The notes beneath the pieces were generated by a model, which made no database searches, was not told where the DNA came from, and saw only the letters and a list, made by a program, of their open reading frames with translations. The position numbers and the translations under genes were made by a program. From Metallumcola ferriviriculae (GTDB lineage: Bacteria; Bacillota; JADQBR01): a stretch of DNA of 64,000 bases. The stretch lies in NCBI RefSeq assembly GCF_035573695.1, contig NZ_CP121694.1, positions 3,480,001 to 3,544,000 of the forward strand, given 5' to 3'. This document shows positions 1 through 64,000 of this stretch, piece by piece. The first letter of the stretch is position 1; every line of letters starts with the position of its first letter.

Positions 1-192
1 ATGTATGAGTATACAGCTGTGATAGATTATTTCGACAAAGACAAGGCGCAGCGAACAGTACGTATAACTGTTCAAGCCAAAAATAAAAAAGAAGCTATCG
101 CCAACTTCAATCGTTTAGGGCAGATTAAAAAAATCATCTGGGAAAGCGTCCCCATTGATAACATGGACGATAACCAATTAGAATTGTTTTAA
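1..192 (+). CDS. small hypothetical protein (63 aa)
   Basis: An ATG-initiated reading frame of 63 codons begins at the first base of the window, so its ribosome site and any upstream extension cannot be seen. The product is charged, with a Lys-rich middle (KNKKEAIANF) and an acidic C-terminus ending DDNQLELF. No signal peptide, membrane segment or recognised motif is visible. The alternating hydrophobic pattern of the first 30 residues followed by a helix would suit a small alpha/beta fold, but this is inference. The gene ends just before a hairpin-rich intergenic region. Function unknown. Confidence 0.55.
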   Translation: MYEYTAVIDYFDKDKAQRTVRITVQAKNKKEAIANFNRLGQIKKIIWESVPIDNMDDNQLELF

Positions 193-212
193 CGTGAACA
201 AAAGCATTTCAT

Positions 213-329
213 GCCTTTCGGCACTTAAAGGTAATGCTTTTGCACCCAAGGGCATTAAGATCGACTAGGCAACAAGTTGCCAAGTCTCTCTATATTCTTA
301 CCCAGGGAAACCGTGGGTGCTACGCACCC
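213..329 (+). repeat. dispersed intergenic repeat, copy 1
   Basis: About 117 bp that recur in diverged form at 48777-48894. Shared blocks in the same order include GGTAATGCTTTTGCACC, an ACAAGTT block, a CTTACCCAGG block and a closing GGGTGC-TAC-GCACCC hairpin. Both copies start shortly after the stop codon of a plus-strand gene. No reading frame is shared, so this looks like a non-coding repeat family. Confidence 0.7.
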
Positions 330-560
330 GGCCGCCTCACCGACTCGGCGGCGCTCGTACCTTGGCGTCACTTATCCGTGACGCCACTCGCCCTAGGTCG
401 CTTCGCTGTTGCAAAACTCTTAGCAACTTGTTGCTGTAGAGTTTTGGCATGCCCCTTGCGGGTAGACCCTCCTGCATTTAACATAAGGGGGCAAGCCCCC
501 TTAACAACCCCCATGTATAGGAAATTATCCACAACCCATAATTTCCTATACATCAGAATA
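330..560. other. hairpin-rich intergenic region
   Basis: No convincing gene. The stretch is packed with short perfect inverted repeats: GCCGCC/GGCGGC, TGGCGTCAC-TTATCC-GTGACGCCA near 362-385, AAAACTCT/AGAGTTTT enclosing AGCAAC/GTTGCT near 412-445, TAAGGGGGC-AA-GCCCCCTTA at 484-503, and 16-bp arms at 513-553. Open frames across it are shadows of this palindromic DNA. Together with repeat copy 1 it resembles a mosaic of small non-autonomous repeats. Confidence 0.5.
513..553. repeat. 16-bp perfect inverted repeat with a DnaA-box-like loop
   Basis: Arms ATGTATAGGAAATTAT (513-528) and ATAATTTCCTATACAT (538-553) are exact reverse complements with a 9-base spacer. The arm/loop junction contains TTATCCACA at 525-533, identical to the DnaA-box consensus. 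It could be a small hairpin element or a protein-binding site. Confidence 0.6.
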
Positions 561-561
561 T

Positions 562-602
562 AAATAACCAGGGTAGGAATCCAATCCTTACCCTGGTTAT
601 TT
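562..602. terminator. terminator downstream of fdhA
   Basis: A perfect 14-bp stem, AAATAACCAGGGTA (562-575) with TACCCTGGTTATTT (589-602), lies about 30 bp beyond the minus-strand fdhA stop. It closes the formate dehydrogenase operon and may act in both directions. Confidence 0.7.
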
Positions 603-634
603 GTTATTTGGCTTATTATTCTTCTACGTTCCCA

Positions 635-3322
635 TTAGCTTATCTTGTCTACCTTAACCGCACAAACCTTAAACTCCGGTATCTTTGCCTTTGGATCTCG
701 GGCATCGTTGGTGAGTTTATTAACATTAGTTTCACGGAAGTGGAAAGATGCAAACACTAGTCCTGGTTGTACCACTTCGGTAACTTTTACCGGTATTTCT
801 ATCTCGCCACGGCGGGAGGCTACGCGTACTTTCTCGCCGGTCTCCACCCCTAATTTTTCCGCATCCTTAGGGTTTATCTCCAGATACTCTTCGGGGTAAA
901 TCTCCGTTAAAGCGTCCACTCTACGAGACATGGTTCCAGTATGATAATGGAATAAACGTCGGCCGGTTGTCAATACCATTGGATATTCATCATTAGGCAT
1001 TTCGTCAGGATCTACATAACTGACAGCATGGAACTTGCCCTTACCCCGGGCAAACCCACCTTGATGCAGCAGCTTTGTGCCCGGGTGTTTTGTATCGGGA
1101 CAGGGCCATTGAAGACCCTTTTGCTGCAATCTGCGATAGGTGATGCCGCCATACTGCGGTGTCAACTCATTGATTTCCGCCATAATATCAGCCGCACTCC
1201 TGTAGTCCATTTCGTAACCCATGGCCTTGGCCAGCATTTGGGTGATCTCCCAATCCGCCTTACTGTCGCCGATAGGATCAACCGCCTTGCGTACCCGCTG
1301 TACACGGCGTTCAGTATTAGTGAAAGTGCCGTCTTTCTCCGCAAAACTGGCGGCAGGCAGTACTACATCTGCCAGTTCCGCAGTTTCGGTAAAGAATATA
1401 TCTTGAACAACCAAGAATTCTACGTTCTTTAGACCCTTAGCAACGTGGTTGCTGTCCGGGTCACTGATAACCGGGTTCTCACCGATCACCATAAGGGATT
1501 TTAGTTTCCCTGCCAAGGCATTGTCCATCATTTCACCAACGGTAAGACCTACCTTAGAAGAAAGTTTGACTCCCCAAGCTTTTTCAAATTTGGCCTGAAT
1601 TTCCTCATCATTAACCTTCTGATAGCCTGGATAAACATTAGGTAGTGCACCCATATCACAGGCACCCTGCACATTGTTCTGGCCCCTCAATGGGTTTACA
1701 CCGGTGTTTTCCCGACCGATATGTCCAGTGAGTAACGCGAGGTTGGCAATAGCCAATACATTATCGGTACCGCAGATGTGTTGGGTAATGCCCATAGTAT
1801 AAAGGATGGTTCCTTTTTCTGCTGCCGCGTAGGCCCTGGCTACCTGACGGATGGTATCCGCAGGAGTATTGGTGATTTTTTCTGCCCATTCCGGAGTACA
1901 ATCTCTTACCGCTTCCTTGACAGCATCAAAATCTTCAGTTTTATCAGTAACGAATTTTTTATCCCATAGCTCTTCATCAATTATTACCTTAGCCATGGCG
2001 TTTAACAGCGCCAAATCTGATCCGGCTTTATGCTGTACATGGATATCTGCAATATCCGCCAGTTCGATTTTTCTTGGGTCTGCCACCACCAGCTTAGATC
2101 CTTCTTTCACCGCTTTTCTGATTTGCAAGCTTAGCACAGGATGGGTCTCGGTGGTGTTGGTGCCGATAGCCAGAATAAAGTCCGCACCGGCTATCTCATG
2201 AATAGAATTAGTCATTGCTCCGCTGCCAAATGCTGCCGCCAGACCGGCGACGGTAGCGGAGTGTCAGAGACGGGCACAATGGTCAATATTATTTGTACCC
2301 AACACCGCCCTTGTAAATTTATTAATAACGTAGTTTTCCTCGTTAGTACAGCGCGCCGAACTGAACACAGCCAGAGCGTCACTGCCTTCTTCATTCTTAA
2401 TCTGGGAGAATTTTTCCGCCACATAACCGATGGCTTCCTCCCAAGATGCTTCTTGAAACTCTCCGTCTTTCTTAATTAACGGAGTAGTCAATCGATCGGG
2501 ATGATGAACAAACTTATAGCCAAATCGCCCCTTGACACATAACGCCCGACCGTTAACTTCAGACTCAGCGTTAGAAGTCACACCAACAATTTTATCATCC
2601 TTTACATTAAGGTCAAAGTTACAGCCTACCCCGCAATAAGGACAGGTGGTACGCACCTTTTTTAGCTCCCAAGACCGACCTACACCATGCATCATCTTTT
2701 CTGTGAGCGCACCCGTGGGGCAAACTGATACACAGCTGCCGCAGAACACACACTCAGATTCAGCCAATGGAGTATCCATCGCCGGTGCGGGGATTGTATC
2801 AAAGCCGCGGTAAGCAAAGGAGTAAATACTTCTTCCCTGTACCTCGTCACAGACTCTTACACATTTACCACATTTGATACACTTATTTAGATCCCTTACG
2901 ATGAATGGGTTACTATCATCTATAGGATACTCTTTTCTTTCGCCGCCGAAAGTATCACCGCGTACACCATAATGGTAGGCATATTCCTGGAGACGGCACT
3001 GTCCTGTACGTTCACAAGTCAGACAATCTTCGGGATGATTTGCTAGTAATAATTCAATAATGGTTTTACGGGCATCAATTACATCGGGACTGATAGTACT
3101 TACCACCATCCCATCGCCAGCAGTAGTCACGCAGGAAGCAGGCAAATTACGCATACCCTCAATCTCCACCACGCACATGCGGCAAGCACCTGGACTTGTT
3201 AGTTCCGGGTCATGACAAAATGTGGGTATTTCAATCCCAACTTTACGGGCCGCCTGAAGTACCGTCGTACCGGCAGGTACCGTAACCTTCTGCCCGTCAA
3301 TAGTTAGAGTTACTTTGGACAC
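635..3322 (-). CDS. fdhA: selenocysteine-containing NAD-linked formate dehydrogenase, catalytic subunit (UGA at 2264-2266 read as Sec353)
   Basis: Molybdo/tungsto-bis-MGD formate dehydrogenase oxidising formate to CO2 (or the reverse) in the cytoplasm. Read conventionally it splits into two frames, but both share one frame separated by a single TGA. Reading TGA as selenocysteine gives an 895-residue protein with the motif CARLUHSATVAGL, Sec at the position of the active-site Sec of E. coli FdhF. N-terminal domains match NuoG: a [2Fe-2S] set (C36, C47, C50, C64), a His-Cys cluster (H96, C100, C103, C109), two ferredoxin-like [4Fe-4S] motifs (about 140-205), then CPYCGVGC opening the catalytic domain. 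The C-terminal molybdopterin dinucleotide-binding domain is complete. The start is ATG after a GGAG-type site, 18 bases after the NuoF-like gene. A SECIS hairpin follows the UGA. The family and Sec calls are firm; the physiological direction is unknown. Confidence 0.95.
2218..2261 (-). promoter_or_regulatory. SECIS element of fdhA
   Basis: Directly after the UGA the mRNA can fold with an outer stem CUCCGCU/AGCGGAG and an upper stem CGCC/GGCG closing the apical loop GGUCU. GGUCU is the apical loop of the E. coli fdhF SECIS recognised by SelB. Spacing and size match bacterial SECIS elements. Confidence 0.9.
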
Positions 3323-3340
3323 TTATTCTCACTCCTTTCC

Positions 3341-5290
3341 TTACCCTTTATAAATAGCCTCTTTACGGCAATTTTCAATGCAGGTACCACAGTTAGTGCA
3401 AATTTCCGGGTCTATCTCATGAACCTGCTTTACTTCGCCCGTTATGGCCTCAACCGGGCAATTCCGTGCACAACGGGTACAACCATTACATTTCTCCGGG
3501 TCGATTTTAAGCACCGTCAATGCTTTACACTCGCCTGCGGGACACCATTTTTTATTAATATGGGCCTCATACTCGTTGCGGAAATAACGCAGCGTACTTA
3601 GCACCGGATTGGGTGCCGTTTGACCTAGGCCGCACAAAGAAGTATTCTTAATGGATTTAGCCAAACGCTCAAGGGTCTCGATATCACCCTCTTGACCGTC
3701 ACCTTCGGTAATACGAGTTAAGATTTCCAGCATACGTTTGGTACCTTCTCTGCAGGGAACACATTTACCACATGATTCATTTTGGGTAAAGGTTAGGAAA
3801 TATCGGGCTAAGTCCACCATGCAGGTAGTTTCATCCATGACAACCAGCCCACCGGAACCCATCATAGCCCCAGCGCTTATTAAAGAATCATAATCTATCG
3901 GTAGATCTAGTTGTTCCTCAGGCAGACAACCGCCGGAGGGGCCGCCAATTTGAACGGCTTTATACTTTTTACCGTCTTTAATTCCGCCACCGATATCGAA
4001 AATAATTTCTCTTAAGGTAATACCCATAGGTACTTCCGCCAGACCGGTGTTATTTATCTTACCGGTAAGCGCGAACACCTTTGTACCCTTGCTCTTTTCG
4101 GTACCCCGGGAAGCATACCAGTCGCCGCCCTTTTCCATAATGATGGGTATATTTGCGTATGTTTCCACATTATTGAGCAAGGTGGGCTTGTACCAAAGCC
4201 CCTCGTTAGCGGGGAAAGGCGGGCGTACCCGCGGCATACCGCGTTCACCCTGGATAGAATTTAACAGGGCAGTCTCCTCACCGCAGACAAAAGCGCCGGC
4301 TCCGGCTTTGATTTTTAATTTAAAAGAAAACCCGGAACCTAAAACATTGCCGCCCAATATCCCATACTCTTCTGCTTGGGCAATAGCTCTTTCCAGCCTC
4401 TTAATGGCCAAGGGATATTCGGCCCGAACATAGACATAACCTTCAGTGGCACCCACCGCATATCCGGCAATCATCATGCCCTCAATTACTGCATGAGGAT
4501 TACCTTCGAGAATGCTCCTGTCCATGAAGGCACCGGGGTCCCCTTCATCAGCGTTACAAACTACATATTTTACATCACCCTGAGCTTGGGCAGTAAACTG
4601 CCATTTCAAACCCGTGGGAAAACCGCCGCCGCCTCGGCCGCGTAAGCCTGAGGTTTTAACTTCTTCCACCACTTTTTGGGAGGTGAAATCCGTGAAAGTC
4701 TTAATCAGGCCGGAGTAACCGCCGGTTACTATATATTCATCAATCTTTTCCGGGTTAATATGACCGCAGTTTTTTAATACCATTCGTTCCTGCTTTTTAT
4801 AAAACATAATATCCCGATAATATTTATCTTTATCGCCGCTATTTGGCTCGGTAAAGAACAATCTTTCTACCAGTTCGCCATTCTTGAGATGTTTTTCCAC
4901 TATTTCCTCTACGTCATCGGCACTGACCCCACCGTAAAATACTCCTTCCGGCTCCACAATGACAATGGGACCTTGTTCGCAGAAGCCGTGACAACCGGTA
5001 ATGCTTACCTCACAGTCCGTAATTCCAGCATCCTTTACCGCCTGAAGCATAACCTGTTGTACATCCCGTGAACCGGAGGCAACGCAACCAGTACCAGCAC
5101 AGATAAGTACCCGGCGATTTGATTTTTCAGCGGACAAATGAACTTTATCAATAAGTGCTTGCCGTTTGGCCCGGCATTCTTCTGAATCGTGACATATGGG
5201 TCCTTCAGTGCGACAAAGCAGATAATCCTTACATGGATCTGACTGATCATGTGTACATTTACTACAACACGCTGACATTAAATTTTCCAT
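3341..5290 (-). CDS. NuoF/HylB-like NADH-binding flavoprotein subunit of the formate dehydrogenase complex
   Basis: A 649-residue diaphorase subunit expected to bind FMN, NAD(H) and several Fe-S clusters and to pass electrons between FdhA and NAD, possibly also ferredoxin. Order: a Cys-rich N-terminus (about 1-45), a thioredoxin-like [2Fe-2S] domain (CAGTGC and CHGFCEQGP), the Complex1_51K core with the glycine-rich GRGGGGFPTG nucleotide motif, a [4Fe-4S] site (ESCGKCVPCREG and a later CGLGQ), and two C-terminal [4Fe-4S] motifs (CNGCTRCARNCP, CTNCGTCIENC). The ATG at 5290 follows AAAGGAGGTG at good spacing. It sits between the NuoE-like gene and fdhA with gaps under 20 bases. This architecture is shared with HydB/HylB of electron-bifurcating hydrogenases and formate dehydrogenases, but bifurcation is only inferred. 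Confidence 0.9.
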   Translation of the reverse strand: MENLMSACCSKCTHDQSDPCKDYLLCRTEGPICHDSEECRAKRQALIDKVHLSAEKSNRRVLICAGTGCVASGSRDVQQVMLQAVKDAGITDCEVSITGCHGFCEQGPIVIVEPEGVFYGGVSADDVEEIVEKHLKNGELVERLFFTEPNSGDKDKYYRDIMFYKKQERMVLKNCGHINPEKIDEYIVTGGYSGLIKTFTDFTSQKVVEEVKTSGLRGRGGGGFPTGLKWQFTAQAQGDVKYVVCNADEGDPGAFMDRSILEGNPHAVIEGMMIAGYAVGATEGYVYVRAEYPLAIKRLERAIAQAEEYGILGGNVLGSGFSFKLKIKAGAGAFVCGEETALLNSIQGERGMPRVRPPFPANEGLWYKPTLLNNVETYANIPIIMEKGGDWYASRGTEKSKGTKVFALTGKINNTGLAEVPMGITLREIIFDIGGGIKDGKKYKAVQIGGPSGGCLPEEQLDLPIDYDSLISAGAMMGSGGLVVMDETTCMVDLARYFLTFTQNESCGKCVPCREGTKRMLEILTRITEGDGQEGDIETLERLAKSIKNTSLCGLGQTAPNPVLSTLRYFRNEYEAHINKKWCPAGECKALTVLKIDPEKCNGCTRCARNCPVEAITGEVKQVHEIDPEICTNCGTCIENCRKEAIYKG

Positions 5291-5305
5291 GGGTGCACCT
5301 CCTTT

Positions 5306-5797
5306 TTACTTATATTTATCAATAATTTCCGGAATCTTGTCCGGAGTCAAGCGGCCATGTGTATCGTCATTAACCATCATTACCGGAGCCAATCCGCATG
5401 CGCCGATACAGGCCACTGATTCTAACGTAAATTTTAAGTCTTCAGTGGTTTCGCCGTCTTCAACACCCAACACTTCTTTCACTTTGCCAAATATCCCCGC
5501 TCCTCCGCGTACATGGCACGCGGTACCTAAGCAGACACGAATAATATTTTCCCCACGCGGGTCAAGATGAAACTGAGAATAAAAAGTAGCTACCCCAAAC
5601 ACTTTGCTAAAAGGCAATTTCAGCTCCCGGGCAATTCTTTCCATGGCTTCTTTGGGCAAATAGCCATAAACATCCTGTGCCGCCTGTAAGACTGGGATAA
5701 GTGCTCCATTCATACCACGGTACTTTTCAAATACCGCGTCCAACTGCTTATCCTTATCGGACTGATCTTTGCTCCCATTACAACACTGACAAGCCAA
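5306..5797 (-). CDS. NuoE/HylC-like [2Fe-2S] subunit
   Basis: A 163-residue thioredoxin-like ferredoxin of the NuoE family. The [2Fe-2S] ligands are visible as CLGTACHVRGG and later CIGACGLAP. It normally pairs with the NuoF-like flavoprotein encoded 15 bases downstream. The likely start is TTG at 5797 after a GGAAGGGGG site. The first residues (ACQCC) are unusually Cys-rich. Translation coupling with the NuoF-like gene and fdhA is expected from the short spacers. Confidence 0.92.
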   Translation of the reverse strand: MACQCCNGSKDQSDKDKQLDAVFEKYRGMNGALIPVLQAAQDVYGYLPKEAMERIARELKLPFSKVFGVATFYSQFHLDPRGENIIRVCLGTACHVRGGAGIFGKVKEVLGVEDGETTEDLKFTLESVACIGACGLAPVMMVNDDTHGRLTPDKIPEIIDKYK

Positions 5798-5824
5798 CTG
5801 AGTTTCCCCCTTCCTTTATATAAC

Positions 5825-6394
5825 TTATTTAGCTTTGATTACCTGTTCTTCGGTGATTACCCAATGGACAGGTTGATCATGCTCTTGATGGTAAACATTG
5901 TCTTTAATTTGCAGTTCAAAGGCAATGGCCACAAACCGGGATGTCTTTGGCAGCTTACCCAAGAAACGGTCGTAAAACCCGCCCCCATAGCCAAGACGAT
6001 TTCCATTCTTATCAAATGCAACTCCCGGCACTACTACCATGTCAATTTCACTGGGGCTTACCGGTCGAAAACACTCCGGCTTGGGCTCTAAAATACCCCA
6101 TGTGCCCGGCTGAAGATCTCCGGGAAAATGAAAGACTTCTGACGGTATCAGTTCCCTATCCTTTTTGACGGTAACTGGTACCAGTACTCTCTTCCGCTGA
6201 GAAAGACTATATTTAATTAAACCTTTAGTCTCTACCTCCTGGTTGAAAGCTACATAAGTCATGATAGTACCCGCCTCCTGATAAGCGGGTAATGAAATTA
6301 ACTTTTGAATTATTGTTTCACTTTTTTCAGCTGCAGCTTCCGGTGAAAGGTCGAGTCGTGCTTGAATAATTTGCCTGCGCAATTCCTTTTTCAT
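5825..6394 (-). CDS. 5-formyltetrahydrofolate cyclo-ligase
   Basis: A 189-residue MTHFS-family enzyme converting 5-formyl-THF to 5,10-methenyl-THF with ATP. The N-terminal KKELRRQIIQARLDLSPE and the C-terminal GYGGGFYDRFL motif are characteristic, and length is normal. It lies between the radical SAM gene and the formate dehydrogenase subunits on the same strand (27 bases before the NuoE-like gene), so it ties formate production or use to folate one-carbon metabolism. It probably belongs to the same transcription unit. Confidence 0.93.
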   Translation of the reverse strand: MKKELRRQIIQARLDLSPEAAAEKSETIIQKLISLPAYQEAGTIMTYVAFNQEVETKGLIKYSLSQRKRVLVPVTVKKDRELIPSEVFHFPGDLQPGTWGILEPKPECFRPVSPSEIDMVVVPGVAFDKNGNRLGYGGGFYDRFLGKLPKTSRFVAIAFELQIKDNVYHQEHDQPVHWVITEEQVIKAK

Positions 6395-6484
6395 ATAAAC
6401 ACACCCTTCTACCTAAAAACATATATTTTAAAATAGTTTGACATTTACCCCAAGAATCCTGCCGCCCACACTATTTTTAAGACA

Positions 6485-7795
6485 TTATAGCACCACTACT
6501 TTCTGGGTAAATGCCGAAGTATTGGCAAATAAGTCCCGTTGTCGGGAATCAAACATTATTCCCGGAACGGTGATCAGATCAAAAACAGCAGCATTTGCTT
6601 CAATAATTGGATATAGGTCCTCCAGGGTAAGTAAGCCGGCACAACCAATGGAACCACCAAAAGTCACATTCTCCACCACCTGCACTGTCACCCCTGAAAG
6701 TTCCTCTTTTTCCACCGCATTTTGGATTATTGGGTAAGCAAACGCAGAGGTCAGAGCCAATACCTTCTCCGCCTGGTAACGATGGATTGTATCAATAAAC
6801 CGCTGCCAATCGACGGGGTCTAAATCGTAATTAAAGACTGCGCCTGACTTATCTCCCAGCCCTTTTTTCAATTGCAGTACAGTGGTTTGCCAACCCCGGC
6901 GGCAACGCAGATTCGGGTCGGAACTCCTATTTAAACGCATAAAAGCGTCTACCCTGCTAAATATGGGTTCACCATCTACCTGGAGAATAACATCCCCTTT
7001 TTTGAGACCTGCTTTCTCTGCGGGAGAACCGTGGATAATCCCCTCCACTACGGCATCCAACCCTGATAACGAAGGAGGTTCCACCAATACAGGAACATCC
7101 GTCTCATTTTTTACCATATCTATCCATCGATAAAACCCCGGAATTGTCTCCTCTATATCAAAACGCGTCTCATCCTGAGCGTAACGGGTAAACCCTGGTA
7201 TCATTACACGTACGGTCATTGCCCCATTATGGGTAAGGAAGTCAATTGTTTCACGAATGTCATTCCACCCGGTTAACCAGGGCATGGCAACAATACTGCC
7301 GTGGTAAGGAATACCGTGCCTATCCAGCAAAGTTACCGCTTCCTCGGCCTGTACCCCCTTACACCCCATCAAAGTTTCTCTGGCATCAATATTAATACTA
7401 TTCAACGATAAAGTAATCTCAATATTAGTTAGTTGTTTCAAAAAATGGCAGCCATCTGCGTCCAGCAGCGTGCCGTTGCTGGTAACTCCCATAGCGGTAT
7501 TTGGATAAAGTTCCCTTAAATATATTAAAATGTCCCGCCACTGAGGATGGGTAAAAGTCTCCCCCTCTTTTATTCTGGTTGCCGACTCTCCAATGATAAT
7601 TTTTTTCTCTTTGTCCAGAAATTGCGCTACCTCCTTTAAGTCAGAAAGGGCAAGGGGAGCTAAATTGAAGCTTTCCACACCGGGAGGATTTTGCCTATGA
7701 CTGCAAAAAACACAGGCAATATTGCAACGGGAAGTAATCGGTATAACATTGCTACCGATTGACTGTAATAACTGCTGCCAAAGTTGGTCATTCAT
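6485..7795 (-). CDS. radical SAM protein with internal PDZ and DUF512-like C-terminus
   Basis: A 436-residue protein. The [4Fe-4S]-SAM motif CNIACVFC (C24, C28, C31) starts a radical SAM domain running to about residue 230. A PDZ-like segment follows (about 245-295; GSPAEKAGLKKGDVILQVDG). The last 120 residues resemble the DUF512 C-terminus, with FGGSIGCAGLLTLEDL and a terminal VPGIMF...KVVVL. In usual DUF512 proteins, as I recall them, PDZ comes first, so the order here is different. No membrane segment is seen. The ATG follows AAGGTGA and is 9 bases after the selenothioredoxin stop, so the two are very likely co-translated. Substrate unknown; a peptide or redox-protein modification is possible but unproven. 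Confidence 0.8.
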   Translation of the reverse strand: MNDQLWQQLLQSIGSNVIPITSRCNIACVFCSHRQNPPGVESFNLAPLALSDLKEVAQFLDKEKKIIIGESATRIKEGETFTHPQWRDILIYLRELYPNTAMGVTSNGTLLDADGCHFLKQLTNIEITLSLNSINIDARETLMGCKGVQAEEAVTLLDRHGIPYHGSIVAMPWLTGWNDIRETIDFLTHNGAMTVRVMIPGFTRYAQDETRFDIEETIPGFYRWIDMVKNETDVPVLVEPPSLSGLDAVVEGIIHGSPAEKAGLKKGDVILQVDGEPIFSRVDAFMRLNRSSDPNLRCRRGWQTTVLQLKKGLGDKSGAVFNYDLDPVDWQRFIDTIHRYQAEKVLALTSAFAYPIIQNAVEKEELSGVTVQVVENVTFGGSIGCAGLLTLEDLYPIIEANAAVFDLITVPGIMFDSRQRDLFANTSAFTQKVVVL

Positions 7796-7804
7796 CTAAT
7801 CACC

Positions 7805-8233
7805 TTAGTCAATAATTTTTTTGATATTGCTCTCAAGTTTATCCTTGGTAGTATCGCCCACTATCATTTCTTCGACCCTATTTTGTGAGTCAATAAAGAA
7901 AATTGCCGGGATATACTGGACCTTAAACATTTGAACCAATTGTGCACTCTGCGGGCTTTGGACATCCACAACGATAAACTGAACCTGTTCATTATATTTC
8001 TCGTGAAGAGCCATAATCACGGGCTCTAATTTCACACAAGTAGGTCAGGTCTCACTGTAAAATTCTAAAAAAATTGGCCGCCCTTCTTTGGTAGCAGCTT
8101 CAAAAACGCCCTGATAATCGGTGATTTGTTTATGTAACGGTACCTGCTGCTGGTCAAACATTGGCTTAAACAGTATATAACCGGCAATCAAAACGACAAT
8201 TAATACTAAAACTATCTTCGCTTTTTGTGACAA
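7805..8233 (-). CDS. membrane-anchored selenocysteine thioredoxin-like protein (UGA at 8045-8047 read as Sec63)
   Basis: Two frames separated only by an in-frame TGA join into a 142-residue thioredoxin-fold protein. The joined active site reads FYSETUPTC, a CxxC motif with Sec in the first position, as expected after the FLEFY strand. A cis-Pro site (YIPAIFFID) lies downstream as in thioredoxins. An N-terminal hydrophobic segment (about residues 6-22) anchors it with the redox domain probably outside the membrane. I favour the TTG at 8233, preceded by a GGGGGGAAAG site; an ATG at 8248 in the same frame lacks one. A SECIS-like hairpin begins 9 bases after the UGA. It is tightly linked to the radical SAM gene downstream. 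Role inferred as thiol/selenol oxidoreductase. Confidence 0.85.
8003..8035 (-). promoter_or_regulatory. SECIS-like hairpin of the selenothioredoxin gene
   Basis: In the mRNA, GUGA-AAUU-AGAGCC pairs with GGCUCU-UCAC around a 9-base loop (CGUGAUUAU), beginning 9 bases after the UGA. Position and stem size fit bacterial SECIS elements, although the loop differs from the fdhA one. Confidence 0.7.
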
Positions 8234-8270
8234 TGTCTTTCCCCCCATTCGTTTAAGACAATTAACATGT

Positions 8271-8436
8271 TTTTCCACAACGTAAACCTTATTACTGCAA
8301 TGCTTTAAGTGATTTTTCCACATTTTCCACATTTTATTAGCAAGCTTGGACGCTGATTATTTTCCACATAGACAAACCCCGATTTTATAAGTTATTAACA
8401 GGGTTATCCACATTATCCACAGGCTGTTAGTCCACA
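8271..8436 (+). promoter_or_regulatory. DnaA-box-like cluster
   Basis: Six plus-strand nonamers match TTATCCACA exactly or with one change: TTTTCCACA at 8271, 8314, 8323 and 8360, and perfect TTATCCACA at 8404 and 8413. A weaker TAGTCCACA lies at 8428. Two pairs are directly abutting (8314/8323 and 8404/8413), 90 bp apart. The cluster lies upstream of the selenothioredoxin gene and downstream of tsaD. It could titrate DnaA or regulate the downstream gene. Confidence 0.7.
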
Positions 8437-8582
8437 AAAACAGATGTTCTTTTTCACAAGCGCACAAGCTCAATTAAAAAATTTTCTGTCCGGCAGCACC
8501 CGTCGTTTTTTGATAACTATAAAATTGCTCCCAAAGTTTATTTTATTAAGTCAATGCTACGTTTTCTTTTTGCACAAAAAAA
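8437..8582. other. intergenic region after tsaD
   Basis: AT-rich stretch between the DnaA-box cluster and the tsaD stop. I see no gene, strong hairpin or clear terminator. Together with 8234-8436 it makes a gene-free interval of about 350 bp. Confidence 0.5.
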
Positions 8583-9602
8583 CTACAGGTAGTTTAAAGG
8601 TAAGTTGGGTACTGCATTTAGATCCAGTCCCGCGTCCTGCCCACCTTTAAGGGCATGATAACCGGCACATGCAATCATGGCTCCATTATCAGTGCAAAGT
8701 ATTGGGGAGGGATTAAATATTTCGGCGCCCTCTACTACAGCTCTTTTTCTTAGGGCGCTGGTCAAACTACCGTTTGCAGCCACCCCGCCGACAACTGCCA
8801 ATTGGTTAAGTCCGGTATCCTTTAAAGCAGCAAATGCTTTTCCCACCAGCACATCAATCACCGCCTGTTGGAAAGATGCTGCCACGTCCTCTTGAATCAC
8901 TTCTTCGCCTTTTTGCCCAGCCCGGTTAATATAATTAAGCACAGCAGACTTAAGTCCGCTGAAACTAAAATCTAAACTACCGCCTTCCAGCCATGCGCGT
9001 GGAAATTGAATAGCACCGGCGTTACCCTCTCTCGCTATTCTTTCTATTTCCGGTCCCCCGGGATAGGATAACCCAAGAGCCCTGGCAACCTTATCAAAGG
9101 CTTCACCTGCCGCATCATCTCTCGTCTGACCTAAAAGCCGCATCCTTCCGTACCCTTCAAGAACTAATAAGCTGGTATGTCCCCCGGAAACCACAAGACA
9201 GAGCAAGGGTAACTTTATCCCCTTATTTTCTAAGAACACTGCATAAATATGACCCATTAAGTGATGGATCCCCAGCAAGGGTTTTTTGAGACTATATGCT
9301 ATTGCCTTGGCTGTAGACACTCCTACCAGCAGGGCGCCCACCAAACCCGGGCCCTGAGTAACAGCCACAGCATTAATATCTTCCCATGATAAAGCCGCTT
9401 CTGTCAACGCTTGCTCCACAACAACAGCTATATTTTCTACATGCTTACGCGAAGCAATTTCCGGCACGACACCGCCATATCGCTTGTGGGTTTTAATCTG
9501 TGATGAAATAATATTAGCGAGGATTTCTTCCCCCCCCGCAACCACTGCTACCGAAGTTTCATCACAGCTTGTTTCTATGCCCAGTACCTTTTCACCACTC
9601 AT
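8583..9602 (-). CDS. tsaD: tRNA N6-adenosine threonylcarbamoyltransferase TsaD
   Basis: Catalytic subunit that attaches the threonylcarbamoyl group to A37 of ANN-decoding tRNAs. The 339-residue length is normal. Visible signatures include GIETSCDETSVAVV at the N-terminus, the metal-binding HLMGH motif near residue 114, and VSGGHTSLLVL. The ATG overlaps the rimI stop by four bases (ATGA). It is last in the tsaE-tsaB-rimI-tsaD cluster, so the modification enzymes are co-transcribed. Confidence 0.97.
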   Translation of the reverse strand: MSGEKVLGIETSCDETSVAVVAGGEEILANIISSQIKTHKRYGGVVPEIASRKHVENIAVVVEQALTEAALSWEDINAVAVTQGPGLVGALLVGVSTAKAIAYSLKKPLLGIHHLMGHIYAVFLENKGIKLPLLCLVVSGGHTSLLVLEGYGRMRLLGQTRDDAAGEAFDKVARALGLSYPGGPEIERIAREGNAGAIQFPRAWLEGGSLDFSFSGLKSAVLNYINRAGQKGEEVIQEDVAASFQQAVIDVLVGKAFAALKDTGLNQLAVVGGVAANGSLTSALRKRAVVEGAEIFNPSPILCTDNGAMIACAGYHALKGGQDAGLDLNAVPNLPLNYL

Positions 9603-10084
9603 CCTTTCACCTCGTCATCGATGCCTTCAATATCCATCAATAAATGTTTCCACATAATTATGGCATCTTCGTTATTGTCAGTATAATAGCCTTTTCTGAC
9701 TCCTGCTTCGGCAAAACCCATCCCTTTATACAACTCCCGGGCAGTAAGGTTGGATGGACGCACCTCTAATGTCATCTTATCTGCTCCGTGCAGAAGTGTC
9801 TGCTGCATTAGAAACAATAACATTCGTTTGCCAAAGTCCAAACCGCGAAATTCCCGAGCTACCGCTATGTTAGTAATATGCGCCTCATCTAAAATCAACC
9901 ACATACCGGCGTAACCAGCCACCTTTTTTTCAAGCAGGCAGACATAATAATGGGCGAATCTATTATGGCGGATTTCCCCCTCAAAAGCTCTTTTTGACCA
10001 CGGAGTAGGAAAAGAATGCTTTTCTATTTCCAGAACCTGAGGCAAATGCCTGAGCTCCATGGGTGCAAAAGCGGGTTCCTTCAC
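9599..10084 (-). CDS. rimI: ribosomal protein S18 alanine N-acetyltransferase RimI
   Basis: GNAT-fold acetyltransferase of about 161 residues between tsaB and tsaD, the usual location of rimI. The acetyl-CoA loop is recognisable around AVAREFRGLDFGKRML, and the C-terminal ELYKGMGFAEAGVRKGYY is typical. I place the start at GTG 10084, which follows AAGGAGG with 9-base spacing. An in-frame ATG at 10111 would overlap tsaB and lacks a good site. Substrate assignment to S18 rests on family and context. Confidence 0.9.
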   Translation of the reverse strand: MKEPAFAPMELRHLPQVLEIEKHSFPTPWSKRAFEGEIRHNRFAHYYVCLLEKKVAGYAGMWLILDEAHITNIAVAREFRGLDFGKRMLLFLMQQTLLHGADKMTLEVRPSNLTARELYKGMGFAEAGVRKGYYTDNNEDAIIMWKHLLMDIEGIDDEVKG

Positions 10085-10088
10085 TAGT

Positions 10089-10799
10089 CTAGACCTCCTT
10101 GCCAGTGCCATGTTTAGACTCCCAACTCACCTCTGCTTCGGAGCGGCGAATATAGAATGGTGCTAGATTATAAATATCGTCCACCTCACCGCGTTGTAAC
10201 CGCTGCCAAGCCAATTGAGCAACCTGGGCCGCACGGGGCCAGCGGTTTCCCTGGGCCGCCTTCCTTAAAAAAGGTTCTTTAAATACTTCAGGATAGGCAT
10301 CCACTGCATCGCCCAAAATGGTAACCGGTTGATCATATTTAGCAAGCTGCTCCATTAGTTCACTTGGTGCCACGGCCATATAGTCCGTCAAACGACACAG
10401 TTCATTATCCTGGGTATTGTAAACAGCGGTATAGACCTCACTTTTACGAGCATCCAACAATGGACATATTAGACCCTGTGCTCCCGAAACATTCATGGCC
10501 AAGCCATCAAGAGTAGACACCCCGATAGCAGGCTTGTTTAGTGCTATACACATCCCTTTCACCGTAGCCAATCCTATACGTAAACCGGTAAAAGAACCCG
10601 GTCCGATGGCCAAGGCAAATGCTGCTACTTCTTCAATGTCCTTGGCGACAAACCGTAATAAACTATCTACCAACGGCATTAATGATTGAGAGTGGTTCTT
10701 TGAAGTATTGGTAAAAAACTCTCCTATCAGCTTGCCTTTATCAATAACCGCGACACTGGCTACTGCGGTAGCTGTTTCTAAAGCAAGAATCACGTCCAA
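10089..10799 (-). CDS. tsaB: tRNA threonylcarbamoyladenosine biosynthesis protein TsaB
   Basis: Inactive paralogue of TsaD that scaffolds the t6A complex with TsaD and TsaE. The 236-residue length fits. Motifs include ILALETATAVASVAVI at the N-terminus and GPGSFTGLRIGLATVKG near residue 70. The probable start is TTG at 10799, seven bases after GGAGGAG; the first codons overlap the tsaE 3' end by ten bases, giving translational coupling. Confidence 0.95.
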   Translation of the reverse strand: MDVILALETATAVASVAVIDKGKLIGEFFTNTSKNHSQSLMPLVDSLLRFVAKDIEEVAAFALAIGPGSFTGLRIGLATVKGMCIALNKPAIGVSTLDGLAMNVSGAQGLICPLLDARKSEVYTAVYNTQDNELCRLTDYMAVAPSELMEQLAKYDQPVTILGDAVDAYPEVFKEPFLRKAAQGNRWPRAAQVAQLAWQRLQRGEVDDIYNLAPFYIRRSEAEVSWESKHGTGKEV

Positions 10800-11248
10800 T
10801 TCTCCTCCAATTCCTTTAGCAATTTAGTATACGCTGAGCCGTATGGAATTATTTCCACAGCCCGGCCATCTTCCACGCGGCTTATCTTAATCGCCAAGCG
10901 TTCTTGGGGCAGTAATCCGGCAATGTTATCCGGCCACTCCACCACTGTCACACAGTCTCCCGGAAGATATTCCTCCAAGCCTGCATCAAAACCCTCCTGG
11001 GCATTGTTGAGACGATAAGCATCGATGTGGGCTATATCATACCTGCCATTATATATATTCAATAAAGAAAAAGTGGGGCTGGTTACCGGTTCCCCAACCC
11101 CTAAAGCCGCTGCAATGCCTTTTGTAAGTGTGGTCTTACCAGCTCCTAAATCCCCACTGAGTACCAATACGTTACCAGGCCCAATCAATTCACCAATACT
11201 ATTTCCTAATTTTAGAGTATCTTCTTCCTTGGCTAGAAATAAGTACAT
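10790..11248 (-). CDS. tsaE: tRNA threonylcarbamoyladenosine biosynthesis ATPase TsaE
   Basis: A 152-residue P-loop ATPase of the t6A complex. The Walker A motif GDLGAGKTTL is near residues 35-44, followed by SPTFSLLNIY and HIDAYRL, both family hallmarks. It is first of the four-gene t6A/rimI cluster, whose genes overlap or nearly abut. About 380 bp of non-coding DNA lie upstream and should carry the promoter. Confidence 0.95.
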   Translation of the reverse strand: MYLFLAKEEDTLKLGNSIGELIGPGNVLVLSGDLGAGKTTLTKGIAAALGVGEPVTSPTFSLLNIYNGRYDIAHIDAYRLNNAQEGFDAGLEEYLPGDCVTVVEWPDNIAGLLPQERLAIKISRVEDGRAVEIIPYGSAYTKLLKELEENWT

Positions 11249-11630
11249 CCGCTAATCCTCCATTACTCCAATACTTAAAAGAAATTATCTAGTATTATAA
11301 CCTGAAACCCAGCTGAACAATCAAAAGGTATCCAGTGCCGCTAAGACAACAACTTTTACCTATCCCTAATTTGTTTACGAGCTTCCCGCACGCCATTTGC
11401 CTCATCCCTTAATAATGCCGCCGGCTGGAATGGGGCATTATCCCCAGCTAAATAGTTTTTCTGTATAACCTGGGAAAATCCTGCAATGTACCATTGCAGG
11501 ATTGCACCCTCCCAATTCCCCTTGTTGGTGCCACTAAGCTAATACTATCAAACAAAAAACAATAGCTGAAGTTAGCTATCGCTTTAATATTTATCCGATT
11601 TTAACAAAAGATTTACCTATCTTGTCTAAA
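11249..11630. other. intergenic region with a perfect 12-bp hairpin
   Basis: No gene is supported here. The notable feature is an exact inverted repeat, AATCCTGCAATG (11477-11488) and CATTGCAGGATT (11492-11503), with a 3-base loop. It is not followed by a U-run on either strand, so an operator or small repeat is as likely as a terminator. Confidence 0.55.
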
Positions 11631-12014
11631 CTAGGCAAGAGATTGCTTTCTGATATGGATGAATTCTCGTAATTTTTGGCGGACAACGTCAATATCAAAA
11701 GGTTTAAACCAGATGTCTGTGGCACCTATTGCTTCAGCTTTGTCCAGTTTATCTTGCGCCGAATAGGCAGTCATTAAAATTACGGGTATTTGTGGGTGTT
11801 TTTCGTTAATCCATTCTAATGCCTGTACTCCATCCATGATCGGCATACGGATATCCATCACTACAACCAAAGGAAGCTGTTCTTTTATTTGATTAATTGC
11901 TTCGAGACCGTTTCCTGCAGTGCGCACGTCCATTCCCTCTTCCTGACACAGCAGACTCAGCAGGGTACGTACCCCTACCTGGTCGTCAACCACCAAAGCT
12001 ACCGCTTTACTCAT
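11631..12014 (-). CDS. Spo0F-like single-domain response regulator
   Basis: A 127-residue CheY-fold receiver with no output domain. Counting from the chosen start, phospho-acceptor Asp is residue 54 (VVVMDIRMP), the conserved Thr is 82 and Lys 104 (WFKPFDID), the same numbering as B. subtilis Spo0F, and VDDQVGVRTLL resembles the Spo0F N-terminus. Spo0F carries phosphate between sporulation kinases and Spo0B, so this supports a spore-forming host. The ATG at 12014 follows GGGAGG with 7-base spacing; an in-frame ATG at 12029 lacks a site. Being a generic stand-alone receiver remains possible. Confidence 0.8.
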   Translation of the reverse strand: MSKAVALVVDDQVGVRTLLSLLCQEEGMDVRTAGNGLEAINQIKEQLPLVVVMDIRMPIMDGVQALEWINEKHPQIPVILMTAYSAQDKLDKAEAIGATDIWFKPFDIDVVRQKLREFIHIRKQSLA

Positions 12015-12128
12015 AAGTTTGCCTCCCATCCTACAACACCTAATTCTACAGAGCGGAACAAAAACCTGCCATAATTTACAAAATTTCTTAGTTTAACCCT
12101 AAATTAATTGTGTAATATTGAAATTGTT

Positions 12129-12827
12129 TCATTTATAGCACGCTTCAACAAAAGCCGCAAACAACCTCCGGGAGTTTTCGTCATTTTGCCACATACATTC
12201 AGGATGCCATTGAACTCCTACAACGAAGGTGTTTTTTTCAGATTCAATGGCCTCAACAATGCCGTCACCCGCCTGGGCACAAATGGTAAATTGGGGCGCA
12301 ATCTTCCTCACCGCTTGATGATGAAAGCTGTTTACCCTTATTTTGTCTGCGAGGATTATATCCTTTAGGATAGTATCAGGACTAATCGTTACAGCATGAC
12401 TGGGGAAATGACGTGCTGCGCGCTGACTATGCTGGATCGCATCACTATATTGACTGTATATGTCTTGAAATATGTTGCCGCCGGCTGCAATGTTTAACAC
12501 CTGTATTCCCCGGCACACAGCTAATAGCGGCTTATCGAGCAGTAAGAATTCCTTCGTCAAGCTTATCTCAAAACTATCACGTCGGGGCGTCATTTCACCC
12601 ATTCCGGGCAGCGGCTCTTCGCCGAAAAAGACAGGGTCTACATCAACTCCGCCGGAGAGTAGTAAACCGTCAAGCAAATGGACAAAGGAATTAACCGACT
12701 TTCCCGCTGATGGCAGGAGCAGCGGCGTCCCACCTGCATGCTCCACAGCCAAGACATAATGGTAACTTAGGTAGTATCTCCCGAGTTCATCCTCTTCACT
12801 GCACGTAATACCTATTATTGGCTTCAT
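12129..12827 (-). CDS. class I glutamine amidotransferase-like hydrolase (peptidase C26 family)
   Basis: A 232-residue enzyme resembling gamma-glutamyl-gamma-aminobutyrate hydrolase (PuuD-like). The Cys nucleophile is in LLAVCRGIQVLN, the catalytic His in GVQWHPE, and VNSFHHQAV is a family signature. It is expected to cleave gamma-glutamyl amides in the cytosol. The ATG at 12827 follows a GGGGGTG site; the longer open frame to 12917 runs through a perfect palindrome and is unlikely to be translated. No polyamine genes adjoin it, so the substrate is uncertain. Confidence 0.85.
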   Translation of the reverse strand: MKPIIGITCSEEDELGRYYLSYHYVLAVEHAGGTPLLLPSAGKSVNSFVHLLDGLLLSGGVDVDPVFFGEEPLPGMGEMTPRRDSFEISLTKEFLLLDKPLLAVCRGIQVLNIAAGGNIFQDIYSQYSDAIQHSQRAARHFPSHAVTISPDTILKDIILADKIRVNSFHHQAVRKIAPQFTICAQAGDGIVEAIESEKNTFVVGVQWHPECMWQNDENSRRLFAAFVEACYK

Positions 12828-12877
12828 GGCTACACCCCCTGCTCTCAATATATTCAGCGAAAGTAAATTAAGCATAA

Positions 12878-12924
12878 AAATAACTTGACAAAATGGTGCC
12901 TGGCACCATTTTGTCAAGTTATTT
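12878..12924. repeat. perfect palindrome, 23-bp arms, GGTGCC-T-GGCACC core
   Basis: Left arm 12878-12900 and right arm 12902-12924 are exact reverse complements around a single T. It lies between the start of the C26 hydrolase and the endoA terminator. Flanking A/T runs could make it a terminator, but the very long perfect arms and GGTGCC core suggest a mobile palindromic (REP-like) unit. Confidence 0.75.
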
Positions 12925-12968
12925 GCTCAAGGTCAAAACTCAATAGTATTTTATATTTTTCTAATACT

Positions 12969-12993
12969 AAAAAAAAGCACCTTTTCAGGTACT
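12969..12993 (-). terminator. terminator of the endoAI-endoA unit
   Basis: On the minus strand AGTACCT-GAAA-AGGTGCT forms a stem followed by a run of eight Ts (plus-strand A-run from 12969), starting about 10 bases after the endoA stop. Confidence 0.75.
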
Positions 12994-13001
12994 TCTACCG
13001 T

Positions 13002-13352
13002 TCAAACCTTTACCAATCCCATGCTAATTTCCAATGCCTTGTTGACCTGTTCCATATGACCTTCATCCAGCACTGTCACTTTCTGACGCAACCTGCTTTT
13101 ATCGATGGTCCTGACTTGCTCTGCAAGAATGACTGACGCCCTCTCCAATCCGCTTTTTTGGGCTGGCATCTCTACGTGGGTCGGTAGTTTCGCTTTTGAA
13201 ATCTGTGAAGTAATAGCAACTACAATAGTAGTGGGACTGTACTGGTTACCAATATCATTTTGTATCACAAGAACAGGGCGTGTCCCCCCCTGTTCAGAAC
13301 CAACTACCGGATTTAATTCTGCGTAAAAAATATCCCCACGTTTAACATGCAT
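13002..13352 (-). CDS. ndoA: EndoA/MazF-family mRNA interferase toxin
   Basis: A 116-residue PemK/MazF toxin, the standard length for Firmicutes EndoA. KRGDIFYAELNPVVGSEQGGTRPVLVIQND is the diagnostic N-terminal region (ligand loop GGTRPVL) and TIDKSRL with a conserved Arg/Ser is present. It cleaves single-stranded mRNA at short motifs when not bound by its antitoxin. It follows the ribbon-helix-helix antitoxin by two bases, and downstream of alr, the usual Firmicutes arrangement. Confidence 0.96.
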   Translation of the reverse strand: MHVKRGDIFYAELNPVVGSEQGGTRPVLVIQNDIGNQYSPTTIVVAITSQISKAKLPTHVEMPAQKSGLERASVILAEQVRTIDKSRLRQKVTVLDEGHMEQVNKALEISMGLVKV

Positions 13353-13354
13353 AC

Positions 13355-13630
13355 TTACTTACACTCCGCAAGTTTGGTATCGTAAAAATTTTGCACTTCT
13401 GCCTCTACCTCGTAGTTCTCCACGGCCAGGGAAAGATTAATATCCGCCATTTCCTGGTAGCCTTTTTTCATCTGTTCTCTTAATGTCTTCCTCTTTCTCT
13501 CGGATATATATAATTTCATAGCTTCTCTGATAAACTCACTCCTATTGCGTTTTTCTAGGGAAGCAAAGCCATCCACTTCTTCTAACAAGTTTTCGGGAAG
13601 ACTAATCATAATCCTTCTAACACCTGGCAC
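13355..13630 (-). CDS. ndoAI: EndoAI-type ribbon-helix-helix antitoxin
   Basis: A 91-residue CopG-like antitoxin. The N-terminal RRIMISLPENLLEEVDGFA forms the beta strand and first helix of a ribbon-helix-helix DNA-binding domain, and NRSEFIREAMKLYI the second helix. The acidic C-terminus should wrap around the toxin. Start is GTG at 13630 after GGAGGTG. As an autoregulator it likely represses its own promoter with the toxin as co-repressor. Confidence 0.93.
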   Translation of the reverse strand: MPGVRRIMISLPENLLEEVDGFASLEKRNRSEFIREAMKLYISERKRKTLREQMKKGYQEMADINLSLAVENYEVEAEVQNFYDTKLAECK

Positions 13631-13763
13631 AACGGCACCTCCACTAACGACAGGATAGTGAAAACAAACACGAAAATCTATACTATATTATATCTATTCC
13701 TATATACCAATGCAAACATAATCCCGTTAAAATCGCCAATAATAGCTAGCAATTACTGGTAAA

Positions 13764-14885
13764 TTACCGATAAATTCTGGGTACCCGATAACTAATCATA
13801 CAAACCACTTCATAACTAATCGTGCCAATTTGGTCTGCCAACTCCTCTACAGAGATGAATTCATCCCCCTGCCCACCTATCAGAACCGCTTCATCGCCCA
13901 TAGATACCGCAGATTTAATATCAGTTACGTCTACCATACATTGGTCCATACACACCCTGCCCACCATTGGAACCCGTCGTCCTTGTATCAACACTTCTGC
14001 TCTATTAGACAACAAACGTGTATACCCATCAGCATACCCCAATGGCAAAGATGCTATAACAGCATCATCTTTAGTAATATAAGTACATCCATAACTAATG
14101 GCTGTCCCAGCGCCCACCTTCTTGACATACGATAATTCCGCTTTTAACGCCATGGCCTGTCTTAAATCTATCCGTTCCCGTTTAACCTCTTTAGACGGAT
14201 ATAAACCATAAATTATTAAACCGGGACGAACCAAATCGAAATGTGCCTCAGGCAGGTCTATAACCGCTGCACTGTTCGCTGCATGCCGCAGGAGAAATTC
14301 CAGCCCCAGCTGCTTTAATCGGTCTAAGAACCAGGAAAACCACTGTAGCTGCTTTGCTGTATAACGCTTATCCGCTGCATCCGCAACAGCAAAATGAGTG
14401 TAAATGCCCTCTAGTTCCAATCCCGGCAATCTAGCCATTTCCAAGATGGTCTTTAAAGATACCTCCTCCGGCAAGAGCCCTATTCTACCCATACCGGTAT
14501 CTAACTTCACATGTGCCTTTGCTTTTTTGCCGCGCGAAAGCGCCGCAGTGGATAGTGACTTAGCCTGTTCCAGTGAATAAATGGTTTGGCGCAAATCCCA
14601 GTCAACTACCGCCGGCAGTTGGGTGAGAGGCGTATATCCCAATATAAGAATTGGCGCATCAATTCCAGTGTTGCGTAGTTGTATCGCTTCCTGCAGCAAA
14701 GCCACCCCCAGCCATTGGGCACCATTCTTTAAGGCTACCTCACTGACTTCATTGGCCCCATGACCGTATGCATTAGCCTTAACTACAGCCATCACTTGGG
14801 CCTGCGGGCTGGTAATACGGCGAATTTCCCGAATATTATTTTTAATCGCTCCCAAATCTATCTCTGCCCAAACCGGACGCAGCAT
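13764..14885 (-). CDS. alr: alanine racemase
   Basis: A 373-residue PLP enzyme that interconverts L- and D-alanine for peptidoglycan. The PLP lysine lies in [11 protein letters not shown], and the C-terminal active-site Tyr region (AISYGCTY) and [15 protein letters not shown] are present. It is directly upstream of the endoAI-endoA pair, a conserved Firmicutes neighbourhood. Start ATG at 14885 follows TAGGTGA. Confidence 0.97.
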
Positions 14886-14936
14886 AATATCACCTAACTT
14901 AGAATAATTTAATTTTCGTCCCCTATTTATATAACA

Positions 14937-16484
14937 TTATCGACCTAATCTTCGCAGCACCCTGGGCAGCATTTCTGGCAAATCACCAGCAACTAACCCC
15001 ATTTGCCCTTGCACCGATGCTGCTTCATCGCCGGCCAATCCGTGCAGGTATGCACCGGCTGCCGCCGCCTTTTCGGTAGCTAAGCCTTGGGCAAGTAGAG
15101 CGCCGATAATACCTGCCAAGACATCGCCACTTCCCCCGGTAGCCATGCCCGGATTACCCGTAGTATTAACATAAACAAACTGTTCCGATGTCGCCGTTAA
15201 AGAGCGCGCTCCTTTAAGTAGTACCGTGGTCCCATATTTTTTCACAGCTTCCGTTACCGCCTCTAAGCGGCTGCTCTGCACCTGCCCAACACTTTGGCCT
15301 AACAAACGTGCCATTTCGCCGGGGTGTGGGGTAAGTACCGTACTGCGGAGAAAACGCATCCCTTCCAAGCCAGCAATGATATTTAACGCATCAGCATCAA
15401 TCACTAGAGGTTTATGGATTTTAGGTAGCAAAGCAGCTAGAAAGACTCCTACTTCGTCTCCTTGGGACATGCCGGGCCCGATAACCACTGCCGTCGCCGT
15501 GGATATCAATGGTTGTAGTTGTGCAGCCGCTTCTGCTGCTGCAAAAGTGCCGGAAGCAGTTTCCGCCACACCACAGGTCAGTATCTCAGTGATTTGAGCA
15601 GCAGTAATTTGCTGTATCGACCTTGGTACCGCCAATGTTACCAGGCCTGCCCCCGCCTTCAATGCCGCCTTTGCAGCAAGAATCGGTGCTCCCGACATCC
15701 CCATGCTTCCACCAATGACCAGCACATGCCCGTATGTCCCTTTGTGTCCCGTAGACTCCCTTGGGGGAATTGCTTGAATACACCAATCTAAATCCACCAT
15801 TTCAGTCCTTGACCCGGTACTATCCAGCAAACTCTGTGGAATAGAAATATCCGCGACAACTAACTTTCCCACCGCGCCGACCCCCGGCTCAACTAATAAT
15901 CCTAATTTAGGAAGGGCAAAGGTAACTGTGATATCAGCCCGAACACAGACACCCTTAATCTTACCGCTGCTCGCATCCAGACCCGAAGGGACATCCACTG
16001 CCAATACAGGCACGCCGGATTCGTTAACTGTTTCCATTACTTGAGCTGTCAATCCTCTTGGCGAACCCCGGAAGCCAGTGCCAAAAATTGCATCTACCAC
16101 CATATCTGTATAAAGCAACGTTACATTTAGCCTAGTAAGGTCATTTTCATCCTCCAGCCGAAAAACGGGTATACCCATCTGCTCAACAATACGCATATTC
16201 GTTGCCGCATCCCCGGAGTATTCCGTTGGGTCACTGGTTAGAAAAATTTTCACTTTGACTTTGCTGTTAGATAAATGCCTGGCAATAACTAGACCATCTC
16301 CGCCGTTATTGCCCTTACCTACAACTATCGTGACCTGCTTATCGGCCAATTGACCACCAAAGTAATTCTGAATACTTTCAACTACCTTAAAACCGGCATT
16401 TTCCATCAAAATAACTCCAGGTATTCCGAGTTTTATCGCTTTCTGATCTAGTTGCTGCATTTCGTCACTGGTTACTACCTTCAC
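14937..16484 (-). CDS. nnr: bifunctional NAD(P)H-hydrate epimerase / ADP-dependent dehydratase
   Basis: A 515-residue fusion that repairs hydrated NAD(P)H. The N-terminal YjeF_N epimerase half covers about 1-215 (VGKGNNGGDGLVIARHL) and the C-terminal ribokinase-like dehydratase half about 230-510 (GPGMSQGDE, NTTGNPGMATGGSGDVLAG). The start is GTG at 16484 after GGGAGGGG. In relatives this gene follows acpS; here an IS110-type element and a large hairpin lie between them. Confidence 0.96.
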   Translation of the reverse strand: MKVVTSDEMQQLDQKAIKLGIPGVILMENAGFKVVESIQNYFGGQLADKQVTIVVGKGNNGGDGLVIARHLSNSKVKVKIFLTSDPTEYSGDAATNMRIVEQMGIPVFRLEDENDLTRLNVTLLYTDMVVDAIFGTGFRGSPRGLTAQVMETVNESGVPVLAVDVPSGLDASSGKIKGVCVRADITVTFALPKLGLLVEPGVGAVGKLVVADISIPQSLLDSTGSRTEMVDLDWCIQAIPPRESTGHKGTYGHVLVIGGSMGMSGAPILAAKAALKAGAGLVTLAVPRSIQQITAAQITEILTCGVAETASGTFAAAEAAAQLQPLISTATAVVIGPGMSQGDEVGVFLAALLPKIHKPLVIDADALNIIAGLEGMRFLRSTVLTPHPGEMARLLGQSVGQVQSSRLEAVTEAVKKYGTTVLLKGARSLTATSEQFVYVNTTGNPGMATGGSGDVLAGIIGALLAQGLATEKAAAAGAYLHGLAGDEAASVQGQMGLVAGDLPEMLPRVLRRLGR

Positions 16485-16590
16485 AACATGCCCCTCCCTC
16501 GTATAATATGTTTTGACAAATCAAATCACTAAATTTCCAGTTAATTTTTGTTCTTTGAAAACTTAAAACTATCACATTTGTATAACCTAA

Positions 16591-16721
16591 GCCCGTTCAC
16601 TTTACCCTTTACGGTGAGTGGGCCGCATGGTAGGCTCGTTGGCTGCACAGCCACTTCCCTTTAGGGGGTGGCTCCCAGGCTGTGTTAACCATGCGGCCAG
16701 AGGCTCACCGTCAAGGGCGGG
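16591..16721. repeat. about 130-bp long imperfect hairpin
   Basis: Nested arms cover almost the whole interval: GCCCG/CGGGC outermost, CCCTTTACGGTGAG with CTCACCGTCAAGGG (one mismatch), GGCCGCATGGT with ACCATGCGGCC, ACAGCC/GGCTGT, and an apical AGCCAC-TTCCC with GGGGG-TGGCT. It lies between nnr and the IS110-type element. It has no reading frame and could be a structured RNA, a MITE, or a target for the insertion element. Confidence 0.65.
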
Positions 16722-16781
16722 CGTCTTCAAAAACGTAATATTTGGGGTTGGACTTTTCGTGATGTTCCTAGATAATTATCT

Positions 16782-17040
16782 ATGAGGATAATTTGGGGAA
16801 ATGCTTTCCCTCCCTGTAGCTTTGACTACTTTTTAAAGTCTGCATCCCCAGCTCTCGTTTGTACTTCTAACCCGCAGGCTGTTCCCTCCGGCAACCCATG
16901 CTGGAATGTAGCAGTTTCCAGGCAGCCCATGGACCGGAGTGAGTTCTCATACGCGAGGCTGATTGATCTTACGAGTGCGCTGGGGGCATCCCGAAAAGTC
17001 CATTTCCTCATTATGCTAAATGAATTGGAGGTGATCCCCA
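16782..17040 (+). ncRNA. candidate IS110 bridge RNA region
   Basis: IS110-group elements encode a structured bridge RNA in the left-end non-coding region upstream of the transposase. This 259-bp interval has no supported gene, and it contains short complementary blocks such as GGCTGTTCCCTCCGG and CCAGGCAGCCCATGGACCGG. The assignment comes from position and family knowledge, not from a covariance search. Confidence 0.4.
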
Positions 17041-18275
17041 TTGTACAAACTTTTTATCGGTATTGACGTTAGTTCTGAAGATTTAAAAGTGTGTATTATG
17101 AACCAGGATGGCGATGTCTTGAAGTCTTTCACTGTTAACAATAACCTTCCTGGCGCAAAATTTCTGCGTGACCAGATTGTTAGCTTTTCGGACAAGTATT
17201 CTTCCCAGGAAATTCAAATCGGCATGGAATCTACTTCCGTCTACAGCTGGCATCCTGCTATGTTTCTTAATGAGGATAAGGAACTTCGTAAACGCCAGGC
17301 TAAGGTCTACACTATTAATGCTAGGCTTATCAAAAGGTTTAAAGATGCTTATGTCGACCTTGATAAGACTGATGATATTGATGCCTGGATTATTGCTGAC
17401 CGCTTGCGCTTCGGCCGGCTCCCTCTGTCCATGATTATGCAGGAACAGTATGTTGCCCTACAAAGACTAACAAGGTCACGCTATCACTTGGTCAAAAGTC
17501 TGACTCGTGAAAAACAGCATTTCTTACAGCACTTATTCTTTAAATGCAATGCTTTTAGGTCTGAGGTTGAATCCTCTGTATTTGGTAACGCCATGATGGA
17601 TCTCTTCCTTGAAAAATATAGCCTTGATGAAATTGCTGCTATGGATATTGCTGTACTTGCTGATTTTCTCAAAGAAAAAAGTAAAAATCGCTTTAAGGAC
17701 CCCGAAGGGGTTGCCAAATGCATACAGAAAGCTGTGCTAATTCCTCTTACAGGCTTTCTAAGTGCGTTGAAGACTCAATCGATATTCTCATGGCAACATC
17801 CATTGAGACTATTCACAGTATCAAATCGCAAATCAAACAGCTTGATAAAGCGATTGAACGGCTTTTGGCCGGTATTCCTAATACCTTAAAGTCCATTCCC
17901 GGTATTGGCCCTGTTTACTGTGCCGGTATCCTGGCTGAAATCGGTGATATTCACCGGTTTAAGGACCAAGCATCTTTAGCTAAATATGCCGGCCTTACGT
18001 GGAGCAAGCACCAGTCGGGAAAGTTTAAGGCTGATGAAACTAACATGATACGCTCTGGTAATCGTTATCTCCGTTTTTACCTGGTTGAGGCTGCCAACTC
18101 GGTTAAAAACTATGAACCGGAGTTTCGCGATTACTACTACAAAAAGTATCATGAGGTGCCTAAGCACCGGCATAAAAGAGCCCTCGTCTTAACCGCAAGA
18201 AAACTTGTGCGTCTGGTCGATGCGCTGCTACGTAACGACCAAATCTACTCGCCTCGAAGGAAGGTGAATCGATGA
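17041..18275 (+). pseudogene. IS110-family transposase, frameshifted
   Basis: N-terminal DEDD RuvC-like domain (FIGIDVSSEDLKVCI, GMESTSVYSW, LDKTDDIDAW) in one frame, C-terminal Transposase_20 domain (LKSIPGIGPVYCAGILAEIGDI, YAGLTWSKHQSGKF, RSGNRYLR) in another. The two join near 17733-17737, where CIQKA should continue into NSSYRLSK; removing two bases from GCTGTGCTAA restores the frame. Total length, about 410 codons, matches intact IS110 transposases. Start is TTG at 17041 after GGAGGTG. The break is consistent with decay of the element, though a sequencing error cannot be excluded. Confidence 0.85.
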
Positions 18276-18459
18276 GGTAAACACCTCCTCAATATCCTTC
18301 GGTAATATCCAGTTTCTGTAATTTTAACTGGGCTTCTTAAATGATGTCTTTTTTGAGAAATAGTAGCTAATTTATTTCCAATTTTCTTTTTTAGGTACTT
18401 GACATATTACCGCAGGACTTTACCGCACACAATCTAATCTTAACATTTAACAAAGGCCA

Positions 18460-18834
18460 TCAATTGCCCACAGCTAATACCATGGCCACCGCATGGGATT
18501 TGGAATGAGAAAGAGATATCTGCCATCTCACTAAACCCATGGAATGGGCTATTTCTTCTGCCTTTTCGTGTAATTTCAGCTCCGGTTTGCCGCTGGGATG
18601 GCTAATCACTTCTATATCCTTTAACTTACAGGCACCCAAACCGAGCCCCATAGCCTTAAGTACCGCTTCTTTAGCGGCAAACCGGGCCGCCAAAGATGGG
18701 GCGGGAAATTTCTTTGTAAAACAATAAGACAGCTCTTCAGTGGTAAAAATACGCTTGGTGAATTTGCCCGACCATTTATCCACCAAAACCGCTATTCGTT
18801 TTATCTCAATTATATCCACGCCTATAGTCTCCAT
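18460..18834 (-). CDS. acpS: holo-[acyl-carrier-protein] synthase
   Basis: A 124-residue 4'-phosphopantetheinyl transferase. The metal-binding Asp is in IGVDIIEIKR and the Glu in RFAAKEAVLKAMG; SLSHSKSHAVAMV closes the protein as usual. The ATG at 18834 follows a GAGGTGAG site; the longer open frame to 18900 lacks support. Synteny with nnr and alr is typical, but here it is split from nnr by the IS110-type element, so those genes need a separate promoter. Confidence 0.95.
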   Translation of the reverse strand: METIGVDIIEIKRIAVLVDKWSGKFTKRIFTTEELSYCFTKKFPAPSLAARFAAKEAVLKAMGLGLGACKLKDIEVISHPSGKPELKLHEKAEEIAHSMGLVRWQISLSHSKSHAVAMVLAVGN

Positions 18835-19250
18835 AGATCTCACCTCGCGCCTGACCTTTAATATCCTTTCTTCAAAAAGAGTGGAATGTCCTTGTCCCAT
18901 CAGTTTTTAACAGGAATATATCTGCCGAAAGGCCGTTAAAAACCGTTAAAAGGTTTTCAGCAGAAATCAACGGTCAATAAACCCGTTGGGGATTATTTCC
19001 AGAACATTCTACCATATAAGGTGGCTATCTTTACGTTTAAGCTGACGTTTTTCCCGTTCACCGATTTTTGCTTTTCGACATCCTTTTGTCATCCTATAAT
19101 AAGAGCAACATTACATTTGTTACTACTGGGTTATGCTTTCAGCGTTCCCAAATGTGCGTTGCGACAAACCCTAAGAATTTAACTGTCAAGTTTGTTTTCT
19201 GAATATTCCGTTTTTTAATACATTATAATACATTATTTGGAGGAATCCTT
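18835..19250. other. divergent intergenic region between acpS and an exonuclease gene
   Basis: About 415 bp without a supported gene. It should carry divergent promoters; a TATAAT at 19224-19229 precedes the exonuclease gene but no well-spaced -35 box is clear. A small hairpin-like run of GCCGTTAAAAACCGTTAAAAGG lies near 18931-18953. Confidence 0.4.
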
Positions 19251-19982
19251 ATGAATGCATTGACTATGTTTGTCAAGTCTCTGGACGCAGCGACAGGATT
19301 TCATCTCAACGCAGAACAGCGCGTCTTAAAAAAATTGACTCAACTTGCCCCGCTGGCAGATGAACAATTGCGACTGCGGGACCAGCGCTTCGTAGTGCTA
19401 GATACTGAAACAACCGGGTTGAGGCCGGGCAAGGGAGACAGAGTAACTTCCTTGGGGGCTGTGGTTGTAGAAAACGGAATGGTTAACGAATCAAAAACCT
19501 TCTATGAGTTAGTTGACCCGGGACGGAACATTCCTGAAGAGATTTCACAGTTGACCGGCATAACCAACGACATGGTGGCGGGTAAACCCAATCTTACCGA
19601 AGTATTAAATCGCTTTTTACCTTGGGCGGGAAAAAGCGTCCTCGCGGGGCATGTAATGCAGTTCGACTTAGCGTTTATCAATAGGCATTTATTAACATCG
19701 TGCGGCAGGAAACTGGTGCACACCAGTTTGGATACAAAACAGTTAGCTGAATATGCTTTCCCCGATACCGCTCACTATACTTTAGAAGATATCTGTTCCT
19801 TCTTAGCTATTCCATGTGCACCAAGACACCATGCTCTCAATGATGCATTATCCGCAGCACGACTATTGGAAGCAACACTGTCAGTACTTGACCAACAGGG
19901 GGTAAATTCCCTTATTGAGTTAAAGCGCTTTATGCGCTGTCGGCGGATGCTGGCACCAGTGGTATCACCGATGGAATGCTGA
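19251..19982 (+). CDS. DnaQ-like DEDDh 3'-5' exonuclease, copy A
   Basis: A 243-residue protein whose exonuclease domain starts near residue 47. Motif Exo I is VVLDTETTGL, Exo II GHVMQFDLAFIN, and Exo III the DEDDh-type RHHALNDALSAARL. It resembles the PolC/DnaQ proofreading domain but stands alone. The ATG follows GGAGGAATCCTT. It heads the sodium-symporter/DUF294/acetyl-CoA synthetase cluster; a similar exonuclease next to another DUF294 gene lies at 38555-39280. The target (DNA, RNA or nucleotide) is unknown. Confidence 0.88.
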   Translation: MNALTMFVKSLDAATGFHLNAEQRVLKKLTQLAPLADEQLRLRDQRFVVLDTETTGLRPGKGDRVTSLGAVVVENGMVNESKTFYELVDPGRNIPEEISQLTGITNDMVAGKPNLTEVLNRFLPWAGKSVLAGHVMQFDLAFINRHLLTSCGRKLVHTSLDTKQLAEYAFPDTAHYTLEDICSFLAIPCAPRHHALNDALSAARLLEATLSVLDQQGVNSLIELKRFMRCRRMLAPVVSPMEC

Positions 19983-20077
19983 TTTTTTCAATTCTAATCT
20001 ACAAGGAGGTGGATCAAAAAAGTTTCGCTGCTCACTTGTTATGATCTCATAACTATCAGTTTATGGAGGTGTCCTTA

Positions 20078-20380
20078 ATGGTAGAAAAAAAGCTTACTGA
20101 AAAGCAACAAGAATATTGGAAAAAAAATATCGGTTTGATTCGTATTCTTTTGATTATTTGGGCATTGGTTTCCTATGTAGGTGGAATCATCTTGGCCGTA
20201 CCTTTTAGCAGAATCCCATTTTTCGGGGTTAATTTAGCATTCTGGCTGGCTCAACAAGGCTCGATTCTCGTTTTTATCGCTCTTATCGTCATCTACGCCG
20301 TTCGTATGGATAAACTGGATAAAGAGTATGATTTCCATGAGATTAAGATAACTGACCAGAAGAAGGGGGTTTCCGCATGA
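20078..20380 (+). CDS. sodium/substrate symporter small subunit (DUF4212-like)
   Basis: A 100-residue membrane protein with two predicted transmembrane helices (about 22-44 and 55-80). The N-terminal QQEYWKKNIGLIRILLIIWALVSY pattern is the signature of the small subunit that accompanies ActP-like symporters. The ATG at 20078 is preceded by TGGAGGTG; an in-frame ATG at 20063 overlaps that site. Its stop overlaps the large subunit start by four bases (ATGA), so they are co-translated. Confidence 0.9.
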   Translation: MVEKKLTEKQQEYWKKNIGLIRILLIIWALVSYVGGIILAVPFSRIPFFGVNLAFWLAQQGSILVFIALIVIYAVRMDKLDKEYDFHEIKITDQKKGVSA

Positions 20381-22065
20381 GCGTTGAACTTTTAACCTTA
20401 ATCATAATTGCTATTACCTTTGCTTTTTACCTCTACATCGGCTGGTGGGCCCGGGTTCGGGACACCAAGGGTTTTTATGTAGCCGGCGGTGAAATCCCCG
20501 CAGTGGCAAACGGTGCGGCTATTGCCGCTGACTGGATGTCTGGTGCTTCCTTCATCTCTATGGCCGGCCTTATCTCCTTTATGGGTTTTGACGGCACAGT
20601 ATACCTGATGGGTTGGACCGGCGGCTATGTGCTGTTAACACTGCTATTGGCTCCTTACCTCCGGAAATATGGCAAGTACACCGTCCCCGACTTTATCGGT
20701 GACCGTTACTACTCCAATACCACCCGAGCGGTTGCTGCTCTCGCTACCATATTTATTTCGATGACATATGTTGCGGGCCAGATGCGTGGTGTAGGTATCG
20801 TCTTCAGTCGGTTCCTGCAGGTAGATATTACAATCGGCGTTTTCATCGGTATGGGCATCGTCGCCTTCTTCGCCATTCTGGGCGGCATGAAAGGTATTAC
20901 CTGGACTCAGGTGGCTCAGTACTCGGTATTGATTATCGCCTATATGATTACAGCCGGTGCCATTGCCGGCATGTTGACTGGTATTCCAATCCCGCAGGTA
21001 GCCTTGACTTTTTCAGGGTTCGCCCAAAAGCTCACCAACTTGCAGGTGGAGTTGGGATTAATGGAATATATTAAACCTTTCCAATCTATGTCAGCGCTGA
21101 ATGTGTTTGCTGTGACCCTGGCGTTAATGATTGGTACCGCCGGCCTACCCCATGTTATCGTCCGGTTCTACACCGTTAAAACTGTTCGGGCAGCGCGTTG
21201 GTCGGGCGTTTGGGCAATAATCTTTATCGCCCTATTATACACTACCGCCCCGGCACTAGGCGTATTTGCAAAGTATAACTTGATTAACAGCCTTAATAAC
21301 AAAACCGTAGAAGAAGTACAGCAGATTGAATGGGCATCCAAATGGGCTGAAACAGGCCTGTTCCAATTTAACGACAAGAATGGTGACGGTATCCTTAATA
21401 TGACCAATGACGATACTAATGAAATCGTTATTGACCGGGATACCATTGTTCTCTCCACTCCCGAAGTAGCGCAGTTGTCGCCCTTTGTAATCGCGCTGGT
21501 AGCAGCGGGTGGTCTAGCCGCAGCTCTCTCCACTGCGGCAGGTCTCTTAATGGCCATGTCCAGTGCAGCAGCCCATGATATTTATTACCGCATTTTAAGA
21601 CCTGAAGCTACTGAACAGCAGCGCCTGAAAGTAGCCCGTTGGTCCATCCTGGGAGCAGTTTTGATCGCAGGTTGGTTTGGTATTCATCCGCCGGGGTTTG
21701 TGGGAGAGGTGGTGGCCTTCGCCTTCGGCTTAGCTGCAGCGAGTCTCTTCCCCGCCATCTTACTGGGTATCTTTGATAAACGGATGAACCGTCAGGGAGC
21801 AACCTGGGGCATTGGGGTTGGGCTGGCATTCACCTTTATCATGATCCTGTTGATGCGTTCACCACAAATTTTCGGTACCGCCAAACCGATAATTTCTAGT
21901 TTCTTCGGTATTAACGCCCAAGGAGTCGGCTCAGTGGGAGCTATACTTAACTTCGCAATATCCTACTTTGTATCGCGTAACACCGAGGCACCGCCGCAAG
22001 AAATACAAGACTTGGTTGAAGAAATTCGTATCCCCAGAGGTGTTGGCCAGGCACACACTCATTAG
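20377..22065 (+). CDS. sodium:solute symporter, acetate-type large subunit
   Basis: A 562-residue SSS-family transporter with about 13 transmembrane helices. GWWARVRDTKGFYVAGGEIP and AAIAADWMSGASFISMAGLI are typical of cation/acetate symporters (ActP-like). A soluble loop around residue 330 carries an EF-hand-like DKNGDGILN stretch, which I recall also occurs in relatives. Co-encoded with the small subunit and near acetyl-CoA synthetase, it likely imports acetate or another short-chain carboxylate with sodium. A rho-independent terminator follows. Confidence 0.92.
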   Translation: MSVELLTLIIIAITFAFYLYIGWWARVRDTKGFYVAGGEIPAVANGAAIAADWMSGASFISMAGLISFMGFDGTVYLMGWTGGYVLLTLLLAPYLRKYGKYTVPDFIGDRYYSNTTRAVAALATIFISMTYVAGQMRGVGIVFSRFLQVDITIGVFIGMGIVAFFAILGGMKGITWTQVAQYSVLIIAYMITAGAIAGMLTGIPIPQVALTFSGFAQKLTNLQVELGLMEYIKPFQSMSALNVFAVTLALMIGTAGLPHVIVRFYTVKTVRAARWSGVWAIIFIALLYTTAPALGVFAKYNLINSLNNKTVEEVQQIEWASKWAETGLFQFNDKNGDGILNMTNDDTNEIVIDRDTIVLSTPEVAQLSPFVIALVAAGGLAAALSTAAGLLMAMSSAAAHDIYYRILRPEATEQQRLKVARWSILGAVLIAGWFGIHPPGFVGEVVAFAFGLAAASLFPAILLGIFDKRMNRQGATWGIGVGLAFTFIMILLMRSPQIFGTAKPIISSFFGINAQGVGSVGAILNFAISYFVSRNTEAPPQEIQDLVEEIRIPRGVGQAHTH

Positions 22066-22081
22066 TTGGTAAAGTACACAG

Positions 22082-22112
22082 GCCGGGAAGGGGTTCCTCC
22101 TTCCCGGCTTTT
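22082..22112 (+). terminator. terminator after the symporter
   Basis: GCCGGGAAGG (22082-22091) pairs with CCTTCCCGGC (22099-22108) and is followed by TTTTAATT, starting 16 bases after the symporter stop. Confidence 0.8.
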
Positions 22113-22305
22113 AATTACTATCATTCCCATCCTTAAGCCCTTTTGAACAGCAATTTCCTCCTTTGGGAAGAACACAGTAGATTTGCAGGAAAGTTATAGA
22201 CAATAACGAATATTCTTATATTAAGGTTTTTTTGACAGGTAGTATCTCCTTATGCCGATGCAGACATTGTTTTTCACAACTGTAAAATCCTTTGGAGGTG
22301 TAAAA

Positions 22306-22725
22306 ATGATTTGGACAATTGTATTTGCATTAGTGCTGGTGATGCTTTACTGGCTCCATCCGTACCTTAGCGCCTTGGTAATTCGTAAGGCAGTGGGCAT
22401 CGCCCTATTCCTGGAGGTGTTTTACGTTATTGGCTCCCTTCTATCTGAGAGCTGGCCCTTCCCCACCCCTCTCGCCACCATCCAAATTTTAATTGCTGTC
22501 GGTCTAGGCGTGGCCTTGGGTGTAGTTTTTTCACGAGTATGGCCTCTGGCCAAGAAACCAGGTTTTGAGCGCATCGTACGTACCCTTCTTATTTTTATCC
22601 CTTCACTAGGTTTGGGAATAGGATTACAAATGGCCCTTCAGGGAAGACAACCAACCCAAGCTATCTATTTGATCTTTGCCTTGTCTACTTGGCTGGGCTC
22701 CGGGCATTTTATCCGTAAGGATTAG
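22306..22725 (+). CDS. conserved small membrane protein
   Basis: A 139-residue protein with about four hydrophobic helices and few charged loops. It starts at ATG 22306 after TTTGGAGGTG; the longer frame from 22252 lacks a site. I do not recognise a family. Its position between the acetate-type symporter and the DUF294 regulator, on the same strand, suggests an accessory role in transport or membrane signalling, but nothing in the sequence proves it. Confidence 0.7.
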   Translation: MIWTIVFALVLVMLYWLHPYLSALVIRKAVGIALFLEVFYVIGSLLSESWPFPTPLATIQILIAVGLGVALGVVFSRVWPLAKKPGFERIVRTLLIFIPSLGLGIGLQMALQGRQPTQAIYLIFALSTWLGSGHFIRKD

Positions 22726-22849
22726 AAGGAACCGTAATACCTTCGTACCGTTATTCTTTGCGCAGAAAAAACTAACTAAGAGGCCCATCCAGGTACGTTG
22801 CGTAGGTTCAAAAAAGGTCTTTCCCGATTAATAGAAAGGAGGGGTTACT

Positions 22850-24778
22850 TTGTCCGGTGAACACCAGCAGTTGAGCAATAATCAAATACGCAACTTTCTC
22901 CAAACGGTTCATCCTTTCTCCCTGTTACCATTGAAGGCCCTGGAACAACTTGTACCATTAATTATCCAGAAGGTATTCCCTGCCGATAGCTTTGCCTTTC
23001 GGCAAGATGAAGAATCTAAACAAGTGTTATTTATTATAATTACCGGCCTTGCGGAAATACGGGTGCGAAACGAGCAGGGGCACGAAACCGTTCCTGGCTA
23101 CCGAAGGGAGGGGGACTTCTTTGGGGAGACAGTTGTACTTTCGGATAAGACTTATCCGGCATCGGTAAAAGCTATTAATGATTTAGATTGTCTCTTGGTT
23201 TCCCGCGAGGATTTTGAGAAGCTGCTTGAACATAATGCGCTGTTCGCCAGTTTTTTTGGCCAGCTGGTAGTCGACCGCTTCCGCAGCTTATTCCGTGAGG
23301 TTGCCATGGAACCCGGTCCTTTAGTAACGTATGAAAGCCATGCAGCATTGAAACGAGCCAGTGAACTGATGAGTACACCCGTGATTACCTCATCGCCGAC
23401 CCAAAAAACCAATGAAATAGCCAGAATAATGTCCTTAAATCATATCAGTGCCGTAGTATTGACAGGTAGCGATGGTAAAGTCAGCGGTTTAATCACCGAA
23501 AGAGACTTGGTAGAAAAAGTAGTTGCCAAAAGCCGTACACCGGACAACATGCCAGCTAATACAGTGTCCAGCGGTCAACCGGTTTGTGTGCCGGCCGACG
23601 CCTATTATTATCAAGTTCTATTAGCAATGATCAGAGGACATGCCAAACACGCCATAGTAACAGAAGGCGAGAAACCGGTTGGTATAATTACCATCCGTGA
23701 CCTGATTCGTTCGCGTAATACCGGCGTAATCAGTGTTGTGGACCGCTTGGAATCCCAATTAAGCCTAGAGAACTTATCCCGGGCCGCGACAGAAATAGAC
23801 CAGATTCTCATTGGCCTAGTCACGGAAAATGCCCCTATCCCGGAAATACTGGATATCATCACTGAGTTTTACGATCGTATCACCCGACAAGTAATTGAAA
23901 TAGCCATTGAAACAATGGTAGCGGAGTACGGCCCTCCGCCTGCACGTTTTTGTTGGTTGACCATGGGCAGCGGCGGTCGAAGAGAACAATTTATGCGCAC
24001 TGACCAGGATAATGCACTAATCTATCAGCAACTGGAAGACCCAGACCAAAAACAAAATGCGGAAGAATATTTCTCTAAACTGGCCGAATTAGTAGTTGAA
24101 GGCCTTACTATATGCGGTTTCGCCCCCTGCCCCGGAAATGTAATGGCTATAAATCCTTTCTGGCGGGGAAATACTGGTTATTGGAATTCTTTGACTGCCA
24201 AATGGTTACAGGGAACCCAAAGTGAAGATATTCGAATGTTGACTATTTTCCTTGATTTTCGGCCGGTATACGGGCACTACCCCTTGGCCGAAGATTTGCG
24301 CCAGTTTCTAAGTAAAAGCTTTAGCAAGCAGCCGCTAATTTTATCCTTTCTGGCGGAAGATGCGAGCCGTGGACGGCTTCCCGTAGGATTTCTCGGTAAT
24401 CCCGTCGGTGAAAGGACCGGTAAGCATCGGGCAGAAATAAATCTGAAAAAATCGGTATCGGTCTATCTAATCGATTGTATCAGACTGCTGGCATTAAAAG
24501 AAGGAGCAGCCACAACGAATACGCTGGAGCGAATTCAATATCTGCGACAGAAAAAAACACTATCCAAAAACCTGCTTGACCTATTGGAAACTTCGTTCGA
24601 AACCATTATGCTATTTCGTCTGCGGGCCAACTTAGAGCAAATAAAAAATGATGGTAAGCCAGATAATTACCTACAGTTAAAGACCCTGCACGCTCGGGAA
24701 AAGGCACTCCTAAAAGATGCCCTAAAAGCAATTGATAAATTGATGACAATTACCAGGGAAGGAAACCTCATTTTCTAA
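22850..24778 (+). CDS. cNMP-binding/CBS/DUF294 putative nucleotidyltransferase, copy A
   Basis: A 642-residue signalling protein. Order: cyclic-nucleotide-binding-like domain (about 15-130, with GDFFGETVVLS), a CBS pair (about 170-290), a DUF294 nucleotidyltransferase domain related to GlnD (MGSGGRREQF then RTDQDNALIY, supplying the G-S and D-x-D motifs), and a helical DUF294 C-terminal domain. Such proteins sit beside acetate symporters and acetyl-CoA synthetase in many bacteria, so control by adenylate or cyclic nucleotides is plausible. Start is TTG after GAAAGGAGGGG. A paralogue lies at 39293-41194. Confidence 0.9.
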   Translation: MSGEHQQLSNNQIRNFLQTVHPFSLLPLKALEQLVPLIIQKVFPADSFAFRQDEESKQVLFIIITGLAEIRVRNEQGHETVPGYRREGDFFGETVVLSDKTYPASVKAINDLDCLLVSREDFEKLLEHNALFASFFGQLVVDRFRSLFREVAMEPGPLVTYESHAALKRASELMSTPVITSSPTQKTNEIARIMSLNHISAVVLTGSDGKVSGLITERDLVEKVVAKSRTPDNMPANTVSSGQPVCVPADAYYYQVLLAMIRGHAKHAIVTEGEKPVGIITIRDLIRSRNTGVISVVDRLESQLSLENLSRAATEIDQILIGLVTENAPIPEILDIITEFYDRITRQVIEIAIETMVAEYGPPPARFCWLTMGSGGRREQFMRTDQDNALIYQQLEDPDQKQNAEEYFSKLAELVVEGLTICGFAPCPGNVMAINPFWRGNTGYWNSLTAKWLQGTQSEDIRMLTIFLDFRPVYGHYPLAEDLRQFLSKSFSKQPLILSFLAEDASRGRLPVGFLGNPVGERTGKHRAEINLKKSVSVYLIDCIRLLALKEGAATTNTLERIQYLRQKKTLSKNLLDLLETSFETIMLFRLRANLEQIKNDGKPDNYLQLKTLHAREKALLKDALKAIDKLMTITREGNLIF

Positions 24779-24942
24779 ACCTATGAATTACCAGTGAGAT
24801 AGATTAAAAGCCGTCACCTACCATTCACCGGCTATTTTCATTAGTTCAGCCGCCAAAAACGCCTATTCGCAGAATATTCTTTTAATTTATTTAGCTGCAC
24901 TGTTATGATGTTAATAGGAACCTACCATTTAGAGGAGGTGTT

Positions 24943-24978
24943 TTGAGGCCCTTAGCCCTAATCCTCAGCTATTGTTAA
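24943..24978 (+). CDS. candidate 11-residue leader peptide of acs
   Basis: A TTG codon 4-5 bases after AGAGGAGGTG opens an 11-codon frame (MRPLALILSYC) ending at TAA, 46 bases before the acs start. It has one of the strongest ribosome sites in the region and is rich in Leu/Ile codons. It could be a regulatory leader peptide or a duplicated ribosome site with no product. Confidence 0.35.
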   Translation: MRPLALILSYC

Positions 24979-25024
24979 ATAAATCAGAATCTTTAATCCA
25001 TTAAACCTGTTGGAGGTGTTTTTT

Positions 25025-26968
25025 TTGAAGGACAAATCTAAAGCTTTAGAAGCGCTGTTACAAGAAAACCGGGTGTTCGCTCCGCCACAAGATTTTGTGG
25101 CCCAGGCCAATGCCAACGATGCCGCCATCTACGATCAGGCTTCGGCTGACCGCTTAGGATTTTGGGCACGTCAGGCTGAAAGTATTGATTTCTTTGAACC
25201 TTACAACGAGGTCCTTGAATGGGATGCACCGTTTGCTAAATGGTTTGTAAATGGCAAACTCAATGTAGCTTACAATTGTATCGACCGGCATCTAAAAACC
25301 GACCGCCGAAATAAAGCAGCAATAATATGGGAAGGTGAACCGGGTGATACCGTCACTTTAACCTATCAAGACCTTTACCGCGAAGTAAATAAATTTGCCA
25401 ATGTGATGAGGAAACTTGGTGTCAAAAAAGGCGACAGGGTTACTATCTACCTACCTATGATTCCTGAACTGGCCATCGCCATGCTGGCCTGTGCCCGCAT
25501 CGGTGCACCACACAGTATCGTCTTTGGGGGCTTCAGTGCAGATTCTTTAAGAGATCGGATAGATGATGCTCAATCAACACTGCTCATCACCGCAGACGGC
25601 GGCTGGCGGCGGGGCTCTGTAGTGCCGTTGAAGGGAAATGCTGACCAAGCTGTAGAAGGCGATTCCCCGGTAAAAAATGTTGTGGTAGTAGAACGCGTCG
25701 GCTTGGCAAAATCCAACGCCAACATGGTTGAAGGTCGAGATCTTCTTTGGCACGAACTGATGAAGGAGTCTTCTCATATCTGCGAACCGGAATCGATGGA
25801 CTCGGAAGATATGTTGTTTATTCTTTATACGAGCGGCACCACCGGCAAACCCAAGGGGGTAGTTCACACCACCGGCGGTTACCTCGTAGGTACGGCCAGC
25901 ACACACCGCTATATTTTCGATTTGAAGGAAAATGATGTGTACTGGTGTACCGCTGACATTGGCTGGATTACTGGACACAGTTATATAATCTACGGCCCCC
26001 TGGCTAACGGAGCTACTACGGTAATGTACGAGGGCGGTCCTGATTACCCAAACAAAGATCGTTTTTGGGAAATCGTTGAGAAGTATGGAGTAAACATTTT
26101 CTATACAGCTCCCACTGCAATTCGCGCCTTTATGAAATGGGGCACCCAGTGGCCGGAAAGCAGAGACTTATCCTCCTTAAGGTTATTGGGAACTGTAGGC
26201 GAACCCATCAATCCTGAAGCGTGGATGTGGTATCACAAATTTATCGGCGGCGAGCGCTGCCCCATTGTAGATACTTGGTGGCAAACAGAGACCGGGCAAA
26301 TTATGATTTCGCCGCTACCGGGACTGACCAAAACAACTCCCGGAACGGCTACCGTACCCTTCCCAGGCATCGAGGTGGATGTGGTTGATGAACAAGGAAA
26401 CAGTAGTGATGCAGGCTACCTGATAGTAAAATCGCCTTGGCCCGCTATGCTTAGAACGGTTTATGGCGACCCCGAAAGATATAAGAGTACCTACTGGAGC
26501 AGATTTGATGATTATTACTTTACCGGTGACGGTGCCAAGCGCGACGAGCTTGGTAATATATGGGTGATGGGCAGGGTTGACGATGTGCTCAACGTCTCCG
26601 GACACCGCATTGGCACGATGGAAGTAGAAAGCGCATTGGTGGACCATCAAAGTGTAGCTGAAGCCGCCGTTATTGGTAAAACCCATGAACTTAAGGGTCA
26701 GGCAGTAGCAGCCTTTGTTACTCTTAAGGACGGCTTCGAAGGTACCGATGATCTAATGGCGGAATTAAAAGCCCATGTAGCTAAAAAAATTGGGGCTATT
26801 GCCCGCCCGGAAGACATCTTCTTCTCTGCAGAACTACCAAAAACCCGTAGTGGCAAAATCATGCGCCGCCTGCTTCGGGATATTGCCGAAGGCCGAAAGC
26901 TAGGCGATACGACAACCCTGGCTGACCCTTCAGTAGTGCAAAAACTTATGAGCCAAAATGACGAATAA
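25025..26968 (+). CDS. acs: acetyl-CoA synthetase (AMP-forming)
   Basis: A 647-residue ANL-family ligase making acetyl-CoA from acetate, ATP and CoA. Motifs: [20 protein letters not shown] (A3 P-loop), [34 protein letters not shown], and [14 protein letters not shown] with the catalytic Lys that is commonly acetylated for control. Start is TTG at 25025 after TTGGAGGTG. Upstream lie the symporter and DUF294 genes, downstream a LytS/LytTR pair, together suggesting regulated acetate scavenging. An inverted repeat with a GC-rich stem follows. Confidence 0.95.
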
Positions 26969-26988
26969 CTTAAGTAAATACTAAAATG

Positions 26989-27012
26989 CCGGGGTCCTTT
27001 ACGGGACCCCGG
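26989..27012 (+). terminator. hairpin after acs
   Basis: CCGGGGTCC (26989-26997) pairs with GGACCCCGG (27004-27012). The following T-run is weak (GTTAACTT), so termination may be partial. Confidence 0.6.
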
Positions 27013-27288
27013 GTTAACTTAATATCAAAACTTGTCCCTGCCAATAAGCATTTACCAGGTGTGTAGTCTATCCATCAACCCATTTGACACTACCAAACCA
27101 TCTCCTGTACAGGGTTCATGTACTGACCCCTTTCCTTTACCTTATCTGCCGTGAATTTATACAGCTTTACTGCACTATCTGCATAGACTAATCGTAGCAA
27201 CATTTGCCAGACATGGTACTGCAGGAATAACTATTACCATTGTCGAAATATTATTAATATTTATTATTAGAGGGGGCAGGTATACTTG
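27013..27288. other. intergenic region between acs and lytS-like gene
   Basis: No gene or strong hairpin is visible after the acs terminator. It presumably holds the promoter of the two-component pair; I could not identify convincing boxes. Confidence 0.4.
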
Positions 27289-28635
27289 ATGTACCTTAGA
27301 TTGGTAATTATAGCCGGGTTATTAAGCGGATTGCAAATGATACTTTTCATACAGTTATTTGTGCTCGACTCATGGAAAGTTATTGCTTCACTTCTCTTAA
27401 TAAATTTTATTACGCTTACTATTACATCCGGATGGTTGAAACAAGCATCTGTTGACGAACAGGAAGAAAATAATGAACATCTGGCTTCTTATGACCCGAC
27501 CTTAAAAATTGCAAATGAAACGCTGCCAATCCTTCGGGGTGGTCTCACCGAACAGTCTGCCCATAAAACCGCAGAAATTATTCAAAAGATTGCCGATGTG
27601 CCCGCAGTGGCAGTGACCAATAAAGAACAGGTCTTGAGCTATCTGGGCGCAGGGTGTGAAATGCACCAACCTGGTGATAAAATTTTAACCGAGGCTACCA
27701 AAGAGGTTATTAAATCAGGACAGCATAAAGTAGTACAAACAGCCAAACAGCTAAATTGCCCTGTAGAGAACTGCGATTGCCCTCTGGCTGCCGCTGTAAT
27801 AGTTCCTTTAAAAAACAAAGGTGAAGTAGTCGGCACCTTAAAACTTTATCAAACTCAGGATGGACAGCTGCCGCCACATACAATTCGTCTAGCCATTGGA
27901 ATTGGGCAACTGTTAAGCATGCAAATCGAGCTTTCAGAACTTGACCGTCAGACCCAACTATTAACTATGGCAAAGCTTGATGCCCTGCATGCACAGATAA
28001 ACCCGCACTTTTTCTTCAATACGCTTAACACTATTATCATGTACAGTCGAACCAATCCCGACCGAGCCCGAAGATTACTCATTCGACTGGCGGAATTTTT
28101 CAGACAAACCTTAAAACGCCATGGGCATTTCATTACACTGCGGGAAGAGTTGGAATGTGTCAATACTTACTTGGTTCTGGAAAAAGCTCGTTTCGGTGAT
28201 AAGCTCCAAATAATTGAGGAAGTTGACGAAAGTTTAATGAACTACAAGCTCCCCGTGCTCAGTATTCAACCGCTGATAGAAAACGCAGTTAAACATGGTG
28301 TTACCCCTAAGGTTGGTACCGGAGCAGTCAAAGTCACTGCCCGCAAAGAAATCAACGAATTGGTACTAAGTGTAGTGGATGATGGCGTTGGTATCCCAGC
28401 AGACAAATTACAGCAGGTACTGCAGCCAGGGGTTGGCTCAGGCAATGGGGTAGGTATGAGCAATGTCCATGAAAGAATTAAAACTCTCTTCGGTGAAGAC
28501 TACGGTTTGAAGATTGTCAGTTACCCTGACCAGGGAACTTCCATTGAAATGCGCATTCCTCTTCTCATCAATGAAGAAGAGACTGTGGAACGAGGAGGCC
28601 TAAACTATTATGAAGCTGAAAGCGCTCATCGTTGA
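27289..28635 (+). CDS. LytS-type sensor histidine kinase
   Basis: A 448-residue kinase. Two N-terminal membrane segments (about 5-45) are followed by a GAF-like domain (about 75-210, with a C-x-C-rich LNCPVENCDCPLAA stretch), a His_kinase domain with the phospho-acceptor His in HAQINPHFFFNTL, and an HATPase domain ending VGMSNVHERIKTLFG. The short membrane part is smaller than the 5TM-LYT sensor. Start is taken at ATG 27289 (TTG 27286 is possible). The response-regulator gene overlaps its 3' end by 26 bases. Cysteines in the GAF domain could bind a metal or redox cofactor. Confidence 0.9.
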   Translation: MYLRLVIIAGLLSGLQMILFIQLFVLDSWKVIASLLLINFITLTITSGWLKQASVDEQEENNEHLASYDPTLKIANETLPILRGGLTEQSAHKTAEIIQKIADVPAVAVTNKEQVLSYLGAGCEMHQPGDKILTEATKEVIKSGQHKVVQTAKQLNCPVENCDCPLAAAVIVPLKNKGEVVGTLKLYQTQDGQLPPHTIRLAIGIGQLLSMQIELSELDRQTQLLTMAKLDALHAQINPHFFFNTLNTIIMYSRTNPDRARRLLIRLAEFFRQTLKRHGHFITLREELECVNTYLVLEKARFGDKLQIIEEVDESLMNYKLPVLSIQPLIENAVKHGVTPKVGTGAVKVTARKEINELVLSVVDDGVGIPADKLQQVLQPGVGSGNGVGMSNVHERIKTLFGEDYGLKIVSYPDQGTSIEMRIPLLINEEETVERGGLNYYEAESAHR

Positions 28636-29362
28636 TGATGAATATCCAGCCCGCAAAGAGCTCCGCTTTTTACTAGACCAATTTGAAAATGTGGAAGTGG
28701 TCGGCGAAGCCACAAACGCTCGAGAGGCATTAAAGCTCATTTCGGCTTTGAATTATTCCGTTTTATTTTTGGATGTAGAAATGCCGGGGATGACCGGCCT
28801 AGAATTAAGCTCCATTATCCAGGAACTCCCCAAACGACCTTATATAATCTTTGTCACAGCATATGAAGAATATGCTGTAAAGGCTTTTGAAGTCAATGCA
28901 GTTGACTACTTATTAAAACCATTTGATGAAAAGCGTTTACACCAAGCCATGCAAAAACTTTTTAAGCTGGTAGAAAAAAATAAAGAAAAAGAAAAAGCCG
29001 TACACGGTAGTGGGGAAGAGCACACTAAGCTGGACCGCCTACCCGTGGAGAAGGATGGAAAAACTCTGCTCATTCCAGAAACAGAAATCATTTATGCATA
29101 TACGCAGGACGATAGTGTCTTCTTAAAAACTACCAAAGACCTATATGTTTCCAAATATACACTTAAAGAACTTGAAAGTCGGTTAAATAGCACTGTCTTT
29201 TTCCGCACCCACCGCTGTTACATTGTCAACCTTGGCAAAGTACAGGAGATTATTCCCTTTTTCAATGGCACATACAATCTTGTTGTTAATGACGACCATC
29301 GCAGCAAGGTACCTGTAAGTCGAAACCAAGCTAAAAACTTAAAAAAGTTCTTAGGTATGTAA
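28610..29362 (+). CDS. LytTR-family response regulator
   Basis: A 250-residue regulator with a receiver domain (phospho-Asp in LFLDVEMPGMTG, KPFDEKRL) and a C-terminal LytTR DNA-binding domain (about 140-250; FFRTHRCYIVNLGKV). ATG at 28610 follows GAGGAGG within the kinase gene, so the two are co-translated. By position it probably controls the acetate uptake/activation genes just upstream; this is inference. Confidence 0.92.
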   Translation: MKLKALIVDDEYPARKELRFLLDQFENVEVVGEATNAREALKLISALNYSVLFLDVEMPGMTGLELSSIIQELPKRPYIIFVTAYEEYAVKAFEVNAVDYLLKPFDEKRLHQAMQKLFKLVEKNKEKEKAVHGSGEEHTKLDRLPVEKDGKTLLIPETEIIYAYTQDDSVFLKTTKDLYVSKYTLKELESRLNSTVFFRTHRCYIVNLGKVQEIIPFFNGTYNLVVNDDHRSKVPVSRNQAKNLKKFLGM

Positions 29363-29400
29363 ATATAAACCGCACGGTAAGTTCCCGTGCGGTTTATATT
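29360..29400. terminator. bidirectional terminator
   Basis: AAATATAAACCGCACGG (29360-29376) and CCGTGCGGTTTATATTT (29384-29400) form a perfect 17-bp stem between the convergent LytTR regulator and flavodiiron genes. Confidence 0.85.
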
Positions 29401-29420
29401 TACAAATTATTGTTCAACGG

Positions 29421-30608
29421 TCAGGCTAACCGCTCGGCTATTTTTTGGCCCCAGGCATAACATTCTTCCAGCTTTTCCGGGGTGGGTACATACTTCGCTT
29501 CCAAGCCCTCATTCATCACTTCTACTCCAGCAGCATTTAGGGTTTCGGTAATAGATTTTACTGCTCCACCGCGCCAACCATAAGAACCAAAAGCTGCACC
29601 CATTTTCTTACGCGGCTTTAGCCCTTTTAAATCTTCTAAAATTGCCGCCAGCGACGGAAGATAATCATTGTTTATGGTAGACGAACCTACCAGTAAGCAC
29701 TTGGCGGTTAGAAGTTCAGCTATTATATCATTTCTGTCAGTTTTATGCGCCTGGAACAGCTTTGCCTCCACCCCGCCGGCTTTAATCCCGTCAATGATTG
29801 CCCTAGCCATCTTCTCCGTACTGCTCCACATGGTATCAAAAACAATCACCACTTTATTTTCACCTTCGCCCTCTGCCCACTTGGCATAAGCATTGATAAT
29901 CTTGCCAGGGTCCTTACGCCAGATGATACCATGGCTGGGAGCGATAGTTTTAATTTCGATACCCATCTTTTGCACTTCAGCAAGCTTTTTCAGCACCAAT
30001 TTGCTGAAGGGGGTAAGAATATTGGCATAGTATTTTGCTGCTTCAGTCATCAACTGATGCTCATCTACCAAGTCATCAAACATTCCGGTAGTCGCAATAT
30101 GCTGGCCAAAGGCATCGTTGGGCAGCAGCAGTGCATCCTCGGGAACATAAGTAAACATGCTATCCGGCCAATGCAGCATTGGTGCTTCAACGAAAGTCAG
30201 TGTCTTACTCCCTAAACTAACCTTATCGCCGGTCTTCACCACTTGGACATTATATTCGCCGTGGTATTGTTCCATTAATCCTTCTTTTCCTTTGGCGGTG
30301 CAGAGCACAGTGGCATTAGGCGCCAACTTTATCAATTCCGGAAATGCACCGGAATGATCCGGTTCGGTGTGGTTTACCACTATGTAGTCAATATTCGTAG
30401 GGTCTATATATTCTTTGATATTTTCAATGAAACTTTCGGTGAAAGGCCTGTAAACAGTATCCACCACCGCAACCTTCTCATCTTTAATCAGGTACGAATT
30501 ATATGTGGTGCCACGATGGGTGGTGTACGCGGGTCCATGAAACAGCCGAATATTCCAATCCACTGCCCCTATCCAGTAAACTCCTTCAATAACACGAAAA
30601 GTACGCAT
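29421..30608 (-). CDS. flavodiiron protein (A-type flavoprotein, O2/NO reductase)
   Basis: A 395-residue two-domain enzyme. The N-terminal metallo-beta-lactamase-like diiron domain has HTEPDHSGAF (H-x-E-x-D-H) and later His/Asp ligands around LLPNDAFGQH and SHGIIWR. The C-terminal flavodoxin domain starts near 250 (VVIVFDTMWSSTEKMA binds FMN phosphate). It reduces O2 or NO using rubredoxin or a similar donor, protecting an anaerobe. ATG at 30608 follows AGAGGAGGAATG spacing. It is a single-gene unit; no rubredoxin adjoins. Confidence 0.95.
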   Translation of the reverse strand: MRTFRVIEGVYWIGAVDWNIRLFHGPAYTTHRGTTYNSYLIKDEKVAVVDTVYRPFTESFIENIKEYIDPTNIDYIVVNHTEPDHSGAFPELIKLAPNATVLCTAKGKEGLMEQYHGEYNVQVVKTGDKVSLGSKTLTFVEAPMLHWPDSMFTYVPEDALLLPNDAFGQHIATTGMFDDLVDEHQLMTEAAKYYANILTPFSKLVLKKLAEVQKMGIEIKTIAPSHGIIWRKDPGKIINAYAKWAEGEGENKVVIVFDTMWSSTEKMARAIIDGIKAGGVEAKLFQAHKTDRNDIIAELLTAKCLLVGSSTINNDYLPSLAAILEDLKGLKPRKKMGAAFGSYGWRGGAVKSITETLNAAGVEVMNEGLEAKYVPTPEKLEECYAWGQKIAERLA

Positions 30609-30883
30609 CTTTTCATTCCTCCTCTTTTTAAATGACAGGCATCAAAGTATTAACGTTTCAGAGATGATTTCTCATCCGCAATGCAACAAAAGAGCAAAGG
30701 ACATGGATCTTCTACATTGATCAACGGCGAAACTATCGGTTGATATTATTGTTACCCTAAAAGCCCTTATTATTTACTTTCTGTTTGAACCCATTAATTG
30801 CTTGCCACCAAAAGGGATATAATCCCAAGTGAAGAAGGATATATTAGAATAAAGAATATATCACATGAAGGGAGGCTTTGAAA

Positions 30884-31075
30884 ATGCCTATTATTACTAT
30901 TGACGCTGGTAAGATGGAAAAAAAGCAGAAAGAAACATTGATTGAAGGTTTTACAAAAACCGCCAGCACAACTTTAAACATCCCTGAACAGGCTTTCGTT
31001 GTACTGATAAAGGAAAACGACCCCGATAATGTCGGCACTGGCGGCGTAATGCTATCTAAAAAACAGGCCGATTAA
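30884..31075 (+). CDS. 4-oxalocrotonate tautomerase-like protein
   Basis: A 63-residue tautomerase-fold protein. Met-Pro at the start (MPIITIDAGKM) would expose the catalytic N-terminal Pro after Met removal, and KETLIEGFTKTAS followed by IPEQAFVVLIKEND fits the beta-alpha-beta unit. ATG at 30884 follows GGGAGGC. Substrate unknown; such small tautomerases are often orphan enzymes. Confidence 0.88.
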   Translation: MPIITIDAGKMEKKQKETLIEGFTKTASTTLNIPEQAFVVLIKENDPDNVGTGGVMLSKKQAD

Positions 31076-31091
31076 CGATTGGCATCCATTG

Positions 31092-31239
31092 CGCTTTTCG
31101 AACCTCTTTAATAACTTCGGCCATGCCGGAGTTATTACTTAATGTATAGGAAAATTTTTTAAAGCTCCTGGTTGAAACATTCTTCTTCCCAGCATCGTCT
31201 AATAGTATTGAATTTAAGGAAAGTGAGGTTCGAAAAGCG
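31092..31239 (+). promoter_or_regulatory. long-range inverted repeat that can mask the ribosome site of the downstream lipoprotein gene
   Basis: CGCTTTTCGAACCTC (31092-31106) is the exact reverse complement of GAGGTTCGAAAAGCG (31225-31239), which covers the GAGG ribosome-site region up to the first base of the GTG start codon. Between them lies a hairpin TAATAACTTCGGC-CAT-GCCGGAGTTATTA (31109-31137). In a read-through transcript the arms would pair and hide the start. Confidence 0.6.
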
Positions 31240-32042
31240 TGAAAAAAATCCATTTAGCACTGATGTTAATGTTGATGTTGTCCCTATTGGTGACGGGATG
31301 TTTGGGAACTAACGGCAAAACTGATCAAAATCAGCCTTCTCAACAACCATCGGAAACCAATGATGGAGGCCAGAAAGATAATTCCCAAGGGACCTATCCT
31401 GATGAGATTGCTGCTTGGCTGGAAACTTTTAAACCTATTTTTGTCGCCGATTCCAAGGTAATCGGTAACGAGACCTTCCTTATGGTAAGTTGGGGAGAGA
31501 AATCCACCGGGGGATACGATGTCAATATTAAGGAAATCAAGGAAACCGCTGAAAAAATCACAGTTCTAGTAGAATTTACTGAACCGGAACCAGGCGCTAT
31601 GGTTACCCAGGCATTAACCTATCCAAATGCCGTGGAAGTATTGGATAAGGCCACGGATAAAGATATTGAATTCACGGCAACCGACCCCAATATCTTTATT
31701 CCACACTTATACGGTTACGATGCCGTAACCGGCGGCTTTGAAAAAAGAAATGATTATATTGCGGTGACAGAATTCAAGGCTACCCCGGAGCAGCTGCACG
31801 TCAGCGGTATAGCCCGCGCCTTTGAAGGAGGCATTAGCTATGCCCTCCTGGATTCCGAAGGCGAAACACTAGATACCGGCCACATTATGACTGCTGCAGG
31901 TGCACCAAATTGGGGCGGCTTTAATTTGGATTACCCTGCTCCTCCCCTGGGTCAGGGAGATAAGTTGCAGCTTTTTGAAGCCAGCGCCAAAGATGGTAGT
32001 AAAACCCATATACTGGAATTTAACTTGACACCGGCTAAGTAA
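31239..32042 (+). CDS. lipoprotein with PrcB-like and Gmad2 domains
   Basis: A 267-residue exported lipoprotein. The signal peptide ends in a lipobox LVTGC. After a Gln/Asn/Asp-rich linker there is a PrcB-type domain (about 80-145; WGEKSTGGYDVNIKEI) and a C-terminal Gmad2 immunoglobulin-like domain (about 175-265; LHVSGIARAFEGGISYALLD, GGFNLDYP), a combination found in Firmicutes lipoproteins. Gmad2 is associated with germination/envelope proteins. Start is GTG at 31239. Likely a cell-envelope protein; partner unknown. Confidence 0.85.
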   Translation: MKKIHLALMLMLMLSLLVTGCLGTNGKTDQNQPSQQPSETNDGGQKDNSQGTYPDEIAAWLETFKPIFVADSKVIGNETFLMVSWGEKSTGGYDVNIKEIKETAEKITVLVEFTEPEPGAMVTQALTYPNAVEVLDKATDKDIEFTATDPNIFIPHLYGYDAVTGGFEKRNDYIAVTEFKATPEQLHVSGIARAFEGGISYALLDSEGETLDTGHIMTAAGAPNWGGFNLDYPAPPLGQGDKLQLFEASAKDGSKTHILEFNLTPAK

Positions 32043-32097
32043 ATATAATGAATCTTAACAATGGACGCTTATTTTTATCAACCTGATGGTTGGCCGA

Positions 32098-32123
32098 GGA
32101 GCACTGCAAATTTGCAGTGCTCC
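32098..32123. terminator. bidirectional terminator
   Basis: GGAGCACTGCAAA (32098-32110) and TTTGCAGTGCTCC (32111-32123) form a perfect palindrome between the convergent lipoprotein and methyltransferase genes, abutting the methyltransferase stop codon. Confidence 0.85.
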
Positions 32124-33653
32124 TTAAATTTTATTTAGTGTAAAGTAGCCAAATCCGCCGCCACCATGCCAACCCACCTGCTTGCTAATACCTGAAGCGT
32201 CTTCACCGCTAACCACCCTCTTTAATCTAGGCAGGCAGATGGTTTCCGCATGATCTCCCACCTCAATAGCAACCCAGCGTCTTCCTAATTTATGAGCCAC
32301 AGCAGCGGTTGTACCAGAACCCAAAAAACAGTCCATTACCCAGTCTCCTTCTTCGGTAGCAAATTCTATCACACGCTTCAATAGACTTTCAGGCTTCTTT
32401 GAACGCTTAAAAACACAACCTCCTTCTCTGGCTGTACCGGTTACATTTATTTCTTCATGCTTCCACACATCATTGATATCTACCCGCCGATAAACATGGC
32501 CGTCCACCAACTGAGAGTAATCTTTAAGGAATAGTAGTTTACGCCCGTTTAAGAAATAATCACAAACCTGCTCTCCCCGCCTCTTTCCTTTGCTGGGAGT
32601 ATATTCAGCCCGATATAAGACATCTTTAGCGCCCATTTCCAATAAAAGCCGCTGTTGAAATGTTGACTCTTTTTGAATACTGACTGATTGAACCATCTGC
32701 GAAAAATTTTCCGTTAGAAATACACGCTTGGCCTGCTGCGTAAGGTTATCAAAGGACAGAGATTGGTTGAGGGCCTTTGTTAGTAAACTCTGCTCTGCCT
32801 CACCGCATTCAATCCTACTAATGGCATCACTGTGGCGCTGCAACCATTGGTTCGCCGCCGCACGAAGTTTACGCACTTTAAACCGCGTAAGACTATACTG
32901 ACCGTAACGGTAAATACGGATTATGTTTCCCCGGCGATCCGTATTCTCTGCCACAAGCCGCGCCGGGGAATGTATTTGTAACACTTGATTATACTGCCTT
33001 AGTACCTGGTCAGTGGCCAGAACGACCTTTTTATCCTCATAAACCTTAACCTTGTCGATATCCTTGGCGTAGACCAAGAGATATTCGCTGGTGTGCGGAA
33101 TTACCGAAGAGCCCTGACCCAATACCGTTCTCCCGTCCGGAGCCCGCTGCCAGGTTATCTCCGACACAAAATTATCTCTGCCAAAGATCTCATCGGCAAG
33201 CACCTTTAAATAACTTTTCTCTTCGTAACCAATATGAATAAAGATAGTGCCTGACGGTTTTAAAAAGCGTTTTACCATTGCCAAACGTGTCTGCATCATT
33301 GACAGCCATATTCCATGGTCAAACTCATCCATATAGCCCATGGTACCGTTAGCTGCATTAAAAGGCGGGTCTATATAGATACATTGAATTTTACCTGTGA
33401 AATCCTTTTCCAGCGCTTTCAGTACGTACAGATTATCTCCCTTAATGAGTAAATTCCCATCCAAAAAAGTGCCCGACAAGCGAGACATGTTTCCTATGTA
33501 TTGGCAGTTGTTTAAGGGATATCCTGTCAGGTCTTCTTCCTCTCCCCAAATAGGCAGTCCCTGCTCATCCAAAGCTAGCAGCCACTTATCTTTGCCATCC
33601 CAATTAAGCCGTATCTTGCCCAATACCCTCACCACTTTCATTCTGCCCTTCAT
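32124..33653 (-). CDS. orphan site-specific DNA methyltransferase (type III Mod-like, beta class)
   Basis: A 509-residue enzyme. The catalytic motif is DPPF (IYIDPPFNAANG) near residue 95 and the SAM-binding motif DCFLGSGTTAAVA follows near 440, the beta-class order seen in N6-adenine/N4-cytosine methyltransferases of the Mod type. The central 200 residues would hold target recognition. No restriction (Res) gene adjoins on either side, so it may act as an epigenetic modifier. Start is ATG 33653 or 33641; the second has a better ribosome site (GAAGGGCAG). Neighbours are housekeeping genes. Confidence 0.87.
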   Translation of the reverse strand: MKGRMKVVRVLGKIRLNWDGKDKWLLALDEQGLPIWGEEEDLTGYPLNNCQYIGNMSRLSGTFLDGNLLIKGDNLYVLKALEKDFTGKIQCIYIDPPFNAANGTMGYMDEFDHGIWLSMMQTRLAMVKRFLKPSGTIFIHIGYEEKSYLKVLADEIFGRDNFVSEITWQRAPDGRTVLGQGSSVIPHTSEYLLVYAKDIDKVKVYEDKKVVLATDQVLRQYNQVLQIHSPARLVAENTDRRGNIIRIYRYGQYSLTRFKVRKLRAAANQWLQRHSDAISRIECGEAEQSLLTKALNQSLSFDNLTQQAKRVFLTENFSQMVQSVSIQKESTFQQRLLLEMGAKDVLYRAEYTPSKGKRRGEQVCDYFLNGRKLLFLKDYSQLVDGHVYRRVDINDVWKHEEINVTGTAREGGCVFKRSKKPESLLKRVIEFATEEGDWVMDCFLGSGTTAAVAHKLGRRWVAIEVGDHAETICLPRLKRVVSGEDASGISKQVGWHGGGGFGYFTLNKI

Positions 33654-33767
33654 GTTTCTAACACAGATTCTGCAATTAGGCTAAATTATCCTGCCATAAG
33701 CAGCTGCACAATGATTCACTCAGCCGGACGCGCTTAGAATTTAAAAAGAGCCAGAACAACTGGCTCC

Positions 33768-34280
33768 CTAGAAATATTCTTCATCTGTTGATGGGTCACG
33801 AAAAAAGCCCATTTGCTTAAGCGAATACGCTGTAATCATGCTGTATATTATTAAACTTACCAGCATAGAAAGCACATCGCCCATACTCCATTTAATATCG
33901 GCCGGGTAATGAAATGCCTTGGATATCAAGCCGAAGTTAAATAGCCAAATAGCAACCCCTAATCCGGCAGCTTTAAATAAATAGCTTTCTTCTGTGAATA
34001 TATAGGAATACATAAAAGCAATAATAACTCCAAAAAAAGCGCCAATTATCATGGCAGCTAAAAAACCGAACAGCCAAAAAGCCAGATTATGCTCATATCC
34101 TTTCATAACCACGGTTATGGCCGTGGCGTTGTTATCATATTTAGCGATGTTCAGTACCTGCATTAATTCGTTAAAGATGTATTTGGCAATTGCACCAATT
34201 ATACCGGCCCAGGTGCCTCTGACGAATTCATGACGCTGCTCTAATTTGAAGATAATTTTTGCCTCCCGCTTAGCCGTCAC
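33768..34280 (-). CDS. four-helix membrane protein (YqhR-like)
   Basis: A protein of up to 170 residues with four hydrophobic helices after a charged N-terminus (ARGTWAG-like RGTWAGIIGAIAKYIF, FWLFGFLAAMIIGAFFGVIIAF). The pattern resembles the conserved Firmicutes membrane protein YqhR, of unknown function; the match is from memory and modest. The start is uncertain: GTG at 34280 has a weak site, whereas GGGAGG precedes an in-frame ATT at 34256. Confidence 0.65.
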   Translation of the reverse strand: MTAKREAKIIFKLEQRHEFVRGTWAGIIGAIAKYIFNELMQVLNIAKYDNNATAITVVMKGYEHNLAFWLFGFLAAMIIGAFFGVIIAFMYSYIFTEESYLFKAAGLGVAIWLFNFGLISKAFHYPADIKWSMGDVLSMLVSLIIYSMITAYSLKQMGFFRDPSTDEEYF

Positions 34281-34325
34281 TTTCTTTATTTTTGCCCAGA
34301 TTAAGTGATGTTAATTCCATTAAGT

Positions 34326-34359
34326 AAAAAGAAACCGCACCAAAGGGATGGTGGGTTTC
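34326..34359 (-). terminator. terminator of pckA
   Basis: On the minus strand GAAACCCACCA pairs with TGGTGCGGTTTC (one bulge) and is followed by a T-run (plus-strand A-run 34326-34330), about 40 bases after the pckA stop. Confidence 0.75.
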
Positions 34360-34399
34360 CTTTTTAGAAATATTAAAAAGTATACACATGTATTTTACA

Positions 34400-35980
34400 T
34401 TATTCAATCTTTGGTCCTGCCGTAGTAAGTTTATCCGGTACACCGCTAAACTTTTTGAAATTATCAGCAAATCTCCGGGCTAATCCTTTGGCGGCGCGGT
34501 CGTATTCCTCTTTATTACTCCAGGTTGCCCGGGGCTCAAGTATCTCAGTGGGCACACCGGGACAACTAACCGGCAGAGAGATGTCAAATACCGGGTCAGA
34601 GCGATATGCCACATCGTCCAATTGGCCGTTCAATGCCGCAGTAACCATAGCTCGGGTGTAGTTGAGGTTCATTCTATTACCCACTCCGTAAGGACCACCG
34701 GACCAACCGGTATTTATTAAGAATACCCGAGTGTTATGCTTAGCGATTCTATCTCCGAGCATCGCTGCGTAAACCATCGGCCTTAACGGTAAAAAAGGCG
34801 CACCAAAGCATGTCGAAAATGTTGCCTGCGGCTCTTTAATACCCCGTTCCGTTCCTGCCAGTTTACTGGTGTAGCCAGAAAGGAAATAATACATGGCTTG
34901 CTCTGCATTTAATTTAGCAATAGGCGGCATAACGCCAAATGCATCGGCAGTAAGAAATATTACCGTCTCAGGGTGATCACCGGCACCGGACTGTACCACA
35001 CCGGGTATAAAATCAATAGGATATCCTGCCCGAGTGTTTTCCGTATGTTTGTCACTGTCGTAGTCTGCCGCCCGGGTAAGCGGGTCAATTGCTACATTTT
35101 CTATTACTGTACCAAAACGAATCGCTTCCCATATCTGCGGTTCCTTCTCCTTACTGAGATTGATGCATTTTGCATAGCATCCGCCTTCGAAATTAAATAC
35201 GCCTGAATCCGACCAACCATGCTCATCATCACCAATTAAATACCTGTCCGGGTCCGCAGAAAGAGTAGTCTTCCCGGTGCCGGAAAGGCCAAAAAATAAC
35301 GCAGCATCACCATTCTTGCCGACATTAGCAGAACAATGCATGGGAAATACATCCCGCTTCGGCAGCAGGTAATTCATAACGCCAAAAATGGATTTCTTCA
35401 TCTCACCAGCATAATGAGTACCGCCAATAATTACAACCTTTTCATCGTAATTAACCACCACAAAGGCCTCGGAGTTAGTTCCATCCACCTCAGGGTCAGC
35501 TTTAAAACCCGGTGCCCCGATTAAAGTGAACTCTGGTTGATAACTATTCAATTCATCTTTGGTAGGCCGAATAAAAAGCTGGTGAACAAAAAGATTTTGC
35601 CATGCAAATTCGTTAATAAATCGAACCGGAAGACGATATTCTTGGTCCGCTCCGGCATAACCGTCAAATATAAATACGTCCCGGTTTTGCAAATACGCCA
35701 ATAAACGTTGGTATAACAGCTCAAATTTTTCTTGGGACATAGGCCTGTTTACCGTACCCCAGTCAATGTCGCCATTCAGACCTGGAGTATCGACAGTAAA
35801 CTTATCGTCAGGAGAACGCCCGGTATATTTACCCGTAAGAAGCGATAGTGCTCCATTAGACGCCATTGTACCTTCACCGCGTGCTAACGCCTTTTCCACC
35901 AATTGCGCAACCGAAAGATTGCGATACACTTTTCCGGAAGTATTATTACTTAGCAGCTGTCCATCAATTTGTGGCTTCAT
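34400..35980 (-). CDS. pckA: phosphoenolpyruvate carboxykinase (ATP)
   Basis: A 526-residue enzyme interconverting oxaloacetate + ATP and PEP + CO2 + ADP. The nucleotide P-loop is [15 protein letters not shown], the metal/substrate site [22 protein letters not shown], and TGRSPDDKF is present near the N-terminus. The ATG at 35980 follows GGAGAG; the longer frame to 36112 is not needed. It supports gluconeogenesis, fitting acetate uptake encoded upstream in the window. It has its own terminator. Confidence 0.96.
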
Positions 35981-36518
35981 ACTTCTCTCCTCTGTCGCTG
36001 ATTTAGTATTGAGTCTACACGTCTTAGCAATTTCGATATTTATCGCCTTTTTCCTGCTACTTACTACAAATATTTCATACAAATATTTCATTATCCAGAA
36101 ATAGTATGACACATTTAATACATCCCCGCTTTATTCCATTACATGCTGCTTTAACCCTTCATCTGGTCTTAATCCCGTAGCCGCAAGTTATCGGGTAACG
36201 GTACAGGACTGAGGTAAGTTTTCCTATTACGTACGGTACAAAACTGTGCTCATGTAAGAATTGATGTGAAAGGTCCGCCCTAGACTTAGGACGATAGGGA
36301 AAGGCTATAAAACGAAGTCGCTCAAAAAACAAAATTATATGGGGGTACCTGACGGCATCCCCCAAACTTTTATTCAGCCATTAAATTCACTAATAGTTTC
36401 TCAACAATTTCTTTGCCCTTGGCTAAAGCTGGCGCTACTTTTGAAACACCAGTTCTCCGGTTATGTCAACACCTTTTTGACTTTAGATCTTCGGGGCCAA
36501 ACTCTTCGGGCCGTATAG
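35981..36518. other. intergenic region between PAP2 and pckA
   Basis: About 540 bp with no supported gene. It holds the pckA promoter region and a small GGGGGT/ATCCCCC hairpin near 36339-36362. A 68-codon minus-strand frame at 36159-36365 has no ribosome site and looks spurious; it may be a remnant of an inserted element. Confidence 0.4.
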
Positions 36519-37214
36519 CTACGTTCCTTCATTACCATCATGCACTCGCTTACCTTTATAATACCTGATTCCGTTTAATGCTGTAATACAGGCGGCAAGC
36601 CATGCCCCTCCGGCGGCAAAACCAGCAATCACATCACTGGGAAAATGAACACCAAGGTAAATGCGGCTAATACCAATGGCGGTAATTAAAACCGCCGTCA
36701 GCAGTAAAATCACCCAAGCATAGGTTGTCCGTTCTTTTAAATTTAACCAAATTATATAACCCAGCATGCCGTAAAATGCTGCGGAAACCATAGCATGGCC
36801 GCTGGGGAAACTGTAACCCCCTGCTTCTACCAGATGTTTTATTCCCGGGCGGCTGCGGTGAAAGGCCGCCTTTAGAGCTTCATTAAGCAGCCATCCTCCT
36901 GCTAAAGCAACCGCCAAAATAACCGTTTCCCAAGTATGCTTGATTCTAAATGCTAAATAAGCGGCCGCCATCAAAAACAGGGGTATCTCTATGGTAGCTG
37001 AACCCAAGTCCGTCACAAAAATGATGGACCGGGTAACCCTTGTGTCGGAGAAACTGCGAATAAAGTCCCCCCATACATTGTCAAAATTCATTAGTGAATT
37101 CATCAACACCCCTTGGGCCATCTCTGCAAACACTTTGATAAGAAAAATTCCCGCTAACAATCCAATAATTAGCTGAATAACCAATCTTCCTAAGGGCGTT
37201 TTCCAGTAGTGCAT
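36519..37214 (-). CDS. PAP2-family phosphatase
   Basis: A 231-residue membrane phosphatase with about six helices. The three PAP2 active-site motifs are visible: KAAFHRSRPG, PSGHAMVSAAFYG and SRIYLGVHFPSDVIAG. It probably dephosphorylates undecaprenyl pyrophosphate or a phosphatidyl lipid at the outer face of the membrane. ATG at 37214 follows GGGGTGATGA. No neighbour defines its substrate. Confidence 0.9.
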   Translation of the reverse strand: MHYWKTPLGRLVIQLIIGLLAGIFLIKVFAEMAQGVLMNSLMNFDNVWGDFIRSFSDTRVTRSIIFVTDLGSATIEIPLFLMAAAYLAFRIKHTWETVILAVALAGGWLLNEALKAAFHRSRPGIKHLVEAGGYSFPSGHAMVSAAFYGMLGYIIWLNLKERTTYAWVILLLTAVLITAIGISRIYLGVHFPSDVIAGFAAGGAWLAACITALNGIRYYKGKRVHDGNEGT

Positions 37215-37307
37215 TTCATCACCCCATTAAAATAAAAATAATAAAAGGCTGCGGGTACCATACCTTTAAGGGGTCCGCCGCCGGCCTAGCCTTGCTGCTT
37301 ATTAAAT

Positions 37308-37948
37308 CTACTTGGCAAACTCCTTACCCGCCTGTTTCGCCCGTTCCATCGCCTGGGACTTGATGTCATCAACCTTATCCGGCATTGCAGCATCCCTTCA
37401 GCAATGACAGATGCTGCAGTCTCTACCCCAAGGAAACTCAATATCCCCCGTATGTAACGATCGCCAAATTCTAAGTCTTTAGCCGGCCCTTCGGAATACA
37501 TCCCGCCTCGGGCTTGAATGTGGATGCCTTTCTTCCCGTTCATCAATCCTACCGGGCCCTGCTCGGTATATTTGAAAGTTTTGCCGACAATACAAATTGT
37601 GTCTATATAGGCCTTCATTTTTGGCGGCACAGAGAGATTCCATAATGGAGTTACAAAGACATATTTGTCTGCAGCCGTAAACTGGTCCACCATTTGGTTC
37701 ATCTGGCCAACCTTGTTTTTTTCTGCATCACTCAATGCATCAAAATCCGTACCCTGCTGCAGTTTATCCCATGCACTAAGAACATACTTATCTACAAAAG
37801 GTATGTCCGTCTCGTAGAGGTCTATTTCTGTTATTTCATCATTAGGACTTTCCTGGCGATAGGCCTCCAAAAATGCTTGTGCCATAGACAAACTATACGA
37901 ATACTCCACAGGCTTAGGATTAGCGGTTATGTTCAACACTTTTGCCAC
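37308..37948 (-). pseudogene. azoR: FMN-dependent NADH-azoreductase with a 3' frameshift
   Basis: The first ~185 residues match AzoR flavodoxin-fold reductases ([42 protein letters not shown]). Near 37386-37390 the frame breaks: after VIAEGM the expected [20 protein letters not shown] continues in another frame to a TAG at 37308. A one-base deletion explains it; the unshifted frame runs to 37286 with a non-homologous Arg-rich tail. Most of the fold remains, so partial activity or a sequencing error is possible. Start is GTG at 37948. Confidence 0.8.
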
Positions 37949-38092
37949 TTATAATTCCCCTTTCTGAATATTGATTTTTTATACCATCAATTAACATAAC
38001 CAAAATACCCAAAAGTATAATTTAACAACCTGAGACAGCAGGAAAAAGCAAAAATAAATGGAATTGCTCATTAAAAGAAGGGAGGACAACTT

Positions 38093-38440
38093 ATGTATGT
38101 AAGTAATGTCAAGGACATTAAGTCTACAACAGTAAACGCCCCTGGTGTGAAAAACGCTTTGAAGCAGGTATTAATCGGTCCCGAGCAGGGATGGGAAGGC
38201 TGGGTTATGCGCCACTTTACTTTGGGGGCATCTGGCAATTCCCCTAAGCACTCCCATCCTTGGCCTCATATCAATTATATCGTCAGTGGCGAAGGGATAC
38301 TGTTTCTTGACGGAAATGAGCACAACTTAGGTCCGGGCAGCGTTGCATATGTCCCCGGGGGAACGGAACACCAGTTCAGAAATAATGGCACAGCGGACTT
38401 TGCATTTATCTGCATCGTCCCGGAAGAAGGAGACGTATAA
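38093..38440 (+). CDS. cupin-domain protein
   Basis: A 115-residue single-domain cupin. Metal-binding motif 1 is visible as PKHSHPWPHINYIVSGEG and motif 2 as PGSVAYVPGGTEHQF. Such proteins bind a metal and act as isomerases, dioxygenases or small-molecule sensors; no specific role can be given. ATG at 38093 follows GGGAGGACAACTT and a terminator hairpin lies downstream. Confidence 0.88.
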   Translation: MYVSNVKDIKSTTVNAPGVKNALKQVLIGPEQGWEGWVMRHFTLGASGNSPKHSHPWPHINYIVSGEGILFLDGNEHNLGPGSVAYVPGGTEHQFRNNGTADFAFICIVPEEGDV

Positions 38441-38502
38441 GCATACTTACTAGATTACGAATGTCATTTCACCGCCATATTGGCATAAAAGTAAGATTAA
38501 AC

Positions 38503-38535
38503 AAGCCGGACCCAGTTAATAACCGGGTCCGGCTT
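38503..38535. terminator. terminator between cupin and exonuclease B
   Basis: AAGCCGGACCC (38503-38513) pairs with GGGTCCGGCTT (38525-38535), followed on the plus strand by TCTTTG. It separates convergent genes. Confidence 0.8.
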
Positions 38536-38554
38536 TCTTTGCGGTAAAGTATCC

Positions 38555-39280
38555 TCAAAACATCGCCCGCCAATGTAAGAAATAATATAACTGTGCCAGG
38601 GTGTTTAAATTCCTGGATTGAGCAGCTTCCCTCAATAATATTACCAGAAGCTTTGCGGTCACCAATGCGTCTCCCGGCGCAGTATGTCGACCCGCAGCAT
38701 CAATGTCGTATTTGCGTACCAACTGGTCCAAGGTAAAATCTGATGCTTCTGGGTGTAGAGCGCGGTATAATACTGCTACATCCAACACATGGTGGTTGAG
38801 CTTCGTTTTACAGCAGCGACGCAATTTTAAATTAATGAATCTAAAATCAAAGTCTAATCTATATCCCACCAATACCCGGTTAAATGCTAAGGTAAGGAAT
38901 TGTTCCAAAACGGTATATATTGTCGGTGCACCGGCTAATTGTTCCGGACGCACTCCGGTTAATTCCTGAATTTCCAAGGGTAATTCAACCTGAGGATTAA
39001 CCAAGTTATCGTACATTTTGTTTTCTTCGATAGTTAGACCCGACATGGGTACGGCTGCGAACCAGATAATCTCATCACCTGCCATTGGGTGAAGCCCAGT
39101 GGTTTCTGTATCGATAACTAAAAAGGGCACATCCCACAGCGGCAGTTTCATCAAATTATCCTGTTCACAACCTGCAGCAAGGTGGGAAATTATCTTTGCT
39201 TTCATACCTACCATATCCTGGTCAAGCCGCTGCCTATTCAATATGCTGTTATATAAAAACTTTAGTATCGGTACTGTCAT
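38555..39280 (-). CDS. DnaQ-like DEDDh exonuclease, copy B
   Basis: A 241-residue paralogue of the exonuclease at 19251. Exo I is LVIDTETTGLHP, Exo II YRLDFDFRFIN and Exo III RHTAPGDALVTAKLL, so the DEDDh residues are kept. The first 50 residues form a helical extension. The ATG follows GGGAGGGAGATGT and lies 12 bases after the DUF294 copy B stop, so both are translated from one message. Repeated pairing with DUF294 proteins suggests a joint function. Confidence 0.88.
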   Translation of the reverse strand: MTVPILKFLYNSILNRQRLDQDMVGMKAKIISHLAAGCEQDNLMKLPLWDVPFLVIDTETTGLHPMAGDEIIWFAAVPMSGLTIEENKMYDNLVNPQVELPLEIQELTGVRPEQLAGAPTIYTVLEQFLTLAFNRVLVGYRLDFDFRFINLKLRRCCKTKLNHHVLDVAVLYRALHPEASDFTLDQLVRKYDIDAAGRHTAPGDALVTAKLLVILLREAAQSRNLNTLAQLYYFLHWRAMF

Positions 39281-39292
39281 ACATCTCCCTCC

Positions 39293-41194
39293 CTACTTCC
39301 TTACCTGCAGCGCTTGGCCTGTAAGATGCTGCAGCTTTTTCACTGCCCAAAAGGCATCCTTTAGAACCGTCCGTTCCCTTTTACTCAATGACACTGGATT
39401 GACATAGTTATCAGGCACCAAACCCTTGTTTGCTTTGGTGAGATTTCCTTTTAAGCGCAACATTAACAGAGACTGATAGGCAGTATTAAAGATTTCGCTA
39501 TCGTCGCTGGATAGAACCCCTTTGTCAGCAAGCTGGGTTATCCTCTCAAATGTTGAATTCTCGTCTATATTCTCACGGAGCGCAAAGATACGCACACAAT
39601 CCACTAAATGGACACTAGCAGCCGTTTTCAAATTCAACTGCCCCCGATGTTTTCGGGACTTCTCCGTGATAACATTGCCGAGCCAACTGATAGGTACGCC
39701 ATGCTCTAAATCATCCCTAGCCAGATACTTTAATACCACGGGCATTTGGTTGAATTTCTGAAAAATGTACCGCCTCAGTTCGTACGCCATGTCCTGCAAA
39801 CCATAGACAGGGCGGAAATCCAGGAAGATTGTTAAGTCTCTAAGTTTTTGCCCCTCCGGTTCCAATACCCATTTATCCATATCCTTTTTCCAAGCAGAAA
39901 CAGATTTGCACCACTTAGGGCTATTTGCCATAACACCCCCATTACAGCGAGAAAAGCCACATCTTTCTAAGCCAGAGACAATTTTTTCACCTAAATTAAG
40001 AAAATATTTTTCTAAACTTGCTGTTTGTTTAGAGCTGCTATCTGCATAGATTATTCCGTTATCCTGGTCAGTACGAAATAATTGCTCCTTCCTACCGCCG
40101 CTGCCCATGACAATATGGCAGTACGATACCGGCGGCGTCCCCCAGCCTTCCTGTTCCATTTCTTTCTCAGCAAGGACGATAATCTTCCGCGTGAGACGAT
40201 CATTAAGCTCCGTAATCACTTCACAAATTTCCGGGATGGGAGCCTTCTCGTAGAATAGTGCCGTTAAGACATGGTCCGCCTCGCGGCGGGCAGCAACCAA
40301 TGCATCCAGGTTGTCTTCTGTCTCAATTCTGTCTACAATAGTCAGTGCACCACTGGAACGGGCCTTGACCAAATCCCTAAGGCTTACCACCCCGGAAATG
40401 TCTTCCCCATCCGTGACAACCACATGCTTAACTCGATTTCTGACCATCGCAAGCAGTGCCTGGTAGAAAAAAGCATCCGGCGGCAGTGTCACTACTTCTG
40501 TATCCATTACCGCTGAAACACCCAGTTCCCGTGGTTTCTGATCAGCAGCCACCACCTTGGTAACCAAGTCCTTCTCAGTGATAATACCCACCAGCTTATC
40601 TCCTGCAAGGACCAAAAGAGAACCAATATTATGCTTTGCCATAATCTCCCCCGCTTCAGCAGCATTATGGCTTGTATCGCAAGACACGGCTTCCTTAGTC
40701 ATCAGTTCCGATACTTTTTTCCGAAATGGTCGGCTGTCCAAACCTGTGGCTAAGTGAGAATGCTCTAAATATAATTCTTCATACAGACCTCTGGCTCGTT
40801 GTGTCAATATCTTGCTGAAGAAATTGGCAAAGTTCAAATCATTTGCCAACAAATATTCAAAATCAGTATTCTTTAAGGTCATGCAAACCAGCGAGCTGAC
40901 TACTTTAATAGACCCGGCATATTCCTTCTGGGACAGAATCCCGGTCTCTCCAAAAAAGTCACCGGGCTTCCTGGTTCCTACTACATATTCATTGCCTGTG
41001 TCATTCTCTACCAGTACTTCGGCCAATCCTTCTACTACAAAAAACAGCTTTTCCAAAGACTTCTGTCCATGGTGAAAAACATACTCTTCCGCTTTAAACC
41101 TTTCCACTTCCATATGTTCTATGACCCACTCAAATGTCTGCGGGTCCAAGTCACTAAATGGTGCACTAGATCTGACTACCCGATTGTTTTTCAC
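39293..41194 (-). CDS. cNMP-binding/CBS/DUF294 putative nucleotidyltransferase, copy B
   Basis: A 633-residue paralogue of the protein at 22850 with the same order: cNMP-binding-like (GDFFGETGILSQ), CBS pair (about 160-285), GlnD-like DUF294 domain (MGSGGRKEQL, RTDQDNGIIY) and helical C-terminus. I place the start at GTG 41194, six bases after GGGGAGGG; the ATG at 41200 would directly abut that site. Here the partner exonuclease is downstream and no transporter is present, so the regulatory target differs or is encoded elsewhere. Confidence 0.88.
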   Translation of the reverse strand: MKNNRVVRSSAPFSDLDPQTFEWVIEHMEVERFKAEEYVFHHGQKSLEKLFFVVEGLAEVLVENDTGNEYVVGTRKPGDFFGETGILSQKEYAGSIKVVSSLVCMTLKNTDFEYLLANDLNFANFFSKILTQRARGLYEELYLEHSHLATGLDSRPFRKKVSELMTKEAVSCDTSHNAAEAGEIMAKHNIGSLLVLAGDKLVGIITEKDLVTKVVAADQKPRELGVSAVMDTEVVTLPPDAFFYQALLAMVRNRVKHVVVTDGEDISGVVSLRDLVKARSSGALTIVDRIETEDNLDALVAARREADHVLTALFYEKAPIPEICEVITELNDRLTRKIIVLAEKEMEQEGWGTPPVSYCHIVMGSGGRKEQLFRTDQDNGIIYADSSSKQTASLEKYFLNLGEKIVSGLERCGFSRCNGGVMANSPKWCKSVSAWKKDMDKWVLEPEGQKLRDLTIFLDFRPVYGLQDMAYELRRYIFQKFNQMPVVLKYLARDDLEHGVPISWLGNVITEKSRKHRGQLNLKTAASVHLVDCVRIFALRENIDENSTFERITQLADKGVLSSDDSEIFNTAYQSLLMLRLKGNLTKANKGLVPDNYVNPVSLSKRERTVLKDAFWAVKKLQHLTGQALQVRK

Positions 41195-41307
41195 AGGCAT
41201 CCCTCCCCATGATGAACCCCTTAGTACATTTTACGCAGCAGTATCTATCTTAATAATATTTTCTAACAATTCTGTAAATTACCTTTATTTTGGTGTTGAT
41301 ATATTAT

Positions 41308-41341
41308 TAAAAAAAAGATAGACCCGCACAGAATGCGAGTC
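41308..41341 (-). terminator. terminator of the sigma/TPR operon
   Basis: On the minus strand GACTCGCA pairs with TGCGGGTC (41321-41341), followed by TATCTTTTTT, about 40 bases after the TPR gene stop. Confidence 0.75.
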
Positions 41342-41378
41342 ATAACAAGCGAAAACATTTTATTCTATTAGAAAGCTG

Positions 41379-43649
41379 TTACCAAGCCAGTTTTTCAAAA
41401 AATGCAGCTAATGTGTCATCGTTAATCTCAGCAATACTTTCCTCTAACAATTCCCGGGGGTAATTACGTGCCGTGGCCCTAATAAGCAGTCCCTTGATAA
41501 ATTGGTCATGCGCACTATCCCCCAGCGATTCAAGGGCTGGGTCATAATGCCCTGCTGCAATCGCTTTCTCTGAATCAGTTTTTACTGCATAGCCCTTTTG
41601 AATATATTGCTTCAGTAGCTGCAAGTACTCTGAGCCATCATCTACCTGTTCCGCAAACCACAGGGCCTGCTCATTTTTATTAAGCAGCAAGGCTAAAATA
41701 ACCGGAAACTCACGGACATACTCTCCATTTTCCATCGCAACAACATTCTTCAAATTAGCCAGCGCCTTAGCCGGCTCACCCAGATGAAATTGCAGCCGGG
41801 CAATTCGATAATGGACATACCATTGTTCTTCACCGGTGCCCAATAATGTTTCAAAAATGTCCATTGCCTCTTGGTTCATTCCCGCATTGTAATAAGCATC
41901 GGCTAACGCCTTACGCACCTCGGGGGTATCTTCCACCGCTAACACTCTGCGGTAATATTTAGCGGCCTCAGCAGGGTTCTTTTGGTCATGTTCTATCCCC
42001 AGGTCATATAAACGAGCCAAAACCAACAACGCATGAACGTCTTTGGAGTTCTCCTGCAGCCGCTTTTGATATTGGGCAACGGCCTCTTCATACTTTCGCT
42101 CTAACAACAACCGGTCCGCATCGGTCAAACCGGTGTCCTCTATCTTAAACATCGGTAAGTCCTTCTCCCGAGCAAAAAAACCATATCCAGTACTGTCGCT
42201 GATTCGTTCACCCGCTTCATCGTAGGCAACAACACCCCATGTATATTCACCGCCATAGTACAGCGGCCCTAAGACGGATAAGGGGTCTACCTTGCCGCCG
42301 GAATATGATATGCTGCGGCTAAACCTAGATTTCTTTATTTCATCCTGGATGTCTACCGTTAGTTCATTATCCCTAATATCATGACGAAAACTACCGGTAT
42401 ACGTACCATTGATATTACCTTCAGCATCACGATTTACCACACCCAGCATTATATCGTAATAAGCCGCGCCAGCAACTTTCTGCCAAGCAAACTGAATAAT
42501 ATCCTCTTTTACGGTACCCGCCAAAGGCGACTTAAGCTCAATCACCGGAATAAAATCACGGTCCATTATAGCAGCTTGTGCCGGGGCAAGTGTTATTCTC
42601 TCCTCCCGCGTTCTTAGTGTATATCCCCGAATATCTTCTGCCATAAGCGTTAATCCCAAAGCGTATTCTCCGGCGGTTAAATTTTCGAATTGATAACGCC
42701 CTTTTTGGTCAGTCACATCAAAGGGGATACCTTCAGTGTTTGAAGAATAATGGCTGTCGTCATAATCCTGAAGTAAATACACTTTGACATCTGCCATAGG
42801 TTCACCATTCTTTGTTATCCGGCCTCTGATAACACCGGTGTTTTCCCCTTCTTCAAGTCCGGTCAATTGGCTTAAATAGCGCTGAGAAATTTCCTGCCAA
42901 TGATCAATATTCATACGAACAGTCTCCTGTCCCTCATCTTGTAGCAGCTCCGTCAAATCTCTTTCCGCTTTTATAGGAATCCCTTCAAAAATTTGTCGTG
43001 CCTGGTCAAAACGCTTCAGAGCCATTAACGCTTCACCCTTAAGCCGCATCATTTCTAAAGGATTAGCAGTAGGTTTTTGCGCCAAACTTTTATTTACCAG
43101 CTCCAATGCCTTCTCATTTTGCTCCTGCTCAAGATAGATTTTCGTCAACAGTTCCGTGCTGCTGGAATCGCCCATACCGCTTTCTTCCAACGACTGCATC
43201 AGATAATATTCAGCGTTTTTATAATCGGACAGCGCGTAATATGCTTCACCTAATTCCCTATAGGAGTGCCGGGCCCAGGGGGATTGAGGATAGCGCTCTA
43301 TGACAGCGCTAAATTTACCTATGGCTTTTTCTATGGATTCTTTTGGGCCAAAGCCATCGCCGGTACCAATAGATCTGGGGAAAATATTAATCGCACCAGG
43401 TACACCATTGCCGCGTATATCCTGCTGTGCAGAGAAATACAATGCCCTGGCGGCTTTCGCGGAATATGGAAAGTACTTAGCCACTGTTTCGTAATAAGCA
43501 GTTGCTTTTTTGGTCTCCCCCCGGGAAGAAAAATCTTGGGCCCTGGTAAAAATTAAGCCGGGCGCGGTTAAATACGCCGCCGCCAGTAAAAATAGGCCCG
43601 TTAGTCCCAGCCTCACCAATTGTCTTCCCGTCAATCTCACTTTAAACAT
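41379..43649 (-). CDS. membrane-anchored TPR protein with a carboxypeptidase-regulatory-like domain
   Basis: A 756-residue protein. An N-terminal hydrophobic helix (about 12-32) anchors it. TPR-like helices fill about 35-240, an Ig-like CarboxypepD_reg domain lies near 275-350 (GVIRGRITKNGEPMADVKVYLL), a beta-rich segment follows, and further TPRs lie in about 520-690. It is third after an ECF sigma factor and a putative anti-sigma protein, with one base between it and the latter. Probably an envelope scaffold; no enzymatic motif is seen. Confidence 0.8.
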   Translation of the reverse strand: MFKVRLTGRQLVRLGLTGLFLLAAAYLTAPGLIFTRAQDFSSRGETKKATAYYETVAKYFPYSAKAARALYFSAQQDIRGNGVPGAINIFPRSIGTGDGFGPKESIEKAIGKFSAVIERYPQSPWARHSYRELGEAYYALSDYKNAEYYLMQSLEESGMGDSSSTELLTKIYLEQEQNEKALELVNKSLAQKPTANPLEMMRLKGEALMALKRFDQARQIFEGIPIKAERDLTELLQDEGQETVRMNIDHWQEISQRYLSQLTGLEEGENTGVIRGRITKNGEPMADVKVYLLQDYDDSHYSSNTEGIPFDVTDQKGRYQFENLTAGEYALGLTLMAEDIRGYTLRTREERITLAPAQAAIMDRDFIPVIELKSPLAGTVKEDIIQFAWQKVAGAAYYDIMLGVVNRDAEGNINGTYTGSFRHDIRDNELTVDIQDEIKKSRFSRSISYSGGKVDPLSVLGPLYYGGEYTWGVVAYDEAGERISDSTGYGFFAREKDLPMFKIEDTGLTDADRLLLERKYEEAVAQYQKRLQENSKDVHALLVLARLYDLGIEHDQKNPAEAAKYYRRVLAVEDTPEVRKALADAYYNAGMNQEAMDIFETLLGTGEEQWYVHYRIARLQFHLGEPAKALANLKNVVAMENGEYVREFPVILALLLNKNEQALWFAEQVDDGSEYLQLLKQYIQKGYAVKTDSEKAIAAGHYDPALESLGDSAHDQFIKGLLIRATARNYPRELLEESIAEINDDTLAAFFEKLAW

Positions 43650-43650
43650 A

Positions 43651-44025
43651 CTATTTTACCTCCCCAGTCATCGGTACATATACTATCTGCATGCTTCCAT
43701 CCGGCGCAGATGTTATTTGGCGGGCATAATACACCGGTTGGTCATTCTGTCCCTTTTTAGTGTTGTCACTGCTTAGAAAATTAATATTTACGGCCAGGGC
43801 CGCAATTAGAAACAGCCCGATTACAGGGGTTAAAGATATTTCATAGGTAGTTTCCAAGAATAATTCATAGCGATATTTTAATTTCTGCCAAAGGCCCACA
43901 GGACGCCGGCTCAATTCCTCTGACATGATCCCAACCATCTTTACTTTTTGTTCTGGGCTGAAGCTAGCACCATCCACTCCCCCCTTAATCAGTATTTCCT
44001 TAATCTTTCTATCCTCGTTATTCAC
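43651..44025 (-). CDS. putative membrane-bound anti-sigma factor
   Basis: A 124-residue protein: a charged cytoplasmic N-terminus of about 60 residues, one transmembrane helix (LTPVIGLFLIAALAVNI) and a short outer tail. No zinc-binding anti-sigma motif (HxxxCxxC) is present. The GTG start overlaps the ECF sigma stop by eight bases, the usual arrangement for sigma/anti-sigma pairs, so the call is based on context and topology. Confidence 0.6.
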   Translation of the reverse strand: MNNEDRKIKEILIKGGVDGASFSPEQKVKMVGIMSEELSRRPVGLWQKLKYRYELFLETTYEISLTPVIGLFLIAALAVNINFLSSDNTKKGQNDQPVYYARQITSAPDGSMQIVYVPMTGEVK

Positions 44026-44581
44026 TGAAAACCACCTCCTTTTTAGTCAAATTCTCTTTCAAGAGTATTCTAGCGCGGGATAATTTGCTTTTTACCGTGC
44101 CTTCCGGCTGCTGCAATATCGCACTTATCTCTCTAATATTTAGCTCCTCCAGATAATAAAGGACCAACACTTCCCGGTATTTAAGCGGAAAACCTTTTAA
44201 GGTACTTATCACTGCCTCCCGCTCTTCATCCCTTAAAATAATACTCTCCGGTTGTTCTCCAGGCGGGGCCGCGGCAAAATCAAAATCCCCGGCATTAAAA
44301 GCCATCACCTGCCGAAACCAGCCGCCGCGAATACGGTTTTTTGCCAGGTTGACTGTGATACGATAAATCCAAGTCTCTAAGGAGGACTGCCCCTTAAAAG
44401 AGCCAATCCTCCGACATACTTGAAGGAAGGTATCCTGGACCACCTCTTCCGCTAACTGCCGGTCTCCGATAATAGCTAAAGCCGTTCGCAGTAGCCGGTC
44501 AGCAAGCCGTTCAACCAACTGCTCTACCGCTTCTTCCTCGGCATTTTTTAATTGTTCCACCAGTTCTTTTTCCGTCAACAT
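44018..44581 (-). CDS. ECF-type RNA polymerase sigma factor
   Basis: A 187-residue sigma-70 family factor. Region 2 is around LAEEVVQDTFLQVCRRIGSFKGQSSLETWIYRITVN and region 4 around LPLKYREV-like FPLKYREVLVLYYLEELNIREISAIL followed by GTVKSKLSRAR. The ATG follows GGAGGATGGTAT. It heads a three-gene unit with a putative anti-sigma and a TPR protein. A perfect palindrome lies just upstream. Confidence 0.93.
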   Translation of the reverse strand: MLTEKELVEQLKNAEEEAVEQLVERLADRLLRTALAIIGDRQLAEEVVQDTFLQVCRRIGSFKGQSSLETWIYRITVNLAKNRIRGGWFRQVMAFNAGDFDFAAAPPGEQPESIILRDEEREAVISTLKGFPLKYREVLVLYYLEELNIREISAILQQPEGTVKSKLSRARILLKENLTKKEVVFSE

Positions 44582-44599
44582 ATACCATCCTCCGGCTCT

Positions 44600-44614
44600 G
44601 TCTAATAATTAGAC
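44600..44614. promoter_or_regulatory. palindromic operator-like site upstream of the ECF sigma gene
   Basis: GTCTAAT-A-ATTAGAC is a perfect palindrome 19 bases upstream of the sigma factor start. It could bind a dimeric regulator or sit in the 5' leader; no regulator is identified. Confidence 0.4.
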
Positions 44615-44719
44615 ACCACAAATTCGAAAATGGTTGCATTTATTAAGGATTATTCTACCGCCCTTTTTAGCTGTAATCCTGCTATTACTTCCACGCTTTC
44701 ACCGGTCATCCTTTGTTCG

Positions 44720-44741
44720 TTAATAAATTCTTAATATCTTC
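44720..44741 (+). promoter_or_regulatory. tandem 11-bp direct repeat, candidate response-regulator box
   Basis: TTAATAAATTC (44720-44730) and TTAATATCTTC (44731-44741) are adjacent direct repeats of one helical turn, the typical layout of OmpR/PhoB-family binding sites, about 70 bases upstream of the ABC transporter whose operon encodes an OmpR-type regulator. Confidence 0.5.
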
Positions 44742-44813
44742 ATAAGACTAATGTAAGCTTTACCTGACAGAATAAGGGTGTAGTCAAAGAACGGTAAAAA
44801 GGAAGTGACCGAA

Positions 44814-45740
44814 ATGACGAAAAAAGCAGTCCTTGAAGTAATTAATCTATCCAAGAGCTTCGGTGCCAAGAGAGTGGTAAATGACATTTCGCTAGATGTG
44901 TCCGAGGGCGATATTTATGGTTTTCTAGGACCTAATGGCGCCGGCAAAACTACCACTATACGCATGCTTCTGGGACTTGTCCACCCTGATGCAGGCACTG
45001 TAAACATTAACGGCCATAACCTGATGCACAATTTCAACGATGCAATTAATAGTGTCGGCGCCCTAGTTGAAACTCCAGCATTCCACCTATCGTTATCCGG
45101 GCACCAAAATCTAGCTTTGATAAAAAATTTACATCCTCAAATACCCGAAAAACGTATTCACGAAGTGCTGGAAATGGTGAGACTTGATAATAAGGCAAAT
45201 GACCAAGTCAAAACCTATTCCCTGGGTATGAAGCAACGGTTGGGAATTGCCCGAACACTGCTGCACTACCCAAAACTAGTCATTTTGGACGAACCAACTA
45301 ATGGTCTTGATCCCCAAGGTATGAAGGAAGTGCGGGAAATGATATGCCAATTGTCATTGGAGCAGGACATTACCTTCTTTATTTCCACCCATCTGCTGCA
45401 TGAGGTAGAGCAAACTTGTAACAAAGTGGCTATCTTACAAGAGGGCGATTTAATTGCTCAAGGTTCCGTGAAACAACTGTTGGCTCACAATAATGAAGTA
45501 GTGGAAATAATTACAGATGAAACAGACCTGGCCATAGACATTCTGCGCTCCGCCCCTTTCATCAAATCCATCGGTAAAACCTCTCAGGGATTAAGTGTGG
45601 AGTTAGATAGAGGTTTTTCGGCCAGTACTAACAAAATGCTAGTATCCCGGGGTATTGCTGTAAACTATGTCATCCCTAAACAGCAGTCCTTTGAGCAATA
45701 TTTCTTAGACTTAACCCAAGGAGGCGAAAGCCATGTATAA
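44814..45740 (+). CDS. ABC transporter ATP-binding protein (BcrA-like)
   Basis: A 308-residue ATPase with Walker A GPNGAGKTT, signature YSLGMKQRLGIA and Walker B LVILDEPTNGLDP. The C-terminal ~80-residue extension is typical of ABC-2 exporters of the bacitracin-resistance (BcrA) type. ATG at 44814 follows AAGGAAGTGA (an in-frame GTG at 44805 overlaps it). The permease gene overlaps by eight bases, and a two-component system follows. The likely role is antimicrobial peptide resistance or lipid export. Confidence 0.92.
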   Translation: MTKKAVLEVINLSKSFGAKRVVNDISLDVSEGDIYGFLGPNGAGKTTTIRMLLGLVHPDAGTVNINGHNLMHNFNDAINSVGALVETPAFHLSLSGHQNLALIKNLHPQIPEKRIHEVLEMVRLDNKANDQVKTYSLGMKQRLGIARTLLHYPKLVILDEPTNGLDPQGMKEVREMICQLSLEQDITFFISTHLLHEVEQTCNKVAILQEGDLIAQGSVKQLLAHNNEVVEIITDETDLAIDILRSAPFIKSIGKTSQGLSVELDRGFSASTNKMLVSRGIAVNYVIPKQQSFEQYFLDLTQGGESHV

Positions 45741-46503
45741 CCTAATAAAAAACGAAGTAATAAAGATATTTGCTGGTAAAAGAATGCTTGTCTTCATGAT
45801 AATCACCCTGGTATTCAGTCTCCTGCCAAAGCTGGAAGCTGTACTTGGTGAAATTCCTCTTGAGATAACTGGTCAAAATATGCCCCTTTATATGCTTAAC
45901 TCTATGACTAATCTCATTCTGCCCATCTTCTTGATCATTACCGTGGCAGATATGATTACCGGAGAATATGCTGGGGGCACCTTAAAACTGTCGCTGCTTC
46001 ATCCGGTATCCCGTACTAAACTATTGACGGCGAAATTAATCTCATTAGTAATACCGATGGTTTTTCTACTGGCCTTTGCGCAAATGACCGGGCACTTACT
46101 TGGCACAATATTTTTTGGTTGGGGCGAACAGCTGACATTCCATGATGTGTCGTTATCCACCGGCAAGGGACTGCTGGTCACTGCCGGGGCCCACTTGGTA
46201 TCCATTATACCCTTGCTGACCTTTTCAGCAGTGATTTTGCTGCTAGCATTGCAATTTACCAATACCGGTGCGGCAGTGGGAATATCCATCGGGCTGTTGA
46301 TGACCCTAAGTGTATTAGGACAACTAGCGGTAAATCTCCGCCCTTATCTGCTGATTAGCTATTTTGAAGCAGTCCCAAAACTTTTTGTTACTGCTTCCGG
46401 CCATCGTGAATTTTTAACGGCCGCTGTTGTGATGGCCATTTACGGAGGTACGTCATATCTAATTAGCATTTATCAATTTAGTAAGAAGGATATTTTGTTT
46501 TAA
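45733..46503 (+). CDS. ABC-2 type permease (BcrB-like)
   Basis: A 256-residue membrane protein with six predicted helices, starting NLIKNEVIKIFAGKRM as ABC-2/LantiE-type permeases do. ITGEYAGGTLKLSLLHPVSRTKLLTAK is the conserved cytoplasmic loop. Coupled to the preceding ATPase by overlap. Confidence 0.9.
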   Translation: MYNLIKNEVIKIFAGKRMLVFMIITLVFSLLPKLEAVLGEIPLEITGQNMPLYMLNSMTNLILPIFLIITVADMITGEYAGGTLKLSLLHPVSRTKLLTAKLISLVIPMVFLLAFAQMTGHLLGTIFFGWGEQLTFHDVSLSTGKGLLVTAGAHLVSIIPLLTFSAVILLLALQFTNTGAAVGISIGLLMTLSVLGQLAVNLRPYLLISYFEAVPKLFVTASGHREFLTAAVVMAIYGGTSYLISIYQFSKKDILF

Positions 46504-46580
46504 AGGCAAAGTCTCTTATGTGGCTAACAAGTAGGTTCGTTCCATAACTACCGGTCCGGGCCTGAAAGTAGGTGAAATTC

Positions 46581-47282
46581 TTGTCCCAAGAAAAAATTCT
46601 TATAGTAGAGGACGAAAAGGAAATTGCTCTGCTAATTCGGGACTATTTAGTTAAAGAAGGATTTGAAGTTATTATTGCATCTGATGGTGAAGAAGGCCTG
46701 GCGCTTTATCGCAGAGAACGACCGTTATTGGTTGTTCTTGATATAATGCTGCCGAAACTGGATGGAATGGAAGTCTGCAGAATAATCCGCAGTAACTCTA
46801 CAATCCCCATTCTGATGCTCAGCGCCAAAAAATCCGATGTCGATAAGATCCTCGGCTTGGGGTTGGGCGCAGATGACTACATGACAAAACCCTTTAGTCC
46901 CGGGGAATTGGTAGCAAGAGTTAAGGCACAAATACGGCGTTATACCACACTTTCAGCCCCGGAAAATACAAGACAAACATTAAAATTCCCCAACCTGGAA
47001 ATAGATGGCGCCGGATATAACGTTCAGTTGGACGGTAAAACAATTGAACTCTCCGCAAAAGAATTTGAGATCCTTTACTGCTTGGCCCAGCACCCAGGGC
47101 AGGTATTTACCAGGGAACAGATCTTCGATCACGTGTGGGGTTATGATGATTACGGGGATATTAATACGGTCACGGTACATATCCGCAGAATCCGCGAGAA
47201 AATGGAACAGAACCCATCAAAACCCGTATTTCTTAAAACAGTCTGGGGAGTGGGCTACAAATTTGACGGAGCAAGCCTATGA
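46581..47282 (+). CDS. OmpR-family response regulator
   Basis: A 233-residue regulator: receiver domain (EDEKEIALLI, phospho-Asp in LVVLDIMLPKLDG, MTKPFSPGEL) and a winged-helix DNA-binding domain (about 135-230; FEILYCLAQHPGQVFTREQIFDHVWG). I prefer the TTG at 46581, seven bases after AGGTG, over the GTG at 46572. Overlaps the kinase gene by four bases. It probably controls the ABC transporter upstream. Confidence 0.93.
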   Translation: MSQEKILIVEDEKEIALLIRDYLVKEGFEVIIASDGEEGLALYRRERPLLVVLDIMLPKLDGMEVCRIIRSNSTIPILMLSAKKSDVDKILGLGLGADDYMTKPFSPGELVARVKAQIRRYTTLSAPENTRQTLKFPNLEIDGAGYNVQLDGKTIELSAKEFEILYCLAQHPGQVFTREQIFDHVWGYDDYGDINTVTVHIRRIREKMEQNPSKPVFLKTVWGVGYKFDGASL

Positions 47283-48751
47283 AAACAGGTATTAAAGCTC
47301 GCTTGATTACCGCTTTTATTATTATCGTTACCGTACCTGTCGCTATTACCCTGGTTGCACTCAGTGTGACATTATCGCGTGCTCAAAGCGCTGACCAAAT
47401 CAATGAAGAAGGTCTAAACAAACTAATCCAAGCTAACGACCGTGTCATAAAAGAGGTCCAAAATAATTACCCGTTGCTTAACCAAGACCGTGATACCTTC
47501 TCTCGTAAAATAAAGCCTTTGTTGCTAAAGTATAAATTGACTCTCTTATTGACAAATGAAAGCGGCAAGGAGATCTATAATTCTCGGGAAGATAGTAATG
47601 ATATTCAAAACCATAAAAATAAAGTTGCTAGCCTTGCTGCGCTAAGCAGTAAATTATTTAAATTCACCACACCTATTTTTATAGATGGACAAGTAGCTGC
47701 AAAAGCAATTATCCAGGTTGACCCATCGGGACAGCCATTACGGGGTTTTTCCAACATCATAGTATCTGTTATTAGTAGTTTTTCCCTTGGCTTTTTATCG
47801 CTGTTGATACTTATGGTTATATTTACCTGGTACATTTCCCGTAGTATTTTAACTCCTTTATCAGAGTTGAACAATGCTGCACAAAATATATCCCAAGGTA
47901 ATCTGGAATTTGAAATTATCAATAAAAGAGACGATGAATTGGGTAAATTCGCCCGGGCCTTTGATAACATGAGGCATCGGCTCAAAGAATCTTTGGATAA
48001 ACAGGCGGCATATCAACGCGCACGAAAGGAAATGATTGCGGGCATCTCTCACGATTTGCGCACGCCCATTGCCTCCATTAAGGGTTATGTTGAGGGTCTT
48101 CAGGATGGAGTCGCCTCCAATAAGGAAATGTTTGACCGCTACTTAGCCGTGATTAAAAACAAAACTGAACAGCTCGACCGACTAATTGACGATTTATCCC
48201 AGTTTTCCCAACTGGAATTAGGCAAAGTGACATTAACCCTGACCACAGAAAATAGCGCGGCGCTTTTAAACGATATAATTAAAAACTGGGAGTTGGAGTT
48301 TAGTAACGAACCCATCGATTTTAAAGTAATTAGACCGTTTCCCTCGGTCTCTCTTGAAGTTGACCGTTATAGGCTAATTCAAGTGATAGACAATTTGGTT
48401 GAAAATGCCCGCCGGCATGTATCCAAAGATGGGGAAATCACAATTAGCGCCGTGCAGGAAAATCAACTTATTATCATCTCGGTATCTGATAATGGTACCG
48501 GCATTAGCGGTGAGGATTTACCCCATATTTTTGAACTCTTCTATAGAGGAGAAAGATCCCGTTCACGTGCTTACGGTGGGTCAGGTCTGGGTTTAGCTAT
48601 CTGCAAACACATAGTTGAAGCTCATGGCGGTATCATCTGGGCCGAAAGCAAGTACGGACAGGGCAGTGTATTTAAGTTTACCTTACCTGCCGGCGATCTA
48701 TTGGAGCGTCGTAAAACCCCCAAATTGCTTAATAGTAAATATTTAAGTTAA
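47279..48751 (+). CDS. HAMP-domain sensor histidine kinase
   Basis: A 490-residue kinase. Two membrane helices (about 8-32 and 160-185) flank an extracytoplasmic domain of about 125 residues, then HAMP, HisKA (MIAGISHDLRTPIASI with the phospho-His), and HATPase_c (DNLVENARRH, GSGLGLAICKHIVEAHGG). The large outer domain distinguishes it from the intramembrane BceS-type sensors usually paired with peptide-detoxification ABC systems. Confidence 0.93.
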   Translation: MKTGIKARLITAFIIIVTVPVAITLVALSVTLSRAQSADQINEEGLNKLIQANDRVIKEVQNNYPLLNQDRDTFSRKIKPLLLKYKLTLLLTNESGKEIYNSREDSNDIQNHKNKVASLAALSSKLFKFTTPIFIDGQVAAKAIIQVDPSGQPLRGFSNIIVSVISSFSLGFLSLLILMVIFTWYISRSILTPLSELNNAAQNISQGNLEFEIINKRDDELGKFARAFDNMRHRLKESLDKQAAYQRARKEMIAGISHDLRTPIASIKGYVEGLQDGVASNKEMFDRYLAVIKNKTEQLDRLIDDLSQFSQLELGKVTLTLTTENSAALLNDIIKNWELEFSNEPIDFKVIRPFPSVSLEVDRYRLIQVIDNLVENARRHVSKDGEITISAVQENQLIIISVSDNGTGISGEDLPHIFELFYRGERSRSRAYGGSGLGLAICKHIVEAHGGIIWAESKYGQGSVFKFTLPAGDLLERRKTPKLLNSKYLS

Positions 48752-48776
48752 TCCAATTGGGGACAAATGTATTCCG

Positions 48777-48894
48777 TGCCATTCGGCATTTAGAGGTAAT
48801 GCTTTTGCACCAAAGGCATCAAGGGGGGCTACGGCACAAGTTACCAATTCTCCTATACTCTTACCCAGGAACCCCCCCTGGGTGCTTCGCACCC
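48777..48894 (+). repeat. dispersed intergenic repeat, copy 2
   Basis: Diverged copy of 213-329, 118 bp long, with the same ordered blocks (GGTAATGCTTTTGCACC, ACAAGTT, CTTACCCAGG, GGGTGC-TTC-GCACCC). It begins 26 bases after the histidine kinase stop. Confidence 0.7.
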
Positions 48895-49345
48895 AACCAC
48901 CGCCATCAGCTTCCTTCAGACCCTTTCGCCGCAGAAAACGCTCTTGTTACAGCTTGTCTTCCCATTAAGCTAGGTGACAGGTTTTCTTTCAAACCATTGG
49001 CTCGGCAACATGCCTCGCAAACAAAGTAAAGGGATGGCCACAGAAATTTCGTAACCCGCATTTTACCGGTCCATTTCCTTTGAAGATAGATTGGTTTAGC
49101 CAAGTTGAAATTTACCTGCACAGGCGCCCTCCTTTCCGATGTAACCTAGTGCACTAGTTAACTAGTGCACTATTGGTATATTTCACCCGTCAGGGTAATG
49201 TCAACCCCAGAAAGTGATATATTTAAAAAAAATACTGACCCATTAAGGTCAGCCATTCGCCGATATTCAGATGTCCGCACCTGATAACTTATTCTTGAAT
49301 TTAAAGCTTTCTTTCTCAAGTAAGATAGAGCTATAGCAGTAGACT
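48895..49345. other. intergenic region with a 26-bp perfect palindrome
   Basis: No supported gene. At 49147-49172, TAGTGCACTAG-TTAA-CTAGTGCACTA is a perfect palindrome made of two copies of the near-palindrome TAGTGCACTA. It looks like an operator for a dimeric (GntR- or MarR-like) regulator, or a small repeat. The rest shows nothing clear. Confidence 0.5.
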
Positions 49346-50650
49346 TTAGCCGCGCTTTACCGCCAATACCTTCGTAATGCGTATCCCGCTTATCTCCAGA
49401 ACCTGAAAACAATATCCCCCAGCGAAAATTTCATCTCCTGCAGTTGGCCTTCTTCCTAATTTGCTAAAAACAAATCCCCCGATGGTTGCAACATTTTTTT
49501 CATCCAATCTAACGTCTAGGATGTCGGAAACCTCCTCCAAAAGCACCCGGCCGTTTATTTCGTAGTCCTGCTCTCCAACCTTTTTTATAGACGGTTGATC
49601 TGTATCGAATTCGTCGTAGATTTCACCTACCAATTCCTCCACCAAATCCTCTATGGTTACCAGTCCCGCAGTTCCCCCGAACTCGTCCACTACCACCGCC
49701 ATGTGGTTCCGTTCACTGCGCATTTTTTGTACCAAGTGAGAAATTGGCATATTTTCCGGTGCCACAATAATTTCCCGCTTAAACTGCGTAATATTACCCG
49801 TTGATGCATTATCACCCAGGTCAAATAGGTCCCGCATATGAATTAAGCCGATGACATTATCCTTTTCCCCTTCACAAAGGGGAAAACGGGTATGCCCGTA
49901 TTGCTTAACTACCTCCATAATGTTAGCAAATGATTGACCGGCGAAAATACAAATCATATCCTGCCGCGGTACCATTACTTCACTGACCACCCGATCGGAG
50001 AATTCAAAAACATTGTCCAACAGCTTACCTTCCATCTTATCTAAATGACCGTGACGCTGACTGACTTCTACCAGCATCCTCAGCTCCTTTTCAGTGTGAC
50101 CCAAGTCACCCTCGTTCCCTTGACGCACGCCGCCTAGATGTAAAAGCAAATTAGCAATGGCATTTAATGCCCATATTGCAGGATAAAAAATGCGGTAAAA
50201 CAGCTTTAACAACCCTGCTGTGCTCAAAGCAATGCTTTCAGGTTTCTGGATAGCAAGAGATTTAGGCACCAATTCTCCTAACACTATATGCAAAAATGTG
50301 ATAATTACAAACGCAATAATTATAGAAATAGAATGAGTATATACTTCGGTCCATCCGGTTATCCCTTTGAATAACGGATCCAACAACCCCGCTATTGCCG
50401 GTTCACCTAACCAGCCAAGCCCCAATGAAGCAAGGGTAATGCCCAACTGGCAGGCCGAAAGATATTCGTTAAGAGAGGATGTAACACCCAAAGCAGTATC
50501 AGCAGTCTTTGAACCCTTTTCTGCAAGCTCAACTAATCTGGTTTTCCGTACCTTAACAAAAGAAAATTCGGCACCTACGAAAAATGCATTTAATAACACC
50601 AGAAATATAGCGGCAAAAATCTTAAAGATGCTCCAGATTACTTCCGACAA
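49346..50650 (-). CDS. CNNM/HlyC-CorC family membrane protein
   Basis: A 434-residue protein with an N-terminal DUF21 (CNNM) membrane domain of about four helices (to ~200), a CBS pair (about 215-335, MVPRQDMICIFAG, VVDEFGGTAGLVTIEDLVEELVGEI) and a C-terminal CorC_HlyC FAD-like domain. Family members are linked to magnesium or other divalent cation transport. ATG at 50650 is used. It stands alone. Confidence 0.93.
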   Translation of the reverse strand: MSEVIWSIFKIFAAIFLVLLNAFFVGAEFSFVKVRKTRLVELAEKGSKTADTALGVTSSLNEYLSACQLGITLASLGLGWLGEPAIAGLLDPLFKGITGWTEVYTHSISIIIAFVIITFLHIVLGELVPKSLAIQKPESIALSTAGLLKLFYRIFYPAIWALNAIANLLLHLGGVRQGNEGDLGHTEKELRMLVEVSQRHGHLDKMEGKLLDNVFEFSDRVVSEVMVPRQDMICIFAGQSFANIMEVVKQYGHTRFPLCEGEKDNVIGLIHMRDLFDLGDNASTGNITQFKREIIVAPENMPISHLVQKMRSERNHMAVVVDEFGGTAGLVTIEDLVEELVGEIYDEFDTDQPSIKKVGEQDYEINGRVLLEEVSDILDVRLDEKNVATIGGFVFSKLGRRPTAGDEIFAGGYCFQVLEISGIRITKVLAVKRG

Positions 50651-50852
50651 TCTAGCACCTCCTAGTAACGAGTTATATTTTTATGTTGTCCAAACCCACT
50701 CTGATATAATTAATCTATGTCTATTTCGATGGCTAGGAAGCAAATTTGTGCAAAGATATGTATAAAATATTCAATTTTCATAATATTTGTTGAATATGTG
50801 GTAATTCTTGGTTTATACTTAGTGTTAGATTATTCAGGGGAGGGGAAAAAAA

Positions 50853-51365
50853 TTGCGTGATTTTAAAGATTTGTCTAAAGAGGAACTGCTGGCGTACGTT
50901 ACTGATGCAGCAAAAAACTGGCTCGCCCACGATGGGTTGTGGTTCCAGGAGGTAGAAAAGGCTTACGGTATAGAAAAAGCCAATGAATTTAATAGAAATG
51001 CCTGGGAGAAGCTCACTGTAATTGAAGCAAAAAGGATTATGAAAAGCTTTGGGATCGAATCTGGTGGAGGTTTAGATGCCTTAGAACAGGCACTCCGTTT
51101 TCGCATGTACGCTGTAATTAATGTATGGAAAGTAGAGCGGCCCGATGATAAAACGCTCAGATACCTGATGGTTGATTGCCGTGTCCAATCGGCCAGACAC
51201 CGCAAGAATATGACACCGCATCCTTGTAAGCCAGTAGGCTTAGTTGAATATGGTGATTTCGCCAAAACAATTGACCCGCGTATTAAAACAAGCTGTCTCA
51301 GCTGCCCGCCGGAACGTACTACGGAAGATTACTGGTGCGGCTGGGAATTTACCATTACCGATTAA
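50853..51365 (+). CDS. uncharacterised protein with C-terminal Cys residues (DUF6125-like)
   Basis: A 170-residue soluble protein. The N-terminal helical part includes AKNWLAHDGLWFQEVEKAYG; the C-terminal part has MVDCRVQSAR, HPCKPVGLVEYGDFAKTIDP and SCLSCPPERTTEDYWCGWEF, which together could bind a metal or cofactor. I associate this pattern with DUF6125 of anaerobes, from memory only. Start is TTG at 50853 after GGGAGGGG. A terminator follows. Function unknown. Confidence 0.7.
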   Translation: MRDFKDLSKEELLAYVTDAAKNWLAHDGLWFQEVEKAYGIEKANEFNRNAWEKLTVIEAKRIMKSFGIESGGGLDALEQALRFRMYAVINVWKVERPDDKTLRYLMVDCRVQSARHRKNMTPHPCKPVGLVEYGDFAKTIDPRIKTSCLSCPPERTTEDYWCGWEFTITD

Positions 51366-51384
51366 ATTTTATTTCCATTTGATG

Positions 51385-51423
51385 AAAACAGTAGCAGCGA
51401 TTTAATGCTGTTACTGTTTTTTT
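51385..51423 (+). terminator. terminator after the DUF6125-like gene
   Basis: AAAACAGTAGCAGC pairs with GCTGTTACTGTTTT and runs into a T-tract, about 20 bases after the stop. Confidence 0.85.
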
Positions 51424-51547
51424 CTGTAACGAATATCTTTCTACCATATAGATGTCTAAAACTAAGTTAATTGTTGTCAATTATTTTTCGGAACATTTAA
51501 GTTAAATACTCGTCCTAAATAGTAAAACTTCCTTTAGGAGGGGTATT

Positions 51548-52448
51548 ATTCTTACGAAAAGACATTTGCGGTTGACTAAGCAAAAACTTACTTTTTTAGC
51601 AACTGTTACTTTGTTCTTGGGGCTTCTACTCTCAGGATGCACAAGCCCCCAGCCGGCAGACCAAAATGAGCAGTCCGTAAATAGGCCAATTCATCTCGCC
51701 ACGCCAAAAGAACCACCGGCCAATAACAGTGAATCACCCGGAGATCAGCTGACCAAACACTCCACATCCGATGAAGATTTTTATCAGGATGTAGCGGGGA
51801 CGCTCATTTCCTTTCCGGCTAAAAATTCCATACAAGTCCGTCTCGTTAGCAATCATCCATTTGGCACTAGCGGCTCTAAAGCTTTCTTATTGTCTGACAG
51901 GGTACAAAAACAACTTAATGATAACGCCCGGTTAGAAAAAGGCACTCAGTTGCTTTTTAGCATCAGTAAAAACAATGATTCCAAGTGGACCATTGTAGAT
52001 TTAAATATAAAGCCGGGTACGACGAACCACCGGTTTGATGCGAGAGACGTAATAGTTGGGGATTGGGTAACAGGTTTGAAAATAGATTCAACTAGCATTC
52101 TCCACCACCCCCGGCATCGACGGCTACTCGGCAGAAGTGCAGTTCAGAGGCGAAGTAACTATTAGCGGCACATATACCCATTACGACGATAGTGCTATGC
52201 TTGGCCATCAGGTTGTTTTTGAGGTGGACAGTCTTGACCGGGACAGTATTACCGCCCTGCCAGTATTGAAACAAGATAATCGTAACAATTGGTTTGTGAT
52301 GAAAAACCACGACTTTGCAAGGGAAGAATTAGGGCCGAAGGGATCTTCCAGCAGAATCACGCTAACCATTAAGGAATTTCACATTAACTATGAACCGGGA
52401 ACCGATGTCTGGAATACAGCGAAACTGGTTTCAGTACAAAGTAAGTAA
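51548..52448 (+). pseudogene. lipoprotein with an internal frameshift
   Basis: An exported lipoprotein (signal ending LLLSGC) with a Pro/Asn/Ser-rich linker. The first frame ends in a low-complexity tail at 52165, but the adjacent frame continues sensibly as STTPGIDGYSAEVQFRGEV to 52448, so one extra base lies at about 52094-52112, which includes a run of five C. No domain is recognised. The start may be ATT at 51548, correctly spaced from AGGAGGGG, or TTG at 51566, which is 22 bases from it. Could be a sequencing error, a decaying gene or a phase-variable tract. Confidence 0.7.
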
Positions 52449-52564
52449 CCTCTTCGCCATAGCGCTCAAATACCACTTCCAGGCGGTGAATCCTGCCCCC
52501 TACCACGTCCTTCTTGGTTTGAACCTAGTAAGGAAATAGTGAGATTTGGTTGCTGAAAATAAAA

Positions 52565-52600
52565 AAAGGTCCGAGAGAGCTTCCCCCCCCTCGGACCTTT
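52565..52600. terminator. terminator of the AOR-ADH operon
   Basis: AAAGGTCCGAG (52565-52575) pairs with CTCGGACCTTT (52590-52600), with an A-run on the left giving a T-run on the minus strand just after the alcohol dehydrogenase stop. Confidence 0.85.
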
Positions 52601-52612
52601 GCCCAATTCTTC

Positions 52613-53788
52613 TTAGAAACAGCTGCGATAAATTTTCTCATAACCCTTGGCATTAATATCTCTGGGATTACCAACGGTTTGTGGGTCCTTTTCCGCTTCC
52701 TTGGCAAGGCGGGGAATCATATCTTCAGGAACACCTAGGTCTCCCAAAGTAGGAATATCGATGTCTTCTGCCAATTGCCGTACTGCCTCAACGGATGCGC
52801 ACGCGGCATCATTAATATCCATCGCGTAAGTATCAACACCCATGGCCTGAGCGATACGAGCAAATTTTTCCGGGTCGCCGACCCAATTATATTCCATTAC
52901 CGGCGCGAGAGTAGCCGCTACAGCAAGTCCGTGGGGTACTGGAATAATTCCACCTAATGTCTGGGTCATGGCATGTACCGCGCCTGCGCTTTCACTGCCG
53001 TAAGCAAGACCGGCTAACATTGCTGACATTGCCATCCCATAACGAGCTTCAATATCTTGCCCATTAGCTGCAGCTCGACGGAGGTACTTTGCTGCATATT
53101 CAATAGCCAAAAGGGCCACCGCATCAGTCTGGGGCTGAGCATAGTGACAGGTATAACACTCAATGGCGTGACAAAGGGCATCCATACCTGTGCCGGCAGT
53201 AACCGCTGGCGGCATAGTCACATGCAGCTCCGGGTCAATCAAAGTCAAGTGTGCAGCAATTAACGGACCACCGGTATTAAACTTAAACTCCCTAGCCGGG
53301 TCGGTGATTACCGCCCAAAGAGTAACTTCACTGCCGGTACCTGCAGTAGTCGGTATCGTTACCAATGAAGGAATTCTCTTTGTCAATTCCTTTTTACCTT
53401 CTGCACATTCATATTCCAACACCGATTCACCATGAGCGACTTCCACGCCGATGGCCTTAGCAGTATCCATGGAACTACCGCCGCCAACAGCAACCAAACC
53501 ATCACAGCCTTGTTCTTTATATAACATTGTCCCTTTGGCCACAACTTCCAAAGGAGGGTTAGCAACAACCCCATCATAAATTACATAAGGAACTGCCGCT
53601 GCCTTCAAGCTTTTTTCTACCGGCTCCAGCAACCCGGCATTTTTTACACCCTGGTCAGTAACAATCAGAGGCTTGGTGACTCCTAATGCTTGTACTTCTT
53701 CCCCCAACGCCTTAATTGCACCAATACCGTGCTTCATTACCGTGGGAACTTCGAAGACACTTAGTTTCTGCATTTGCTCAATTCTCAT
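52613..53788 (-). CDS. iron-containing (type III) alcohol dehydrogenase
   Basis: A 391-residue NAD(P)-dependent dehydrogenase. GGGSSMDTAKA binds the cofactor; iron ligands appear in GMDALCHAIE (Asp and His), AVHAMTQTLGG and VPHG. It overlaps the AOR gene by one base (TAATG), so both are made together, allowing acid-aldehyde-alcohol conversion in either direction. GbsB of B. subtilis, a choline dehydrogenase, belongs to the same type III family, and a GbsR-type regulator is encoded nearby, so choline or a related alcohol is a candidate substrate. Confidence 0.93.
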   Translation of the reverse strand: MRIEQMQKLSVFEVPTVMKHGIGAIKALGEEVQALGVTKPLIVTDQGVKNAGLLEPVEKSLKAAAVPYVIYDGVVANPPLEVVAKGTMLYKEQGCDGLVAVGGGSSMDTAKAIGVEVAHGESVLEYECAEGKKELTKRIPSLVTIPTTAGTGSEVTLWAVITDPAREFKFNTGGPLIAAHLTLIDPELHVTMPPAVTAGTGMDALCHAIECYTCHYAQPQTDAVALLAIEYAAKYLRRAAANGQDIEARYGMAMSAMLAGLAYGSESAGAVHAMTQTLGGIIPVPHGLAVAATLAPVMEYNWVGDPEKFARIAQAMGVDTYAMDINDAACASVEAVRQLAEDIDIPTLGDLGVPEDMIPRLAKEAEKDPQTVGNPRDINAKGYEKIYRSCF

Positions 53789-55629
53789 TAAATAACCTCC
53801 TTAGAAATGTTTAATTGATTTAATTTATCTTCTCTAGGCCGGCCACTCTCGTCCCAACCTCGAAGAGCATAATATTCCTGAAGCATTACCTGTTGATCTT
53901 CTTGTGTGAACCTGTGCCCCTTGGCCGGTCCATCCGGCAGTGGCTCAAAAAACCTTTTAGGTAATCTCTCTTGGGTCATATCCAACCCCTGTCGAAGGTT
54001 AAACAATCTAGTGGTATTCCATATTCGCTCACCCATAATCATTAATTCCGATTCACTCATTTCCACACCTGTTGCTGCAGCCAACATTTCCAAATACGTG
54101 GCTGCAGTAATGCCAAATGAGCCGAAGTCACATTTAACCAGGGTATCCAGACCGGCAGAATAGTTCTGGTCATGGATGACCATTGCCGCTTTTCCCGTAA
54201 CTGCCAGCCGATCTACTATTTTACCGTCCCAAGGTACACCACCTACTTCATAATTGATGGGAAAAGCTCTCTGATGACAAGCGCCGCGATCAGCAGTAAG
54301 ATAGGCAAGCCCCATACCCGGCACCCCTCTAGGACCCCAAGCGGGAATATCCATCCCCTTGACATGACATGCCTGCAACTGTGCATCTTTACCCAGCTGC
54401 TGGCTTGCTTTGGCGGTTCCCATGCTCAGAAGTTCACCCAAGGGGCCACGTCGATTAGCAATGTCGGTGAGCAGCTTCGCTATATTCTCAGCGGACCCAA
54501 ACTCGACAGTATATTGGTGAGCAGCTTCGCTGAATATACCTTTTTCAAAACATTCCATGGCAAAACCGACGACGCTGCCTGCGGACATACCATCCAGACC
54601 CAGGGCATCACAGAGGTAGACCAAATAAGCTACCTCGCGAATATCAGTTAATCCCAGATTTGCACCCATTAATGCCGCTGTTTCATACTCCACGATGTCT
54701 GACACAGTGCCCTTTCGCTTTCCTTTTCTGATTACACCCACTTTACTACACCTAATTGGGCATGAAGCGCATCCCACATCTCTAAGCCAAATTTCCTTTT
54801 TCTGGGCGTCTTCTGCCAGTCCTTCAGGGTTGAAGGTACCTTTACGATAGTTCTCTACAGGAAGTAGACCTTGCTCATCAGCAAACCATAAGGAAGATGC
54901 CGTGCCGGCTCTGGTTAATTCCTGCACCGTCTCATCCCCGGCTAATTCTTCCCGGGCAAGGGCAGCAGCTTTCGCAAAACGCTGATTATCATTGATGGAT
55001 ACTATTCCCGTACCCTTGACGGCAATCCCTTTTAACTTCTTACTGCCCATGACGGCGCCAACACCGCCACGTCCTGCCTGGCGATTATATTCACAAGATA
55101 CTAACGCAAATGGTACTTGGTTTTCCCCGGCAGGGCCGATGGAAGCCACTTTCACTGTTTGGTCAGCCAGCTGCTCTTTTATTTTTTTATTCGCTTCAAA
55201 GGTGTCCGTCCCCCACAGATGGCCTGCCGGCTTAACTTGAACCTCTTCGTCTTCGATATAAAGGTAAACAGGCTCTTCTGCCTGACCAGCAACCACTAAG
55301 GCATCAATGCCGGCATACTTCAATTCTTGAGCAAAGTGACCGCCGTAATAGGAATCAACAAATCCCCCGGTCAGTGGGGAGCAGGTCACAACAACACCCC
55401 GGGTAGCCGGTGCATTGGTGCCCGTAAGCGGCCCGGCAGCAAAAATCAAAAGATTCTCCTTCCCCAAAGAGTCAATTTTTCCGGAAGTTTCATTATTTAA
55501 GATATAGGCTGCTAACCCCTTGCCGCCTACATAGTCCCCCAGTACTTGCTTGGGAATTTCCCTGATTTCATGGGTTTCGGCAGTCAAATCAATGTAAAGA
55601 AGTCGGCCATGGTATCCGGTATTATTCAC
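53788..55629 (-). CDS. aor: tungsten-containing aldehyde:ferredoxin oxidoreductase
   Basis: A 613-residue AOR-family enzyme oxidising aldehydes to acids with ferredoxin, or reducing acids. The N-terminal GYHGRLLYIDLT and VGGKGLAAYIL, the pterin-binding TRGVVVTCSPLTGGFVDSYY, the [4Fe-4S] ligands CASCPIRCSKVG with a later Cys (VKCDFGSFG), and GLDGMSAGS are typical. The start is GTG at 55629 after GGGGGTGA, overlapping the ferredoxin gene by eight bases; the longer frame to 55662 is not needed. Substrate is inferred from context only. Confidence 0.93.
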   Translation of the reverse strand: MNNTGYHGRLLYIDLTAETHEIREIPKQVLGDYVGGKGLAAYILNNETSGKIDSLGKENLLIFAAGPLTGTNAPATRGVVVTCSPLTGGFVDSYYGGHFAQELKYAGIDALVVAGQAEEPVYLYIEDEEVQVKPAGHLWGTDTFEANKKIKEQLADQTVKVASIGPAGENQVPFALVSCEYNRQAGRGGVGAVMGSKKLKGIAVKGTGIVSINDNQRFAKAAALAREELAGDETVQELTRAGTASSLWFADEQGLLPVENYRKGTFNPEGLAEDAQKKEIWLRDVGCASCPIRCSKVGVIRKGKRKGTVSDIVEYETAALMGANLGLTDIREVAYLVYLCDALGLDGMSAGSVVGFAMECFEKGIFSEAAHQYTVEFGSAENIAKLLTDIANRRGPLGELLSMGTAKASQQLGKDAQLQACHVKGMDIPAWGPRGVPGMGLAYLTADRGACHQRAFPINYEVGGVPWDGKIVDRLAVTGKAAMVIHDQNYSAGLDTLVKCDFGSFGITAATYLEMLAAATGVEMSESELMIMGERIWNTTRLFNLRQGLDMTQERLPKRFFEPLPDGPAKGHRFTQEDQQVMLQEYYALRGWDESGRPREDKLNQLNISKEVI

Positions 55630-56038
55630 AACAATCACCCCCGTTAAATAACTGCAATGCACCCGTAGGACACTGCTCTACACACCGAGGTGAACCACCA
55701 CAAAGGTCGCACTTTAAAGCTTTCTTCTTAAGAATAACTATTACCCCGTTAGGACAATATTCACTACAGCTGCCGCAGCCGTTACAATCCTGTTCATTTA
55801 CCACCAGTACCCCCTGTTCATTTCGTTTAATCGCCCCAGTTGGGCAAACCTGCTGGCAAAAGGCATTTTTACATTGATTGCACACTACAGGCCGGCTGAC
55901 TAAGCCATCTCTTTCATTAAGCACCTTCATTCGGGCCAATCTAGGATTAAAACCACCCACAGCAGCATTGCTACACGCTAGCAGACAGATAGCACATCCA
56001 GTACAAATACTAAAATCCGTTACTAGTTTGTTTCCCAT
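55622..56038 (-). CDS. polyferredoxin partner of AOR
   Basis: A 138-residue protein with four Cys-rich motifs of the DmsB/HycB type: CTGCAICLLAC, CNQCKNAFCQQVCP, CNGCGSCSEYCP and CDLCGGSPRCVEQCP. It should carry up to four [4Fe-4S] clusters and take electrons from AOR. It is first in the AOR operon and divergent from the GbsR-type regulator, sharing an intergenic region with repeated motifs. Confidence 0.93.
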   Translation of the reverse strand: MGNKLVTDFSICTGCAICLLACSNAAVGGFNPRLARMKVLNERDGLVSRPVVCNQCKNAFCQQVCPTGAIKRNEQGVLVVNEQDCNGCGSCSEYCPNGVIVILKKKALKCDLCGGSPRCVEQCPTGALQLFNGGDCCE

Positions 56039-56075
56039 ACTCCTCCCCCTTACGAACTACATGCATTGTATTGTC

Positions 56076-56150
56076 TATACTGTTTGTACAGTAGAAACTG
56101 TACTTGATTAATATTTAGATACATTATATACTGTTTATACGGAAAAAATC
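56076..56150. promoter_or_regulatory. candidate GbsR operator repeats in the divergent promoter region
   Basis: TATACTGTTTGTAC (56076-56089) and TATACTGTTTATAC (56137-56150) are near-identical 14-mers 61 bases apart, and an inverted repeat GTACAGT-AGAA-ACTGTAC spans 56086-56103. They lie between the divergent ferredoxin/AOR and regulator genes. Confidence 0.6.
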
Positions 56151-56170
56151 AAACGAAAAAGGTGAGTTGG

Positions 56171-56725
56171 TTGAAATTGAACTGTCCTTCAGATATGGAT
56201 AAATTAGAAATAGCTAGAAGGCGTATTAGCACCGTTATGGCAAAAACCATGGATTTATACGGCACACCTCCTTCAATTGGCATGCTTTACGCCACATTAT
56301 ACTTCAGCGAGGATCCTTTGACGCTGGATGAGCTAAAAGAGTCTATGGGTATGAGCAAAACCAGCATGAGTACCGGTGTAAGGAAGTTGGAGGAAAACCA
56401 TTTCGTCAATAAAGTCTGGCAAAAAGGTGTACGCAAAGACCTCTACGAAGCCCAAAAAGACTTCTACGAAAGCTTCATTGGTTTCTACTGTAACATGTGG
56501 CACAGGGAACTTGAGCTGAACATGGAGGCTATCAGAAAAGCAGAACCGGAATTAAAAGCACTGCTTAAAAGCAGTGACGAAGAAGTGAGACGTCTAGCTG
56601 AAAGAGATCTAGCGCAGTTGGAGAATGGCCAGAATTATTACAAATGGCTTGAAAAGCTGGTTAAAAGTCTTGAAAGCGGCAAAATCTTTGACTTCATTCC
56701 AAAATTGGAAAAGGAGGTGGACTAG
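56171..56725 (+). CDS. gbsR: GbsR-family (MarR-like) transcriptional regulator
   Basis: A protein of about 184 residues. MDLYGTPPSIGMLYATLYFSEDPLTLDELKESMGMSKTSMSTGVRKLE with KVWQKGVRKDLY closely follows B. subtilis GbsR, the choline-responsive repressor of glycine betaine synthesis and uptake genes. The likely start is TTG at 56171 after AAAGGTGAG (GTG at 56162 is possible). Downstream are a glycine betaine binding protein and permease; divergently lie the AOR/ADH genes. It probably controls both directions. Confidence 0.92.
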   Translation: MKLNCPSDMDKLEIARRRISTVMAKTMDLYGTPPSIGMLYATLYFSEDPLTLDELKESMGMSKTSMSTGVRKLEENHFVNKVWQKGVRKDLYEAQKDFYESFIGFYCNMWHRELELNMEAIRKAEPELKALLKSSDEEVRRLAERDLAQLENGQNYYKWLEKLVKSLESGKIFDFIPKLEKEVD

Positions 56726-56782
56726 GTCTTTAGTGTACGCTTTCATTAGAACTTTGTTCATAAATAAGAGGAGGTAATAACC

Positions 56783-57820
56783 ATTAAATATTTAAAAATG
56801 GGGAAAGTACGTTTAGTTATGATATTATGTCTGGTTTTGCTGGTGGCTGCGGGAGCAGTTGTTTCAGGGTGTACTAACCAAACCCAGCAGCAAGATACGG
56901 CAGGCAAAAACGAGGATGCCCAGAAAGATGACGCTGACACACCTAAAGAGGGTGATACCAAAGTACAGGTTGGCGATAAGAATATAAATCTGGGCATGGT
57001 TGAATGGCCTGGAGTCACCCAGAAGACTTACATCCTTAAAGAAGTACTGGACAAGTTAGGCTATGATGTCGAAATTAACACTTATACAGTACCTTTAGTG
57101 ATACAGGGATTATCTACAGGTGACATTGACGCTTTCGCAGGTACTTGGTTTGAAACCTTTGGCGAAGCACTGCAGAAAAAAATTGATAATGGCAGTATTA
57201 AGGTCACAAGCATTCAATTAGAAGATGCTTTGTATAAACCTGCGGTACCCACTTATGTGTTTGAGGCCGGAGTCAAGTCTATGGCTGACTTGAATAAATA
57301 CGCCGATAAGTTCAATCACAAATACTATGGTATTGAGCCTGGAAACGATGGAAATCAAATTATGATTGATGCAGTAAATAACGACACCTACAATTTAGGC
57401 GACTGGGAAGTTGTAGAGAGCAGTACATCAGGTATGCTGCTTCAAGCTAAAAAATTAACCGATAAAAAAGAGTGGATCGTGTTTAGTGCGTGGAAACCTC
57501 ACTGGATGAACGTTGTCTACGATATCAAATATTTAGACGACCCTGAAGGCCTCTGGGGTGAAGCCGCTAAAGTAGGTACAATTAGTTCTGCGGACTTCCC
57601 TGAGGAACATCCTAATGTAAACAAATTCTTGGAGCAATTTACTATCACCAGTGACATCCAAAGTGCATGGATTTTGGAATATGCTAAAAATGAACGTGAC
57701 CCCAAAGAAGTGGCCACGGAATGGGTTTCAAATAACCTCGACCTGGTCAGTCAGTGGCTTGACGGTGTAGTAACCGTAGACGGAAAAGATGCACAAAACG
57801 TTATTAAAGAGTCCTACTAA
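56783..57820 (+). CDS. glycine betaine/proline ABC transporter substrate-binding lipoprotein
   Basis: An OpuAC/ProX-like lipoprotein of 340-345 residues. The signal ends GAVVSGC and an acidic linker follows. The binding domain has NLGMVEWPGVTQKTYILKEV, AFAGTWFETFGEAL and VFSAWKPHWMNVVYDIKYL, with Trp residues suited to a quaternary-ammonium cage. The ATG at 56798 has no ribosome site, whereas AGGAGG lies 8 bases before an in-frame ATT at 56783, so an AUU start is plausible (product starting MKYLKMGKV). Confidence 0.9.
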   Translation: MKYLKMGKVRLVMILCLVLLVAAGAVVSGCTNQTQQQDTAGKNEDAQKDDADTPKEGDTKVQVGDKNINLGMVEWPGVTQKTYILKEVLDKLGYDVEINTYTVPLVIQGLSTGDIDAFAGTWFETFGEALQKKIDNGSIKVTSIQLEDALYKPAVPTYVFEAGVKSMADLNKYADKFNHKYYGIEPGNDGNQIMIDAVNNDTYNLGDWEVVESSTSGMLLQAKKLTDKKEWIVFSAWKPHWMNVVYDIKYLDDPEGLWGEAAKVGTISSADFPEEHPNVNKFLEQFTITSDIQSAWILEYAKNERDPKEVATEWVSNNLDLVSQWLDGVVTVDGKDAQNVIKESY

Positions 57821-57899
57821 GGAGAAAGGCGGGAAATTCCCGCCTTCTCTATACTCATTACTCTCACATGATTATGGACTTCATTAGGAGGATTACACA

Positions 57900-58727
57900 A
57901 TGTTTACTTTTCATGTAGGACCCATCTTTGAAGGTGCAGTTGACTGGCTTAATGTCAATTTCGCGCCTTTTTTCGACCTAATAAAATCATTTTTGCTAGC
58001 TCTGATTTCAAACTTAGAAATGCTATTACTAGCCGTTCCCAGCCTCATACTAATTGCGTTTATTGCCCTGATTGCCTGGAAAACAGCTGGTAAAGGCGTC
58101 GCGCTGTTTGCTTTTCTAGGGTTGCTCTTTGTGAATGGTATGGAACTATGGCCGGAAACTATGGCAACACTTTCCCTGGTGCTTTCTGCTGCGTTGATGG
58201 CTTTGGTAGTAGGAATACCATTAGGCATACTTTCGGCAAGAAATAGCACTGTGGATTATATTATCCGACCTTTGTTGGACTTAATGCAGACCATGCCCGC
58301 CTTTGTCTATCTAATTCCTGCGGTGCTGTTCTTTGAACTAGGTGATGTTCCCGGTGCAGTAGCTACTATCATATTCTCTATGCCTCCGGCAGTAAGACTG
58401 ACCACTTTGGGCATTCGACAGGTACCTGAAGAGGTTGTTGAGGCCGCCATGGCATTCGGTTCCACCCCTAAACAACTGCTGTTCAAAGTGCAAGTACCCC
58501 TAGCCATACCTACCATTCTTGCCGGGGTTAACCAAACAATCATGCTCGCCCTGTCTATGGTGGTAATCGCTGCCATGATCGGCGCCGGCGGTCTAGGTAT
58601 AGTCGTACTACGTGGCATCACTCAATTGAAATTTGGCATGGGTTTTGAAGGCGGTCTAGCAGTGGTAATCCTTGCTATGGTGCTGGACAGAATCACTCAA
58701 TCTCTCGGCCGAGGAGCTGCAAAATAA
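57900..58727 (+). CDS. glycine betaine/proline ABC transporter permease
   Basis: A 275-residue BPD-type permease (OpuAB/ProW-like) with about seven helices. The EAA-type loop is visible as RQVPEEVVEAAMAFGSTPKQLLFKVQVPLAIPTILAGVNQTIM. ATG at 57900 follows TTAGGAGGATTACACA. It ends the regulator-binding protein-permease unit, and no ATP-binding subunit is encoded here, so an ATPase from another locus must energise it. Confidence 0.93.
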   Translation: MFTFHVGPIFEGAVDWLNVNFAPFFDLIKSFLLALISNLEMLLLAVPSLILIAFIALIAWKTAGKGVALFAFLGLLFVNGMELWPETMATLSLVLSAALMALVVGIPLGILSARNSTVDYIIRPLLDLMQTMPAFVYLIPAVLFFELGDVPGAVATIIFSMPPAVRLTTLGIRQVPEEVVEAAMAFGSTPKQLLFKVQVPLAIPTILAGVNQTIMLALSMVVIAAMIGAGGLGIVVLRGITQLKFGMGFEGGLAVVILAMVLDRITQSLGRGAAK

Positions 58728-58739
58728 TATTTCCAAAAT

Positions 58740-58796
58740 GCGAGAAGCCAGGTTTAAAGTACGACCCATTGCGTACTTTGAACCTGGCCTTCTCGC
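58740..58796. terminator. long-stem terminator between permease and arsR
   Basis: GCGAGAAGCCAGG... (58740-58763) pairs with ...CCTGGCCTTCTCGC (58772-58796), a stem of about 24 bp with one bulge and one mismatch, between convergent genes. Confidence 0.8.
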
Positions 58797-58802
58797 CATT
58801 TA

Positions 58803-59162
58803 TCACCCATGACGCACATGCTCTAGTGCTTGAACAAAAAAAGCGGCTACATGAGCATCATCGATGGAATAGTAGATATTCTTCCCTTCCCTGCGATTCT
58901 TCACTAACCTCGCTTGCCTGAGTACCCGAAGTTGATGAGAAACAGCAGAGGGAGTCATTTCCAAAGCAGCAGAAATGTCACAAACACAAAGCTCTTTCTG
59001 CATCAATGCCTGTAAGATGCTTATCCTTGTTTTATCCCCAAGCACTTTAAAAATTTCAGCCATATGGCCCACTTCCACTTCGGCCAACATTTTACTCTTT
59101 ACCTGACTAACCGCCTCAGGGCTAACACAAAACTCATCGCATACCTCACGCTTATCTGTCAT
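58803..59162 (-). CDS. ArsR/SmtB-family metalloregulator (CadC-like)
   Basis: A 119-residue winged-helix repressor. ELCVCDI in the DNA-binding region is the Cys motif of CadC/ArsR-type thiolate sensors, and an N-terminal CDEFC could complete the metal site. TPSAVSHQLRVLRQARLV is the recognition helix. No metal efflux gene adjoins it. A TTGCTG-17-TATAAT promoter lies upstream. Confidence 0.9.
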   Translation of the reverse strand: MTDKREVCDEFCVSPEAVSQVKSKMLAEVEVGHMAEIFKVLGDKTRISILQALMQKELCVCDISAALEMTPSAVSHQLRVLRQARLVKNRREGKNIYYSIDDAHVAAFFVQALEHVRHG

Positions 59163-59200
59163 AAAAAAGCCACTCCATACTTAGAGGTTTATTTTTCCAT

Positions 59201-59229
59201 ATTATATCATGCGATTAATTGAGCAGCAA
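59201..59229 (-). promoter_or_regulatory. promoter of the arsR-type gene
   Basis: On the minus strand TTGCTG (59229-59224) and TATAAT (59206-59201) are 17 bases apart, 39 bases upstream of the start codon. Confidence 0.55.
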
Positions 59230-59482
59230 TAGTTCGGTTTATGGCTCACTTAATTTATTCCAAACCAGTAATATAATGCTTACCCGAAACATCCCTGCAG
59301 CACAATAAACACGGCAATCATGCTATACCTCACCCCAAGCTGCCCATCGTACAAAATTCCTTTTTTTCCACTGAATACAATTATGTAAAAGCTTCCGCCT
59401 TTTCCTAAAGTTAACCGGTTTAATTGTCACCTCAGGCAGAAAATAAAGGAGAAATCAAATAAATCAACGAGGAGTTTTGATT
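59230..59482. other. intergenic region upstream of a small gene
   Basis: AT-rich, no further gene seen. Likely holds the promoter of the small plus-strand gene that follows; no clear boxes were identified. Confidence 0.4.
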
Positions 59483-59701
59483 ATGAAAAAGAAAATGATG
59501 TTAACCTTTCCAGCATCAGATACAATGCCCGGACCAGCTACTTATCAGGCCTTGGTGGATTGGGATGAATATGAGGATAGCTTTGATATTATCAGCACAG
59601 AAGACATTGATGAGCAGTTTGGCAATGGTACAGCACAGGACGTTTCATCCACATCCCAAGTACCGCTTACATTTGGCCATGCTAATGATGATGCCGATTA
59701 A
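59483..59701 (+). CDS. small acidic hypothetical protein (72 aa)
   Basis: A short acidic protein starting MKKKMMLTFPASDTMPGPATYQ, followed by a DWDEYEDSFDIISTEDIDEQF stretch. ATG at 59483 follows ACGAGGAG (an in-frame TTG at 59477 is closer). No signal peptide or known domain. A long inverted repeat follows as a probable terminator. Function unknown. Confidence 0.55.
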   Translation: MKKKMMLTFPASDTMPGPATYQALVDWDEYEDSFDIISTEDIDEQFGNGTAQDVSSTSQVPLTFGHANDDAD

Positions 59702-59724
59702 TAAAGAATATTTTTCATAAAAAT

Positions 59725-59819
59725 CCGGTACCAAAATCAGTCCGGGCGGCAAGACTTTGAGGGCATTCGCTCAATATCAGACATTGTTTAACACCATATT
59801 CCGGACTGATAGATACCGG
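59725..59819. terminator. long inverted repeat after the small gene
   Basis: CCGG..ATCAGTCCGG (59725-59745) and CCGGACTGAT..TACCGG (59801-59819) are complementary with a 55-base loop. It lies between convergent genes and may terminate both. Confidence 0.5.
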
Positions 59820-59867
59820 TTAGGCTTACTGTTACCACTCTTTACTTAATTAGCATTCCTTTTACCT

Positions 59868-60587
59868 CTATTGGTCATCGTCTACTTCCTGAACGTAGTC
59901 GAGCTTATCATTTTTAAGGTCAAAATATAAGATGCCGTCGGTTGACAGCGAAGCTAAAAATACATCATTAAGGTCCCTAACACCTTTTGCTAACAGTTGA
60001 TTATAAAGCCACTGGTGCGTTAAATTGTTTTGGCGTAGATTTTGTTCGACGATTTTTCCGTCTCTAATGATTTCTGATGACATACCCTTATATTTTGTCT
60101 CAATGTTAACATCACTGGGAGTTAACGGTAAGTTTTGACTTTTTTTCAAGACACTAAGTTTACCGGAAGGTTCCAGCACAGCGAATTCTACCTCAGATAG
60201 CTCAAACACCTTTTTTTCCCTAAGCATCATCATAAGATTGTCAATGTTTAAGCGCATTTTCCCCAAGTTTTTTTCCAGGATTTTGCCATTCTGAATTGCT
60301 ATTACAGGTTCGCCTTCAATGAATTTCCGAGCTGGAACACTTTTTAGTGAAATGAAGCCGGTAGTTATTACTGCAATTGCAAAAACCACCGGTGATAATA
60401 ATAGATAGGCACCTTTGACTTCAGCGGTAATAAAAGACCCAGAAATTGTGCCAATGGTAATTGCGGTAATGAAATCAAAAAAAGTTAATTGAGCAATAAA
60501 CTTTTTTCCCATCAACCTGCTAAGCACTAGTAGAAGCACATAGATAATTAGCGAATAAAATATTGCTTGATAAAAATCTGTGGTCAT
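59868..60587 (-). CDS. DUF421-family membrane protein
   Basis: A 239-residue protein with three N-terminal helices (FYQAIFYSLIIYVLLLVLSRLMGKK, FFDFITAITIGTISGSFI) and a soluble C-terminal domain containing IQNGKILEKNLGKMRLNIDNLMMMLREKKVF and IIRDGKIVEQNLRQNNLT, the doubled DUF421/YetF motif. Family members occur in spore-forming Firmicutes and their role is unclear. ATG at 60587 is preceded by GGAGGGTG. Confidence 0.9.
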   Translation of the reverse strand: MTTDFYQAIFYSLIIYVLLLVLSRLMGKKFIAQLTFFDFITAITIGTISGSFITAEVKGAYLLLSPVVFAIAVITTGFISLKSVPARKFIEGEPVIAIQNGKILEKNLGKMRLNIDNLMMMLREKKVFELSEVEFAVLEPSGKLSVLKKSQNLPLTPSDVNIETKYKGMSSEIIRDGKIVEQNLRQNNLTHQWLYNQLLAKGVRDLNDVFLASLSTDGILYFDLKNDKLDYVQEVDDDQ

Positions 60588-60881
60588 TAAATCACCCTCC
60601 GCAGCAATTTATAATAATAAGTATTCCCAAAAACACGGTCATTAATTTTAGCGAACATCTAAAGCCACTGGCTGAAAAAATGTCCCAATGCTGGAAGCAT
60701 CACACGTCGGTACCTTGCGTAACCCCATTTCCCTGGTTATTATGACCAGCACATTGCCCTGCTTTGGTAGGGATATTACCATGGACCTGCTAAAAACGGA
60801 ACATCAAGTGAAAATTAATGCTCTAGACCTATGTTCTACAATATTTACTGGGCAGACGCTGATACCGCAACTATTGGTAAT
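60588..60881. other. intergenic region
   Basis: About 290 bp with no convincing gene; short frames here have no ribosome sites and look spurious. It contains the DUF421 gene promoter region. Confidence 0.4.
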
Positions 60882-60906
60882 AAAAAGAGCACCCCTTTAG
60901 GGGTGC
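60882..60906 (-). terminator. terminator of the glucosaminidase gene
   Basis: GCACCCCT (60889-60896) pairs with AGGGGTGC (60899-60906); on the minus strand it is followed by CTTTTTA. It lies about 10 bases after the stop codon. Confidence 0.85.
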
Positions 60907-60916
60907 CCGTTTAAAC

Positions 60917-63040
60917 TTAAATTCCTTCCTCATCTAAGAGATGCAAATCATACAGTTTAATAATTCTCATCAGCTTGAGAGGGTACTGAGAATCAGTTGC
61001 ATAACCTGCCCGTTTTAACGCCCAGGCACCTAAGGTGCCGTCATACATAACCTCTCTAAACGGTTGGTATCTGCTGGCACTTAACAATAACTTCTTATGG
61101 TCAGTCCAGCTTTGTCCAGCATTGGCATAAGCACGGAAAGCAGCATCAACCCGGAATTTGTTCCCGTTATATTCTTCCCATGTATTGGAAATAACCGACC
61201 CGGCTGACCCTTTACCCTTGATGCCAAAGAGATTGTAAGACATCTGGCCGGTATATTTATCCACCGGTGTATACTGCCCCCAACCCGTTTCCAATATTGC
61301 TTGTGCTGTCTGCAATGCTGCCGACATACCCGTCTTTTCGCGAGACTCTTTGGCTAAATTAGCAGCGAAATCTAGGAATTTGCTTTTTTCAATCACCGGC
61401 CGAGATTGGTAGGTCTTACCCAAATACACCCGAATCGGCACAGCTTCAGTAATAAGCTTTTTCCCTTCAGCAGTAACCGCCTCCGCTTGAATCCGCCATT
61501 GTCCCTCATCTTCCTCCTGAGGAGTCCAGGAATATTCAGCAGTGACATCATTACCGCTAGCGATGACTCGCTTGGCCCCCGTTTGGGAATCTATCAGGTA
61601 GTAGGTGATATCGTTCAAGGGTACATTAGTTTCACATTTTAGCTTTGTCGTCCCCGTTAAGACTTCTTCAGGACCTACTGTTTTAAGAAGTAACAAAGGG
61701 GTTCCGGGTACCTTTACCTTTATGGAATTACTGGTGAAAACATTTCCTGCATCATCCTTAACACGCGCTGTTAACTCCCATGTTCCAACCTGCTGGGGTA
61801 CGGGGAACCAACGATAACTGGCATAACCTTTCTGTGAAGCTAGAATTTCTTCTTTACCCGTCTCCACATTCTTGACCAAATAATCTACCTGACTTATAGC
61901 AAAGTTACGGCTGAGATATAAGGTATCGGGACGCTCCACCGATGCCCCGGGGGCTATTCCTCTTAGGGTCAATTGGCGCTTTACGTTAACGTTAATGGCA
62001 ACTGGTTCACTCTCATGGGCATTTCCGTACCGGTCGTAAGCAAATGCTCTGACAATGGTTTTTCCGTTATCCGTAAGTTGGGGCGTCCAGCTGTATGCTC
62101 CCTGAGGGTCTGCCTCACCGGTAGTAATTACGTTACCGGTCACCTGATTAGTTATCTCGTATCTTACATATTCGGCTACAAAATTCAAATCAGCTTTAAA
62201 AGATACACTATCAACTATATCCTGCCCTGACTGTAACCCTGTCAGCGCTACCCAAGGCGATACCGCTACCTGCACAGGTACCACGCTCCCGGCTAAAAAC
62301 CGGCCGTTTTTATCGTTAATTACAGCGGCCAGCACTCTAGAACCGCTGTGCAGTTGGTCCGGAAGCCATTGATAAGCGGCGTTTATATCATCCCCTCGAG
62401 CTATCACCGGGCCGCGACCTGTTTCCGGGTCAAGGAGCAAATACTTAACTTCGGCTGCACCGCTCGGATCATCATTCTTGAAAATTACCGCCAGTTGGGT
62501 GATACCAGGTATTGTTTGCCCCGGCTGCACCGTTTGGATATCCATCTCAAAAAACGGAGTAATTGCTGCAACACCGTCCGAATCAACGAATACAGTACGA
62601 CTATCGTTATCCCACTCCACCGCTACTCCTAAAGCATTGCTTACCAACCTAAGCGGTACAAAGGTGCGGCCGTTAAAAATTTCCGGTGACACATCAGTTA
62701 CACCAAACTCGTTACCTCTGTCATAGTCCACTAGACGGTTATCAATACGCAGCTTCACATCCTTATCAGCCTTAACAATTGTGACAGTCTTATCCTCTTT
62801 ATGCCAATCCACCTGGGCACCTAATGTCTCGGAAACCAGACGAACAGGCACCAGGGTGCGACCTTTTTGAATAAATGGAGCAGGTGATGAATTAATTGGT
62901 TGGCCATCCACCACTATTCTTATCGTATCAGCTCCTGCTGCCGCTTGCGCTGCTCCCACCAACATTACCGTTGTTAGAATAAGTACAGTTAACACTCTGC
63001 CGAAGTAATTAAAAGCCAAAAATCCGTTCCCCTCTCTCAT
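60917..63040 (-). CDS. secreted glucosaminidase with copper-amine-oxidase-N-like and Ig-like repeats
   Basis: A 707-residue exported wall hydrolase. A signal peptide ends near AAQAAAGA. Two copper amine oxidase N-terminal-like repeats (GRTLVPVRLVSETLGA, GRTFVPLRLVSNALGV) are followed by about four Ig-like repeats with YQWLPDQL/YSWTPQL-type strands. The C-terminal glucosaminidase (LytG/FlgJ type, about 560-700) has AILETGWGQYTP, with the catalytic Glu, and YNLFGIKGKGSAGS. ATG at 63040 follows AGGTG; a GTG at 63049 is in frame. The leader contains about twelve tandem heptamers. It probably remodels peptidoglycan during growth, sporulation or germination. Confidence 0.9.
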   Translation of the reverse strand: MREGNGFLAFNYFGRVLTVLILTTVMLVGAAQAAAGADTIRIVVDGQPINSSPAPFIQKGRTLVPVRLVSETLGAQVDWHKEDKTVTIVKADKDVKLRIDNRLVDYDRGNEFGVTDVSPEIFNGRTFVPLRLVSNALGVAVEWDNDSRTVFVDSDGVAAITPFFEMDIQTVQPGQTIPGITQLAVIFKNDDPSGAAEVKYLLLDPETGRGPVIARGDDINAAYQWLPDQLHSGSRVLAAVINDKNGRFLAGSVVPVQVAVSPWVALTGLQSGQDIVDSVSFKADLNFVAEYVRYEITNQVTGNVITTGEADPQGAYSWTPQLTDNGKTIVRAFAYDRYGNAHESEPVAINVNVKRQLTLRGIAPGASVERPDTLYLSRNFAISQVDYLVKNVETGKEEILASQKGYASYRWFPVPQQVGTWELTARVKDDAGNVFTSNSIKVKVPGTPLLLLKTVGPEEVLTGTTKLKCETNVPLNDITYYLIDSQTGAKRVIASGNDVTAEYSWTPQEEDEGQWRIQAEAVTAEGKKLITEAVPIRVYLGKTYQSRPVIEKSKFLDFAANLAKESREKTGMSAALQTAQAILETGWGQYTPVDKYTGQMSYNLFGIKGKGSAGSVISNTWEEYNGNKFRVDAAFRAYANAGQSWTDHKKLLLSASRYQPFREVMYDGTLGAWALKRAGYATDSQYPLKLMRIIKLYDLHLLDEEGI

Positions 63041-63054
63041 GCAATTCACCTATT

Positions 63055-63137
63055 TCCTTACTCCTTACTCCTTACTCCTTACTCCTTACTCCTTACTCCT
63101 TACTCCTTACTCCTTACTCCTTACTCCTTACTCCTTA
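63055..63137 (-). repeat. tandem heptamer repeat (TCCTTAC) x ~11.9
   Basis: Eighty-three bases of perfect TCCTTAC units directly upstream of the glucosaminidase start. On the mRNA strand it reads GTAAGGA repeated, so each unit contains AAGGAG, a Shine-Dalgarno-like sequence. Confidence 0.95.
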
Positions 63138-63195
63138 GACGGTTAGTGGCCCTAATAAGTTCCCTGGGCCGCCGTATTAAATCGGTTTATTTTAA

Positions 63196-63227
63196 ACAAA
63201 AAACCCACCTTTGTTGAAAAAGGTGAG
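63196..63227 (-). terminator. terminator of the chemotaxis receptor gene
   Basis: On the minus strand CTCACCTTTT pairs with AAAGGTGGG, followed by TTTTTTGTTT, about 90 bases after the receptor stop. Confidence 0.75.
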
Positions 63228-63316
63228 TAGCTGCATCTATCATTAAACTATCAATTTGAGTGTGTTGTGTTTTAGATTCGTTCTATTCGTACAATATTAA
63301 ATTTATTTTAACGTTA

Positions 63317-64000
63317 TCACTTCTTTTCCACTTTAAAGCGTTTGACAATCTTGTCCATTTCTGTCGTTGTGTTAAACAGTTCTGCCGCGTTGGAATTTAT
63401 CTCCTCGCCCATTGCGGCTTGTTCCTCTAATAAACTGGCTATGGATTGGGTGGATGATGCGGTATTCTGTGAAACAGTCAATGCGTCGGTTATTTTTCCC
63501 ATTAGCTGCTGCGTACCATTATTGAGCTCTTCCGCCAATTTGGAATTAGCGTTTATTTGTTTTGCTGCTTGACCCACCGTTCCCTTAATCACGTCAATTA
63601 CTTCTCCGGCTTTTTTGATAACCTCTGTGCCGAGAGTCACCTGCTTCTCACCATCATCCATGGCTACCACAGCTTCCTTTGTTTTAGTCTGTGTGTGTTT
63701 TATTATCTCCATTATTTCATTAGCGGATTTTGATGATTCCTCAGCTAACTTACGCACCTCCTCTGCCACTACAGCAAATCCGCGGCCATTTTCCCCGGCC
63801 CGCGCAGCTTCAATGGCAGCATTTAATGCTAATAAATTCGTTTGATTGGCAATGTCAGTAATAGCATTGCTAATATTACCTATTTGCTGCGAATTCACTT
63901 CTAATTCCGAAATTATTTCGCCAGATACACTTACGGCTTGGTTAATTTGCGACATTTGTTCAATGGATTTTTGAATTGTTTCTGTTCCCTGCTGTACTGC
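63317..64000 (-). CDS. methyl-accepting chemotaxis protein, C-terminal part (5' end outside window)
   Basis: The reading frame is open to the last base of the window, so only about 227 residues of the cytoplasmic signalling domain are visible. The conserved hairpin tip is [45 protein letters not shown], the CheA/CheW interaction region. Flanking heptad helices carry Gln/Glu methylation sites. The sensor and membrane part lie beyond 64000. Confidence 0.95.

Follow-up and report, generated by a model that had tools for sequence, protein, structure and literature searches.

A DnaA-box cluster downstream of tsaD recurs across Bacillota and probably corresponds to the gcp cluster of Bacillus subtilis

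The DNA downstream of tsaD in Metallumcola ferriviriculae carries a cluster of DnaA boxes, and clusters of this kind recur at tsaD across the phylum Bacillota. In the window (the whole stretch of 64,000 nucleotides that was analysed, chromosome positions 3480001-3544000), six nonamers with at most one mismatch to TTWTCCACA lie on the plus strand within 151 bp (8271-8421), at 161-311 bp past the tsaD stop codon. The region is probably an extra-oriC DnaA-box cluster and the positional orthologue of the B. subtilis gcp cluster, which putatively holds DnaA and restrains initiation. The six nonamers, including two abutting pairs exactly 90 bp apart, had been described in an earlier sequence-only reading, and all were recovered where that reading had placed them, the weak box at 8428 being its end point. 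DnaA-box clusters have been delimited as at least three boxes at a mean distance below 100 bp, in the form in which Mackiewicz 2004 is quoted in PMC7561715, and the six boxes in 151 bp fall within this definition.

Table 1. Genes and DnaA boxes at the tsaD locus (positions in the window).
Feature	Position	Strand	Remarks
tsaD (gcp), tRNA N6-adenosine threonylcarbamoyltransferase	8583..9602	-	PF00814, 335 bits; 3' end faces the cluster
rimI-, tsaB- and tsaE-like genes upstream of tsaD	9599..11248	-	ORFs; TsaE by domain match
Membrane-anchored thioredoxin, in-frame TGA (UPTC)	7805..8250	-	PF00085; beyond the cluster; start codon uncertain
DnaA box TTTTCCACA	8271..8279	+	about 23 bp ahead of the likely thioredoxin start
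Abutting pair TTTTCCACA-TTTTCCACA (boxes at 8314, 8323)	8314..8331	+	
DnaA box TTTTCCACA	8360..8368	+	
Weak box TTATTAACA	8392..8400	+	2 mismatches; 12 bp 5' of the perfect pair; opens the triple-box module
Abutting perfect pair TTATCCACA-TTATCCACA (boxes at 8404, 8413)	8404..8421	+	module core
Weak box TAGTCCACA	8428..8436	+	2 mismatches; same offset past the pair as the TATTCCACA box of the 704-kb site
Possible weak box TTTTTCACA	8450..8458	+	2 mismatches

The two pairs in Table 1 are the only exact abutting TTWTCCACA pairs (TTWTCCACATTWTCCACA) in the genome of 3,720,236 bp. The window contains 32 nonamers that differ from the consensus at one position at most, as compared to 17.5 +/- 4.1 in shuffled sequences, and the whole genome contains 185 copies of TTWTCCACA, as compared to 94 of the reversed control pattern. 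By our own Poisson estimate, using a rate of 185 per 3.72 Mb, six boxes in 151 bp would be expected with a genome-wide probability of about 1e-9. Individual positions cover the first 100 TTWTCCACA sites, up to 2.96 Mb, and the whole genome for exact TTATCCACA.

Conservation was analysed in 179 genomes from across the phylum and in 113 tsaD loci, with each genus represented roughly once; searches at the level of family, order and class yielded only three genomes. The sample genomes were assigned to Bacillota from the tree, in which TsaD proteins of named Bacillota are interspersed with theirs. The 500 bp past the tsaD stop contained 198 TTWTCCACA boxes over the 113 loci and a single match to the reversed control, as compared to 0-11 boxes in the other 500-bp bins, which corresponds to 3.5 boxes per kb after tsaD and 0-0.2 per kb in the remaining bins. 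With a broader motif list, at least two boxes were found at 72 of the 113 loci and at least three at 63 (56%), whereas the frequencies were 1.9% and 0.6%, respectively, in 1,679 control stretches. Thus, the conservation at tsaD loci of related Firmicutes that had been proposed as a check extends across the phylum. In intergenic DNA alone, 7.6 boxes per kb were observed after tsaD, as compared to 0.26 per kb in other intergenic regions (29-fold lower) and 0.06 per kb in coding DNA, which rules out a generic intergenic enrichment; the equal density in other intergenic regions that had been named as a reason to reject the cluster was not found.

An unbiased scan for TTATCCACATTATCCACA recovered 91 abutting pairs in 71 of the 179 genomes and none with the reversed control. 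Thirty-seven of the pairs (36 genomes) are found in the first 800 bp past tsaD, where 0.026 were expected, and all are antisense to the gene. The same orientation holds for 303 of 329 boxes (92%) after tsaD with the broader motif list, which is only partly informative since background boxes share the antisense bias (60:13), part of which follows strand composition. It is extremely improbable that the boxes reflect chance, base composition or the sites of another protein. Composition does matter, since TTATCCACA is enriched on one strand per replichore, but the reversed controls returned next to nothing for either boxes or pairs, and together with the shuffles they rule out chance and composition.

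Named relatives with a cluster are two Desulfosporosinus, one Syntrophomonadaceae and one unclassified Bacillota locus; no clusters were found at Lachnospiraceae and Eubacterium tsaD loci. Outside Bacillota, none of 68 tsaD loci had two or more boxes, and no abutting pairs were present in 43 genomes. Approximately one third of the sampled loci are devoid of boxes past tsaD, among them one genus from the family of M. ferriviriculae (G002), and the cluster is therefore dispensable or replaceable. Mapped on the TsaD tree, cluster presence requires 24 changes, as compared to 40 with shuffled labels. This pattern would fit an old trait with many losses, and gains are also possible. The recurrence in most of the sampled genera suggests an old replication control site far from the origin rather than a peculiarity of one genome.

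The boxes are also regularly spaced. Distances of 14-80 bp between same-strand boxes fit a 10.5-10.75 bp periodicity (R = 0.51; n = 235 spacings, which are not independent observations because the loci are related), and the commonest distances between neighbours were 9 and 12 bp, followed by 42-44 and 51-54 bp. The first two distances describe a module with the consensus TTAT(C/T)(A/C/T)ACA-gac-TTATCCACA-TTATCCACA, in which a degenerate box is located 12 bp 5' of an abutting pair. Of 29 tsaD pairs, 23 have a box with at most two mismatches at offset -12, and the remaining upstream positions that were examined for these 29 pairs yielded none; away from tsaD, the -12 box accompanies 30 of 43 pairs. 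In the window, the module consists of TTATTAACA at 8392, the trinucleotide ggg and the boxes at 8404 and 8413; a site at 704 kb in the same genome has the nearly identical TTATTAACAGGGTTATCCACATTGTCCACAGG. The module is thus a recurring weak-strong-strong triple box with 12 + 9 bp spacing and phasing of about 10.5 bp, without a DnaA-trio.

The distance from the replication origin, another check proposed in the sequence-only reading, was calculated from the position of dnaA (313,070-314,389, minus strand), which lies together with oriC at 313-315 kb. The cluster maps to 3,488 kb, which puts 546 kb, or 14.7% of the chromosome, between it and oriC. Among 20 chromosomes that were assembled completely or nearly so, the median distance between tsaD and dnaA was 18.7% of the chromosome (maximum 36%), and tsaD was co-directional with replication in 19 of the 20. 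In one sampled genome (G036) tsaD opposes replication, and the boxes are still antisense to tsaD. DnaA boxes flank dnaA on both sides, and the DnaA protein of this genome contains GGRDHTTVIHA (DHTTV motif). In addition, the very end of the contig (3720056-3720226) holds a fragment that matches Bac_DnaA weakly and contains an internal TAG.

The gap between dnaA and dnaN contains TTTTCCACATTATCAACA followed by agcccTACTACTATTACTA, a typical double box with a DnaA-trio. The cluster resembles this bipartite Bacillota oriC in its abutting pairs of the same direction; unlike the origin, it lacks the GC spacer and the DnaA-trio and is not beside dnaA, and we do not class it as an origin. A trio run, TACTACTATTACTA, follows the oriC pair and was found after 0 of 29 tsaD pairs, so that the arrangement of an unwinding site is present at the origin of this genome and absent from the tsaD pairs. 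A secondary or relict replication origin at tsaD has almost no probability on these grounds, even though the boxes abut as at oriC and the intergenic region is AT-rich (66% as compared to 55% for the window), since the trio run is missing and dnaA and oriC are found together elsewhere.

The closest known system is the region downstream of gcp in B. subtilis. The sequence-only reading had named this precedent, which is real, and the location here is similar: a strong DnaA-binding region with 10 sites lies downstream of gcp and of ydiF, at 628 kb of the 4.2-Mb chromosome (PMC4447404). Both clusters contain multiple boxes directly downstream of tsaD/gcp, at a similar distance from oriC. They differ in the gene on the other side, which is the convergent ydiF in B. 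subtilis and a co-directional, TGA-containing thioredoxin gene here; the neighbour is not required for the assignment, and a convergent ABC-F-like gene does follow the cluster in some of the sampled loci. The B. subtilis region binds DnaA with a Kd of 0.15 uM for the ATP form and 0.33 uM for the ADP form, and at 55 nM the binding of ATP-DnaA was 16-fold better at gcp, as compared to 3-4-fold at oriC (PMC4447404). Deletion of six clusters in B. subtilis leads to early initiation, and putting one cluster back partly corrects this (PMC5295017, PMC13220808).

By analogy, several DnaA molecules would assemble on the phased boxes of the same direction, with the weak-strong-strong triple box as the core, the strong abutting pair of which resembles the pair at the genome's own oriC. 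Unwinding requires a GC spacer and a DnaA-trio; both are missing here, and we propose that the cluster holds DnaA while the DNA stays closed. Its origin-proximal position would lead to duplication soon after initiation, and the duplicated cluster would then lower the amount of free, probably ATP-bound, DnaA and so restrain re-initiation. The weak box may provide the ATP specificity. A change in the nucleotide state of DnaA, rather than holding alone, is distinctly unlikely. Such a role is known for datA and DARS1/DARS2 of E. coli, which stimulate ATP hydrolysis or nucleotide exchange on DnaA with IHF/Fis. Like the present cluster, they are non-coding groups of DnaA boxes remote from oriC, and they affect initiation. 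The conserved spacing and the presence of both strong and weak boxes point to a defined complex rather than a mere sponge. However, the E. coli sites are at other loci in another phylum, and datA needs IHF, whereas B. subtilis has neither IHF nor datA/DARS loci and no such regulator is known there (PMC13220808).

The genes beyond the cluster belong to many families across the loci. Representatives were identified as lgt, 5-formyltetrahydrofolate cyclo-ligase, LytR-CpsA-Psr, a GNAT/rimI-like gene and a DUF512 radical-SAM protein like one in the window, as well as murC and a convergent ABC-F gene, the last two by sequence features only. The next gene is convergent in 15 of 71 cluster-bearing loci. 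Four loci (L156, L185, L205 and L230; families f35 and f82) have an unusual order with a convergent rimI-like gene after tsaD, and the cluster is kept. Since the next gene is variable, the cluster belongs to the 3' side of tsaD, and the regulation of one conserved neighbour is ruled out as the general reason for it.

In the window, the thioredoxin gene is co-directional with tsaD and reads away from the cluster. Its in-frame TGA (SETUPTC) is a probable selenocysteine codon, which would make the product a selenoprotein; a stem-loop 3' of the TGA was only weakly better than in shuffled sequences (z = -1.8). A main role of DnaA as a transcription factor of this gene, by which its expression would be tied to the replication state, is unlikely. 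The boxes start just before the likely start codon and cover the upstream region of the gene, and DnaA is known to repress or activate several genes in B. subtilis (PMC4447404), but no single target explains the conservation of a cluster next to such different genes, some of them convergent, and promoter-like matches at the locus were at chance level. The regulation of the selenothioredoxin gene suggested in the sequence-only reading is weakened by the same observations.

A second DnaA-box site with the same triple module was observed in this genome between comFC on one side and an amino-acid ABC transporter and hpf on the other (boxes near 704406-704466; locus 699406-709466). As counted from the coordinates, 18 of the 91 abutting pairs (17 genomes) are located directly after comFC, where the next gene is often hpf or encodes the binding protein of an amino-acid transporter. 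In a comFC sample chosen by score, at least two boxes were present at 5 of 30 loci, suggesting that this site is less widespread than the one at tsaD. A link to the t6A pathway was considered, as clusters in B. subtilis are located at both gcp (tsaD) and ywlC (which we take to be tsaC); it gained no support from the second site of this genome, which follows comFC.

The comFC pairs also bear on a possible roadblock function, in which bound DnaA would stop the transcription of the tsaE-tsaB-rimI-tsaD operon. The boxes at the tsaD 3' end are nearly always antisense, even in the genome with tsaD opposed to replication, and the locus in the window yielded no intrinsic terminator. Yet the pairs after comFC are mostly sense to that gene, a roadblock would make the phased triple modules unnecessary, and one third of the genomes have no cluster. 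A roadblock is therefore very unlikely. Returning to the replication control reading, we tentatively suggest an extended form, which may well prove too broad: the 3' side of tsaD could be an ancestral decoy of the DnaA platform of the origin, with a trio-less triple box of the above spacing and phasing shared with the comFC site, which would sense ATP-DnaA and set the timing of initiation across most of the phylum.

DnaA-box clusters as a kind and the gcp site in B. subtilis are already known, and Gram-positive clusters outside oriC are known mainly from that species. The phylum-wide conservation, the triple module and the comFC site appear unreported in the literature searched, to which Okumura 2012 did not belong. 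The importance of extra-oriC clusters is disputed because a strong effect in B. subtilis was seen only with six removed; one cluster kept at the same gene in about two thirds of the sampled genera argues for selection. The cause of the ATP-DnaA preference at gcp could not be found from too few regions (PMC4447404), and the triple-box module provides a concrete candidate sequence for it.

Two further observations concern TTATCCACA in this genome. Its copies are located mostly on one strand per replichore (plus on one side of oriC and minus on the other), which probably follows strand composition. Finally, an identical set of TTATCCACA boxes, with two inverted boxes separated by 39 bp and another at a distance of 1,246 bp, was observed at 293282-294575, 1197796-1199089 and 3438015-3439308. 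This suggests a repeat element with DnaA boxes, which is perhaps mobile.

Follow-up and report, generated by a model that had tools for sequence, protein, structure and literature searches.

An AOR gene beside a choline dehydrogenase gene, with GbsA missing, is found in this anaerobe as well as in a dozen or more anaerobic relatives. We consider it likely that the locus described here, part of a 64,000-nucleotide stretch of the Metallumcola ferriviriculae genome (the window), encodes a choline-induced glycine betaine module in which a tungsten aldehyde oxidoreductase (AOR) with its own Fe-S subunit replaces the NAD-dependent GbsA. Choline would enter through a ChoX-like binding protein and a permease that draw on an ATPase encoded at another site, and on binding GbsR would lift a roadblock on the FeS-AOR-gbsB operon. 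GbsB would then oxidize choline to betaine aldehyde with NAD, and the AOR would convert betaine aldehyde to glycine betaine, its electrons reaching ferredoxin via the Fe-S subunit; the product would be retained mainly as a compatible solute (osmoprotectant). If this is correct, strict anaerobes have a route from choline to glycine betaine that dispenses with an NAD aldehyde dehydrogenase, osmoprotection is tied to tungsten and the ferredoxin pool, and an AOR clade for which we found no assigned function can be given a physiological substrate, together with a prediction at the level of a single residue. Annotation that seeks BetA/BetB or GbsA/GbsB pairs would score such organisms as unable to complete the pathway. 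No description of a GbsB-AOR pair was found in the open-access literature, subscription journals lying outside the scope of that search.

The type III alcohol dehydrogenase, AOR, GbsR, binding protein and permease of the initial annotation were all found where it had placed them. Its pairing of dehydrogenase and AOR, divergent from gbsR, also held, but a third operon gene, encoding an Fe-S protein (55622–56038, minus strand), had been overlooked. The three genes form a closed operon on the minus strand, with the Fe-S gene first, followed by aor (53788–55629, the large subunit and candidate betaine aldehyde oxidoreductase) and, last, gbsB (52613–53788). The final base of aor is the first of the gbsB ATG, and an intrinsic terminator (52565–52600, minus strand; 15-pair stem, 6-base loop and T tail) closes the operon. 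The aor open reading frame reaches 55662 (624 aa); the true start is probably the GTG at 55629, which is preceded by GGGGGTGAT.

By its profile score, the type III (Fe-dependent) alcohol dehydrogenase of the window is GbsB, with NAD-dependent choline oxidation as its predicted activity. It scores 679.8 bits over its full length on the choline dehydrogenase equivalog NF053866 (cut-off 550) and is ~68% identical to Bacillus GbsB, and its paralogues in the same genome score 340–376 bits on this model. An ADH-AOR pair could instead oxidize ordinary short-chain alcohols such as methanol and ethanol to acids, a role put forward for Desku_2952/2951 of Desulfotomaculum kuznetsovii, the GbsR neighbour being incidental. 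Desulfotomaculum kuznetsovii uses such pairs on methanol and ethanol, with NADH and reduced ferredoxin as output (PMC5770442), and AORs often accept a broad range of aldehydes (PMC12096430). By their published description, the Desku_2952/2951 genes resemble the present pair in placing an NAD-linked ADH and a ferredoxin-linked AOR side by side in an anaerobe, but they differ in substrate, and PMC5770442 mentions neither choline nor betaine. We regard the short-chain reading as improbable: the window dehydrogenase exceeds the equivalog cut-off by 130 bits, whereas ordinary Fe-ADHs, scoring 340–349 bits, already reside in another ADH-AOR cluster (L137) of the same genome.

In profile searches, on which all genome-wide absences reported here rest, the sole match to the aldehyde dehydrogenase superfamily in the complete genome was ProA, encoded beside ProB, and the betaine-aldehyde dehydrogenase model TIGR01804 had no match at E 1e-60. 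Matches above the TIGR01804 cut-off occurred in two gbsAB genomes, both from a single genus, and in none of the ten AOR-gbsB genomes. The same exclusivity was seen at individual loci: among 88 gbsB loci elsewhere, gbsA lay nearby in 68, an AOR gene in 16, and both in none. The earlier proposal that the AOR replaces GbsA is thus supported by sequence, the two enzymes being mutually exclusive at gbsB loci and the genome devoid of GbsA. The window module would work like GbsAB yet is not a GbsAB system. In common with GbsAB-GbsR of B. subtilis (PMC6207618, PMC7396694), it has an orthologous GbsB, a GbsR with a choline cage, a divergent layout and a choline transporter nearby, but an AOR and Fe-S subunit stand in place of GbsA. 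Halobacillus halophilus (gbsAB and gbsR-gbsU; PMC6207618) similarly has, divergent from its oxidation genes, a gbsR gene with an orphan quaternary-amine binding protein gene behind it, but uses a BetA-type dehydrogenase with GbsA and has no AOR.

GbsB and AOR genes are linked in eight families of the phylum sample, and a wider scan added further lineages, so this is not a chance neighbourhood; chance arrangement and annotation artefact were both rejected on the linkage surveys (phylum sample and 88 gbsB loci). Across 398 genomes of the phylum, AOR matches above 585 bits came from the ten GbsB-AOR genomes and one other genome. A survey of GbsR beside AOR-ADH pairs had been suggested; it bore out that an AOR takes the place of GbsA beside GbsB in anaerobes, but of the 16 GbsB-AOR loci only 9 had GbsR itself within 9 kb. 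The four-cluster Fe-S gene accompanied the AOR at 14 of the 16. The specificity of the linkage, in which one AOR clade goes with GbsB in place of GbsA, is a further argument against short-chain alcohols as the substrates.

The window AOR contains both AOR Pfam domains (AFOR_N and AFOR_C; PF02730/PF01314) and matches PDB 1AOR with 427 bits. It has the CxxCxxxC motif with a distal Cys and the family's second-shell residues Glu313, His448 and Thr243; in the numbering of the 624-aa open reading frame, Cys 298, 301, 305 and 511, Glu325, Glu327, His463 and Thr254 are retained. Second-shell Tyr427, by contrast, is replaced by Trp442 (624-aa numbering), so that on alignment the protein is a variant AOR at a position that varies in some family members. 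The Fe-S protein (138 aa, AorA/WOR5-beta type) has 16 cluster Cys residues, corresponding to four [4Fe-4S] clusters, and its PDB matches (9mqx_E, 8c0z_C and 6x1o_B) are all AOR small subunits. Aromatoleum AorAB(C) (8C0Z) and WOR5 (6X1O; PMC12096430) likewise combine a catalytic W subunit with a small subunit of four [4Fe-4S] clusters, and the Glu, His and Thr second-shell residues and cluster cysteines are conserved between these enzymes and the window AOR; here, however, there is no adjoining gene for an FAD subunit, Tyr427 is Trp, and a choline dehydrogenase is linked. Ferredoxin is the presumed electron acceptor. The statement in PMC12096430 that WOR5 converts taurine to glycine betaine was rejected as support, the conversion being chemically doubtful and involving no N-methylation.

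In an AOR tree containing few outgroup AORs, 15 gbsB-linked AORs fell into one supported clade (96/99), and a Tindallia pair lay elsewhere (100/99), a different AOR having been recruited; these two separate places imply at least two recruitments. At the Tyr427 position, the main gbsB-linked clade has Trp in 14 of 15 members and Phe in the remaining one, whereas comparison AORs have Tyr or His in 13 cases and Ser in one. Tyr427 of Pyrococcus furiosus AOR is said to position the aldehyde (PMC12096430), and Trp or Phe there would suit a trimethylammonium substrate; a clade-specific Trp at a substrate-positioning Tyr also speaks against the short-chain reading. The same Tyr427-to-Trp change is reported for P. 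furiosus WOR4, an enzyme on which the search for aldehyde activity drew a blank (PMC12096430), so the replacement might alternatively signal loss of ordinary AOR activity. An AlphaFold model of the AOR built from nine sequences had a mean pLDDT of 67.8, with values below 50 over residues 422–441 and 444–466, the substrate region, and was set aside for that reason. On balance, we lean towards regarding the gbsB-linked clade as a dedicated betaine aldehyde:ferredoxin oxidoreductase, a tungsten enzyme that serves to make an osmoprotectant and whose active-site Trp holds the trimethylammonium group by cation-pi interaction. Anaerobic Bacillota would then have exchanged GbsA for an AOR on two or more occasions, with a gain of reduced ferredoxin from choline.

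Divergent from the operon lies gbsR/cudC (56162–56725, plus strand), encoding a MarR-type repressor that is 43% identical to a Bacillus GbsR. Its best family is CudC/GbsR NF047500, at 215.5 bits, 2.5 bits under the cut-off of 218. Alignment with the inducer-cage positions of OpuAR (93, 94, 96, 97, 100 and 101; PMC6207618 Table 1) assigns F101, Y102, S104, F105, F108 and Y109 to a choline-type cage, five of the six being aromatic; even with Asn at position 96, OpuAR is able to bind choline (PMC6207618). Between the divergent genes, an operator-like palindrome (56085–56104; TGTACAGT-AGAA-ACTGTACT) consists of 8-bp half-sites with a 4-bp spacer, and a second, overlapping copy lies at 56076–56095. 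In a sister genome (G002), the only two genome-wide sites with one mismatch both fall in the equivalent intergenic region. The geometry of this predicted GbsR operator is that of B. subtilis (PMC7396694), where two half-sites with a 4-bp spacer lie downstream of the start site, although the half-site is TGTACAGT here versus TGTTAAAT of the B. subtilis type. The predicted operator lies downstream of the −10 element of a predicted sigma-A-type promoter of the operon (56123–56152, minus strand; TTGATT-18-TATAAT, 10/12). Promoter-scan matches in the region were no commoner than in shuffles; this promoter is therefore supported by position alone and carries little weight. Choline is the presumed inducer.

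Downstream of gbsR are a lipoprotein binding protein of the quaternary-amine (OpuAC) type (56798–57820, plus strand) and an OpuAB/ChoW-type permease (57900–58727, plus strand). The transporter genes are thus present as initially described, but the label betaine is doubtful: the binding protein, at 266.8 bits on TIGR03414 (below the cut-off of 379), is nearer to choline-binding ChoX (PDB 2REG, 159 bits) than to betaine-binding OpuAC (117 bits), and W70, W117, Y146, N183 and W232 align with ChoX pocket residues. Its ligand is probably choline rather than betaine. The permease scores 319 bits on TIGR03416 (below the cut-off of 363) and is 71% identical to the permease of a complete transporter at a sister locus (L124). 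No ATPase gene adjoins the two genes, which hence do not make up a complete ChoXWV/OpuB transporter; the only ProV above cut-off in the genome is encoded at 578652, where a separate permease and binding protein accompany it. The choline side of the module had been proposed from the outset and gains support from the GbsB equivalog score, the GbsR cage and this ChoX-like protein. They also bear on whether the substrate of the AOR is a different amine-derived aldehyde, such as one from dimethylethanolamine or carnitine breakdown, with the GbsB substrate shifted likewise. A pocket for trimethylammonium or dimethylammonium groups fits such aldehydes too, and one genome (G147) has a similar AOR with Trp, without GbsB, beside a branched-chain-amino-acid-type ABC transporter, which also weighs against our main reading; nevertheless, GbsB falls within the choline dehydrogenase equivalog, and cage and binding protein point to choline, so there is little likelihood of such a shift.

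Choline oxidation to betaine could also serve mainly catabolic ends, yielding NADH and reduced ferredoxin for energy, with breakdown or excretion of the betaine. The aldehyde step could plausibly supply reduced ferredoxin for such use, and GbsB-AOR pairs occur in Desulfotomaculum, Pelotomaculum and Desulfoscipio, perhaps not all of them under salt stress. This purpose seems unlikely, if less so than a change of substrate. The genome contains no MttB-superfamily methyltransferase (a positive control matched), no GRDB betaine reductase (though no control matched in that search) and no pyruvate-formate-lyase-like enzyme of the CutC type. We infer an osmoprotective purpose instead, given that the regulator is of the osmostress-related GbsR type and that a sister genome matches a MAG from the Soudan mine, which is known for deep brines.

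The window belongs to a complete chromosome of 3.72 Mb and carries a minus-strand operon, running from 56038 to 52613, of three close-set genes. The first, from 56038, encodes a four-cluster Fe-S protein of 138 residues; its frame overlaps that of a tungsten aldehyde ferredoxin oxidoreductase (AOR), which most likely starts at the GTG at 55629 behind GGGGGTGAT. The AOR stop codon and the ATG of gbsB have one base in common, and a 15-pair terminator on the same strand (52600–52565) follows gbsB. Divergent from the operon, gbsR, a lipoprotein binding protein and a permease lie on the plus strand. The permease and ArsR genes converge on a long, near-perfect inverted repeat (58737–58798), probably a bidirectional terminator. 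The AOR/ADH pair divergent from gbsR described in the initial annotation is real, and more specific than could then be known. On the choline dehydrogenase GbsB equivalog NF053866 (cut-off 550 bits), its ADH scores 679.8 bits, versus 340–376 bits for the remaining Fe-ADHs of the genome. One set of these lower-scoring enzymes adjoins another AOR at ~2.99 Mb (locus L137); the genome thus holds an ordinary ADH–AOR cluster and, separately, a choline-type one.

The AOR had been proposed to stand in for GbsA, the NAD-dependent betaine aldehyde dehydrogenase. A model search of the genome for the aldehyde dehydrogenase superfamily found a single member, ProA, located right after a glutamate 5-kinase gene, and neither GbsA nor BetB. 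The window AOR contains both AOR Pfam domains, its closest solved structure is Pyrococcus furiosus AOR (1AOR, 427 bits) and the cluster cysteines are kept. Thr254, Glu325, Tyr326, Glu327 and His463 of its 624-residue frame occupy the positions of P. furiosus Thr243, Glu311, Tyr312, Glu313 and His448. Leaving aside a partial polyferredoxin match, the nearest solved relatives of the Fe-S protein are small subunits of AOR complexes (9mqx_E, 8c0z_C, 6x1o_B). No FAD subunit gene adjoins the operon, and ferredoxin is therefore the likely electron acceptor. The chromosome has seven more AOR-family genes, at 2825886, 1190335, 1711156, 1438628, 2998404, 2728594 and 1227297; the product of the gene at 1711156 is without the usual Glu313 and His448.

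The survey of anaerobes proposed in the initial annotation was run on gbsB loci. Scanning 84,980 species genomes for close GbsB relatives, together with neighbourhoods from a phylum sample, yielded 88 loci, the window not counted. GbsA is nearby in 68, mainly from Bacilli, and an AOR in 16, with the Fe-S subunit alongside in 14 of the 16; one locus has a contig-end Fe-S gene, three have neither GbsA nor AOR, and none of the 88 has both. AOR-type loci come from Desulfotomaculum, Pelotomaculum, Desulfoscipio, Peptococcaceae, Tindallia and MAGs named Soudan and Tobar. Among 398 genomes spanning the phylum, 12 encode a GbsB over the cut-off, two as gbsAB and ten, from eight families, in the AOR version. 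With the AOR as query, eleven matches in the same 398 genomes exceed 585 bits, namely the ten GbsB–AOR genomes and G147, and the next score is 481 bits. Hits to the betaine aldehyde dehydrogenase model TIGR01804 pass its cut-off in both gbsAB genomes and not in any of the ten GbsB–AOR genomes, two of which (the sister genome G002, and G091) encode a weaker-scoring aldehyde dehydrogenase (293–299 bits). Gene content, GbsA replacement and conservation have computational support; betaine aldehyde is a candidate substrate of the AOR, and the physiology that would follow is likewise a proposal. Elsewhere, a Desulfohalobiaceae MAG carries a 62% identical gbsB (L120, 8974–10179) between folD-like and seryl-tRNA-synthetase-like genes, with GbsA and AOR both absent nearby, a possible horizontal transfer beyond Bacillota. 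An Ammoniphilus contig (NZ_SDLR01000005.1; L054, L057) has gbsB twice, ~13 kb apart, with GbsA at one only.

An AOR tree with a small outgroup places fifteen gbsB-linked AORs in a single clade (96/99). Two Tindallia AORs group instead with another AOR from the window genome (100/99), and linkage to gbsB therefore requires at least two gains. The Tindallia genes are likewise placed between gbsR and gbsB (L058, 2267–4183; L085, 6696 onward), with the Fe-S subunit absent. Apparently, GbsA was there replaced independently by an unrelated AOR. Tyr427 of P. furiosus AOR has been proposed as the residue that positions the aldehyde (PMC12096430). In our alignment this position is Trp in 14 of the 15 clade members and Phe in the other, whereas 13 comparison AORs have Tyr or His there; a hydroxyl-free aromatic ring at the aldehyde site would suit a trimethylammonium substrate. 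The Tindallia AORs have His, and such a substrate would therefore need another solution there. P. furiosus WOR4 has Trp at this site and was inactive on every aldehyde tested (PMC12096430). The same review states that WOR5 converts taurine to glycine betaine via betaine aldehyde, which looks like a naming error, given that no N-methylation is involved. In G147, an AOR of the same type (L161, G147:C4:1-14000, ~756–2576, minus strand) has the Trp and the Fe-S partner, and no GbsB accompanies it; it lies next to genes for an ABC transporter of the branched-chain-amino-acid type and a sugar-kinase-like protein. It departs from the gbsB-linked clade at several sites fixed elsewhere, so another aldehyde may be its substrate.

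As to the fate of betaine, the window genome contains no MttB-superfamily gene (control positive) and no pyruvate-formate-lyase-like gene, hence no CutC; GRDB was not found either, a weak negative since its control was silent. Thus no known anaerobic route for breaking down betaine or choline is evident, and use as a compatible solute is the simplest reading.

Of the betaine transporter assigned beside gbsR, the binding protein and permease are present, but an adjacent ATPase gene is absent and choline is the likelier cargo, as the binding protein is closer to ChoX (159 bits) than to OpuAC (117 bits) and keeps the aromatic pocket. The residues kept are W70, W117, Y146 and W232, and Gly occupies the position of ChoX Asp45. 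In G002, a permease 71% identical to that of the window is part of a full binding-protein/ATPase/permease set that immediately follows gbsB; in the window organism the cluster has thus apparently been rearranged, and its permease must rely on an ATPase encoded elsewhere, perhaps at 578652.

Bacillus subtilis GbsR holds choline in a cage of six Phe, and the choline-binding OpuAR has Asn at one cage position (PMC6207618). By alignment, window GbsR keeps five of the six positions (F101, Y102, F105, F108, Y109), with Ser at the remaining one, where OpuAR has Asn. The intergenic region contains a palindrome, TGTACAGT-AGAA-ACTGTACT (56085–56104), and an overlapping copy at 56076; at up to three mismatches, the only other match in the whole window is a third immediately beside them. 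In half-site length and 4-bp spacing it matches the GbsR operator of B. subtilis, itself situated downstream of the start site (PMC7396694); from a predicted −10 at 56123–56128, the window site would lie at about +13 to +32. The palindrome recurs at L124 (the gbsB locus of G002), L127 and L128, as well as at L118 in Alicyclobacillus, where the setting is gbsAB. Because the motif was partly derived from these regions, its rarity across the genome, and not its occurrence in them, counts as independent evidence. G002 has only two one-mismatch sites genome-wide, both in this intergenic region, and in G084 the genome's top site, which did not enter the motif derivation, lies ~7 kb farther along the same gene cluster.
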